NCBI GenBank assembly: GCA_947450025.1
Contig: CANFTW010000019.1
Span: 1-43,893, forward strand
Length of the DNA stretch: 43,893 nucleotides
Source of the DNA: Bacteroidota bacterium
GTDB lineage: Bacteria > Bacteroidota > Bacteroidia > B-17B0 > Aurantibacillaceae
Direction: 5' to 3'
Shown here one piece after another: positions 1 to 43,893 of the stretch. Position 1 is the first letter of the stretch. Every line of letters starts with the position of its first letter. The notes under the pieces were generated by a model, which was not told the DNA's origin, did no database searches, and worked only from the letters and a program-made list of their open reading frames with translations. A program made the translations under genes and the position numbers.

Positions 1-32
1 TAATGAACTATCCGCTTTTCATTTGCGGGTTG

Positions 33-64
33 CAAAAGTACATAACCTTTTTCTAATCACCAAA
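33..64 (-). promoter_or_regulatory. Tandem promoter P1 firing leftwards
   Basis: On the minus strand a TTTG (-33, bases 61-64) is followed after exactly 20 bases by TACTTTTG (-7, bases 33-40), matching the Bacteroidota consensus TTG-N17-23-TAnnTTTG. The start point should fall near base 29, in a C-rich stretch reading CAACCCGC. No gene lies to the left inside the window, so the target is off the edge. It is the most downstream of three similar promoters. Confidence 0.75.
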
Positions 65-145
65 TTTATTTTAAAAAAAATTAATCTTTTTTATTATAAA
101 CTATCTCTCTCCTCTTTTACTCTCACTTCCTCAAATAACGGGCTG

Positions 146-177
146 CAAAGCTACATAATCTTTAATTAACCACCAAA
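146..177 (-). promoter_or_regulatory. Tandem promoter P2 firing leftwards
   Basis: The minus strand shows TTTG (bases 174-177), a 20-base spacer and TAGCTTTG (bases 146-153), followed by CAGCCCGTTATTTGA. The spacing equals that of P1, and flanking words (GTGGTTA after the -33, ATTATG before the -7) resemble P1, so the two look like duplicated units about 113 bases apart. Confidence 0.8.
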
Positions 178-247
178 TTTATTTTAATTAAAATAAATTA
201 ATAATTGATTTTTGATTTTAGCAATTACTCTTTCAAATAACGGGGCG

Positions 248-277
248 CAAATTTAAAGTTTTTATTTAACCTAGCAA
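248..277 (-). promoter_or_regulatory. Tandem promoter P3 firing leftwards
   Basis: The minus strand shows TTG (bases 275-277), a 19-base spacer and TAAATTTG (bases 248-255), followed by CGCCCCGTTATTTGA, nearly the same discriminator as P2. It lies 37 bases past the stop codon of the neighbouring glycosyltransferase gene. It is the most upstream of the three promoters. Confidence 0.75.
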
Positions 278-313
278 TTTTAATATTGCGTTTTTTTGAG
301 GAATTTTGCTTAA

Positions 314-1828
314 TCAACGTATTTTATAGATGTAGGTAGTTTGATTATCGTTTAGTGGATTCAAGAAATGCATAGTTTTGTCAATAAAACTAGGTTCTAT
401 CGTTGCTTCATAATGTAATGTTGGAAATCGCTTCCTTAAAGAATCAACACGCTGGGTAATGTTTTCTGCTTGCATAAACACAACGTAATTAGGTTTGTCT
501 TTTGCCTGTAAATTTTTATAGTGAGCTAACATACTATCAGGAGTAAACTTCTTCGTAATTCCATAAGTTGAAGACCAATTATTTAAATAATATTGCGGTG
601 GCATAGTGAAATCATCTTCTCGATTAGAATCTTCTATGATTAAACGAACGCAATCATTTTGTTTGGCAATATAACACATTGCCTCAACCCTATTACGCTT
701 TGAATACGATAATGTGAGAACTGGCAATAAAATCAAATTTATTATTACACAAAACAGGATAATGTTTTTAAACCATTTTTTAGTTTGCCATTGATACTTT
801 ATAACAATTTGATAGCCTCCAATAAAGCCAAGAATAATAATAAATGGTACTATTGGTAAAATAAAACGCTCTTGTTTATTAGGAAAATAAGTATGAAAAG
901 CAAAAAACAAAAATGTTGGCCAAAATAACAAAGGCTCTTTCTTCCAATTTTTAAAATAACCAACGAATACTAAAATACTCACCGGAGGTATTAACAATCC
1001 TAATATGATTGATATATACATATGCCATACGTCCACTCCATAAACAGTAGCATTATCAATATTGTACTGAACATAAGCCATAAACTCAACAAAAGGCTTT
1101 CCCCAAACATAAATATCTAATATGCCAAGAGTTATAAAAACAGTTCCAACAAATCCCAAAAAAATTAATATTAAATACTTAATAGGCACTCGCAATAACA
1201 ACAAGGCTAGTCCAAAGCCTGCTGAAAAAATAACTGTTTGAAAACGAAAAGAAAATGCTAATGCCAACATTACTCCAACTAATAATGAATCTTTAGTGTT
1301 TAACTTTTGTTCGTTTTTCACCACTAACCAAGTCGCCATAACCATTGGAGGTATACAAGCAATTTCGACTAAATTTCTTACACATAAAAATGGGAAAAAC
1401 CAATAAAGAGAAAGCGCTAATCCAACCCAAGAAGCTACTTGTATATTAGATTTCTTATAGACAATCTTAAAGCCATAATAAACGGTTAAAAGGGACCATA
1501 GCGCATGTAACAATCGAATAAGATATAATTTGCCTTGAGGGTCAGTTAACCCAATCATGGTTTGGAGTTTTAATAATAAAAAATGAATTCCAATATAAAA
1601 ATAAGGATGTCCTTGAGGTTGCCGTGTTGGGTCTGTTTCAGAAGGTAACCAGTAATTATAATCTGTTCCATCTACCCATGATTGAGCCGCTTCAAGTATT
1701 AAAAAGTGATCATCGAAAAAACCAAATCCTTTGGAAAAAATAACCGCAAATAATCTGAAAATTAATCCTGAAAAAATGGCAAATCGTAAAGGATGTGTGT
1801 TGAAATAATATTTAATTGAAGTCATCAT
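314..1828 (-). CDS. GT-C fold membrane glycosyltransferase (mannosyltransferase-like)
   Basis: This 504-residue polytopic membrane protein probably transfers a sugar from a lipid-linked donor on the outer face of the inner membrane. About ten hydrophobic segments are spread along it. Residues 39-40 (FFDDHF), in the first extramembrane loop, fit the acidic catalytic motif of GT-C enzymes, and a loop with HPYFYIGIHF follows near residue 75. The C-terminal 120 residues are hydrophilic, as in Alg9/PIG-B and ArnT-like families. The start codon overlaps the stop of the upstream permease gene (TAATG, one shared base), indicating translational coupling; a second ATG follows immediately and could be used instead. 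The position behind an LptF/G-like gene suggests lipid A or envelope glycan decoration, which is inference. The acceptor is unknown. Confidence 0.65.
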   Translation of the reverse strand: MMTSIKYYFNTHPLRFAIFSGLIFRLFAVIFSKGFGFFDDHFLILEAAQSWVDGTDYNYWLPSETDPTRQPQGHPYFYIGIHFLLLKLQTMIGLTDPQGKLYLIRLLHALWSLLTVYYGFKIVYKKSNIQVASWVGLALSLYWFFPFLCVRNLVEIACIPPMVMATWLVVKNEQKLNTKDSLLVGVMLALAFSFRFQTVIFSAGFGLALLLLRVPIKYLILIFLGFVGTVFITLGILDIYVWGKPFVEFMAYVQYNIDNATVYGVDVWHMYISIILGLLIPPVSILVFVGYFKNWKKEPLLFWPTFLFFAFHTYFPNKQERFILPIVPFIIILGFIGGYQIVIKYQWQTKKWFKNIILFCVIINLILLPVLTLSYSKRNRVEAMCYIAKQNDCVRLIIEDSNREDDFTMPPQYYLNNWSSTYGITKKFTPDSMLAHYKNLQAKDKPNYVVFMQAENITQRVDSLRKRFPTLHYEATIEPSFIDKTMHFLNPLNDNQTTYIYKIR

Positions 1829-2949
1829 TATTGTTGTGCTTTCTTATAAAGATAAAAGGCTATAACTGAAAAAATAATATTAGGAATCCAGACAGCTATA
1901 AATGGCTGAGCTAATCCAGAGGTTGCAAAGGTAGTAGAGATGTGCATAAACAAAATATACACACAACTTAATACAAGACCTAAAGCAATATGTAATCCAA
2001 CACCTCCTCTAATCTTACGTGATGAAATAGAAACACCGATAATCGTTAAAATATATGTGGCAAAAGGAAATGCTGTTCGTTTATACATTTCTACTTCAAA
2101 AAATTCGATTCTACTTGATCCTTTTAATTTTTCTTTAATGATAAAATCTCTTAATTCAAAATAGGGTAAAACTTCAATTTTACTTTGAAACCGAATCATA
2201 TCTTTAGGAGAAAAATCAATTTTAATTTTCTTTTTATTTGAAAATTTATGCACCTCTTTAAAAACATGTTTGGGGTGACCTAATTTTGCCGAATCTATTG
2301 GAAAATAAACTAATTCTCGTTCAAAAACATTTATCAAATTCCATTTGCCATCTATACTATCCCATTTCATACTTTCTGCTTTTAGCATATTAGTTTGCTT
2401 ATTATGGGCGATTTTCTCTATAGAAATTTGTGTGGCAGAATTTGAAAAATTATCATAATCTGCCATATAAAGTGTGGTTGCAGGTGCAATTTGTTTATGA
2501 ATGTTTCGCTCCTCAGTATTGTAGCCATTATTAATGTATTTATCTTCGAAACCTATCCGAATCCTATTTGATTTAGGAATAATAAAATGATTCAAAACTA
2601 AAGACATCACCGTAATTAAAGTTGCACCAATCATATATGGCCTTAAAATTCGTTTAAAACTTGTGCCACTTGATAAAATAGCCACAAATTCTGTTTTGTA
2701 CGCCATTTTTGAGGTAAATAAAATTACGGCTATAAATGTGAATAAGGGGCTGAATAAATTACCGTAATAAGGTATAAAATTAAGGTAATGATCAAAAATA
2801 ATTTCTTTAATAGGTACTTTTTCTGCCACAAAATCTTGCAATTTCTCAGAAATATCAAATACAATAAATATACATAACATCAAGGCAATAGAAAACAAAA
2901 AGGTCCCTATAAATCGTTTAAGAATATATTTATCAAGTATTTTAAGCAT
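1828..2949 (-). CDS. LptF/LptG-family permease (YjgP/YjgQ)
   Basis: This is a 373-residue inner-membrane subunit of the Lpt ABC transporter that extracts lipopolysaccharide from the inner membrane. The N-terminus (LDKYILKRFIGTFLFSI) is the typical opening of the family. Predicted membrane segments lie near residues 12-35, 55-80 and 100-122 and in three helices after residue 290, separated by a hydrophilic periplasmic domain (about 130-280), which is the YjgP/YjgQ architecture. It overlaps tgt upstream by one base (TAATG) and the glycosyltransferase downstream in the same way, so all three are probably translated from one message. Whether it is the LptF or LptG partner cannot be decided; the other subunit and the ATPase LptB are not in the window. 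Confidence 0.88.
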   Translation of the reverse strand: MLKILDKYILKRFIGTFLFSIALMLCIFIVFDISEKLQDFVAEKVPIKEIIFDHYLNFIPYYGNLFSPLFTFIAVILFTSKMAYKTEFVAILSSGTSFKRILRPYMIGATLITVMSLVLNHFIIPKSNRIRIGFEDKYINNGYNTEERNIHKQIAPATTLYMADYDNFSNSATQISIEKIAHNKQTNMLKAESMKWDSIDGKWNLINVFERELVYFPIDSAKLGHPKHVFKEVHKFSNKKKIKIDFSPKDMIRFQSKIEVLPYFELRDFIIKEKLKGSSRIEFFEVEMYKRTAFPFATYILTIIGVSISSRKIRGGVGLHIALGLVLSCVYILFMHISTTFATSGLAQPFIAVWIPNIIFSVIAFYLYKKAQQ

Positions 2950-4079
2950 TACAATCGTTGCGCTAATTGTTTAACCATTTTATTTTTCCAATCATAAAAA
3001 GTGCCATCTAAAATTCTATTTCTAGCTTCTGTAACCAACCATAAATAAAAGGCTAAATTATGAATACTTGCAATTTGAGCCCCTAAAAACTCGTTACAAT
3101 GGACTAAATGTCGCAAATATGCTTTTGAATATTCTTTATCAACGTAGCTAGTTCCATTCTCATCTAATACAGAAAAATCATTTTTCCATTTTTCATTTTT
3201 AATGTTAATGATTCCATTTTGTGTAAATAACAATCCGTGACGAGCATTACGAGTTGGCATAACGCAATCAAACATATCAATACCCAAAGCAATCCCTTCT
3301 AAAATATTTACTGGAGTGCCCACTCCCATTAAATAACGGGGTTTATCTGCTGGTAAAATATTACAAACTAACTCCGTCATTTCATACATATCTTCTGCAG
3401 GCTCACCAACCGATAAGCCGCCAATAGCATTTCCTTCTGCATTTTTAGACGCTATATATTCAGCTGATTGAATCCTTAAGTCTTTATAAACAGAGCCTTG
3501 TACAATCGGGAATAGGGCTTGAGAGTAGCCGTACTTTGGTTCAGTTTCATTAAAACGAGTCAAACATCTATCTAACCATCGATGTGTTAATCCCATGGAG
3601 TTTTTAGCGTAAGTATAATCACATGGATATGGGGTGCATTCATCAAATGCCATCATAATATCTGCGCCAATGGTTCGCTCAATATCCATGACTCTTTCTG
3701 GAGTAAACAAATGTTTACTTCCATCAATATGAGATTTAAAAGTTGCGCCTTCTTCTGTCAACTTTCGAGAATTGGCTAATGAAAATACTTGATAACCTCC
3801 GCTGTCAGTTAAAATGGGCCTGTCCCATCCATTAAATTTGTGTAACCCTCCTGCATTTTCTAAGACTTCTAATCCTGGGCGTAAGTACAAATGATAGGTA
3901 TTTCCAAGTATTATTTGAGCCTTGATGTCATCTTTTAATTCACGTTGGTGCACTGCTTTTACTGTAGCAGAAGTTCCTACAGGCATAAATATAGGTGTTT
4001 GTATTTTACCATGATCGGTTTCAATAACACCTACTCTAGCTTTAGTTTGTTTGTCTTTATGAAGAAGAGAAAATTTCAC
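2949..4079 (-). CDS. tgt: Queuine/preQ1 tRNA-ribosyltransferase
   Basis: Tgt swaps guanine-34 of tRNAs with GUN anticodons for preQ1 in queuosine synthesis. The 376-residue protein has the base-recognition motif TDSGGYQVFSLA (D92), GGLSVGEP near 220, and the nucleophile region GIDMFDCVMPTRNARHG with D271. The zinc site is altered. Aligning from the nucleophile, the cysteines of the usual C-x-C-x-x-C motif fall at G309, S311 and D314, while the fourth ligand, histidine, is kept as H340 (SIHNL). The rest of the C-terminal domain is well conserved, so the protein is probably active with a metal-free subdomain. From memory, related Bacteroidota enzymes look the same, but this was not checked. It is first gene of the tgt - LptF/G - glycosyltransferase operon. 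Confidence 0.95.
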   Translation of the reverse strand: MKFSLLHKDKQTKARVGVIETDHGKIQTPIFMPVGTSATVKAVHQRELKDDIKAQIILGNTYHLYLRPGLEVLENAGGLHKFNGWDRPILTDSGGYQVFSLANSRKLTEEGATFKSHIDGSKHLFTPERVMDIERTIGADIMMAFDECTPYPCDYTYAKNSMGLTHRWLDRCLTRFNETEPKYGYSQALFPIVQGSVYKDLRIQSAEYIASKNAEGNAIGGLSVGEPAEDMYEMTELVCNILPADKPRYLMGVGTPVNILEGIALGIDMFDCVMPTRNARHGLLFTQNGIINIKNEKWKNDFSVLDENGTSYVDKEYSKAYLRHLVHCNEFLGAQIASIHNLAFYLWLVTEARNRILDGTFYDWKNKMVKQLAQRL

Positions 4080-4270
4080 AAGTTAATTTTTAGTGCATAA
4101 AGATACATTTTTTAGTCAGAGGAAGATATATTGACAATTCTGTGGTTTATTTTTTACCACTTATTGGCAAAATTCTACCAGATACAAAGTGAATATGTAA
4201 AGTTCTGTTAAATAAATTGGTTTGGCATAAGCCTTGAAAAAAAGACTCAAAACAATTAAAAAAAGAAATC

Positions 4271-5059
4271 ATGAGAACTTCAATTAAAACATTAACTACT
4301 ATTTGTTCAGTCATTATTAGTTTAAGTTTGTCAGCGCAAAGAAATCATAATGATCAGCCTCAGCCAAATCATTCAAATCAAAATCATTCAGATGATAAAG
4401 AAAGATGGCAATCAAATCACCATGGAGGTAGTAATTGGAATGGTAATGTTTCAGTTCACATTGGAGGCTATCCAAACTATTACGGTACTTATTATGGATA
4501 TGGATATAATAATTTTTACAATGCGAAAAAAGCAGCTCGAAATTCTATTCGCCAATCTGCTCAAGTCATCGGGCAAGCCTTACAATTTTCTGATTGGAAT
4601 GACACTTATTCTCCTTGGTTAGCTAAAGCCATCAGACATCAGCAGTTCGCTAAGCAATTGTATTTTTGGGGAGATTATGCTGGAGCTTTAAATCATGCTG
4701 AACGAGCTGGCTTTTTAGCATGGAATACTCTTAGTTATTTTAATAACTCTTATGGATATGATGACGGTTTTGCTGGTGATGGTTATCAAAATCCATATAG
4801 TGATCCTAATAATCCATATTATAGACAAAGTAATCCAAACAACACCACTCAGGCTAATACTAGCTCTGACGAAGATTATGGATATAGAAAAAATTCTGCT
4901 GAAAAAACAACTGACAATAGCGCATCAACAAAAAAAGAAACTGAATCAACTGCCGCACAAAAAATCAGTAAAACAGAATTAGACGGAAGCTTACCTGCAA
5001 CCAAAGCGAGTGATAAGGAGCTTTTGAAAATGTCAGCTAAAGAATTAGATATTGAATAG
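4271..5059 (+). CDS. Secreted Asn/Tyr/Gly-rich hypothetical protein
   Basis: The function of this 262-residue protein is not recognised. It begins with a Sec signal peptide (residues 1-22, ending LSLSAQ). Next come a His/Asn/Gln-rich stretch (24-60), a Gly/Tyr-rich segment (about 65-82, with YYGTYYGYGY), and an apparently folded helical core (about 85-160) with conserved-looking Trp residues and a run reading AGALNHAERAGFLAW. The tail is an Asp/Ser/Thr/Lys-rich low-complexity region. The core resembles a helical-hairpin repeat, which is only an impression. The gene stands alone, divergent from tgt, and ends just before a strong terminator, so it is monocistronic. An exported or periplasmic location is likely. 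Confidence 0.7.
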   Translation: MRTSIKTLTTICSVIISLSLSAQRNHNDQPQPNHSNQNHSDDKERWQSNHHGGSNWNGNVSVHIGGYPNYYGTYYGYGYNNFYNAKKAARNSIRQSAQVIGQALQFSDWNDTYSPWLAKAIRHQQFAKQLYFWGDYAGALNHAERAGFLAWNTLSYFNNSYGYDDGFAGDGYQNPYSDPNNPYYRQSNPNNTTQANTSSDEDYGYRKNSAEKTTDNSASTKKETESTAAQKISKTELDGSLPATKASDKELLKMSAKELDIE

Positions 5060-5080
5060 CGAAAACTATTTTTCTTTACA

Positions 5081-5110
5081 AGTCCGACCAAAATTTTGGT
5101 CGGACTTTTT
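5081..5110 (+). terminator. Rho-independent terminator
   Basis: A perfect 13-base inverted repeat (AGTCCGACCAAAA and its complement, bases 5081-5106) is followed by a T run. It ends the transcript of the secreted protein gene and separates it from lnt. Confidence 0.9.
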
Positions 5111-5125
5111 ATTTATATTTAACCC

Positions 5126-6718
5126 ATGTTACAAAAAACAAGATTTCTATTACTTTCAATACTCGGCGGATTATTACTAAGTGCTGGCTGGTTTGCCCCC
5201 ACTACAATTTTTATTTTCTTCGCTTGGGTTCCATTACTTTTTATAGAAGAACATATTTCTAAGTCTGAAGTGATTAGAAAGAAAAAATTAAAATTAATTG
5301 GTTATTCATACCTCAGCTTTTTTACATGGAATATTTGTGTAACCTGGTGGATTTATTATGCTTCTTTTGGAGGTGCAGCCATGGCGATTGTTTGTAATCC
5401 AATTTTTATGACAGTTACTTTTATGATTTGGCATAATTTAAAGCAACGAATTCATAAAACATGGGCAATATGGTTACTTATCCCAATATGGCTTGGTTAT
5501 GAATATGGGCATACTTTATGGGATTTAACATGGAGCTGGCTTGTACTTGGAAATGCTTTTGCTTTTAATCATAACTGGGTACAATGGTATGAATTCACAG
5601 GAACTTCAGGCGGTAGTTTATGGGTGTTGATAGTAAATATTTTGATTTACAAGCTCATTAAAAATAAAAATTACTCTTTACAATCAATTTTAAAGCCTGC
5701 AATCGCATTACTTTTACCTATCGTTTTATCTTACAGTATTTTGTCTACAAGCATCCCTGAAGACAACAATTCTGGCAAATATAAAACAGTTGTTGTTCAG
5801 CCAAATGTTGATCCTTATAATGATAAATTTTATTTTGAACCAGCTGTTCAACTTCACAAACTATTAAATCAAATCAATGGAAAAATTGATTCAACAGTTG
5901 ATTTTTTAGTATTACCAGAAACATATTTAACTGAGAACTTTATTGAGGGAAAAGAAAATGAATCATACTCTCTTCATTTTTTAAGAGATAGTATTTTAAA
6001 AAAATATCCAAAACTTACTATTATTACTGGTGCAAATACATTTCATGTATATAATACAAATGAGACACCAAGCTCTACTTCCCGAAAAGACGAAACCTCT
6101 GGAGAATACTTTGATGTATTTAACACAGGCTTGCAACTAAATGAAGAAGGAATTAGTTATTATCATAAATCTAAATTGGTCCCTGGTGTTGAAAGAATGC
6201 CTTTTCCTATGATATTTAAACCTTTAGAAAGCTTAGCCATTAATTTAGGTGGGACAATGGGTAGTTTAGGCGTCCAAGATAAAAGAGCTGTGTTTTATAG
6301 CCACAACAAAAAGGTATGCATTGCTCCTGTTATTTGTTATGAAAGTGCATATTCTGATTATGTAGCTGATTATGTTGAAAATGGCGCTAATCTAATTTTT
6401 ATTATAACAAATGATGGATGGTGGGAAAATACGCCTGGTCACCGACAACACTTGGCTTATTCTAGATTACGAGCTATTGAAACTCGAAGAGAAATTGCAC
6501 GCTGTGCTAATACTGGAATTTCATGTTTTGTAACTCCTTATGGTGACATTGAACAAGCTACAACCTACTGGGAACCAGCTGTTATAAGCAAAAACATGAC
6601 TCCTAACGATAAACAAACATTATTTGTGAAATTTGGAGATATTATCTCTTATTCTTCTTCAATTTCAGCAATTTTACTATTTATTTGGAGTCAAATATTA
6701 CGTTTTAAAAAGTCTTAA
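5126..6718 (+). CDS. lnt: Apolipoprotein N-acyltransferase
   Basis: Lnt adds the third acyl chain to the N-terminal cysteine of lipoproteins at the periplasmic face of the inner membrane. The 530-residue protein has a membrane domain of about six helices (residues 7-205), a carbon-nitrogen hydrolase domain (about 218-495) and a final membrane helix (about 508-525). The catalytic triad is visible as E265 (LVLPET), K348 (YHKSKLVPGVE) and C404 (VICYES). E356 in the same lysine motif matches the second essential glutamate. The length fits the family (about 510-540). The start is the first ATG, 16 bases after the terminator of the previous gene, so the promoter must lie in or near that terminator. 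Several lipoproteins in this window are potential substrates. Confidence 0.93.
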   Translation: MLQKTRFLLLSILGGLLLSAGWFAPTTIFIFFAWVPLLFIEEHISKSEVIRKKKLKLIGYSYLSFFTWNICVTWWIYYASFGGAAMAIVCNPIFMTVTFMIWHNLKQRIHKTWAIWLLIPIWLGYEYGHTLWDLTWSWLVLGNAFAFNHNWVQWYEFTGTSGGSLWVLIVNILIYKLIKNKNYSLQSILKPAIALLLPIVLSYSILSTSIPEDNNSGKYKTVVVQPNVDPYNDKFYFEPAVQLHKLLNQINGKIDSTVDFLVLPETYLTENFIEGKENESYSLHFLRDSILKKYPKLTIITGANTFHVYNTNETPSSTSRKDETSGEYFDVFNTGLQLNEEGISYYHKSKLVPGVERMPFPMIFKPLESLAINLGGTMGSLGVQDKRAVFYSHNKKVCIAPVICYESAYSDYVADYVENGANLIFIITNDGWWENTPGHRQHLAYSRLRAIETRREIARCANTGISCFVTPYGDIEQATTYWEPAVISKNMTPNDKQTLFVKFGDIISYSSSISAILLFIWSQILRFKKS

Positions 6719-6725
6719 TTATTCG

Positions 6726-6733
6726 TAAATTTG
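6726..6733 (+). promoter_or_regulatory. -7 box of lpdA promoter
   Basis: TAAATTTG matches the Bacteroidota -7 element exactly and lies 36 bases before the lpdA start codon, just after the lnt stop. No TTG sits 17-23 bases upstream, so the -33 element is weak or absent. Confidence 0.45.
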
Positions 6734-6769
6734 GGTCGTTAAAATTAAAACACAAACAAAATACTATAT

Positions 6770-8176
6770 ATGGAAAAATTTGATGTAACCATTATTGGTT
6801 CTGGTCCTGGAGGATATGTTGCAGCTATTCGTTGCGCACAGTTAGGAATGAAAACTGCCTTAATTGAAAAATATCCAACTTTAGGAGGTACTTGCTTAAA
6901 TGTAGGATGTATTCCTTCAAAAGCGTTATTAGATTCATCTGAACATTATTACAATGCGGTTCATCATTTTGAAGAACATGGTATTGAAGTAAAAGCACCA
7001 AAAGTAAATTTAAAACAAATGATTGAGCGTAAACGCGGTGTTGTGAAAATGACTTGCGATGGTATCAATTTTTTAATGAAGAAAAATAAAATTACTGTTT
7101 ACTCAGGTGTTGGTAGTTTCGAATCTAAAACGGTAATCAACATCACTAAAGCGGATGGGACTAAAGAACAAATTGAATCTGCTAAAACAATTATTGCAAC
7201 TGGTTCAAAACCATCTTCGTTACCAGGAATTGAAGTAGACAAAAAACGTGTGATTACTTCTACTGAAGCACTAGAAATGACTGAAATCCCTAAACACTTA
7301 ATCGTTATTGGTGGTGGAGTGATTGGTTTAGAATTAGGTAGCGTTTATGCTCGTATTGGCGCTAAAGTTTCAGTCGTTGAATTCATGGATCGTTTAATTC
7401 CAGGAATGGATGCTGGTTTAGGAAAAGAATTACAACGCGTGATGAAGAAAGATTTGAAAGTAGAATTTTTCATGAAACACAAAGTAGAAAGCGTTGTATC
7501 GAAAGGTAAAGAAGTAACCGTTACTGCAGATAATGGCAAAGGAGAGAAAGTTGAATTAAAAGGTGATTATGTGTTAATGGCTGTTGGTCGTAAACCTTAC
7601 ACTGAAGGATTGAACTTAGAAAAAGCAGGAGTTAAATTAGATGCTCGCGGAAGAGTGGAAGTTGACAAACACTTAAAAACTAGTGCTGATAATATTTATG
7701 CAATTGGCGACGTAGTAGTTGGCGCGATGTTAGCTCACAAAGCTGAAGAAGAAGGTGTATTTGTTGCTGAACAATTAGCTGGTCAAAAACCACATATTGA
7801 TTATAATTTAATTCCAGGCGTTGTTTATACTTGGCCTGAAGTTGCGGCAGTTGGACAAACAGAAGAGCAATTAAAAGAAAAAGGTATTAAATACAAAGTT
7901 GGTTCTTTCCCATTCAAAGCAAGTGGAAGAGCTCGTGCAAGTATGGATACTGATGGATTTGTAAAAGTATTAGCTGACGAAACAACTGATGAAATTTTAG
8001 GAGTTCATATGATCGGCCCTCGCACTGCTGATATGATTGCAGAAGCGGTTGTGGCTATGGAATACAAAGCAAGCGCTGAAGATATTTCTCGTATGAGTCA
8101 TGCGCATCCAACATTTACTGAAAGCTTAAAAGAAGCTGCTTTAGATGCTACTGGAAAACGTGCTTTACATATTTAA
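6770..8176 (+). CDS. lpdA: Dihydrolipoyl dehydrogenase (E3)
   Basis: This flavoprotein reoxidises dihydrolipoamide in pyruvate and 2-oxoglutarate dehydrogenase complexes and in the glycine cleavage system, passing electrons to NAD+. The 468-residue protein has the N-terminal FAD-binding motif (GSGPGGY, 10-16), the redox disulfide C42/C47 in GGTCLNVGCIPSK, an NAD-binding GGGVIGLELGS motif near 182, a second FAD motif ending IYAIGDVV near 310, and the catalytic pair H446/E451 (HAHPTFTES) of the dimerisation domain. Nothing is missing. The neighbours are not E1 or E2 genes, so this is a stand-alone E3 with its own -7 box and terminator, probably shared by several complexes. Confidence 0.97.
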   Translation: MEKFDVTIIGSGPGGYVAAIRCAQLGMKTALIEKYPTLGGTCLNVGCIPSKALLDSSEHYYNAVHHFEEHGIEVKAPKVNLKQMIERKRGVVKMTCDGINFLMKKNKITVYSGVGSFESKTVINITKADGTKEQIESAKTIIATGSKPSSLPGIEVDKKRVITSTEALEMTEIPKHLIVIGGGVIGLELGSVYARIGAKVSVVEFMDRLIPGMDAGLGKELQRVMKKDLKVEFFMKHKVESVVSKGKEVTVTADNGKGEKVELKGDYVLMAVGRKPYTEGLNLEKAGVKLDARGRVEVDKHLKTSADNIYAIGDVVVGAMLAHKAEEEGVFVAEQLAGQKPHIDYNLIPGVVYTWPEVAAVGQTEEQLKEKGIKYKVGSFPFKASGRARASMDTDGFVKVLADETTDEILGVHMIGPRTADMIAEAVVAMEYKASAEDISRMSHAHPTFTESLKEAALDATGKRALHI

Positions 8177-8203
8177 AAGATAAACAATTAATGATTCAAG
8201 ATA

Positions 8204-8235
8204 AAAGACAGGTTAATTTCTAATCTGTCTTTTTT
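8204..8235 (+). terminator. Rho-independent terminator of lpdA
   Basis: A 12-base stem (8204-8215 with 8221-8232, one G-T pair), a 5-base loop and a T run follow the lpdA stop by about 30 bases. Confidence 0.85.
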
Positions 8236-8253
8236 ATTTAAAACAAAAAATTT

Positions 8254-8778
8254 ATGACTGAAGAATTAGACCCAAAAGTATATCCCACTGGTAAAGCCAA
8301 AAATCTTGAATTTACTAAAGAGGTTTTGTATCAATCTATTTTGATGATTGAATCAGCACCTTTACGATTACGTCAGCGCATTACAACCTTAAATGAAGAA
8401 GAATTAGAATTAAAATACCGCGAAGGGAGTTGGACCGTTAGACAAATTGTACATCACTTAGCCGATTCTCATATGAATATGTGGATCAGAGTGAAGCACA
8501 CCTTAACTCAAGATAATCCAACTATTCAACCTTACAACCAAAATGCTTGGGCGGATTCAGTTGATTACAAAACGGCTTCTTTACAAGACTCGTTATATAT
8601 TTTTGAAGGAGTGCAAAATCGTTTTTCTAATTTAATAAAACACATGAGCGAAAGTGATTTCAAAAGAACTTACATACATCCTGAATATAACAAACAATAC
8701 ACTTTAGGCGAAGTAGTTCAACTTTATGCTTGGCATGGCATGCACCATGTAGCTCAAATTGAAGGACTTTTTAAATAA
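8254..8778 (+). CDS. DinB/YfiT-like putative metal-dependent thiol transferase or hydrolase
   Basis: This 174-residue soluble protein has the DinB four-helix fold. The three histidine positions that bind a divalent metal in YfiT/BstA proteins appear as H67/H68 (VRQIVHHLADSH), H161 and H164/H165 (YAWHGMHHVAQI). Tryptophans W60, W77, W99 and W160 are placed as in this group. Family members transfer low-molecular-weight thiols such as bacillithiol to electrophiles; the co-substrate here is not known. The gene starts 19 bases after the lpdA terminator and ends one base from the convergent small gene, with no terminator of its own. Confidence 0.8.
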   Translation: MTEELDPKVYPTGKAKNLEFTKEVLYQSILMIESAPLRLRQRITTLNEEELELKYREGSWTVRQIVHHLADSHMNMWIRVKHTLTQDNPTIQPYNQNAWADSVDYKTASLQDSLYIFEGVQNRFSNLIKHMSESDFKRTYIHPEYNKQYTLGEVVQLYAWHGMHHVAQIEGLFK

Positions 8779-8779
8779 T

Positions 8780-8977
8780 TTATTTTAAAAATGTATCAAT
8801 AGAATAAATATGTGATACAGGAATATGTTCAATTAAATTACATAATATTGTTTGATCCATGTTTGTTACTTGTGAAGAGGGGATAAATTGTATTCTTCCT
8901 TCATACTCGCCATTAATAATAGTACCGTATTTTCGTATACCATTTGTTAAAATAATCATTGCTTGAGTTGTATTCAT
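8780..8977 (-). CDS. Small protein of unknown function (65 aa)
   Basis: The protein is not recognised. It starts MNTTQAMIILTNGIRKYGTI and looks like a compact mostly beta protein, with the pattern of a hydrophobic strand, turn, KYGTIINGEYEGRIQFIPSS and ISHIY-like ending. It has no signal peptide, membrane segment or cysteine pair. A TAGATTTG -7 box on the minus strand (bases 8996-9003) sits 18 bases before the ATG, supporting real expression. It converges on the DinB gene with a single base between the stop codons. Confidence 0.55.
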   Translation of the reverse strand: MNTTQAMIILTNGIRKYGTIINGEYEGRIQFIPSSQVTNMDQTILCNLIEHIPVSHIYSIDTFLK

Positions 8978-9080
8978 CTTTTTCTTTTATTCAAACAAAT
9001 CTAATGCGAGAATGTCAGAAGTGTGTTAAATGGATGTTATGAAACTGTAAAGCATTGATTGACGATTTATTGAACCATAA

Positions 9081-9113
9081 AAAAAGCCTTTTTGCTATGC
9101 AAAAAGGCTTTTT
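9081..9113. terminator. Bidirectional terminator downstream of trxA
   Basis: A perfect 15-base inverted repeat (9081-9095 and 9099-9113) with a 3-base loop carries A and T runs on both flanks. It lies 18 bases beyond the trxA stop on the minus strand and also insulates the small gene on the other side. Confidence 0.92.
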
Positions 9114-9130
9114 TTATAGTTACGACAAGT

Positions 9131-9448
9131 TTACATATGAGAGTCTAACTTCCCAGCTAAGATGTTTTTAGCAGCAACACCTACATGTTTTTCAACAACT
9201 TCTCCATTTTTGAAGAATAATAATGTAGGGATATTTCTGATTCCGTATTTAGCAGAAATACCAGAGTTGTTATCAACATTTACTTTTCCTACTACTGCTT
9301 TTCCAGCATATTCTGTAGAAAGCTCTTCAACAACTGGACCTACCATACGGCAAGGTCCACACCACTCTGCCCAAAAATCCACTAATACCGGTTTGTCTGA
9401 TTTCAATACTAACTCTTCGAAGTTTGCATCTGTTATTTCTAATGCCAT
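9131..9448 (-). CDS. trxA: Thioredoxin
   Basis: This is a general cytoplasmic disulfide reductase of 105 residues, the usual thioredoxin length. The active site is W29-C30-G31-P32-C33, the buried aspartate is in VLVDFWAEW (D24), and the cis-proline is P74 (RNIPTLLFF). There is no signal peptide. The ATG follows an A/T-rich leader without a Shine-Dalgarno sequence. It is a single gene between the upstream giant PKD gene on the same strand and a strong terminator. Confidence 0.96.
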
Positions 9449-9551
9449 TTTATTTTGTTTTTAAGGTTTATAATTTTCGAATTACTAAGGTAACTTGGTT
9501 ACTTAAATTAATCAAACTTTAAACCAAATAGTTTTCCATGCCTTTTTGACA

Positions 9552-12500
9552 TTATTTTAATAACGTCACATGACCAATCATATCATGATGTTGCTTTAAA
9601 ACATCAACCACCTGAGCTTTCCAAACATAAACATCTTGTTTTGTACTTTCAGCATCACCTTTTCCATTAACACTGCCATCCCAGCCATTATTGATGTCAT
9701 CACTCTCAAATATTAAATTTCCCCAACGGTCAAAAACTTGCATTTTAAACTCTTTTATACCGACACCTTCAGCCTTAAATCCATCATTTAATCCATCGCT
9801 ATTAGGAGTGAAAGCATTAGGGATATAAATGGCATACGCGGGATTAATTCGAACTATTTTTATGATAGAATCTCTACAACCATAGGTGTTTTTTACAAGC
9901 TGCATTATTGACACTGTCTTGGCATCATTCGTATTAAAGGTATGATTAAAGTCTCTTGTAGTTTTTATAGTTCCATCATCAAATATGTATTTTACTGTGC
10001 TAGCTCCCACTGATTGATCTTGAACTTCAATAAGCGGCGTGGTAATTTCAACCTCAGAAGGCGTCACCATGAAATCAGCAATAGGTGTTGGATAAACATG
10101 AACTAAATTAGGAAGGATTGAACTACTAATACAGCCACTATCTGATACTACTTTTAAAGTAACTTGATAAATTCCTGTTGAATAACAATGTGTCGGATTT
10201 AAAGAATAATCAGGTGCACTATTATCTCCAAAAATCCATTGATTAGTGACAATATTTCCATTTCCGATAGTTGATTGATTGATAAAATTAACACACAGAA
10301 CAGGACAACCTATATTGTTTTGAGCGGTAAATACAGCCGAAGGTGTCGCATTGACATAAACTGATTTTATAATAGTATTTACGCAACCATACTGTGTTTG
10401 CACTTCTAATTTCACACCATAATTTCCAACTTGTGTGTAATTATAAAAAGGATTTGGTTGGTTATTATCAATCAAATTATCCCCATTAAAATCCCAGAAA
10501 TATGACGTAATCAATCCATCTGCACTAGTTGATAAATTAGTAAATGATGTGTTTGAAGGCATACAAGTGGATGGTGCAGAAAAATTTGCAACTGGATTAA
10601 AATGAACCACAACTGGACCTATGTTTTGATTGATGCAATTATTGTTAGAAATTGCGACTAATCTACTTTGTTGGTTACCAGCATTTAAATAAACAAAACT
10701 AGGATTAGCTGTAGAATCATCTATGATTCCATTATTTTCAAAATCCCAACGATATTTAATAATAGATCCCGAAATAATAGAACTTTGATTATTAAATTGA
10801 GTGGCCTGATTTAAACATGTTGTGGTTGATTGGAAATTGACAATTGGTTTTGGATGCACTATCACATTTTGAGAAATTGAATTTGAACAATTATGGTCAC
10901 TCGTAGCTGTTAATGTTGCATTATAAGTTCCGTAAGATAAATAAGTATGCGACACATTTGAGCCAAGTAAATTGCTATTGTCACCAAATAACCAATTAAA
11001 CGATGTTATTTGGCCGCTAATAATAGTCGATTGATTGGTAAATGTTGTTGCGCTTCCCTGACAAACTGGAATAGTTATAAATTGGACAATAGGTTTTGGG
11101 AACACTGTCACGGTCATGGAATATTGAGCTATGCAATTTAAATCAGAAATTGCTTGTAATTGAGTCGTATAGGTTCCTGGAAAAGTAAATAAATATCCTA
11201 CTGTTTGATTAGTATTATCCGTGATGCCATCAGATGTAAAATCCCACATATAATTTGAAATGCTACCGGAGGAGATTGTTGAAGTATTTACATAATTAGT
11301 AATATTTCCTTCACAAACATTATTAGCCGTAAATAATACATTAGGCAATGGGTTAACCGTTACTGTTTGAGTGATTGTGTTACTGCAATTAGCATTTGTT
11401 GTAATGTTTAACGTCACATTAAATGTTCCTGAATTTAAATATTGATGAGTTGGTTGTGATTGAGCTGACTGACCTCCATCACCGAACTGCCAACTAGCAG
11501 AAGTTATAAAGCCTCCAATAATCGATGATGAATTTGTAAAGGAAGTTATTCCATTTAAACAAACCGTATTAGCATTAAAGGCAACTATAGGAAGTGGATT
11601 AATGGTAACAGGAACAACAGCTGTATCAATACAACCCATATTACTTGTGACTACCAACTGAACATTATAAGTTCCGATGTTAGTATAATTATTAAATCCA
11701 TTTTGTGAACTTGATAAATTACCATCTCCATAAATCCAACTGCTCGATGAAATGGACCCGCTGGTAATATTACTGGTGTTAATGTATGAAATAGTATGCG
11801 TACAAGCGGATGTTTGGTTCGTGATAAAATTAGCTATAGGTTTTGGGAATGCGTTTAACATATAGGTTAAGGTAGGGCCTGGACAACCTGTAACAGTGGT
11901 TAAATTTAAAATATATAAGCCTGGTAACCCTGTCGTGATAGTTTGGCCAGTAGTAGTCGTTGCATTGGGAAGTGTCCAATTATAAGAAGCAAAGCCAAGT
12001 GGCGCATTTAATTGTACTAAAGAACCTTGACATAATATTCCACTTTGTCCAATATTAAAATCAATACAACTTGCATCAATATAAGCATAGGCATAATGAC
12101 CACCTAAAGCACAATCATAAGTCGTAAAACGAATCGTTACATTTTGTCCAATATAATTGGTTAAATCCACGCTCACGCTTGACCATGGTTTATAAACTAC
12201 ATTTGCACAATTTATAGAATTAATAAAGCCTGGTATATTTTGACCAGCTGCAACGTTATAATAAGTACATGGAATTTGTGTGCCATTTGAATCTAACATT
12301 TCAATTTCAAATTTTGGCTGGTCAGACAAAGCATGCCCTGGATCTTCAAAAACAACTGCATATTTGTAGGTAAAATTAGCATTGGCAGCGGTTACATTAA
12401 ATGTTTGCTCAAGTCTATCCGCTATTCCTCCAGTACTATTATTCCCCAATTTTACTGAAAAATTTCCTCCTACAGCTATAATAGGGAATCCGCCACAAGC

Positions 12501-12899
12501 ATCGACACCCGCACCTGAAGTGACAACTTGTGCGCCACCATTCACTTGGCAGCAACCTAAAGAATTATATAATGGATTATATCCTGAAGTTAAATTCCAA
12601 CCGTTTAGATTTCCGGACTCGAAATCCATATTTATACAAGCTTGTTGGGGAGTAGGGTTTGTACTTGGAATACGCTGATGTGGAAAATAGGTATCCTGAA
12701 TATATTGATGTTGTTGTGATGTAATGAATTCAGACAACTCATTACTGGATGTGTGATTAGACCAAAAAAAGTTAGTCCATTGTTGTTTATTAAAACCTGC
12801 TAAACTATCAATCAGAGAGTTTGAGTTGGTAGTTTGCGAAATCATCTCTGGACGGATTAAAATCGCCAGTAAAACTGCGGTTAGTAATTTTGTTTTCAT
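9552..12899 (-). CDS. Large secreted PKD-repeat protein with T9SS type-B C-terminal domain
   Basis: This 1115-residue cell-surface or secreted protein has a signal peptide (1-22) and a jelly-roll domain of the MAM or carbohydrate-binding type (about 88-282, starting CINMDFESGNLNGW). A short Ig-like domain (about 283-352) and eight PKD repeats of about 82-86 residues (about 353-1020) follow. Most repeats have a cysteine after the first strand, an FTNxS motif, W-x-FGD or W-DF in the middle and a second cysteine near the end. The last 90 residues start IPNAFTPNSDGLND and contain VFDRWGNLIF, the gliding-motility-associated type-B sorting domain recognised by the type IX secretion system. Adhesion or polymer binding is likely. 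No catalytic domain is visible, and no secretion genes are nearby. Confidence 0.9.
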   Translation of the reverse strand: MKTKLLTAVLLAILIRPEMISQTTNSNSLIDSLAGFNKQQWTNFFWSNHTSSNELSEFITSQQHQYIQDTYFPHQRIPSTNPTPQQACINMDFESGNLNGWNLTSGYNPLYNSLGCCQVNGGAQVVTSGAGVDACGGFPIIAVGGNFSVKLGNNSTGGIADRLEQTFNVTAANANFTYKYAVVFEDPGHALSDQPKFEIEMLDSNGTQIPCTYYNVAAGQNIPGFINSINCANVVYKPWSSVSVDLTNYIGQNVTIRFTTYDCALGGHYAYAYIDASCIDFNIGQSGILCQGSLVQLNAPLGFASYNWTLPNATTTTGQTITTGLPGLYILNLTTVTGCPGPTLTYMLNAFPKPIANFITNQTSACTHTISYINTSNITSGSISSSSWIYGDGNLSSSQNGFNNYTNIGTYNVQLVVTSNMGCIDTAVVPVTINPLPIVAFNANTVCLNGITSFTNSSSIIGGFITSASWQFGDGGQSAQSQPTHQYLNSGTFNVTLNITTNANCSNTITQTVTVNPLPNVLFTANNVCEGNITNYVNTSTISSGSISNYMWDFTSDGITDNTNQTVGYLFTFPGTYTTQLQAISDLNCIAQYSMTVTVFPKPIVQFITIPVCQGSATTFTNQSTIISGQITSFNWLFGDNSNLLGSNVSHTYLSYGTYNATLTATSDHNCSNSISQNVIVHPKPIVNFQSTTTCLNQATQFNNQSSIISGSIIKYRWDFENNGIIDDSTANPSFVYLNAGNQQSRLVAISNNNCINQNIGPVVVHFNPVANFSAPSTCMPSNTSFTNLSTSADGLITSYFWDFNGDNLIDNNQPNPFYNYTQVGNYGVKLEVQTQYGCVNTIIKSVYVNATPSAVFTAQNNIGCPVLCVNFINQSTIGNGNIVTNQWIFGDNSAPDYSLNPTHCYSTGIYQVTLKVVSDSGCISSSILPNLVHVYPTPIADFMVTPSEVEITTPLIEVQDQSVGASTVKYIFDDGTIKTTRDFNHTFNTNDAKTVSIMQLVKNTYGCRDSIIKIVRINPAYAIYIPNAFTPNSDGLNDGFKAEGVGIKEFKMQVFDRWGNLIFESDDINNGWDGSVNGKGDAESTKQDVYVWKAQVVDVLKQHHDMIGHVTLLK

Positions 12900-13135
12900 A
12901 ACAAGTAGGTTTTGAAGAGTTTGTAATTGATTTCATGCTTTTTGTTTTTTGTTGTTTAACGCAATACGTTCAATCCTACTTGTAATAATGAATTATCGGG
13001 GTTAGTAGAGTTTTATCATACTGCTTGTCAATTAATTTAATTAAGTTAATACTCTAGAGAATTATTGAACAGTTTATTCAACTTGCTAGATTGTACGGTC
13101 AATAATGATAAAGGTTATCTTTTTTTGAAGAATTG

Positions 13136-13160
13136 TTATTAACTAAAGTTCAGTTAATAA
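13136..13160. repeat. Inverted repeat in the gap between PKD and flippase genes
   Basis: A perfect 9-base inverted repeat TTATTAACT / AGTTAATAA (13136-13144 and 13152-13160) has a 7-base loop. It lies in the 294-base gap between the two minus-strand genes. It has no T run on either side, so an operator or weak mRNA hairpin is as likely as a terminator. Nothing else is recognisable in the gap, and no exact -7 box for the PKD gene is seen. Confidence 0.35.
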
Positions 13161-13193
13161 TTTAATGTATATACTTCATCGATTTAGGACAGA

Positions 13194-14441
13194 TTAACTG
13201 TTTTTTAGTAAGCCGAAATCTTTCCTAAATCTCAATAAATCTATTATACTAAATTTATTTTCACGCATAAACATCACTACTAAAATACTAGCGGCAACGA
13301 AATATGAAATAATAGTTGAGTAACAAGCCCCTAAAAGCTGGTAACGAGATACAAAATAATGACTTGTGCATAGAGTTGCTAATAAACCAAAGCCATTAGC
13401 GGTTAATAATATTTTTTGCTTCCCTAATCCTGCAAAATAGTGACTAATAATTGTAGCGAAACTAATGCATAAAACTCCTGGTGATAAATACAACATCACC
13501 GTTTTAACATGTATAAAATCTTCTCCCAATAAATACACAAAAAACTCACGAGGAATAAAATATAACACCATTACACAACTAACACTTAGTAAAAAACAAA
13601 TTTTAGCAAGAAGTAATGTGATGCGAGCATCATTTGAAGAGTTCTTTGAATTAGCGATGTAGGTAAGTATAATAGGAGAAACACTCCCACTGATAATCCA
13701 AACAGATTCAATTAGCGTAGATGACCTTGCAAAAACTCCTACTAAAATAGTATTACCAAGTAAATAAAAGTTAAATCGATTACTTAAAATATGACACAGA
13801 TTTGCGAGCTGATTAAAGAACCCATTTTTAAAAATAAGTTTAGAATCAAATGCTAAAATAGGATGAGATTGATTTTTAAAAATACGCCACAAATAGGAGC
13901 TTGAAAACAAAATGGCAACAATAAAAGAAACATACAATGCAATTACATAGCTATTTATGGTCTTTAATTTAAATCCAAATAGAGTTAAACAAAGTGTGAG
14001 AAGCAATAAAGTGGGTTGTAAAAAATTTAGAAAATTATATTCTTTAATCTTTTCTTTAGACAAAATAATTACCATGTGGAAAGAATGAAGGATAATGATA
14101 AACGACAAAATAGATAAATGTATTCTTCCTTCACTTGTTCCAATATCAAAACAATAAAACATGACTCCCATCACTACTGAACACAGCAGAGTACAAATTA
14201 ATGTCCAGATGATTCCGGATACATATATTTTTTTTAAAGAAAATTTAGGAATAAAGTAAACAAGCGCATAGCCAGTATAAATTTCATTAATAATTTGGAT
14301 AATGGCTATGTCAAGTATTAATAAACTGAGTTTGCCGCTCACATCACTTCCTAATTGTTTTGATGAAACTAATAAAATAGCTAGATTGACTAATGCGACA
14401 AAACCCTTAGTAAACAAAGTAGATATGATATTTTTAAGCAA
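13194..14441 (-). CDS. Wzx-like oligosaccharide flippase
   Basis: This 415-residue membrane protein has about twelve hydrophobic helices in the pattern of the polysaccharide flippase/transporter family (MOP superfamily). These proteins move undecaprenyl-linked glycan units across the inner membrane. The N-terminus (TLFTKGFVALVNLAILLVSS) and a central charged loop before residue 200 fit the family. It is divergent from an FkbM methyltransferase and a GT9 glycosyltransferase, with 104 bases between the starts, so the three may form a small surface glycan module. There is no adjacent polymerase, and the substrate cannot be told. The identification rests on topology and weak similarity rather than a diagnostic motif. 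Confidence 0.75.
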   Translation of the reverse strand: MLKNIISTLFTKGFVALVNLAILLVSSKQLGSDVSGKLSLLILDIAIIQIINEIYTGYALVYFIPKFSLKKIYVSGIIWTLICTLLCSVVMGVMFYCFDIGTSEGRIHLSILSFIIILHSFHMVIILSKEKIKEYNFLNFLQPTLLLLTLCLTLFGFKLKTINSYVIALYVSFIVAILFSSSYLWRIFKNQSHPILAFDSKLIFKNGFFNQLANLCHILSNRFNFYLLGNTILVGVFARSSTLIESVWIISGSVSPIILTYIANSKNSSNDARITLLLAKICFLLSVSCVMVLYFIPREFFVYLLGEDFIHVKTVMLYLSPGVLCISFATIISHYFAGLGKQKILLTANGFGLLATLCTSHYFVSRYQLLGACYSTIISYFVAASILVVMFMRENKFSIIDLLRFRKDFGLLKNS

Positions 14442-14545
14442 GTTAAATAAATTTATTAAAGCACTAAAAATATGAATTTTTCGTGGACTTGTTACATAAC
14501 CGTAAAATTTGCTTTATATTGTATCCATATTATTTTTAGTAGAAA

Positions 14546-15388
14546 TTGAGACAATTTATAAAAAGTATATTATTAGTTATAGCGCCTAGTTTTATCAAAA
14601 AACGCGTGTTTGCGTATTATCAAACTTTAAATTGGAAAACTCTCTCTCGTTCAGAGTTTGATGCAGAGTTATTGCTTTTAGAATTTTTATTAACTAAGGA
14701 TTCTATATTTTTTGATATTGGAACTAATAAAGGCGAATATGCCTATTATGCCGAAAAACTAATCCAACCAAAAAACATCTATTTATTTGAGCCTGAAAAA
14801 ATCCTCAATAAACAATTAAAAGCCATATTTAGTCATTGTAAAGTAAATAACGTTGCTTTATCTGATAATAAAGGAACACATCAATTTAAAATCCCAGTGA
14901 TTAATGGTGTAATGGACAATTGCTTGAGTTCATTAGAAGTTGATAATCAAGAAGACAACGAAACTGAAGCAATTATTTACGAAGTAAAAACGGACACTTT
15001 AGATAACTTTACTTCAGAAAAAAAACTCATTCCTGATGTCATAAAAATTGATGTAGAAGGTCACGAACTATCTGTTTTAAAAGGAGCAGAAATGTATATT
15101 TCAAATTATCACCCTACCCTGATTATTGAAATCGAACAAAGACATCATAAAAATATAAATATTGAAAGTGTTTTTGAATCATTTAAAGTAAAAGGATACA
15201 AATGTTATTATTATTCAAAAAAACAATCTCAATTGTTTTCATATGAGAATAAAACACACTTAACAAACACTAAAGATTACTTTGGAAAAAGAGACTATAT
15301 TAATAATTACATCTTCATTCATCAGTCAAACAAAACTATTCAGTCCATTGAGTTAATTAACGCCTGTATTTTAGAAAAAATCAAGTGA
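14546..15388 (+). CDS. FkbM-family methyltransferase
   Basis: This 280-residue SAM-dependent methyltransferase belongs to the FkbM family, which often O-methylates sugars in surface glycans. The SAM-binding loop is FFDIGTNKGEY (about 55-65), the acidic ribose-binding strand is YLFEPE (E82), and the family signature is VIKIDVEGHELSVLKG (165-180). The frame has no ATG before about residue 123 and is closed by a TAG just upstream, so TTG at 14546 is the likely start. A near-consensus -7 box (TAAAATTTG, one base too long) lies about 40 bases upstream. The stop overlaps the next gene (GTGA), so the two are translationally coupled. The N-terminus is hydrophobic and may touch the membrane. Confidence 0.85.
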   Translation: MRQFIKSILLVIAPSFIKKRVFAYYQTLNWKTLSRSEFDAELLLLEFLLTKDSIFFDIGTNKGEYAYYAEKLIQPKNIYLFEPEKILNKQLKAIFSHCKVNNVALSDNKGTHQFKIPVINGVMDNCLSSLEVDNQEDNETEAIIYEVKTDTLDNFTSEKKLIPDVIKIDVEGHELSVLKGAEMYISNYHPTLIIEIEQRHHKNINIESVFESFKVKGYKCYYYSKKQSQLFSYENKTHLTNTKDYFGKRDYINNYIFIHQSNKTIQSIELINACILEKIK

Positions 15389-16410
15389 GTTCAAATACAC
15401 ATAAACAAGGATTAGTGTTTTTTTCGGCAGGTGTTGGAGATGCAATATTGCTTGTGCCATTGGTTAATGAACTTAAAAAATCTGGCTACAAAGTCACAGG
15501 CTTATTTACATCTCAATATGATTGTGAATCTATTTTCGAAAACACAAAGTTGTTTGATGAAATTGAGGTTAAAAAAAATAAATTATCACTCATCCTATTT
15601 TCTATTTTTAATTTCAGGAAATTTGATTCCGTATTTTTAAATCATTTTTCATATAGTAAATCGCATCTAATTTTATCATCCGTGTTTGGTAAACACATTT
15701 ATACAAATTACAAAGAATTCACCGCTGCACAAAGTTCTCATTCCATTCACTTTATAGAACCTAAAGTGAATACACATGATGCTTTACAACATTTATTGTT
15801 ATTCAATTCAAAGGCTAGCTTACAAGATTTAGACTTTAATATAAATTACAAACCTCAACAAAACAATCCATTTAAGCTTCCATCAAACTATATTGTTGTT
15901 CAAGCTAGTTCAGCAAATAATAAGGCGCCTTTCAAAAATTGGCCTTTTGAAAATTGGCTTCGTTTATTTAAACATCTTTCAAATACAACAATTGTATTAT
16001 TAGGAGATGCTACCGAAACTCATTTAAGTAACACCATCAATGCAAAAGATTATCCAAACGTGATTTCTTTAATTGGAAAAACCAGTTTAAACGAAGTAAT
16101 GGAAATCATTTATCACTCGAAGTATTACATTGGATTAGATAGTGGCTTAATGCACATGGCGGTTGCTTTAAACAAACCCACTTTCACTATCTGGGGCGCC
16201 TCAAATCCTAAATTGTATGGATATGATTGGATGGGAGCAAAACATAAAATTGTTTCATTAAACTTATCGTGTGCGCCATGCAGCTCATGGTTAAATGCTA
16301 ATACTAGCAGAGTATCAAACCCTTCTAAGTGTCCAGATTTCAAATGTATTAAAGGTATTTCGGTTGAAATGGTAACTAAAGAGTTAGATAGTTTTATAAA
16401 ACTTATTTAA
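15385..16410 (+). CDS. Glycosyltransferase family 9 (heptosyltransferase-like)
   Basis: This 341-residue GT-B glycosyltransferase is of the ADP-heptose:LPS heptosyltransferase type. The N-terminal nucleotide-fold opening LVFFSAGVGDAILLVPLVNEL (about 10-30) carries the G-x-GD motif. The C-terminal donor-binding part has KNWPFENWLRLFKHL (184-198), IVLLGD (203-208), and YIGLDSGLMHMAVALNKPTFTIWGASNP (about 248-275) with D252 and H257. The start is GTG, overlapping the FkbM stop by four bases. It converges on the GNAT gene, their ends overlapping by 8 bases. It most likely builds a cell-surface glycan; the sugar is not necessarily heptose. Confidence 0.85.
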   Translation: MSSNTHKQGLVFFSAGVGDAILLVPLVNELKKSGYKVTGLFTSQYDCESIFENTKLFDEIEVKKNKLSLILFSIFNFRKFDSVFLNHFSYSKSHLILSSVFGKHIYTNYKEFTAAQSSHSIHFIEPKVNTHDALQHLLLFNSKASLQDLDFNINYKPQQNNPFKLPSNYIVVQASSANNKAPFKNWPFENWLRLFKHLSNTTIVLLGDATETHLSNTINAKDYPNVISLIGKTSLNEVMEIIYHSKYYIGLDSGLMHMAVALNKPTFTIWGASNPKLYGYDWMGAKHKIVSLNLSCAPCSSWLNANTSRVSNPSKCPDFKCIKGISVEMVTKELDSFIKLI

Positions 16411-16840
16411 GTTCTTTTGTCATTAAATAATGTTGGATAATATTCCACAATTTAAAAGAAGTTTGTTTTACCTCATAGCCTTGACTTTTATAGAATTCTA
16501 ACGCATTTTCTCTTGCTTGTAATTCAATTGTTTTTAAACCAATTGCTTTAGCTTCTTCCTCCAATTTAGCAACGATTAATTTCCCTAAACCTTTTCCTTG
16601 ATATTTAGTATTGACTGCCATGTAACGTATTTGCCCTAACCCACTGCCATTATCTTGGAGGCGTCCGCAAGCAATAACATCTTCATCTTGTTCGATGAAG
16701 GCATTAATAGAACTTAATTCTAAATCATCCGTTGCCGTATCTTTAGGTTGATTCCAAGGTTTTCTTAAAATATCATAACGTAAATCAATAATGGCATCAA
16801 TTTGTTTTTGTGTATTGACTATTTGAACTTTATACATCAT
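16403..16840 (-). CDS. GNAT-family N-acetyltransferase
   Basis: This is a small soluble acetyl-CoA-dependent acyltransferase, 145-146 residues from the chosen start. The acetyl-CoA loop is visible as YQGKGLGKLIV (the Q/R-x-x-G-x-G motif), preceded by the strand GQIRYMAVN and followed by GLKTIELQARENALEFYKSQGYE, typical for the family. The frame extends eight codons further to an ATG at 16864, but that ATG lies inside the terminator hairpin of the upstream gene, so MMYKVQIVN at 16840 (or 16837) is preferred. The substrate is unknown. The 3' end overlaps the convergent glycosyltransferase by 8 bases. Confidence 0.8.
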   Translation of the reverse strand: MMYKVQIVNTQKQIDAIIDLRYDILRKPWNQPKDTATDDLELSSINAFIEQDEDVIACGRLQDNGSGLGQIRYMAVNTKYQGKGLGKLIVAKLEEEAKAIGLKTIELQARENALEFYKSQGYEVKQTSFKLWNIIQHYLMTKELK

Positions 16841-16849
16841 CCTTAATGA

Positions 16850-16882
16850 AAAAGTCCTACTCAAAAATTGAATAGGACTTTT
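16850..16882 (-). terminator. Terminator of the icd-nfu operon
   Basis: A 10-base perfect stem (16850-16859 with 16873-16882) with a 13-base loop is followed on the minus strand by a T run. It lies 20 bases after the nfu stop and immediately before the GNAT gene, so that gene needs its own promoter or readthrough. Confidence 0.75.
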
Positions 16883-16902
16883 ATGTTTGTTTTTTACAAT
16901 AA

Positions 16903-17142
16903 TTATATTCGAACTGCTTGAACTGATTTAATTTCAGGGACTGCCTTCATAATTGTTTCTTCTATACCTGCTTTCATAGTCATGTGACTCATGCTGCAAG
17001 TGCTACAAGCTCCTTTTAATTCAAGCATTGCTGTGTTTCCATCAACTACTTCAAGCAACTCCACATCGCCTCCATCAGCCTCTAAATAAGGTCGAATGGT
17101 TTTTAAAGCATCTTCTACTCTATCAAATAATTCTTGGCTCAT
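16903..17142 (-). CDS. nfu: NifU C-terminal domain Fe-S scaffold (Nfu)
   Basis: This 79-residue stand-alone Nfu domain carries and delivers [4Fe-4S] clusters. The cluster ligands C46 and C49 are in GACSTCSMSHMTMK, and the upstream motif IRPYLEADGGDVELLEV (16-32) is diagnostic. The length matches single-domain Nfu proteins. It begins three bases after the icd stop, so it is surely cotranscribed with isocitrate dehydrogenase, and it ends at a terminator. Pairing with a TCA-cycle gene suggests it may supply clusters to enzymes such as aconitase, which is inference. Confidence 0.92.
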   Translation of the reverse strand: MSQELFDRVEDALKTIRPYLEADGGDVELLEVVDGNTAMLELKGACSTCSMSHMTMKAGIEETIMKAVPEIKSVQAVRI

Positions 17143-17145
17143 TAA

Positions 17146-18375
17146 TTATTTCCCTAACTTCTTTTTTAAGTTTTGATCAATAGCATCTAAAAATTCTTCA
17201 GTATATAAGTAATGTTCGCCATGGTTAACTTTATTACCGTGAGCACATACTGCTAAATCTTTAGTCATTTTACCAGATTCAACTGTCTCCACACAAACTT
17301 GTTCTAAAGCTTGGCAAAAATTAATTAATTCTTGATTGTTATCTAATTTACCACGGAATTCCAAACCACGAGTCCAAGCAAAGATACTTGCAATTGGATT
17401 TGTAGAAGTTGGTTTACCATTTTGATGATCACGGAAGTGACGAGTTACAGTACCATGAGCTGCTTCAGCTTCCATAATAGTTCCATCTGGAGTAATTAAT
17501 ACAGATGTCATTAAACCTAATGAACCAAAGCCTTGAGCAACTGAATCAGACTGAACATCGCCGTCATAATTTTTACAAGCCCAAACAAAATTACCATTCC
17601 ATTTTAATGCAGAAGCAACCATATCATCAATTAAACGGTGTTCGTATACAATACCCGCTGCTTCGTATTTAGCTTTATAATCTGCTTGATAAATTTCTTC
17701 GAAAATATCTTTAAAACGACCATCGTATTTTTTTAAGATGGTGTTTTTAGTCGATAAATATAAAGGCCATTTTTTGTTTAATGCTACGTTAAAGCAAGAG
17801 TGAGCAAATCCGCGGATAGACTCTTCTACGTTATACATACCCATTGCAACACCTGCACCTTTAAATTGGAAGATTTCGTGTTCAATTACTTTTCCATCTT
17901 CTCCTTCAAATTTCATCGTTAATTTACCTTTTCCTGGTACGACGAAATCAGTTGCTTTGTATTGATCACCAAATGCATGACGACCAACAATAATTGGAGC
18001 TGTCCAGTTAGTCACTAAACGAGGTACGTTTTTACAAACGATTGGCTCACGGAAAACAGTACCATCTAAAATATTACGGATAGTTCCATTAGGAGACTTC
18101 CACATTTGTTTTAAGTTAAATTCTTTTACACGAGCCTCATCAGGTGTAATCGTAGCACATTTGATACCTACACCATATTTTTTAATCGCTTCTGCTGCAT
18201 CAATTGTTACTTGATCGTTTGTTTCATCACGATACTCCATTCCTAAGTCGTAGTATTTAATATCTACGTCCAAATAAGGGACAATTAATTTATCTTTAAT
18301 AAATTTCCAAATGATGCGAGTCATTTCATCACCATCTAATTCTACTACGGGGTTGGCTACTTTAATTTTGCTCAT
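17146..18375 (-). CDS. icd: NADP-dependent isocitrate dehydrogenase, eukaryote-like homodimeric type
   Basis: This enzyme oxidatively decarboxylates isocitrate to 2-oxoglutarate with NADP+. The 409-residue protein belongs to the type II subfamily of animal IDH1/IDH2 rather than the E. coli Icd type. Substrate-binding residues fall at the same numbers as in human IDH1: S94 and R100 in [11 protein letters not shown]109 in VFREPI, and R132 in [14 protein letters not shown]. The metal and cofactor part includes the conserved [25 protein letters not shown] stretch near 270-295 and [10 protein letters not shown] near 307. It is the first gene of an operon with nfu and has a full promoter upstream (18411-18441). 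Confidence 0.96.
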
Positions 18376-18410
18376 AATATTGTGTTGAAATTGGTTTAAA
18401 AAAAGTTAGC

Positions 18411-18441
18411 CAAATTTAGAAATATAATACGGCTGAACAAA
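18411..18441 (-). promoter_or_regulatory. Promoter of icd-nfu
   Basis: The minus strand has TTTG (18438-18441), a 19-base spacer and TAAATTTG (18411-18418), a full match to the Bacteroidota promoter consensus. The start point is near 18407, giving a leader of about 30 bases. Confidence 0.8.
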
Positions 18442-18551
18442 CAAATGTTTCAAAAAAAATAAGAAATAAAACCCATTATTATAATTACCTTTATTAAAAG
18501 CAAATACGCCATAGGATAATAGATTAATGATTATCTTAAAAGACTAAATAC

Positions 18552-19511
18552 ATGAAAAAATACATTTTTTACATTATAGCCTTTATGAGCCTTCAAGGCT
18601 TGATAATAGCGCAAGATCAGATATTTAAGAAAGATAATAGTAAAGTTGAAGCTAAGATTTTGGAAATTAACCAAAATGAAATAAAATATAAGTTATTTAC
18701 CTATCAAGACGGGCCTACAATTATCATTGCAAAAAAAGAGGTTGCCTTAATTATTTATCAAAACGGCACACATGAAGTAATTACTGCTGCTGAAACTCAA
18801 GTCCCTCATACTCCTTCTGTTATTTATAATAATCCTATAAACTACAGTTATAATGAGGATAGCATCAAAAAAAGAGAATTCTCAAATCTTATCTCTACTA
18901 AAAATATTGTATTTCTCAATATTATAGAACCCTTAAATGGGTCATTTGGGTTAAGTTATATGCGCGAATTTGCTAATAATTATCTTCATGCCTATGTGCC
19001 AATATCTGCAGGTTTTGCTACACCCTATTTTACACAAGCAGTCAATACTATTTTTTCTGGCAATTCTTATTCATCAAGCTCTTCATCATCCTACTTTTCC
19101 ATTTCTAACTTTCAATTTAAAACTAAAACTTACGAGGTAGGTATAGGACTTCACTTTCAAACTAGTGGCAAGCGTAAAGTGACTCATTTTGTTGGCCCTT
19201 ATGTTGGAGTTTGTCAATTTACAGGTAGTTATGACAAAACAGAAGGGGTATATAATCCAATTAATGGTTACTACTCCTCCACTAGTTTTAGTCAAAATAC
19301 ATTTACCCTTAATAGGACTTATGTGATGCTTGATAACGGCCTATTTATTAGAGCTACAAAAAATTTCAATATTATGCTACTAGCTGGCGTAGGCTATCAT
19401 ATCGACAACTACACATCAGCCGACGATTTAACAAAGGCCTCTAATTTTAACAAAACCCAATTCCCTATCAATGCCTTTAAATTTGGGCTTTCGTTTGGAT
19501 ATCGCTTTTAA
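18552..19511 (+). CDS. Exported outer-membrane-like protein of unknown function
   Basis: This 319-residue protein has a signal peptide (1-20, ending GLIIAQ). Next is a small beta-rich N-terminal domain (about 22-80) with KKDNSKVEAKILEINQNEIKYK, a pattern common at the start of Bacteroidota exported proteins. A linker follows, then a C-terminal region (about 110-319) with alternating strands, paired glycines and a terminal FKFGLSFGYRF, as in outer-membrane beta-barrels. A serine-rich patch (SSSSSSYF) sits near 175. The function is unknown. A -7-like box TACCTTTA lies about 60 bases upstream. It is not clearly in an operon; metF follows after 84 bases with its own -7 box. Confidence 0.7.
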   Translation: MKKYIFYIIAFMSLQGLIIAQDQIFKKDNSKVEAKILEINQNEIKYKLFTYQDGPTIIIAKKEVALIIYQNGTHEVITAAETQVPHTPSVIYNNPINYSYNEDSIKKREFSNLISTKNIVFLNIIEPLNGSFGLSYMREFANNYLHAYVPISAGFATPYFTQAVNTIFSGNSYSSSSSSSYFSISNFQFKTKTYEVGIGLHFQTSGKRKVTHFVGPYVGVCQFTGSYDKTEGVYNPINGYYSSTSFSQNTFTLNRTYVMLDNGLFIRATKNFNIMLLAGVGYHIDNYTSADDLTKASNFNKTQFPINAFKFGLSFGYRF

Positions 19512-19569
19512 TTTATAGCACTACCCATTAATCGGTTAAGATGTGCTTTTATAAGTAATTTGATATCCT

Positions 19570-19577
19570 TACATTTG
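19570..19577 (+). promoter_or_regulatory. -7 box of metF-purM
   Basis: TACATTTG is an exact -7 element 18 bases before the metF ATG. No clear TTG lies at the right upstream distance. The predicted leader is only about 12-15 bases. Confidence 0.45.
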
Positions 19578-19595
19578 CACTTTATTTAAAGCATT

Positions 19596-20549
19596 ATGAA
19601 AATTACCGAACATCTGAAATCTGCGAAAGACACTTTATTTTCAATTGAAATACTGCCTCCATTAAAAGGAAAAAGTATTCAATCTATTTTTGACGGCATT
19701 GATCCATTAATGGAATTTAAGCCGGCCTTTGTTGATGTAACTTACCATCGAGAGGAATACATTTACAAAAAACGTGATGGTGGTTATCTTGAAAAAGTTA
19801 GCATTCGTAAACGTCCAGGTACTGTAGGTATTTGTGCAGCTATCATGAATAAATATGATGTAGAAGCCGTTCCACATATTATTTGCGGTGGTTTTACCAG
19901 AGAAGAAACCGAAAATGCCCTAATAGATTTACAGTTTTTAGGAATTGATAATGTTTTGGCATTGCGAGGCGATAGTATTAAAACGGAATCTCAATTTGTA
20001 CCTGAACCAGGCGGACATCATTACGCGATTGATTTAGTAAAACAAATTAAAGACATGAATAATGGTCTTTATTTAGATGATGAAATGAAAGATGCTTCTC
20101 CTACCAACTTTTGTATGGGGATTGCAGGTTATCCTGAAAAACATTTTGAGGCACCAAATTTATATAGCGATATGAAATGGCTAAAAGCCAAAGTAGATGC
20201 TGGCGCAGATTATATTGTAACTCAAATGTTTTTTGACAATAAAAAATATTTTGAATTTGTTGATTTATGCCGCAAAAACGAGATTAATGTGCCGATTATA
20301 CCAGGCTTAAAAATATTAAGTTCTAAGGCTCAATTAATTGCTTTGCCTAAAATTTTTCATATTGATTTACCACAAGATTTATTTGTGGAATTAGAAAAAT
20401 GTAAAGACGACAAAGCGGTTAAGGAAATCGGCATTCAATGGTGTATTGAACAAAGTAAAGAATTAAAAAAAGCTGGCGCCCCATGTTTACACTATTATAC
20501 GATGGGAACATCAGACAGTACAAAAAGAGTAGCTAAAGAAGTTTTTTAA
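19596..20549 (+). CDS. metF: 5,10-methylenetetrahydrofolate reductase
   Basis: MetF reduces methylene-THF to methyl-THF with FAD and NAD(P)H, feeding methionine synthesis. The 317-residue TIM-barrel has the N-terminal SIEILPP motif with the catalytic glutamate E18, AVPHIICGGFTREE (about 90-103), LALRGD near 127, GIAGYPEKH near 174, and GADYIVTQMFFDN near 208. The length is a little above the bacterial norm of about 290-300. The gene lies 9 bases before purM, so folate one-carbon metabolism and purine synthesis are coexpressed here. Confidence 0.94.
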   Translation: MKITEHLKSAKDTLFSIEILPPLKGKSIQSIFDGIDPLMEFKPAFVDVTYHREEYIYKKRDGGYLEKVSIRKRPGTVGICAAIMNKYDVEAVPHIICGGFTREETENALIDLQFLGIDNVLALRGDSIKTESQFVPEPGGHHYAIDLVKQIKDMNNGLYLDDEMKDASPTNFCMGIAGYPEKHFEAPNLYSDMKWLKAKVDAGADYIVTQMFFDNKKYFEFVDLCRKNEINVPIIPGLKILSSKAQLIALPKIFHIDLPQDLFVELEKCKDDKAVKEIGIQWCIEQSKELKKAGAPCLHYYTMGTSDSTKRVAKEVF

Positions 20550-20558
20550 AAAATAAAC

Positions 20559-21758
20559 ATGTCAGACTTAAAATATAATTTACGTGGTGTTTCAGCATCT
20601 AAAGAAGATGTACATCATGCTATCTCTAATATCGATAAGGGATTATTTCCTCAGGCATTTTGCAAAATTGTTCCTGATTATTTAACGGGTAGCAATGAAC
20701 ACTGCATTATTATGCATGCGGACGGCGCTGGAACCAAATCATCTTTAGCTTATGTGTATTGGAAAGAAACAGGTGATTTAAGCGTTTGGAAAGGTATTGC
20801 ACAAGATGCAGTCATCATGAATATTGATGATTTGATATGCGTGGGTGCTACTAATAATATTTTATTATCGTCAACTATTGGCCGAAACAAAGGATTAATA
20901 ACAGGTGAAGTGATTTCGGCTATTATTAATGGCACTGAAGAAGTATTACAAAACTTAAGAGATAATGGTATTGATATTCGCTCAACGGGTGGAGAAACAG
21001 CGGATGTGGGCGATTTAGTTCGCACCCTTATTGTTGACAGTACTGTTGTTTGTCGTATGAAAAAAGACGATGTAATTTCCAACCATCATATCAAAGCAGG
21101 AGATGTAATTGTTGGTTTATCATCATCTGGTAAAGCAACTTACGAAACTGAATATAATGGTGGTATGGGAAGTAATGGTTTAACTAGCGCTCGTCATGAT
21201 GTGTTTAATTATACTGTTGCTGAAAAATACCCTGAATCTTATGATAACGCCTTGCCAAATGAAGTGACTTACTGTGGGCAATTAAACTTAACTGATCAAA
21301 TTGAAGTAAGTTATACCGATATCAATGGAAAAGAAATTAAAGAGCACATCACCGCAGGTAAATTAGTATTATCGCCAACTAGAACTTATGCACCGGTGGT
21401 AAAAAAATTATTATCGACTTTAGGTACTAAAATTAATGGCATAGTACATTGCAGTGGTGGTGCGCAAACTAAAGTATTACACTTTGTTGAAGGGGTACAT
21501 ATCATCAAAAATAATTTATTTCCTTTACCTCCGCTATTTAAAACCATTCACGAACAAAGCAAAACCGATTATAAAGAAATGTACAAAGTCTTTAATATGG
21601 GGCACCGCTTAGAAGTGTATTTACCTGAAAATTTAGCGCAAGAAGTCATTTCAATTTCAAAATCATTTAACGTCGATGCTCAAATCATTGGACACGTGGA
21701 GCAATACGATGGTAAAAAAGTAACGATTGAATCGGAGTTTGGAAAGTTTGAATATTAA
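20559..21758 (+). CDS. purM: Phosphoribosylformylglycinamidine cyclo-ligase (AIR synthetase)
   Basis: PurM closes the imidazole ring of purines, converting FGAM to AIR with ATP. The 399-residue protein is longer than E. coli PurM (about 345). It has IIMHADGAGTKSSLAY (about 50-65) and the aspartate-rich AQDAVIMNIDDLICVGA (about 88-104). GGETADVGDLVRT lies near 145-157, and a C-terminal half with VGLSSSGKATYE and a regular AIRS-C layout. The N-terminus is a little different from the enterobacterial enzyme, with ISNIDKGLFPQAFCKIVPDY instead of the usual glycine-rich start; as I recall, this is the Bacteroidota form. It follows metF in an apparent operon and converges with the SpoIIE phosphatase gene. 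Confidence 0.92.
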   Translation: MSDLKYNLRGVSASKEDVHHAISNIDKGLFPQAFCKIVPDYLTGSNEHCIIMHADGAGTKSSLAYVYWKETGDLSVWKGIAQDAVIMNIDDLICVGATNNILLSSTIGRNKGLITGEVISAIINGTEEVLQNLRDNGIDIRSTGGETADVGDLVRTLIVDSTVVCRMKKDDVISNHHIKAGDVIVGLSSSGKATYETEYNGGMGSNGLTSARHDVFNYTVAEKYPESYDNALPNEVTYCGQLNLTDQIEVSYTDINGKEIKEHITAGKLVLSPTRTYAPVVKKLLSTLGTKINGIVHCSGGAQTKVLHFVEGVHIIKNNLFPLPPLFKTIHEQSKTDYKEMYKVFNMGHRLEVYLPENLAQEVISISKSFNVDAQIIGHVEQYDGKKVTIESEFGKFEY

Positions 21759-21771
21759 TTAAAACAATTCA

Positions 21772-23148
21772 CTACAATTTGAATCCTACAATAGACACAT
21801 CGTCTATTTGTTCTAATTCTCCTTTCCAATCTTCGAACCTTGTGTTCAATTCATTCTTTTGATCTTTCATTTGTAATAATGAAATTTCATTGAGTGTCTG
21901 AATCAATCGCTTTTTCATATATTTCTTTGAGTCAGAGCCACCAAACTGGTCATAGTAGCCATCGGTACATAAGTAGAGGGTAGATCCTTTTTCAATATCA
22001 ATTTCATAATTTGTAAAAGAATCATCGCGGCGACTCTTCCCTACAGACATCCTATCATAGGCTAACTTGTCGTATGTGCCATCTTTATAAATAATGGGGC
22101 TATTATTAGCTCCAGCATAAGTTATTTTTAAAATATCATTCTTGATAGTTAATTTCATGATAACACCATCCATACCATCATTTAAACCATAACTTGCCAT
22201 CATAGATAATAGACGTGTGCGAACATGATTAAATATCTCGTTCGGTTCAGTAATACCTCTTTCAATAACCGCCTCATTTAAAAACGAAATATTTAACAAA
22301 CTCATAAAAGCTCCTGGCACACCATGACCAGTACTATCGCAAAGTGCAAAATAAAAACTATCATTTTTAGCAGTAGCCCAATAAAAATCCCCACTTACAC
22401 TGCTTTTAGGCTTGAATAACACAAAATAATCTTGCAAATTTTGACTTATCAAATCTTTACTACCAAGCAAAGCCTCCTGAATATGTTTAGCATAATTAAT
22501 ACTATCATGCAGTTCTTTATTTTTTTTGGCAACTTTTAAACGAGATTTCTTTACTTGAACATTTTTTTGTTGAACTAGCTCTATATAGGAATCACTTTCG
22601 TAATTAATAACAATAGAAAAAGCTAGTGTATATATTATGCCAAAAAATAAGTTTGCATTGTAAATGCCATCATAATTTTTTAAGGGGCATAATGGCTCTA
22701 CATAATTGGCAATTACAAAATATGCCACCGAAATAAAAATCATGAAAATAACCAACCCTACTAATTCGGCTATATTTCGAAAAGCCGCAAAAATATAAAT
22801 GAAAAATGGAAAAATAAAAAATACAAATCCTGCTTTTGGTCCACAATAGATGAGACATAATACAATATTTATGGCCGCCGGGATATAAAAAATATATTTA
22901 GAAAAACGATATAATTTTTGAGCATTAAAATAGGGTGTTAATAACAGAGTAATGGATTCGAAAACAAGGATTGGAATATATGCTTTCGAATAATTACCCT
23001 CTGCAGTAAAATAAATCAATAAAATGGGGCATAAAAAACCTAAAATGGACAATCTATTAGAGTTCTTAATAATTAATTTTTCATTAAAACTCATTTTTCT
23101 ATCAATACCAGAATTGACTATTTTACTAATTAAATGTTTGATATCCAT
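21772..23148 (-). CDS. Membrane-anchored SpoIIE-type PP2C phosphatase
   Basis: This 458-residue integral membrane serine/threonine phosphatase probably acts in a partner-switching or other signalling pathway. Six membrane helices cover residues 33-187, a coiled-coil signalling helix lies at about 188-230, and the PPM/SpoIIE domain fills 235-458. Metal-binding aspartates are visible at D254 (SGDFYW), D271 (CDSTGHGVPGAFMS), D396 (TDGYYDQFGG) and D449/D450 (IDDVSIVGF). The family is large in Bacteroidota, usually with TPR or 7TM sensor domains; here the sensor is the membrane domain itself. No anti-sigma kinase or antagonist gene is next to it. The sensor kinase to its right is divergent, and a link is possible but unproven. 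Confidence 0.9.
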   Translation of the reverse strand: MDIKHLISKIVNSGIDRKMSFNEKLIIKNSNRLSILGFLCPILLIYFTAEGNYSKAYIPILVFESITLLLTPYFNAQKLYRFSKYIFYIPAAINIVLCLIYCGPKAGFVFFIFPFFIYIFAAFRNIAELVGLVIFMIFISVAYFVIANYVEPLCPLKNYDGIYNANLFFGIIYTLAFSIVINYESDSYIELVQQKNVQVKKSRLKVAKKNKELHDSINYAKHIQEALLGSKDLISQNLQDYFVLFKPKSSVSGDFYWATAKNDSFYFALCDSTGHGVPGAFMSLLNISFLNEAVIERGITEPNEIFNHVRTRLLSMMASYGLNDGMDGVIMKLTIKNDILKITYAGANNSPIIYKDGTYDKLAYDRMSVGKSRRDDSFTNYEIDIEKGSTLYLCTDGYYDQFGGSDSKKYMKKRLIQTLNEISLLQMKDQKNELNTRFEDWKGELEQIDDVSIVGFKL

Positions 23149-23463
23149 GGCTTACTATAATTAAATTTTGATTTCGAAAAAATATAATGATACATTTTCT
23201 TCTCTATGAATTATTAATTCATAAAATTATTTAATAATAAAATCATTTAAACAAATGGAAATATATGACGATGTTTAAATAATACTTTATAGCATTAAAT
23301 AACTAGTCTAACAATGGTGAGCGTATTCTAAAATAATAATATGTTTTTATATAAACAACAAAATGACATTTAGCATATTTAAAAAAACTTATATCGATTT
23401 GCTCTTATATAATTAATTCATTTGGCAACTATGTTGCAAATTTTACTCTTAATTAATAGCCTC

Positions 23464-23586
23464 TCAACTATATTTACGTTTTAAGTAATCTTTCCAATAA
23501 TCGGCTTTTTGCCCATTAATAAACATCCATCCTAGTTTAAGGTTAAACCATCGTTCTATACAAAATAAGACATATTTAATTTTCAT
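23464..23586 (-). CDS. Candidate small basic protein (40-54 aa)
   Basis: An open frame in the 599-base gap between the phosphatase and the sensor kinase encodes 40 residues from the ATG at 23586. It begins MKIKYVLFCIERWFNLKLGW and continues MFINGQKADYWKDYLKRKYS. Two in-frame ATGs upstream (23613 and 23628) would give 49 or 54 residues. Five aromatic-glycine positions (ERWFN, LGWMF, NGQK, DYWKDYL) and the basic ending look like a conserved small protein rather than a random frame. A -7-like TACTTTTA lies on the minus strand at 23637-23644. There is no homology evidence, so this is a candidate only. Confidence 0.4.
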   Translation of the reverse strand: MKIKYVLFCIERWFNLKLGWMFINGQKADYWKDYLKRKYS

Positions 23587-23674
23587 GTAATCACTAAAGA
23601 TGTAGTACTGCATACCACAGCAAAACATCAAGACGATAAAAGTACATTTACAATATCTTATTTTTAAAAAATGT

Positions 23675-23696
23675 CATACACATAAAGATGTGTATG
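23675..23696. repeat. Inverted repeat upstream of sensor kinase
   Basis: A perfect 9-base inverted repeat CATACACAT / ATGTGTATG has a 4-base loop, 58 bases before the kinase ATG. On the minus strand it is followed by a T run, but no minus-strand gene precedes it, so an operator for the kinase or the small ORF is more likely than a terminator. Confidence 0.45.
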
Positions 23697-23753
23697 AGGG
23701 TGAAAATTATGTCGTAAAAAAAAAATTCTTATTTATAAAAGTTAAATTTGCTT

Positions 23754-26642
23754 ATGATAAAATCTAATTTAAAATGGATTTGCAAATTTTATTTACCAGC
23801 ACAATGGAAATTATACTTGTTGTTGGTTTTTGCTCTATCTTCTCAAAACATATTCTGTCAATATTACCAAACACTAGGGCAACCATTTAATATTTCTGAT
23901 GGGCTTTCGGGAAATGATGTTCAGGATATTATAAAAGACGATATTGGATTTGTTTGGATTGCGACACAAAATGGTCTTTCAAGATTTGATGGAAATAACT
24001 TCGTCAATTTTAACAGCAAAACACATCCCACTATTTTTAAGGATAATGAAATTCAACGTATTCAAAGGAATGGCGATTTTTTGTATTTATATACAAAATC
24101 AGATGGTCTTATAAAATTGCAACCTAACACCCTTACCTTTACAAAGATTTTTAATTCGGCGCCACTTTCGATTTCATTTTCTGGAGACACCACTGCTATC
24201 TTATTTGAATCAGGAAAATTAGAAATCAAAGTAAAAAACAAGAACATTTATGTTTCACATTTTAATGTTTCAACAAACGATAATTTAATTATCCATCATG
24301 GTCAAATTTATTTGAGTCTCAAAGAAATGGGTATTCTTAGATTTAGTATTTTGAATCCACAACAGAAAATCTTAATTCCTATCAAAGAAAACATTAAGGC
24401 CGGTAAACTAATTCCATCTGAAAAATACAATATTATTTATCATAACGGCCATACAGTTAAAATATTAAAAAATGATTCGCTAATTTTTCATCCTGAAATA
24501 AATGAATTGACAGGTGTCAATTTTTTCAAAGAAGACGAACATGGAAAACCTATGTTTATTACTAATCAAATAAATGTAAATGTTGTTGTCAATAATACCT
24601 GTTTGAAAATACTCACTAGAGTTGATAAAAACATAGAATTAAGGTCAATGTGTAAAGTCAGTGAAAATTGTTTTTTATTAGGGACTAATCAAGGAGTTAC
24701 AAGAATAAATAAAAGTCCCGCTTTTTCAGAACAAATAAAAGATTTTTCAGTTTCGAATTTTGAAACCATATTTGTTCGAAGAAGCATTGTAGAAAATGGC
24801 AATAAACTCTATTTGCTCAACTATCCTCGCATTATTGAGAAAGATGATGGATTAAGGTATTTAACAGATAGCATCTGTCCCGTTTCCGATGGCTTGATAT
24901 TTCAAAATCAATTATATTATGCTACTGATGGAAATGGACTAAACAGTATAAATTTGACTTCGAAAAAAACCACAAAACATACTTGTAACGTGATACGATA
25001 TAATGAATCCTTTGAAAGTATTTCAATTTTTTCGGATTCGCTCCTATTATTAACAAAAGATAATAAAATAGTGTTATACAACCCTTTAAGTGCAATCGGA
25101 AGGGCTTACTATTTATATAAAGGAGCAATTATACATGTTGCTATAAAAGATAAAAAATCAAATACTATCTACTTAGGAACAAACTCGGGAATCAGTCGAA
25201 TTCACCTCTCAAAAAATAAAGGCATCAAATTAATGGACTTATTTCATAAAATTGATTTTGATGTACGTGATATTCTCTTGCGTGAAAATGAAAAGCAAAT
25301 ATGGTTAGCCACAAACCAAGGAGTGGTAATCTTGGATATGACCAATTTGAAAATTTTAAAATCTTATTCAAATGAACAGGAGGTATCAAACCCAAAAGTT
25401 TGTAAGCTAATAGAAGATAACAACAATTGCATATGGGCCACTACTTATGATGGCCTCACCGTTTACAATACAATTAATAAAACAATCAGGTTTATTAATA
25501 ATGAACATGGGCTTTATAATACTGAATATAATTACAAATCAGCATGCAAACTTAAAAATGGTAAACTCATTTTTGGAGGCTTAAATTCCTATGAATTGAT
25601 AAATCCAGATGAATTGCAGAAATTTGAATATGCAACCAAATTTATAATATCGGGTATCGAGATAAGTAAAAGTGATAGTTTAACAACTTTTTCGAATTAT
25701 ATTGAAGGACAAAAATTAAACTTTAATACTGGTAAGGAGTCAATAAAGTTATACCTAGCCAATTTTGACCATTTATATAAAAACGGTTATGTATTTGAGT
25801 ATAGTTTAGATTCAAAAAACTGGATTAAAGTCAATAACAAGAGCTGTATTTTAATATCAGACCTTGCCTACGATGATTATATTCTAAAAATTAGAATGTA
25901 TAATCCTTTTAGTCAAATTGTTCAGGAAAAACAGATTAATATAAGTGCAAATATTCCTTTTCATTTCAAAACAAGTTTCTACTTATCACTAATTTTTCTG
26001 ATTGTGATAATCAGTGTTTTATTTGTTAGATTTATTTTTTTGTCAAAAAAGAAACAAATGGCAATAAAAACTAAAATCGCTATGGATCTGCATGACGAAT
26101 CAGGAACCATTTTAACACGCTTACTCATGATTAGCAGAAAAGAAAAATTTGAAGCCAAGGACAAAGAAAATATACAAAATGGATTAAAAGAAGCGCTATT
26201 CAGTTTTAGAACATATATACATTCGATTTCAAAAACCAAAATGTCCTTGCATGATTTTTTTGATGAACTAAACGATTTTGTATATTTAATCTGCAATCAA
26301 TCTAAAATAGAAGTAGTGTTTAAAAATTATTATGACAAAAATATTGAGATTAACTCTGAATTGTATAAAGATTTAAAGCTTTCCATTTATGAAATTGTAA
26401 CCAATTGCGTAAAACATTCAAACGCCGATAAAATTTCATTTTTATTTATAGTCAAAGGAAAGACATTAGACATTACAATAACGGATACAGGTTTGGTTAA
26501 CATCACTAATCTTGAAGGAAATCATGGAAATGGAATCCGAAATATTAAAAAACGTATTTATAGAAACAACGGTGAGTGCAGCTTTTCAAAAACAGAAGGA
26601 GCTAATGGTTTAACAATAAAAATAAAAATCCCATTATCATGA
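23754..26642 (+). CDS. Propeller/Y_Y_Y sensor histidine kinase (LytS/NarX-like output)
   Basis: This 962-residue inner-membrane sensor kinase starts with a signal peptide or anchor (about 10-32). Two-component-regulator propeller repeats follow (about 40-640, starting DIGFVWIATQNGLSRFDGNNF), then a Y_Y_Y domain (about 655-735) and one membrane helix (about 742-766). The short kinase module has phosphoacceptor H780 in MDLHDESGTILTRLL and an ATP-binding domain with N-box EIVTNCVKHSNA, G1 ITDTG and G2 GNGIRNIKKRI. The DHP type phosphorylates NarL-type regulators, matching the next gene, whose ATG overlaps this stop (ATGA). Unlike hybrid regulators for polysaccharide use, it has no fused receiver or AraC domain. 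A TTG six bases upstream is a possible alternative start; a TAAATTTG box ends three bases before the ATG. Confidence 0.9.
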   Translation: MIKSNLKWICKFYLPAQWKLYLLLVFALSSQNIFCQYYQTLGQPFNISDGLSGNDVQDIIKDDIGFVWIATQNGLSRFDGNNFVNFNSKTHPTIFKDNEIQRIQRNGDFLYLYTKSDGLIKLQPNTLTFTKIFNSAPLSISFSGDTTAILFESGKLEIKVKNKNIYVSHFNVSTNDNLIIHHGQIYLSLKEMGILRFSILNPQQKILIPIKENIKAGKLIPSEKYNIIYHNGHTVKILKNDSLIFHPEINELTGVNFFKEDEHGKPMFITNQINVNVVVNNTCLKILTRVDKNIELRSMCKVSENCFLLGTNQGVTRINKSPAFSEQIKDFSVSNFETIFVRRSIVENGNKLYLLNYPRIIEKDDGLRYLTDSICPVSDGLIFQNQLYYATDGNGLNSINLTSKKTTKHTCNVIRYNESFESISIFSDSLLLLTKDNKIVLYNPLSAIGRAYYLYKGAIIHVAIKDKKSNTIYLGTNSGISRIHLSKNKGIKLMDLFHKIDFDVRDILLRENEKQIWLATNQGVVILDMTNLKILKSYSNEQEVSNPKVCKLIEDNNNCIWATTYDGLTVYNTINKTIRFINNEHGLYNTEYNYKSACKLKNGKLIFGGLNSYELINPDELQKFEYATKFIISGIEISKSDSLTTFSNYIEGQKLNFNTGKESIKLYLANFDHLYKNGYVFEYSLDSKNWIKVNNKSCILISDLAYDDYILKIRMYNPFSQIVQEKQINISANIPFHFKTSFYLSLIFLIVIISVLFVRFIFLSKKKQMAIKTKIAMDLHDESGTILTRLLMISRKEKFEAKDKENIQNGLKEALFSFRTYIHSISKTKMSLHDFFDELNDFVYLICNQSKIEVVFKNYYDKNIEINSELYKDLKLSIYEIVTNCVKHSNADKISFLFIVKGKTLDITITDTGLVNITNLEGNHGNGIRNIKKRIYRNNGECSFSKTEGANGLTIKIKIPLS

Positions 26643-27253
26643 AACAAGTCATAATTTTTGAAGATGATATTCATTTAGCTAATTTGATAAAAGACGTTAT
26701 TAATGAAGTTGACCAAATTAATTGTTCATATATATACACAAACACAAAGGATTTCTTTGCAAAACCAATTGAAGCAGATATATACCTGCTTGATATTGTT
26801 ATGCCTGGAATTAATGGATTAGATAGCATCGAGAAAATTCTAAAAATATATCCTAATTCAAAAATCATTATGAATTCAATTTTAGATGATTCAGATACCA
26901 TCTTTAAGGCATTACAAAATGGCGCTGTTGGATATATAGATAAAGAAAGTTTTGAAATGAATTTTAAGGAAGTAATTGAATGTGTTATAAATGGTGGAGC
27001 ATATATGACTCCCAAAATTGCAAGAAAAGTCATTGATTTTTTTAATCATAAAAAGTTAATTGCTGAAAAATTAACAAAACGAGAAAATGATATTTTAGAT
27101 GGACTTTTAGAAGGATTAAGCTATAAACTAATTGCTGATAAATATAGTATAGGAATTAACACAGTTCGAATGAACGTTAGTAAAATTTATAGGAAGTTAA
27201 ATATTAATTCGAAAGCAGAATTATTTCAATTAGTTGGAAATAATCCAAAATAA
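26639..27253 (+). CDS. LuxR/NarL-family response regulator
   Basis: This 204-residue cytoplasmic transcription factor pairs with the sensor kinase just upstream. The receiver domain (1-118) has acidic residues D9/D10, phosphoacceptor D52 (YLLDIVMPGING), S80 in the T/S position and K102 (GYIDKES). The C-terminal GerE/LuxR helix-turn-helix (about 140-200) reads LTKRENDILDGLLEGLSYKLIADKY and continues INTVRMNVSKIYRKLNI. The stop and start overlap by four bases (ATGA) with the kinase, giving fixed stoichiometry. Targets are unknown, and the inverted repeat upstream of the kinase could be an autoregulatory site. The gap to the next gene is only 48 bases and holds no obvious terminator. Confidence 0.93.
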   Translation: MKQVIIFEDDIHLANLIKDVINEVDQINCSYIYTNTKDFFAKPIEADIYLLDIVMPGINGLDSIEKILKIYPNSKIIMNSILDDSDTIFKALQNGAVGYIDKESFEMNFKEVIECVINGGAYMTPKIARKVIDFFNHKKLIAEKLTKRENDILDGLLEGLSYKLIADKYSIGINTVRMNVSKIYRKLNINSKAELFQLVGNNPK

Positions 27254-27301
27254 GAAAAGTAAAAAATTATGTTTTTTATTGCTCAACTAAAGTATGATAA
27301 A

Positions 27302-29923
27302 CTACTTCAATTCCTGACAACTTACTTTATTACCATTAACTAGTAATACATACGTTTTTCCGTTTTTGTATAAATCACTCACACATGGTTTTTGTGTAGC
27401 ACCTTGCATACTTGAAGCTAATTTCCCTGACATGTTGATGATGTCAATTTTTTCACCAGTTTTATCATAGGCCAAAAACCAATCAGTATCGCTTGCATGA
27501 ATCAATTGTACATCATCATATACAGCTAATTCATTAAAGTATTCAACTAATTTACTCGTAAATAAATCATAGCCGTACAAGGCTCCATTGCCATATACTA
27601 ATACATCTGATTGATTGTCATCATTTACTAAATCAAAAGATGTTTTAAACCCACTCAACTCATCCCCTATTTTTAAAGCCTCTTTTTGATCGTTTAAAGA
27701 AATTTTATTCAGTAAATTATTTTTATCATCAACATAAATCAATTTGGTGTTATCCAAAGAATTACCTCCAAGAAGATACAAATGCTTTAACTGTTCGATG
27801 GTTTTATTTTTGAAATCAATACGACCGACTCCCTTCCTACTAAAGGCATATATTTTACCTGAAACATCAGCAGTTATTAAATAATCACTCGCGCCAACAG
27901 ATACATAATAAATTGGCAAGGTAACAATTTGCTCGGTTTTTACAGGAACAAAGCCTTCTGTTTTAATGCCATATAATGAAAAATTATAAATACGTTTATC
28001 GGCACAGGCTAAAAACAATCGGTAATCTTTGTTACCATCATAATCCAAAACTGTTAATGGAGAAGTAACTCTTGAAGGTGTTTTTACTGGAAAGCCTTGC
28101 ACCTCATTTCCATTTCGATCTATCAAATGCAAATAATTTTCTGTATTAAATAGCAACTGAAATTTTCCATTTTTAAAAATATCCACTGTAAAAATCTCCG
28201 ACTGAATCGCTTCATTCATTTCCGTTTTAAAAATCAGATTTCCTGTTGAATTAATTAAATAGAGATTGAAAGATTCATCTTGAAAACACAGTTCATTTTC
28301 TTGAGTTAAATGATTAGTAAACAAATGAACCTTTGTTTGAATTAAAGAATCGGCATTAAATGTCCATAAGGCATTTGACAATCCACTGTCCCCTTCTGAT
28401 TTAGGTTGGGCGTGGCTAGCATTGATTCTTACCTGAATACTATTTTTGTAATTCTTTGCTATGAATGATACTTGAGCAGTGGCATTCTCTGCATTAGCTA
28501 ATTCTTGACATTGGATAAACGAAGGGTAATCATATTTTTTGAGTATTTCAGAATTTTCGTAGTATAAATAATTACACTCTAACATTAAATTATCGTTGGC
28601 ATAATCCATAAATGCTAAATTTTTCCCTAGTAACTGACTACTATTAAAACATGTTTGATAATAGTCTAACACCATTTTACTAGAGAAAAATAATAAATAC
28701 CCGTCAGAAATCATCGCATATTGATTTTTCAAATCTTGCTCAGTAAATTCAAACACCTGACTTAATGAGGTGTTCAGTTTATAAATTTTGGAATCGTTAC
28801 TATTGAATACACTGTCGCTCATGAATTTCAATAATACTTCGCTCTTTTCTGAATCGTTTATTTTTAAACTCACAATTTTTTGATTGGTGTTTTCAATCAC
28901 ATAATTCGCTTCCAGTATTTCACGATCTAAATTTTCAAAACTTTCTTGCTTAATATTATACAAGGCGCTATCATTTAAAGTATTCCAAGCTTCATTATTT
29001 TGCTGATTTCGTTTGGAGGAAAATTGTTGTTGTATGTTTTTATAAAACAAATTAGCATCGCTTAAAGTAATCCCTTTTATAGATAGAGGTTGATTTGGCA
29101 GATGTTCAAATCCAATTATTTTTTCTGATTGTTGATTTTTAATACAATTTAATAAGGAAAGTGAATCTGTATTGGAATATCCTGTTAAAGTAATTTCATT
29201 AAGTTGTACCTCAATACCAAATAAAGACTGCTTCGTAAAAAGCTTTTCTGGTAAAAGTTTAGTGAACGCGTGATTAAAATATATTTGCGATTTTTGTTCA
29301 CCATCCAGCTTTAAAAGATCAATGTAGTCTTTGTTACTCGACATAGAATTCTCTTTTTTTAATTCTATACTGTTTTGTAATAAACTTAAATTGGAACACA
29401 CATAAACTAACCCGTCTTTAAAGGTTAAGAGCCATTTTTTTCGGTTATTGGTAAACGAATAAACTTGGGCAGAAGATACTGGTGGTTCTTTTGAAAACAC
29501 AGTTTTAAAAAATTCTAAAAACAAATCTTCATTATTTGTCTCTTTAACTTTTAATAAAATTAAATGCTCGGTAGTGTTTGCTTGTTTTATAAATGACCAA
29601 TACACGGCATTGTTATCAATCACAGAGGCTATATCTGGTTTTGAGTTTACAAGTGAATCTAAATAACGAATGCCATTTTGAGCCACTTGCATGGATTCGT
29701 TAGTCAATAAAGAATTCCAAATTAAATTTTGACGAGTTAATTGAGATACTAATTCACTGTAGTTTTTAGTTTCAATCATGCAGACTGTATTGATTGGGAT
29801 ATGATCCAATACAGAAACATTAGGTTCTTTACTATCTTTTAATCGGAAGTATCCCCAAATAGCGACTATAATAGAAACTAAAATAAAAACATAAAAGGAT
29901 ATTTTTTTGAGCATTTGCACCAT
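27302..29923 (-). CDS. Membrane-anchored propeller-like protein of unknown function
   Basis: This 873-residue protein has an N-terminal membrane anchor (about 8-26, FYVFILVSIIVAIWGYF). A long periplasmic region follows: residues 30-510 look like a repeated alpha/beta module resembling DUF3352-type proteins, with segments such as DHIPINTVCMIETKNYSELV. The C-terminal 350 residues have beta-propeller-like repeats (LYLINSTGNLIF, LHLIDRNGNEVQGFP, RIYNFSLYGIK, IYAFSRKGVGRI, LYGYDLFTSKLVEY), like PQQ or WD-type blades. It contains no catalytic motif I recognise. It is downstream of, and on the same strand as, the glycosyltransferase gene with 72 bases between them, so cotranscription is plausible. 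The domain reading is from pattern only; the function is unknown. Confidence 0.65.
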   Translation of the reverse strand: MVQMLKKISFYVFILVSIIVAIWGYFRLKDSKEPNVSVLDHIPINTVCMIETKNYSELVSQLTRQNLIWNSLLTNESMQVAQNGIRYLDSLVNSKPDIASVIDNNAVYWSFIKQANTTEHLILLKVKETNNEDLFLEFFKTVFSKEPPVSSAQVYSFTNNRKKWLLTFKDGLVYVCSNLSLLQNSIELKKENSMSSNKDYIDLLKLDGEQKSQIYFNHAFTKLLPEKLFTKQSLFGIEVQLNEITLTGYSNTDSLSLLNCIKNQQSEKIIGFEHLPNQPLSIKGITLSDANLFYKNIQQQFSSKRNQQNNEAWNTLNDSALYNIKQESFENLDREILEANYVIENTNQKIVSLKINDSEKSEVLLKFMSDSVFNSNDSKIYKLNTSLSQVFEFTEQDLKNQYAMISDGYLLFFSSKMVLDYYQTCFNSSQLLGKNLAFMDYANDNLMLECNYLYYENSEILKKYDYPSFIQCQELANAENATAQVSFIAKNYKNSIQVRINASHAQPKSEGDSGLSNALWTFNADSLIQTKVHLFTNHLTQENELCFQDESFNLYLINSTGNLIFKTEMNEAIQSEIFTVDIFKNGKFQLLFNTENYLHLIDRNGNEVQGFPVKTPSRVTSPLTVLDYDGNKDYRLFLACADKRIYNFSLYGIKTEGFVPVKTEQIVTLPIYYVSVGASDYLITADVSGKIYAFSRKGVGRIDFKNKTIEQLKHLYLLGGNSLDNTKLIYVDDKNNLLNKISLNDQKEALKIGDELSGFKTSFDLVNDDNQSDVLVYGNGALYGYDLFTSKLVEYFNELAVYDDVQLIHASDTDWFLAYDKTGEKIDIINMSGKLASSMQGATQKPCVSDLYKNGKTYVLLVNGNKVSCQELK

Positions 29924-29995
29924 CTAATGTAAGTTTATAAAACTTGTGCTTTAAACCTCTTAAAGTAGAGTTATTAAACTGCCATTGTGAATTGA

Positions 29996-30973
29996 TTAGC
30001 TAAATTTGAAATGTTTTAAATCCCTTTCTTTCATCATTGAAAAACCCGTTTTTAAACTCCAATACTCTGCTAAATATTCTTGTTCATCTTGCCCAGGAGT
30101 GGGTATTAAAATACAATTTGTTTTTTGTAAATGATGTAAATCCATCAAGGTACTATACCCACTTCGGCATATCACCGTTTTAGAGTTTACAATCATGCTT
30201 GCTAAATCATCAGCATGTGGCGCATCAAACACCTCAACATTTTTATTAATGAAACTTTGTAATACATGATGCGTTCCTCTAACAATGCAAACCGTTTTAT
30301 TTGACTGATTAGCTTTTGTTATAAGAGCTATCTCTAACTCCGAACGCAGTGGCTCTGGGCCTGACAATAAACACAAATAATCATATTTAGCTGAGCCAAA
30401 TACCGTCTTTGGTAATCGGCTTAATGGCCCTATGTACCTATGATTTTTTATGGAATGATGATGGGTTAACTTACCAGCTAAGCTGGTTTTCTCATCTTGC
30501 AAATCAGGGACCCAAACTGTATGAAATTGTTTAATAAAATAATGGTGTATTTTATTAGCAAAGGAAGAAAATATACCAGCTTGGATATTTAATTGATGAG
30601 TGATATAAATATTATCAGTTTGATTTGAATATAATCCAAAACGATTATCACTTATCACCACATCAATGTGGTATGTTTTTACAATTTGTTCTAATTGAAA
30701 ATGTTCTTTTTTAATCGCCGCCCATATTCGTGGAGCATCTATTAGTAATTTTAAAACTAAAGGGATAGATTTAGAGTAATGGATATCATAGGCTTCAATA
30801 TTCACTTTTTGTAATTCCGGAAATTCCTCATCAAAAATTAAAGAAGTAGTTGGAGTAACCCCAATAACCACAACATTATCTTTCATTAATTGTTTAATTA
30901 ATGGGACACATCTTGTGGCATGGCCTAAGCCCCAATCAAGTGCTGCAATAAATATAGTTTTGTGTTTAAAGAT
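29996..30973 (-). CDS. GT28-like glycosyltransferase with non-canonical start
   Basis: This is a soluble GT-B-like enzyme of about 325 residues. The first ATG (30886) gives 296 residues but removes the donor/acceptor-fold opening. The same frame upstream encodes KTIFIAALDWGLGHATRCVP, the hallmark N-terminus of this Bacteroidota family, and stays open back to a TAA at 30995-30997. No ATG, GTG or TTG lies between, so translation probably starts at ATC (30973) or ATT (30982); an ATG-to-ATC change or a sequencing error would also explain it. The C-terminal half has LCLLSGPEPLRSELE, a conserved VICRSGYSTLMDL (about 70 residues from the end) and LIPTPGQDEQEYLAEY, as in MurG-like enzymes. The gene is divergent from uvrC. 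The substrate is unknown. Confidence 0.75.
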   Translation of the reverse strand: MFKHKTIFIAALDWGLGHATRCVPLIKQLMKDNVVVIGVTPTTSLIFDEEFPELQKVNIEAYDIHYSKSIPLVLKLLIDAPRIWAAIKKEHFQLEQIVKTYHIDVVISDNRFGLYSNQTDNIYITHQLNIQAGIFSSFANKIHHYFIKQFHTVWVPDLQDEKTSLAGKLTHHHSIKNHRYIGPLSRLPKTVFGSAKYDYLCLLSGPEPLRSELEIALITKANQSNKTVCIVRGTHHVLQSFINKNVEVFDAPHADDLASMIVNSKTVICRSGYSTLMDLHHLQKTNCILIPTPGQDEQEYLAEYWSLKTGFSMMKERDLKHFKFS

Positions 30974-31007
30974 GTTACAAATTAAGTAAAAAAATTAACT
31001 TTACACA

Positions 31008-32828
31008 GTGTCAGAAGCTTATTCAGAACATATCCAAAGTATTCTTAAAACCTTACCAGAAACCCCTGGTGTGTACCGCTATTATGACATTGATAATACC
31101 TTGCTATATGTAGGTAAAGCAAAAAATTTAAAGAAGCGCGTTACCTCCTATTTTACTAAAGAACATGACACCTATCGCTTACGAGTGATGGTAAAAAAAA
31201 TAGTAGATATCAAAACCATTAAGGTAGATACCGAAATGGATGCTTTAATTTTAGAAAACAATCTGATAAAAAGTCTCACGCCCAAATACAACATCATGTT
31301 GCGTGATGATAAAACCTATCCTTGGATTGTTATCAAAAACGAACGTTTCCCAAAAGTATTTCATACTCGTCAATTAAAAAAAGATGGCAGTGAATATTAT
31401 GGTCCATATCCTTCAGTAACCACCATGTTTATTTTATTAGATTTAATAAAACAATTATATCCTTTAAGAACATGCAACTTAGATTTAAGTCAAGAAAATA
31501 TTGACAAAAAAAAATATACCGCCTGTTTAGAATTTCAAATTGGAAAATGTAAAGCACCTTGTGTGAGTAAGCAAAGCGAAGAAGATTATGATCGCGGTAT
31601 CCATCATATCAAAGAAATTATTAAAGGAGATATAAACTTTGCTATTCGTGATTTAAAAAAAATCATGCTGGAGCATGCTGAAAATTTAGAATTCGAGCAA
31701 GCCGCTAATACTAAAAAGAAAATTGAACTTTTAGAAAAATACCAAAGCAAATCTACTATCGTTCATCCATCAATCACAGATACCGATGTGTTTGCTATTT
31801 TAAGTGACGAAAAAGTAGCCTACGTCAATTACTTTAAAGTTATGAATGGAACCATCATTCAGGCTCAAACGTTAGAGTTAAAAAAGAAGTTGGATGAAAC
31901 TGATGAAGAAATGTTAGTGTTTGCCATTAATGAAATTAGAATCCGATATAATTCTTCGAGTAAAGAAATTTTTGTTCCGTTTGAACCTGAATTTGAATTT
32001 ACAGGTGCTAAATACATCGTTCCAAAAATTGGAGACAAAAAGCACTTATTAGACTTATGTTTTAAAAATGCAGAATCTTATAAACGGGAACGAGAAAAAC
32101 AATTAGCGATTATTGATCCTGAAAGGCATACAGATCGCATCATGCAACAAATGATGAAAGACTTGCGCATGAAAGAAGAGCCTCGTCGTATTGAAGGATT
32201 TGATAACTCGAACATCCAAGGCGATTATGCCGTGAGTGCCATGCCTGTTTTTATTGATGGTAAACCTGCCAAAAAAGAATACCGTCATTATAATGTCAAA
32301 ACAGTGGTTGGTCCAGATGACTTTGCTACTATGGAAGAAGTGATTTACCGCCGCTATTCTCGTGTCATCGAAGAAGGATTACCGATGCCTCAATTAATTG
32401 TGATTGATGGTGGTAAAGGGCAATTAGGAGCAGCAGTGATGAGTTTACGAAAATTAGATTTAATGGGCAAAGTGACGGTGATTGGCATTGCTAAGCGTCT
32501 AGAAGAAATTTATTTCCCAGGAGACTCGGTACCACTATATTTAGATAAACGCTCAGAAACGTTGAAAATCATTCAATACATTCGTGATGAAGCCCATCGT
32601 TTTGGGATTACCCATCATCGAAACAAACGAAGCAGAGAAACCTTTAAAACTGAATTGTCTGAAATTAAAGGCATTAGCGATAAAACTGCTCAGAAATTGT
32701 TAACCGAATTAAAATCTGTAAAAGGTATCAAAGAAGCAACTTTAGTCGAATTATCAGCAATTATAGGTAATTCAAAGGCTAATTTGGTGTATGAATACTT
32801 CAAGAATCAGGAAAATCATCCTTCTTGA
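31008..32828 (+). CDS. uvrC: UvrABC system subunit C
   Basis: UvrC makes both incisions around a lesion in nucleotide excision repair. The 606-residue protein contains the GIY-YIG nuclease (about 15-95; PGVYRYYDI, LLYVGKAKNLKKR) for the 3' cut and a UVR motif (about 205-240; EHAENLEFEQAANTKKKIE) that binds UvrB. The RNase H-like nuclease (about 375-540; RIEGFDNSNIQGDYAVSAMP, LIVIDGGKGQLGAA) makes the 5' cut, and a helix-hairpin-helix pair is at the end. The length is normal. The start is GTG at 31008, the first start codon after the divergent glycosyltransferase. A -7-like TAACTTTA ends five bases before it. gmk follows after 33 bases. Confidence 0.96.
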   Translation: MSEAYSEHIQSILKTLPETPGVYRYYDIDNTLLYVGKAKNLKKRVTSYFTKEHDTYRLRVMVKKIVDIKTIKVDTEMDALILENNLIKSLTPKYNIMLRDDKTYPWIVIKNERFPKVFHTRQLKKDGSEYYGPYPSVTTMFILLDLIKQLYPLRTCNLDLSQENIDKKKYTACLEFQIGKCKAPCVSKQSEEDYDRGIHHIKEIIKGDINFAIRDLKKIMLEHAENLEFEQAANTKKKIELLEKYQSKSTIVHPSITDTDVFAILSDEKVAYVNYFKVMNGTIIQAQTLELKKKLDETDEEMLVFAINEIRIRYNSSSKEIFVPFEPEFEFTGAKYIVPKIGDKKHLLDLCFKNAESYKREREKQLAIIDPERHTDRIMQQMMKDLRMKEEPRRIEGFDNSNIQGDYAVSAMPVFIDGKPAKKEYRHYNVKTVVGPDDFATMEEVIYRRYSRVIEEGLPMPQLIVIDGGKGQLGAAVMSLRKLDLMGKVTVIGIAKRLEEIYFPGDSVPLYLDKRSETLKIIQYIRDEAHRFGITHHRNKRSRETFKTELSEIKGISDKTAQKLLTELKSVKGIKEATLVELSAIIGNSKANLVYEYFKNQENHPS

Positions 32829-32858
32829 TTTTTATTTTAACTAAAACTATTATCTTTG
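32825..32858 (+). promoter_or_regulatory. Promoter of gmk, overlapping the uvrC end
   Basis: TTG (32825-32827), a 23-base spacer and TATCTTTG (32851-32858) match the Bacteroidota consensus at the upper spacer limit. The -7 box ends three bases before the gmk ATG, so the transcript would have no leader. Confidence 0.5.
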
Positions 32859-32861
32859 CCC

Positions 32862-33434
32862 ATGGAAAACGGCAAACTCATCATCTTTTCTGCACCATCT
32901 GGTTCTGGTAAAACAACCATTGTGCGTCATTTACTTAAAACCTTTCCTGATAAATTAGAATTTTCGATTTCAGCGACTAGTCGCGCTAAACGCGGTGTAG
33001 AGGAAAATGGGAAAGACTATTATTACCTGAGCGTTGATGAGTTTAAACAAAAAATTGATAACAAAGAGTTTTTAGAGTGGGAAGAAGTTTATGCAGGAAC
33101 ACATTATGGAACTTTAAGAAGTGAAGTGGAACGTATTTGGGCAAAAGGCAAGCATGTGATATTTGACATTGATGTAGAAGGAGGATTAAATCTTAAAAAA
33201 CAATTTGGCGAAAAAGCTTTAGCAGTTTTTGTTATGCCTCCAAGCATTAAAATATTAGAAGAACGTTTAAATTCAAGAAGTACGGATAGTCCAGAGAGCA
33301 TTGCTCGACGAGTTGAAAAAGCAGAAAAAGAACTTAAAACTGCTGATTTATTTGATGTCTTTATCTTAAATGAAGTTTTAGAGGATGCCTTTGTAAAAGC
33401 AGAGAAGATCATCACCGAATTTTTATCTAAATAA
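32862..33434 (+). CDS. gmk: Guanylate kinase
   Basis: Gmk phosphorylates GMP to GDP with ATP. It has 190 residues from the ATG at 32862; a TTG two codons upstream (32856) lies inside the -7 box and is not a credible start. The P-loop is [10 protein letters not shown] (K17), followed by the GMP-binding [21 protein letters not shown] (about 40-60), [13 protein letters not shown] near 70-82, [16 protein letters not shown] near 100-115, and [17 protein letters not shown] near 137-153. All are standard. It is just downstream of uvrC but probably also has its own promoter. It complements purM in purine metabolism. Confidence 0.96.
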
Positions 33435-33625
33435 TTCTCTTTTTCTTATCCCAACCCGATTTTACCTTATTAAAAAAAGGGTGACCAGATATTTTTATAA
33501 TTTTAAATAACTAATTACCAATTAGTTACAAAATAATTAAATATTTTATTCATTTTTTGGGTTACTAATTTAAAGTTTCGGTATAAATGTTCAAATAACA
33601 ACAAACAACTTAAAAAATTAAAACA

Positions 33626-33868
33626 ATGACAAAATTATTTTCAATTATCGCAGTAGCTATCATCGCTACAACTGTAGTATCTTGTGGACCTTCAGCTGAA
33701 GAAAAAGCAAAAATCGAAGAACAAGCAAAACGTACTGCTGATTCTATCCAAGCTGAATTAACAAAAAGCTTAGAAGGCATTAGTACTGAGGCTACAACAG
33801 ATTCAACTGCTGCTGCTGCAACTACTGAAACTGCTGCTGCTGCTCCAGCTGCAGAAGCAAAACACTAA
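33626..33868 (+). CDS. Small Ala/Thr-rich lipoprotein
   Basis: This 80-residue lipoprotein has an N-terminal signal ending in the lipobox VVSC (C20). The mature part begins GPSAEEKAKIEEQAKRTADSI, a charged helix, followed by an Ala/Thr/Ser-rich tail (about 55-80) likely to be disordered. It is probably anchored in a membrane after Lnt processing. It shares a clear pattern with the next small gene (P-A-E-x3-K-x2-E-x-AKR-x2-DSI), so the two are paralogues. It has its own terminator. The 190-base gap upstream contains a small inverted repeat (AACTAATT / AATTAGTT near 33510-33530) and no perfect promoter. Confidence 0.75.
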   Translation: MTKLFSIIAVAIIATTVVSCGPSAEEKAKIEEQAKRTADSIQAELTKSLEGISTEATTDSTAAAATTETAAAAPAAEAKH

Positions 33869-33891
33869 GAATTTGTGTTTAGTTAGTTAGG

Positions 33892-33926
33892 AAAAGTCCA
33901 CGTATCATAGATACGTGGGCTTTTTA
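33892..33926 (+). terminator. Terminator after small lipoprotein gene
   Basis: A 15-base stem (33892-33906 with 33910-33924, one G-T pair), a 3-base loop and a T run follow the stop codon by 24 bases. Confidence 0.9.
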
Positions 33927-34084
33927 TTTTTAAATAGCTCATCAAAAGCCTAGTCTTTGCTTTATATAAAAAATTTAATCTTGAAATTTTCATCAGTTAT
34001 TTAGATTTTTTAAAACATAAATTATTCTAATTTCTTTATACAACAAAAAATTATCTTTACATTCGACATATCAATTAGTTATTT

Positions 34085-34291
34085 ATGAAAAAAGCATACA
34101 TCATTCTATCAGCTACAATTTTAACTTTAGTATTTGTTAAGTGCAAACCTGCAGCGGAAGACAGATTTAAAATGCATGAAAACGCAAAACGTATTTCAGA
34201 TTCAATAGGTCGTGTGATTGATCAAGCTATGGCAGAAGTTGCTATTCAACCTAAGACTGGTGCCGTAGCAAAGGATACCACAAAAAAATAA
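34085..34291 (+). CDS. Small lipoprotein, paralogue of the preceding one
   Basis: This 68-residue protein has a signal peptide with the lipobox FVKC (C20), then KPAAEDRFKMHENAKRISDSI, aligned without gaps to the mature helix of the preceding lipoprotein, and a short Lys/Thr tail instead of the Ala-rich one. The lysine just before the cysteine is unusual for a lipobox but tolerated. A -7-like TATCTTTA lies at 34052-34059, 26 bases before the ATG. It converges on the outer-membrane gene, with three bases between the stop codons. The function is unknown. Confidence 0.65.
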   Translation: MKKAYIILSATILTLVFVKCKPAAEDRFKMHENAKRISDSIGRVIDQAMAEVAIQPKTGAVAKDTTKK

Positions 34292-34294
34292 TTT

Positions 34295-35053
34295 CTAAAA
34301 TTTTATTGATAAGCCATTTTTAAAGGAATATACCAAATCAGGTATACCTAATGGTTGTTTCGTGTCGTATAACATATTAAATGTTGATTTAAAATTTAGA
34401 TGTTTATTGATATGTATCTCTAAACTACTTTCATTGGCTATTCGAAAATCAGTTTTATCTTCAATATTTGGCTGATAAAATGTTGTTGTTGTAAAATCTA
34501 GGTTCTTTAAAATAGTAAATGACCCCGTTACATAAGAACTAATTCGATGTTCGTATAAATTAACTTCGCCATACATGATATCATCATATTCATACATGTA
34601 TAAAGCAGCCATATAAATACGTGCATTTTCTTTTTTAAGCAGCTTCAATCTTGGTCCTGCACCTAATAAATATCTAAAATCTAACTTTAAGACAGGATTA
34701 TACTGCGTTTGTGTAAAGGCTTCCATAGTAAGCCATTTATTGACTTTATAATTATACCTAAAATGCTGATAACCTGAATTAGCAAAATCTGTGTGACCTG
34801 CTTTGATAAAATTTAAATCATTCAAAAAAATAAAACGGCTTCTGTTTTTTTGATATTGAATACGAATAGCATTAGAAAATTGAAGCACTTGTTGGGTATT
34901 ATTATAAACATTAAAATTAAAATCGATATTGCCAACCCAACCATTAGTATCATTCAAAAACCGTTTATTCTCAATATTAATTACCTGAGCTTTAGCAGGA
35001 ATAAGAAATATTAAAAAGAATCCAATTAAAAATTTAGAAATCAATCTTAACAT
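34295..35053 (-). CDS. DUF481-like outer-membrane beta-barrel protein
   Basis: This 252-residue protein has a signal peptide (1-22, ending PAKAQ). The rest consists of alternating amphipathic strands such as RFIFLNDLNFIKAG, FRYNYKVNKWLTMEAFTQTQYN, and YLLGAGPRLKLLKKE, as in DUF481/YdiY-type barrels, with a final aromatic strand ending SIKF. Its first 20 bases overlap the end of the TonB receptor gene upstream on the same strand, so the two are translated from one message. It may form a small barrel partner of that receptor, which is inference. No enzymatic motif is seen. Confidence 0.75.
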   Translation of the reverse strand: MLRLISKFLIGFFLIFLIPAKAQVINIENKRFLNDTNGWVGNIDFNFNVYNNTQQVLQFSNAIRIQYQKNRSRFIFLNDLNFIKAGHTDFANSGYQHFRYNYKVNKWLTMEAFTQTQYNPVLKLDFRYLLGAGPRLKLLKKENARIYMAALYMYEYDDIMYGEVNLYEHRISSYVTGSFTILKNLDFTTTTFYQPNIEDKTDFRIANESSLEIHINKHLNFKSTFNMLYDTKQPLGIPDLVYSFKNGLSIKF

Positions 35054-37496
35054 AAAATAAAGGCAAAAATCCTAACTGATAATTTTTTATAAGAGGGTCA
35101 GCATTAACATTAGCAGGATCTGGAGCATAACTCAGGGCTAATACATTTTTTGTATTCATTAAATTCACTAAATCTAAGGCAATTTCATAGGCCATTTTTT
35201 TACCATTAATCTTATAAGCAATTCTTAAATCTAAACGATTATAAGGATTAAATTGTAAGGTGTTCACCTTGTCATTATCTGCTACCACATCCATCACGGC
35301 ATTACTAGCTGCAATATTTACCGGCGAATAACGCTTACCTCCACCATAGGTAAATTTAGATGAAATATTAATAGAATTCTTTTTAGACTTTCCAATTTCA
35401 TATTCAACACCCGCTAATACATTCATCATATATTGTCCATTAAAATCAGTATTAAAGGTTTTACCATTACTCGCTTTGTATTTACTATCAAATAAACTAG
35501 CCGAATACAAAAAGAAATAATGTTTACTAAACGTTTTTTCTAAAGTAAATTCTAAACCATAATTATAACCTGTTCCTTTATTTTCCATGGTATAAATAGG
35601 AAAGAAACGATTAAAACTAGCGCCTCGATTAAGAAGGGAAACACTTGATGGAACAGCATATACAGGCACATCCCATAGATACTGATAATAGGCTTCGACT
35701 TTTGTTCTAAAATATTTTGAAATCTGTAAATCGTAACCTAACACGGCATGCTGACTTTTACTAAACCCTAAATTTTTATTATCTAATTGTTTGGTAGGAT
35801 TTGAATATGTTTTTCCATCTCTTACTAAACTATCAGGTGCTGCAAAATATAAATAAGTTGGTTGCATTTGACTATGCATTCCATAAGCTAAACTTAATGA
35901 TTGATTTGGTTTGAATTGATAACGTATACTTGCTCTTGGCTCTACCGCCCAACTATTACTTAGTGTCAAGTATTGTGCAAACACCCCTAAATTTGTACTC
36001 CATTTTTCATTGAATTTATGCACAAAAGCAAAATAGGGTTGCAGTAAATAAAAATCAGCGGTTGTATTAATTCTAGTTTTATAAGGTTTATTAATTATAG
36101 ATTGAGCTAATGTATCATATCTCGAATTTATTTTGACTTGGTCATAAAAATTCACGTGAAATAAATTGGCAAAAAAACCTGTCTTAAAACTATTTTTAGG
36201 ATTAATTTTATGTTTAACATACCAAGAAATTGTAGTTTTTGTTTCAGTAAAATCATAGCCTAAAATTTGAGGTAAGGTGTCATTTGGCTGAAAATTTTTA
36301 TCTCGTAAAACCAAATAATGGTCAACATTTAAACCTTGAGCACTAAAGGCTAAAGAGGTTTTCATCAATGTTCTGCTATTAAATGAATAGGCATGGTTTA
36401 AAATAACCACTCCCATATTAGAGGCAAAATACTGATCTCTATTTAAATCGCCATACAATTCTTTTGGACGTTCTGTCTGAGTGCTTAAAATAATTTTTAT
36501 CGTACTCATTCCTCCTATTCCACTCAGCGAAAAAACACCCGCTTTTTGAGTAGGAAAATTAAATCGAAATGCCCCGTCTTGATATTGAGGAACGGCGCTA
36601 GTGCCAAGTTTAATTTGTAAGCCTGATAATAATTTTAAAGTTGAATAACGATAATTAATATAATAACTACTTCCTTTTGCTTTATTGATAGGTCCTTCTA
36701 AAGACAACTCTGTTCCTAAAATACCGAACTGAAAAGTACGTTCATGCTTTTGATTATTTCCATTGCGCATTTTTAAATCAAATACACCGCCTAAGGCATT
36801 ACCATAATTAGCAGGGAACGCTCCTGTGTAAAACTCGGAATTAGCTAAATACTTATTATTAATGATAGCAGTTGGGCCACCTGCCGAACCAGCTACAGCA
36901 AAGTGATTAGGATTAGGAATGTCGATTTCTTCTAAACGCCACAATAATCCTGAAGGAGAATTACCACGAACAACGATATCATTCCTACTATCATTTGTTC
37001 CTTGAACACCTGCAAAATTAGAGGCCATACGAGCGGGGTCTTGACGAGAACCAGGGTAACGCTCTGTTTCTTCAATACTAAATGTTTTAACATTAACTGC
37101 TTGCATATCAGTCACTACATCTTTTTGTTCATCGGCATTCACCACAACCTCATCCATCTGAACTAAAGATTCTTCCAATTCAATGGTTAAATATGTTTCT
37201 TTACCAGATGAAATAATAATATCATTTAAAGGCATCGTATTATACCCAAACAAACTAATAATAAATGAACGTCGACCAACAGAAATTCCATCTAATTTAA
37301 AATAACCATTGGCATCGGTTACGGTAACATATTTTTTTGTAGAATCATTTTTTAACCGCACAAGAGCTCCGGGAAGTCCTACAGAAGAAACTTTATCTAT
37401 GACTTGACCCCTTACCGTTTGAGTGTAGGACGTTTGAGCTAAAAACGTATTAGAATATAAAAAAGTAATCGCAAAAAAAAGTAAATATTTGTTCAT
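35034..37496 (-). CDS. TonB-dependent receptor with carboxypeptidase-regulatory-like N-domain
   Basis: This 820-residue outer-membrane active transporter has a signal peptide (1-20), a CarboxypepD_reg-like beta-sandwich (about 27-115; VRGQVIDKVSSVGLPGALVRL), and a plug domain (about 125-235). A 22-strand-type barrel with short Asn/Tyr-rich turns runs to the aromatic C-terminus PLFYVKIDF. The region VVVNADEQKDV before the plug is the usual TonB-box area. There is no adjacent SusD gene, so uptake of an iron complex or small ligand is more likely than polysaccharide. It overlaps the DUF481-like gene by 20 bases. The 36-base gap upstream joins it to the propeller lipoprotein gene, so three genes probably form one operon. 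Confidence 0.9.
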   Translation of the reverse strand: MNKYLLFFAITFLYSNTFLAQTSYTQTVRGQVIDKVSSVGLPGALVRLKNDSTKKYVTVTDANGYFKLDGISVGRRSFIISLFGYNTMPLNDIIISSGKETYLTIELEESLVQMDEVVVNADEQKDVVTDMQAVNVKTFSIEETERYPGSRQDPARMASNFAGVQGTNDSRNDIVVRGNSPSGLLWRLEEIDIPNPNHFAVAGSAGGPTAIINNKYLANSEFYTGAFPANYGNALGGVFDLKMRNGNNQKHERTFQFGILGTELSLEGPINKAKGSSYYINYRYSTLKLLSGLQIKLGTSAVPQYQDGAFRFNFPTQKAGVFSLSGIGGMSTIKIILSTQTERPKELYGDLNRDQYFASNMGVVILNHAYSFNSRTLMKTSLAFSAQGLNVDHYLVLRDKNFQPNDTLPQILGYDFTETKTTISWYVKHKINPKNSFKTGFFANLFHVNFYDQVKINSRYDTLAQSIINKPYKTRINTTADFYLLQPYFAFVHKFNEKWSTNLGVFAQYLTLSNSWAVEPRASIRYQFKPNQSLSLAYGMHSQMQPTYLYFAAPDSLVRDGKTYSNPTKQLDNKNLGFSKSQHAVLGYDLQISKYFRTKVEAYYQYLWDVPVYAVPSSVSLLNRGASFNRFFPIYTMENKGTGYNYGLEFTLEKTFSKHYFFLYSASLFDSKYKASNGKTFNTDFNGQYMMNVLAGVEYEIGKSKKNSINISSKFTYGGGKRYSPVNIAASNAVMDVVADNDKVNTLQFNPYNRLDLRIAYKINGKKMAYEIALDLVNLMNTKNVLALSYAPDPANVNADPLIKNYQLGFLPLFYVKIDF

Positions 37497-37532
37497 AAGC
37501 TAAAAATACTAATTTTTAGAAAACAAGGGAAA

Positions 37533-38321
37533 TTAGTCTACTATAAGCGAATCAGAATAAATTTTATAGAATTGTTCATTTTGCCACAGAACATTCTTTA
37601 TTAAGGTATCTTGAAAAGTTTTTTCGATGGTATTGAAACTCTGAGATTGATACTGTTTTAATGAATGATCTTCGAAATAAAAAATATCGCCATTGATGAC
37701 TTTAAAATTTTTAAGATTCGTTAAAGGAATTGTTTTGTAAAATGTTCCGTAAATATCAAATACTAAAATCCCTTCATTTGGGCAATTTAAATACACGTAG
37801 TTATTATGCTCTTTTATGAAATTAGGTTTTATGTCAACATCTAAAATCCGCTTTAAATTGCCTGTTTTTACTAATGTTTTTAGATCTGAGTTAAATCTTA
37901 ACAATTCATTATTTTGCTTGTCATAAATCCAAAAACTATTGTTGCTTGACGAACACACTAAACTTGCTTGCTCATAGCCCAATGTTTCAATTGATATCAT
38001 AGAACTCGTTTGAGTTAATTGGTCATCCAAAAATAATATTTGTTGAAAATCTTTATAATAGACTAAAATTTTCAGGGGATTCATAGCATCCACATAATCA
38101 ATTTTACCATAACGTTTTGTGCTAAACTTTTTTTGCAAGATTCCATTTGAACCATACTTCACAATTTCATTTTGAGTAATGACATATATATTTCCAAAAG
38201 CATCAATTTCAATCATTGATTTTTTTTCAATAAACTTAATGCGTATAGGAGTATTGGATGATTGAAAAAAAAAGGAACATCCAATAACAAAACTTAAAAA
38301 TATGATAGTGTAAAATCTCAA
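37533..38321 (-). CDS. Propeller-like lipoprotein
   Basis: This 262-residue protein has a short signal ending VIGC (C15), a probable lipobox. The mature part has repeated beta segments of the NHL/six-bladed-propeller kind: EIDAFGNIYVITQNEIVKYG (about 38-57), ILFLDDQLTQ, FWIYDKQNNELLRFNSDLK, and GILVFDIYGTFYKTIPL. It is truncated relative to a full six-blade protein, so it may be a three- to four-blade module or simply a small member of the family. It lies on the minus strand, 96 bases from the PfkB stop, with a terminator between them, and 36 bases upstream of the TonB receptor. It may be a binding subunit for the receptor, but nothing shows this directly. Confidence 0.6.
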   Translation of the reverse strand: MRFYTIIFLSFVIGCSFFFQSSNTPIRIKFIEKKSMIEIDAFGNIYVITQNEIVKYGSNGILQKKFSTKRYGKIDYVDAMNPLKILVYYKDFQQILFLDDQLTQTSSMISIETLGYEQASLVCSSSNNSFWIYDKQNNELLRFNSDLKTLVKTGNLKRILDVDIKPNFIKEHNNYVYLNCPNEGILVFDIYGTFYKTIPLTNLKNFKVINGDIFYFEDHSLKQYQSQSFNTIEKTFQDTLIKNVLWQNEQFYKIYSDSLIVD

Positions 38322-38370
38322 CGTATTTATTTAACGCTAAGATAATTTATAAATTGTAATTTATCTAAAT

Positions 38371-38403
38371 AAAAAAGCCCCCTATTTTGCAATAGAGGGC
38401 TTT
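38371..38403 (-). terminator. Terminator of the PfkB kinase gene
   Basis: An 11-base stem (38374-38384 with 38393-38403, one mismatch or wobble) with an 8-base loop reads into a T run on the minus strand, 15 bases past the pfkB-family stop. Confidence 0.85.
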
Positions 38404-38417
38404 AACTTAATTTTTAT

Positions 38418-39341
38418 TTATACTAAAGAAATATCAAATTGAACTAAGTCAATAAATTCTTGAACTCGATTAGAAACATCTTCTTGAGATAAGCCAATTA
38501 AACGTTCTGTACCAAATTTTTCAACCGTAAAACTAGCCATTGCCGAACCAAAAATAATCGCACGTTTCATGTTCTCAAAGCTGATATCTTTTGTTTTAGC
38601 TAAATAGCCAATAAATCCCCCTGCAAAACTGTCGCCAGCCCCTGTTGGATCAAACACATCTTCTAATGGTAAAGCTGGAGCAAAAAACACTTCCTCTTTA
38701 TTAAATAATAAAGCACCGTGCTCTCCTTTTTTAATCACTAACACTTTTGGGCCCATTGCTAGAATTTTTTGAGCCGCTTTTACTAAAGAATATTCGCCAG
38801 ATAATTGACGAGCTTCAGAATCATTAATTGTTAAAACATCAATTCCCTTTAATGTTTCCATTAATTCAGGCATAGCAATATCCATCCAAAAATTCATGGT
38901 ATCTAATACAATTAATTTTGGACGTTTAGATAACTGAGATAATACTTTTTGCTGAACACTTGGCATTAAGTTTCCTAACATTAAAAAATCGCAATTTTTG
39001 TATGAATCTGGCACAATAGGGTCAAAATCACCTAAAACATTTAACTGAGTATCAAGGGTATCGCGAGAATTCATGTCATTATGGTAGCGACCGCTCCAAA
39101 AAAATGATTTTTCGCCTTTCTTAATTTGTAATCCATCCAAATTAACTCCTTGACCTTTCAATGTATTCATAAATTCTTGAGGAAAATCGTCCCCAACAAC
39201 CGACACTAAGTTTATTTCTTTTGTAAAGTAAGAAGACGCTAATGCTATGTAACTAGCAGCTCCACCAACAATTTTATCGGTTTTCCCGAAAGGTGTTTCG
39301 ATAGCATCAAACGCTACAGTACCTACAACTAAAAGACTCAT
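38418..39341 (-). CDS. PfkB-family sugar or nucleoside kinase
   Basis: This 307-residue ribokinase-fold kinase has the N-terminal signature VGTVAFDAIETPFGKTDKIVGGAASYIALASSYF (about 6-39; two glycines and the family pattern). It has LTINDSEARQLSGE near 195, and the C-terminal PfkB motif DPTGAGDSFAGGFIGYL (about 237-253) with the catalytic aspartate in GAGD. The exact substrate cannot be read from the motif. An exact TATATTTG -7 box lies on the minus strand about 30 bases before the ATG, without a clear -33. It is divergent from tRNA-Asn and marks the end of the core region before the integrative island. Confidence 0.9.
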   Translation of the reverse strand: MSLLVVGTVAFDAIETPFGKTDKIVGGAASYIALASSYFTKEINLVSVVGDDFPQEFMNTLKGQGVNLDGLQIKKGEKSFFWSGRYHNDMNSRDTLDTQLNVLGDFDPIVPDSYKNCDFLMLGNLMPSVQQKVLSQLSKRPKLIVLDTMNFWMDIAMPELMETLKGIDVLTINDSEARQLSGEYSLVKAAQKILAMGPKVLVIKKGEHGALLFNKEEVFFAPALPLEDVFDPTGAGDSFAGGFIGYLAKTKDISFENMKRAIIFGSAMASFTVEKFGTERLIGLSQEDVSNRVQEFIDLVQFDISLV

Positions 39342-39373
39342 ATAAAAAAAGATTAAATATTTTTACAAATATA

Positions 39374-39404
39374 TTGTTTATTTACAAAATAGATATTAAA
39401 TTTG
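39374..39404 (+). promoter_or_regulatory. Promoter of tRNA-Asn
   Basis: TTG (39374-39376), a 20-base spacer and TAAATTTG (39397-39404) match the consensus fully. The start point is near 39408, about 20 bases before the mature tRNA 5' end. Confidence 0.8.
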
Positions 39405-39428
39405 CACTCCTTTATAAGGAAAAAGGAT

Positions 39429-39502
39429 TCCTTCTTAGCTCAGCTGGTTAGAGCACATGACTGTTAATCATGGGGTCCCTGGTTCGAGCCCAGGAGAGGG
39501 AG
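39429..39502 (+). tRNA. tRNA-Asn (anticodon GTT)
   Basis: The full cloverleaf is visible: acceptor TCCTTCT / AGAGGGA with one T-G pair, D stem GCTC/GAGC, anticodon stem CATGA/TCATG with loop CTGTTAA (GTT at 39463-39465), variable loop of 5, and T stem CCTGG/CCAGG with loop TTCGAGC. The discriminator is G. CCA is not encoded. The GUU anticodon is a Tgt substrate, so it links to the tgt gene of this window. Confidence 0.97.
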
Positions 39503-39503
39503 C

Positions 39504-39534
39504 AAAAAGCCACCAATGTCGGGTGGCTTTTTTT
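39504..39534 (+). terminator. Terminator of tRNA-Asn
   Basis: An 11-base stem (39504-39514 with 39522-39532) with a 7-base loop runs into a T run directly after the tRNA. Confidence 0.9.
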
Positions 39535-39567
39535 ATGATATAAAGTGTAATTTTATGCTTTATTATT

Positions 39568-39605
39568 GGCACCGTAGTTCAATGGATAGAATAAGCGTTT
39601 CCTAA
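39568..39605 (+). tRNA. 5' half of tRNA-Arg (anticodon CCT), interrupted
   Basis: The bases form the acceptor 5' strand GGCACCG, TA, D stem GTTC/GAAT with loop AATGGATA, A, anticodon stem AGCGT and the loop TTCCTAA with CCT at 39601-39603 flanked by the normal TT and AA. After the loop the sequence should continue ACGCT and a T arm ending CGGTGCC. It instead reads TTAATTTCTC, and no 3' half is found up to the window edge. The break at the anticodon loop is the usual crossover point of tyrosine recombinases. Either the 3' half lies at the far end of the island, or a complete copy is reconstituted there. Confidence 0.85.
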
Positions 39606-39610
39606 TTAAT

Positions 39611-39745
39611 TTCTCACATTTGTCTTCAAGAGAGAAATCTCTAACCCCTTCTAAATCAAGCGTAAAACTTAGAAGAGGTTGGAGATTTTTTATTTGTATC
39701 GCTAATAGTTTCAATCAATTCTCACAAATGGCTCACAAATTTGTG
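39611..39745. repeat. CTCACA-type repeats flanking the hairpin (candidate recombinase arm sites)
   Basis: TTCTCACATTTG (39611-39622), TTCTCACAAATG (39719-39730) and GGCTCACAAATTTG (39730-39743) are three similar direct repeats. The last is part of the 12-base palindrome CACAAATTTGTG (39734-39745), 20 bases before the recombinase ATG. They could be arm-type binding sites of the recombinase, or an operator of its gene. Confidence 0.45.
39635..39690 (+). terminator. Long hairpin at the island end
   Basis: A 20-base stem (39635-39654 with 39669-39688, two G-T pairs), a 14-base loop and a T run lie between the broken tRNA and the recombinase. It would stop transcription entering from the tRNA promoter; it could also be a structural part of the attachment site. 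Confidence 0.7.
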
Positions 39746-39765
39746 GAACTAAAAAACTTATTAAA

Positions 39766-41157
39766 ATGAAGACAAAAAACGTAAAAATTAGTTTGGATTG
39801 TAAAACCAATCACATTTCTAAAGGAAGGAAATTTCCATTGTTATTAAGGGTTGCTTGTAATGGCAAACACATCTACATCAATATCGGCAAATCAATAGAA
39901 GAAAAATTCTATGATAAGCAAAACAAGGAAATTAAAAAGGAGGTAAAGGGTGCATCTTCTTACATTGATTATGTGGAAAGGCATAAAGTAAAAATTAGCG
40001 AAATAATTTCCGATTTTGAACGAAATGGTCAGGTAATTAATCTCCAAAAAATAAGAGAAACTTATTTATTTCAATTAGGAAAAATAGATTCTGTTAGTTT
40101 TTATGAATACGTTAAAGAAACTATTGATAAAGAAAAAGAATTGAGTTTGCTTAAAGAAAAAACACTCTATAATTACGAAAGGAATATGGTGATATTAAAC
40201 GAGTATTGTCCAACGCTATCCATTCACGATATTGACAAAACATTTTTAGAAAAATATGAATCACATCTTTTACATAAACTTAAAATGTCAAGAAACTCTA
40301 AATTTCACGCTATGTGTTTCATTAGAAAATACACATTGAGGTTATTTAAGGACGGAAAAATTAAAAATTACCCATTCAGTTCCTATATCGTTGGAAGTCC
40401 TGAACTAGGCGAACCACTTTATTTAGAATTAGAGGAACTTAATAAATTACACGACCTATATGAAAGCGGTGAATTATTAAAAATTGTAAGAAATTCAAAA
40501 AGTAAGTTTACAAAGTATAAAACATTTCCACTAGGTGAAAAGTATCAAGAGGTATTGAAATACTACCTTGCCAGTTGTTATTGTGGACTTAGGCACTCTG
40601 ATATTAAAACCTTAAAAACATCTGAAATAAAGGGTGCACATATTGTAAAAATAATGAAGAAGGGAAGAAAAGGTCAACTTAAAGAAGTAAAGATACCCAT
40701 AAGAAAAAGATTTGAATCTTTACTTCAACGTAAGTCTGAAAATGGGTTTGCTTTTGGTGTAAAAGTTAAGGAGTGTTCTCAAACAAATAAATATTTGAAA
40801 GATATTGCAAAAATTGCAGGTATTGAAAAGGAACTTACATTTCATAGTGCAAGACACACATTTGCAGTAGTTTCTTTAAGATTAGTAATACCTATTGATG
40901 TAATCAGCAATGTTTTAGGACATTCTGAATTAGAAACTACACAACGATATGCACGTGTAGTTGCATCCTATAAAAATGAACAAATGAATAAGTGGGATAA
41001 GATTGCAGGAGATGCACATATCACGGAAATTGAAGTCAGTTGCCCTAATTGTACGTTATCGGTAATGAAATTTGCTAAGGACGTTCTAAAACTTAAAAAA
41101 ATACCTTGCAAATGTCAAAATTGCAACGAGGATTTTGTTTACTGTATTGCAAGTTGA
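39766..41157 (+). CDS. Tyrosine recombinase/integrase with C-terminal zinc ribbon
   Basis: This 463-residue integrase has an N-terminal arm-binding-like domain (about 5-75), a SAM-like core-binding domain (about 110-205), and the catalytic domain (about 215-400). Catalytic residues are R276 (CYCGLRHSDI), H360 and R363 (HSARHTF), H386 (LGHSELETTQ) and nucleophile Y395. Beyond the tyrosine, residues 420-463 add a zinc-ribbon-like extension with CPNC (426-429) and CQNC (450-453), unusual for this family. Six of its 19 arginine codons are AGG, including R276; the interrupted tRNA beside it reads that codon. It is the first gene of the island, and the start is the ATG 20 bases after the palindrome at 39734-39745. 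It converges on the restriction gene. Confidence 0.92.
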   Translation: MKTKNVKISLDCKTNHISKGRKFPLLLRVACNGKHIYINIGKSIEEKFYDKQNKEIKKEVKGASSYIDYVERHKVKISEIISDFERNGQVINLQKIRETYLFQLGKIDSVSFYEYVKETIDKEKELSLLKEKTLYNYERNMVILNEYCPTLSIHDIDKTFLEKYESHLLHKLKMSRNSKFHAMCFIRKYTLRLFKDGKIKNYPFSSYIVGSPELGEPLYLELEELNKLHDLYESGELLKIVRNSKSKFTKYKTFPLGEKYQEVLKYYLASCYCGLRHSDIKTLKTSEIKGAHIVKIMKKGRKGQLKEVKIPIRKRFESLLQRKSENGFAFGVKVKECSQTNKYLKDIAKIAGIEKELTFHSARHTFAVVSLRLVIPIDVISNVLGHSELETTQRYARVVASYKNEQMNKWDKIAGDAHITEIEVSCPNCTLSVMKFAKDVLKLKKIPCKCQNCNEDFVYCIAS

Positions 41158-41199
41158 TAAATAGTACTGGTCTGAGATGCTTTTAAATCCGTTTTAAGG

Positions 41200-43893
41200 C
41201 TATTTCATACCATTTAATCCTCTGTTGAAGATTTCCTTCACCATACCAAACATCATCGCTGAGAAATCCGATTTAAACTCTTTGTTGTCAGAATATAATT
41301 TATAAAGGTCGAAGTTAGTGGTGATGTGCTTTAACAGTTCCTCTCCAACAATTTTATCGCTCGTTATCCGAGCATTTTGTTCATCAGAAAAATTAAGTGC
41401 TGATTTCAACTCCTCATTCTTTGCAACATCTTTTGCAATGTTCTCTGCCATTTGTCTTACCTTATCGGTATCTTCAAACTCAGTACCGTACCTGTCATTA
41501 AAGGTTTTTAAGATATTAGATAATCTATCAATCTCTGGGTTGCTATTGCCCCCTCGCATATCGGTTGGTATCGGTTGAATTTCTTCACCTTGCTCTAACA
41601 CAATGTTTATAGTTGTTTCGAGTTGCAAACGGTAACTATCCATATCAATATTATCTAAAATTCCCTTTGATAAATCAAGAGGAGCGTCACCTCCTAATTT
41701 GTTTTGCAGGTGGTTTAGGAAAATGTATAATCGCTCTAAATACGGATTTTCAAATGGTACTATCTGCGATAAGAAAACATACAACCGAACATAAGTCTTT
41801 ACCTTCGCCCTAAAATCAGTTTGTTGTTCTTCGTTTAAATCGTTTCTGAATATTTCGGAACTGCTGTCTAATATTGCGTGTAATTGGTCAACAGGAACGT
41901 TCGCAAGAATCTTATCTGAAAATTCGTTTACCTGCTCAACAGTATATACCTGAAAATTATCTAACGCATCTTTCAGGTCAAATAATTTGTTCGGGTCTGT
42001 TGCTTCTCCCAAAATGGTACTTTCAAAATACGGTAGAAATGCTTTTTCAATGTCTTCAGCCGAATTGGCAAAATCTAAAACAAAAGTATCTTTCTTCAAT
42101 GGGTGACTGCGGTTTAAGCGAGATAATGTTTGCACTGCGTTTACGCCTCCCAGTTTTTTATCTACATACATTGTATGCAGCAACGGTTGGTCGAATCCTG
42201 TTTGATATTTATTAGCAACAATTAAAAAACGGTATTCGCTTTTCTCAAATTCAGACGGTATTGAATTGCTCGAAAACCCATTTAGGTTAGATTCTGTTTG
42301 CCCGTTAATTTCTCCCGAAAAGGCAACAATAGCCTTGTAAGGGCTGTTTATCTTTTTAAGGTATTCGTCAAATGCTCTTTTGTATTTAACAGCGTTTGCT
42401 CTCGAACTTGTTACCAACATTGCCTTTGCCAAACCGCCCATTCGTTTTGCCATTACAACGTTTTCCATAAACTGCTGAATAATTAAAATCGTTTTTTTCT
42501 TAATAGCGTGTTCGTGGCTTTCAACGTATGCTCTTAGTTTTTTCTGTGCTCGTAACTTGTCGTATTCTGGGTCTTCTTCTATCTTTTTGAGCAAAGCATA
42601 AAAACTCTGATAGGTAGTGTAATTCTGCAACACATCCATAATAAAACCTTCTTCAATGGCTTGTTTCATTGAGTACAGATGAAACGCTCTGAATTTAGTT
42701 TTATCTCCTTGAGGGAAGGGAACACCAAACAATTCTAAGGTTTTGTTTTTAGGAGTTGCAGTAAATGCAAAGTAACTAGCGTTACTTAGTAATTTTCTCG
42801 ATTTAATTAAATCTGTTATTAAATCTTCGCCTGTTACAGTGTCGTTATCTTCTGTATGTTCTTCGTCATCGTCATCATCATCTGTTTTTTTAGATAAAGA
42901 TTCGTTTAGTTTCCTTGCCATTTGACCGCTGAGACTGCTATGAGCCTCGTCAATGATAATTGCAAAGTTTGAACCTGCCAATTCGCCTATTTCTCCTACG
43001 ATGTGAGGGAATTTTTGAATGGTAGTAATGATGATTTTTTTTCCTTCTTCTAAGGCTTCTTTTAATTGCTTAGCACCTTCGGTAATGGCTTCAACCACAC
43101 CGTTCACTTGCTGAAACTGCTTTATATTGTTGCGTATTTGAGCATCTAACACCCTACGGTCGGTAACAACAATTACTGTATCAAAAATATTATTTGTACC
43201 CGATTTGTCGTGTAAGCCAACCAATTGATGAGCCAACCAAGAAATAGAATTTGATTTGCCAGAACCAGCCGAATGTTGAATCAGGTACTTTTGCCCTGTT
43301 CCGTTTTGTTGTGCGTCTGCCAAAAGGCTTCGTACCGCTAACAATTGATGGTAACGAGGGAATATTAACTTAGTTTCTTTCTTTGTTCTTATTTTCCCTT
43401 TATCATCTAAGTACTCTTTTTCTTCGGTTATTTGTTGACAGAAATTTTGAATAATATCGGTCAGATTATGTTTAGTTAGAATCTCTTTCCACAAATAGTC
43501 TGTTTTAATACCCTCGTTTGGCGGGTTTCCTGCTCCGTTGTTGTATCCTTTGTTGAAAGGTAAAAAATACGATTTCTCTTTTTTAAGATGCGTACACATC
43601 CACGTTTCTTCGGTATCAACGGCAAAGTTTACAATCAACCTTCCTAATCTAAAAATTTCTTCGCTTGGGTCTCTGTCTTCTTTGTATTGTTTGATGGCGT
43701 TTTTTACGGTTTGTTTCGTTAATTCATTTTTCAATTCAAATGAAATAACGGGGATACCATTGATAAAAACCATCATATCTAATGATTTTTTATTTTTTGG
43801 CGAAAAATAAACCTGACGCATTACCGAAAACAAATTGGCTTGAAATAACGCATTTGCGTCAGCGTTATAGGCAGAAACAGGTTTGTTGTAAAA
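41200..43893 (-). CDS. hsdR: Type I restriction enzyme R subunit (5' end cut by window edge)
   Basis: This is the ATP-dependent translocase and nuclease subunit of a type I restriction system. The frame is open to the window edge, giving 897 visible residues; the true N-terminus is outside. Numbers below refer to the visible part. The nuclease motif SFELKNELTKQ (E53-x-K55) lies near the start, then helicase motifs: Walker A QHSAGSGKSNS (K213), DEAH in IIIDEAHSS (about 314), FAFTATPKNKTL (about 375-386), and QTLSRLNR motif VI in the second RecA domain. A poly-Asp insertion (DDDDDDEE, about 338-345) sits between motifs II and III. The start drawn by the first Met/TTG at 43833 is not real, since FYNKPVSAYNADANALFQAN precedes it in frame. 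hsdM and hsdS should lie further right. Confidence 0.93.
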   Translation of the reverse strand, partial: FYNKPVSAYNADANALFQANLFSVMRQVYFSPKNKKSLDMMVFINGIPVISFELKNELTKQTVKNAIKQYKEDRDPSEEIFRLGRLIVNFAVDTEETWMCTHLKKEKSYFLPFNKGYNNGAGNPPNEGIKTDYLWKEILTKHNLTDIIQNFCQQITEEKEYLDDKGKIRTKKETKLIFPRYHQLLAVRSLLADAQQNGTGQKYLIQHSAGSGKSNSISWLAHQLVGLHDKSGTNNIFDTVIVVTDRRVLDAQIRNNIKQFQQVNGVVEAITEGAKQLKEALEEGKKIIITTIQKFPHIVGEIGELAGSNFAIIIDEAHSSLSGQMARKLNESLSKKTDDDDDDEEHTEDNDTVTGEDLITDLIKSRKLLSNASYFAFTATPKNKTLELFGVPFPQGDKTKFRAFHLYSMKQAIEEGFIMDVLQNYTTYQSFYALLKKIEEDPEYDKLRAQKKLRAYVESHEHAIKKKTILIIQQFMENVVMAKRMGGLAKAMLVTSSRANAVKYKRAFDEYLKKINSPYKAIVAFSGEINGQTESNLNGFSSNSIPSEFEKSEYRFLIVANKYQTGFDQPLLHTMYVDKKLGGVNAVQTLSRLNRSHPLKKDTFVLDFANSAEDIEKAFLPYFESTILGEATDPNKLFDLKDALDNFQVYTVEQVNEFSDKILANVPVDQLHAILDSSSEIFRNDLNEEQQTDFRAKVKTYVRLYVFLSQIVPFENPYLERLYIFLNHLQNKLGGDAPLDLSKGILDNIDMDSYRLQLETTINIVLEQGEEIQPIPTDMRGGNSNPEIDRLSNILKTFNDRYGTEFEDTDKVRQMAENIAKDVAKNEELKSALNFSDEQNARITSDKIVGEELLKHITTNFDLYKLYSDNKEFKSDFSAMMFGMVKEIFNRGLNGMK

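Follow-up and report, generated by a model that had tools for sequence, protein, structure and literature searches.

A tRNA-Arg(CCT) gene split by an integrative element in a Bacteroidota draft genome, and related elements that carry a complete tRNA-Arg(CCT) of their own

We have analysed a stretch of Bacteroidota DNA (the window, 43,893 bases, which is all of contig C19 of the MAG-type draft genome G000, with 28 contigs) and confirm that an integrative element has split the host tRNA-Arg(CCT) gene in its anticodon loop. In our judgement the window probably contains the integrase-side end of an element which does not rebuild the gene that it enters and whose own divergent, complete tRNA-Arg(CCT) takes over. 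A sequence-only reading of this DNA had offered two explanations, that the element restores the gene at its right end from a 5'-half copy, or that the gene is truly broken and AGG is left to another tRNA-Arg; a complete tRNA-Arg(CCT) borne by the element is a third possibility. According to the scheme we propose, the tyrosine integrase would exchange strands between a short core in attP and the host tRNA-Arg(CCT) gene at its anticodon loop, cutting the 7-bp loop, the flanking stem of which would give inverted core sites, and it would use arm repeats on both sides of attP, as in the lambda-type scheme. The host tRNA would be lost and its role would pass to the complete tRNA-Arg(CCT) of the element, which in the case of the window presumably lies in the unassembled part. 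The element tRNAs would then be expressed, charged and able to compensate for the loss of the host gene.

The split gene and the DNA behind it

The half gene at the left junction reads GGCACC...GTTTCCTAA and is the 5' half of a tRNA-Arg(CCT); a tRNA-Arg(CCT) covariance model gave it 24.1 bits (E = 0.006 for the genome). Positions 39574-39605 are identical, at 32/32 positions, to the intact tRNA-Arg(CCT) of eight relatives of the same genus (G001, G003, G004, G006, G008, G010, G012 and G015). The sole tRNA called by ARAGORN and Rfam in the window is the neighbouring tRNA-Asn, and the DNA behind 39605 is unable to complete a tRNA. The left junction is thus not a tRNA, and the sequence-only reading was right that an integrative element has split the gene in its anticodon loop and that the tRNA is not restored on the integrase-proximal side. 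Its remark that no 3' half follows within 4.3 kb holds for the window, but the window is the whole contig, so the right end lies outside the assembly: at 43893 the contig breaks off within the element, and G000 does not allow that end to be read.

Table 1. Features around the split tRNA-Arg(CCT) gene in the window, and accessions of related loci
Feature	Position in window, or accession	Strand	Basis
tRNA-Asn(GTT), intact, upstream neighbour	39429..39503	+	ARAGORN, Rfam
Host tRNA-Arg(CCT) 5' half, left junction	39568..39605	+	sequence match, covariance search
TTCCTAA, anticodon loop and common attachment core	39599..39605	+	repeated beside host 3' half at right end of G014 and G409
Element DNA between core and arm site	39606..39719	+	sequence; alignment and fold of 8 loci
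Inverted repeat AAATCTCTAACC...GGTTGGAGATTTTTT with T-run	about 39635-39692	+	sequence; fold of 8 loci
Direct-repeat arm-type site TCTCACAAATGGCTCACAAAT, 21 bp	39720..39740	+	8-locus alignment
Tyrosine integrase, 463 aa (arm-binding, SAM-like and catalytic domains)	39766..41157	+	Pfam PF17293, PF13102, PF00589
Type I restriction hsdR, N-terminus lost at contig end	41200..43893	-	Pfam HSDR_N, SWI2_SNF2; PADLOC REase_I
G014	CAILKE010000076.1		
G051	PLUL01000007.1		
G409	CANIKO010000009.1		
G467	JAGVJJ010000024.1		
G468 (other contig)	CAISYK010000632.1		
G469	JACRAL010000094.1		

The target site is intact in most of the relatives in which it was recognised. The 32 nt of the half were matched in 41 of 60 genomes, the window's own included, by a pattern search which allowed at most 3 mismatches and so missed divergent copies, and 16 of the 19 relatives of the same genus have exactly one match each. 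At 27 of 29 loci read outside G000, ARAGORN calls a tRNA-Arg(CCT) at the matched place; the exceptions are a locus in G014 (L049), with none, and one in G033 (L039), where the tRNA stands about 0.35 kb further on. Seven of these 29 loci have a tRNA-Asn on the same strand ahead of the intact tRNA-Arg(CCT), and in five of the seven the two are within about 75 nt of each other. Behind the tRNA-Arg(CCT) the genes differ among ten relatives, and synteny is no guide to the downstream side. One further tRNA-Arg(CCT) (L096, G005:C75:275735-275817) contains an internal NN and a repeated piece, which is probably a scaffolding artefact.

Behind the core, the inverted repeat could act as a terminator between the tRNA promoter and the integrase gene, shielding the latter. 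The hairpin shows weak covariation across the eight split loci described below, and the structure is weakly supported in the relatives. The arm repeat stands beside the integrase gene at all eight loci, with 19 of its 21 bases invariant, and G014 and G409 have it on the other side of the core as well; the arm domain of the integrase probably binds it. The window integrase is 55% identical to that of G014, 50% to that of G051 and 46% to that of G409. Its C-terminus (window 40990-41157) has a zinc-ribbon-like CPxC...CxxC arrangement, the cysteines of which are largely kept in relatives. The hsdR gene that follows matches positions 120-920 of the 1032 in phrog_3830.

Whole, partial and decayed elements in other Bacteroidota

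The same split with the 21-bp arm repeat was found at seven other Bacteroidota loci, in G014, G033, G051, G409, G467, G468 and G469, and the six with accessions in Table 1 are recorded as MAGs of Bacteroidetes or Bacteroidia. The G014 junction is 89.6% identical to that of the window over 106 bases spanning the split. A complete tRNA-Arg(CCT) lies on the same contig as the split at five of the eight loci (G014, G409, G033, G467 and G469) and one cut by the contig edge at a sixth (G051); the two loci without any, the window and G468, are both cut by contig ends.

Both ends of the element can be read in G014 and G409. The G014 element measures 15,152 bp from left core to right core, in the order 5' half, integrase, complete element tRNA, 44 bp, arm repeat, 72 bp, and GTTTCCTAA with the host 3' half. 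The order in G409 is the same over 44,781 bp from core to core, with 110 bp from the tRNA to the arm repeat and 84 bp from there to the core. Comparison of both junctions gives a core common to attP and attB of 9 bp, GTTTCCTAA in G014 and TTCCTAAAC in G409, and since just these 9 bp are shared, the host gene is not rebuilt in either genome. Neither junction is a complete tRNA, and attP is without a tDNA fragment that could rebuild the gene. A complete, different tRNA-Arg(CCT) stands within the element at its right end, next to the orphaned 3' half of the host gene. Identity of the element tRNA to the host halves is 30/38 and 25/35 in G014 and 36/38 and 28/35 in G409. The anticodon stem of the element tRNA pairs with itself at 5/5 positions in four loci and at 4/5 in G033, and the two host halves pair at 5/5 in G014 and G409; the host 5' half with the element 3' half forms 1-3 of 5 pairs (five loci). 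The extra tRNAs are thus genes of their own and not rebuilt host genes. The G409 element tRNA has one acceptor mismatch (6/7). The motif TAnnTTTG, which we take to be the -7 promoter motif of Bacteroidota, occurs 33-46 nt upstream of four of the five element tRNAs (2-12% of shuffles each), G409 being the one without the exact motif.

Two loci appear as relics. G033 has the host 5' half, the arm site, what reads in the sequence as the broken-off start of an integrase gene, a complete tRNA-Arg(CCT) and then secA; in G469 the host 5' half and arm site are followed by an integrase remnant (residues 8-140), a complete tRNA-Arg(CCT), two genes of GmrSD_N and AAA_15 type and later ruvA. The host 3' half was not found in G033 or G469, and neither genome yielded a tRNA-Arg(CCT) besides that of the element. 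In these two, as in G014, G409 and G467, all other covariance matches that ARAGORN could name have other anticodons. ARAGORN called the G469 tRNA even though its single best fold does not form a cloverleaf. That the tRNA was kept in two shrunken elements suggests that it is of benefit. The G467 tRNA lies about 17 kb into the element, and a gene for a CI-like S24 repressor (L187:1011-1855) stands directly before it on the same strand; the remaining 3.8 kb of the contig has no host 3' half. The tRNA-Arg(CCT) of G051, cut by the contig start, has the opposite orientation and lies 5.7 kb from the split. In G468, where the contig stops some 0.5 kb beyond the arm site, no tRNA-Arg(CCT) was found.

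The few integrase matches in the class (3 of 395 genomes, the window's own included) and in the phylum (its own only, of 395) indicate that the element family is rare. A family-level pattern search returned one of 87 genomes, again its own; the gaps it allowed were too short to include G014 and G033. Nine loci came from an integrase search, of which six were used; L161 and L163 are without the split, and L162 was left out. The integrase search of genome contigs gave no relatives among 48 stretches and that of plasmids and phages none either, while of the searches of viral contigs some gave nothing, one gave a single distant match and one gave two stretches with an arm-like repeat and no tRNA beside it.

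The genome of the window and the competing explanations

The sequence-only reading had proposed searching for the completing 3' half and counting the arginine tRNAs that read AGG. In the 28 contigs of G000 the host 3' half had no match to a 26-nt pattern, even with 3 mismatches allowed, and none in a covariance search at E <= 1, an approach that did recover the host 3' halves of G014 (41 bits) and G409 (40.1 bits). No tRNA-Arg(CCT) was found in the assembly; its arginine tRNAs have the anticodons TCT, ACG and CCG. The tRNA-Arg(TCT) may read AGG, so a replacement may not be essential. These absences are weak evidence of absence in the organism, because the assembly is incomplete: the 28 tRNAs found in G000 do not cover Ala or the GAT (Ile) anticodon, and hsdM seems to be missing. 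The single match to PF02384 (methylase), at 28.5 bits with a family cut-off of 20.4, lies on another contig, C12, which suggests that the assembly lacks the partner of hsdR and, along with that gene, the right part of the island. A DNA search of G000 with the contig end matched only itself above 35 bits, and inspection by eye of the left edges of 28 contigs and the right edges of 26 (that of C8 left out) did not reveal the missing HsdR N-terminus. A Fic-family gene (L074:4660-5325) runs off the end of the small contig C26 of G000. Type I restriction loci can contain Fic genes, and it is possible that this one is the next piece of the window island.

Could the window nevertheless be an ordinary island whose attP holds a copy of the 5' half and which rebuilds the gene at its unassembled right end? 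Islands in tRNA genes usually do rebuild their target, and the right end of this island lies outside the assembly; in the available part of the Islander study the displaced tDNA fragment is a 5' one in 159 islands and a 3' one in 3760 (PMC4383910). We find this improbable, because G014, with a 55%-identical integrase and a near-identical junction, has just the 9-bp core before the host 3' half, because a separate complete tRNA stands 0.14 kb before its right junction (G409 likewise), and because the element 5' half and the host 3' half pair at 3 of 5 anticodon-stem positions only. Restoration from a 5'-half copy, as first suggested for this DNA, is contradicted in G014 and G409, and we rejected it there on the junctions as read and on the pairing of the stem.

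We also give little credence to the idea that the gene is broken and nothing replaces the tRNA, with tRNA-Arg(TCT) reading AGG. The set of arginine tRNAs in the G000 assembly would fit it, and AGG is seldom used (18 of 8,774 codons in a choice of 16 window ORFs), but a cognate tRNA is present in the element or its remnant at six of the eight split loci, and the gaps in the assembly weigh against it as well. The part of the earlier alternative that stands is that the host gene is truly broken; that AGG is left to another tRNA does not agree with the relatives, in which the elements supply a complete tRNA-Arg(CCT). A misjoin at 39605, which the sequence-only reading had named as a refutation, might be suspected in a MAG-type draft of 28 contigs with a contig end 4.3 kb further on. 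It is very improbable, since junctions of this kind recur in seven other genomes, where the DNA immediately after the core is conserved element sequence: G014, another MAG, has the same junction, and six further loci share the split and the arm repeat. Returning to replacement by an element-borne tRNA, we hold it somewhat likely in general that Bacteroidota elements, not necessarily phages, with restriction-type cargo split tRNA-Arg(CCT) and supply a full replacement, and that after decay the foreign tRNA is the only copy, a permanent replacement of a core gene (G033 and G469).

Relation to known systems, and cargo

The closest parallel is the tRNA-dependent lysogeny of actinobacteriophages described by Guerrero-Bustamante and Hatfull in 2024 (PMC10865867). 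In the available text of that study the design consists of a core of 8-17 bp, no rebuilt tRNA and a cognate tRNA on the phage, and the frequency outside actinobacteriophages is left as a question. Our elements share with it a tyrosine integrase with arm sites, an attB in a host tRNA gene, a short core (9 bp in G014 and G409), the absence of a junction that rebuilds the tRNA and an element tRNA with the same anticodon. They differ in their Bacteroidota hosts, in their target, as tRNA-Arg(CCT) is absent from Table 2 of that paper, in the distance of the tRNA from the right arm site (44-110 bp in G014 and G409) and in relics that retain the tRNA. A prophage of Lactobacillus johnsonii, Lj965, cited in the same text, likewise does not rebuild the tRNA and has the cognate tRNA aboard, and differs in being a Lactobacillus prophage. 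Prophages like Mesorhizobium phage vB_MloP_Lo5R7ANS are reported in the tRNA-Leu(UAG) of two strains of Sinorhizobium meliloti (PMC11476347); as far as the available text goes, the host tRNA is there too inactivated by integration and a similar isoacceptor gene carried, the differences being an alphaproteobacterial host, tRNA-Leu as target and a prophage as carrier. Islander-type islands have a tyrosine integrase, an anticodon-loop crossover and a displaced tRNA fragment in common with our elements, but according to the same part of PMC4383910 they rebuild the target from a fragment borne by attP, which G014 and G409 do not. Such tRNA replacement is reported absent in another prophage group in the accessible portion of PMC12429752.

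In the literature searched, outside which most subscription papers lay, no Bacteroidota case of tRNA-dependent integration was found. What is new relative to tRNA-dependent lysogeny is the occurrence in Bacteroidota, the cargo, which includes restriction genes, and the relics that keep the tRNA. If the right end of the window resembles those of G014 and G409, tRNA-dependent integration extends beyond phages of Actinobacteria and the Lactobacillus and Sinorhizobium cases to elements of Bacteroidota. The relics suggest a lasting gene replacement, in which the chromosomal tRNA gene is lost and the copy from a mobile element is kept. Software that searches for islands by a rebuilt tRNA beside a tRNA fragment will overlook elements of this kind or interpret them wrongly.

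A type I restriction system lies next to the integrase gene in G014, in the place where the window has hsdR, and the cargo includes a YhcG-type nuclease in G467 and GmrSD/AAA genes in G469. The Pfam scans covered part of each element (10 ORFs of G014, 11 of G409, 13 of G467 and 4 of G051), and ten of these ORFs or their neighbours were compared with PHROGs; no phage structural protein was recognised among the scanned ORFs, a difference from the actinobacteriophages, and the elements may or may not be phages. The G014 element also encodes, on the minus strand, a 160-aa HTH protein, possibly an antitoxin-like regulator (L062:7437-7919), which ends in GEENSYAMAA. The same ten residues are the tmRNA tag that ARAGORN gives for G000 (L079:13155-13523), a genome other than the carrier G014, and they would form a gene-encoded ssrA-like degron. 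Together with its neighbour (L062:6971-7429), this gene matches the PADLOC candidate system PDC-M64C.
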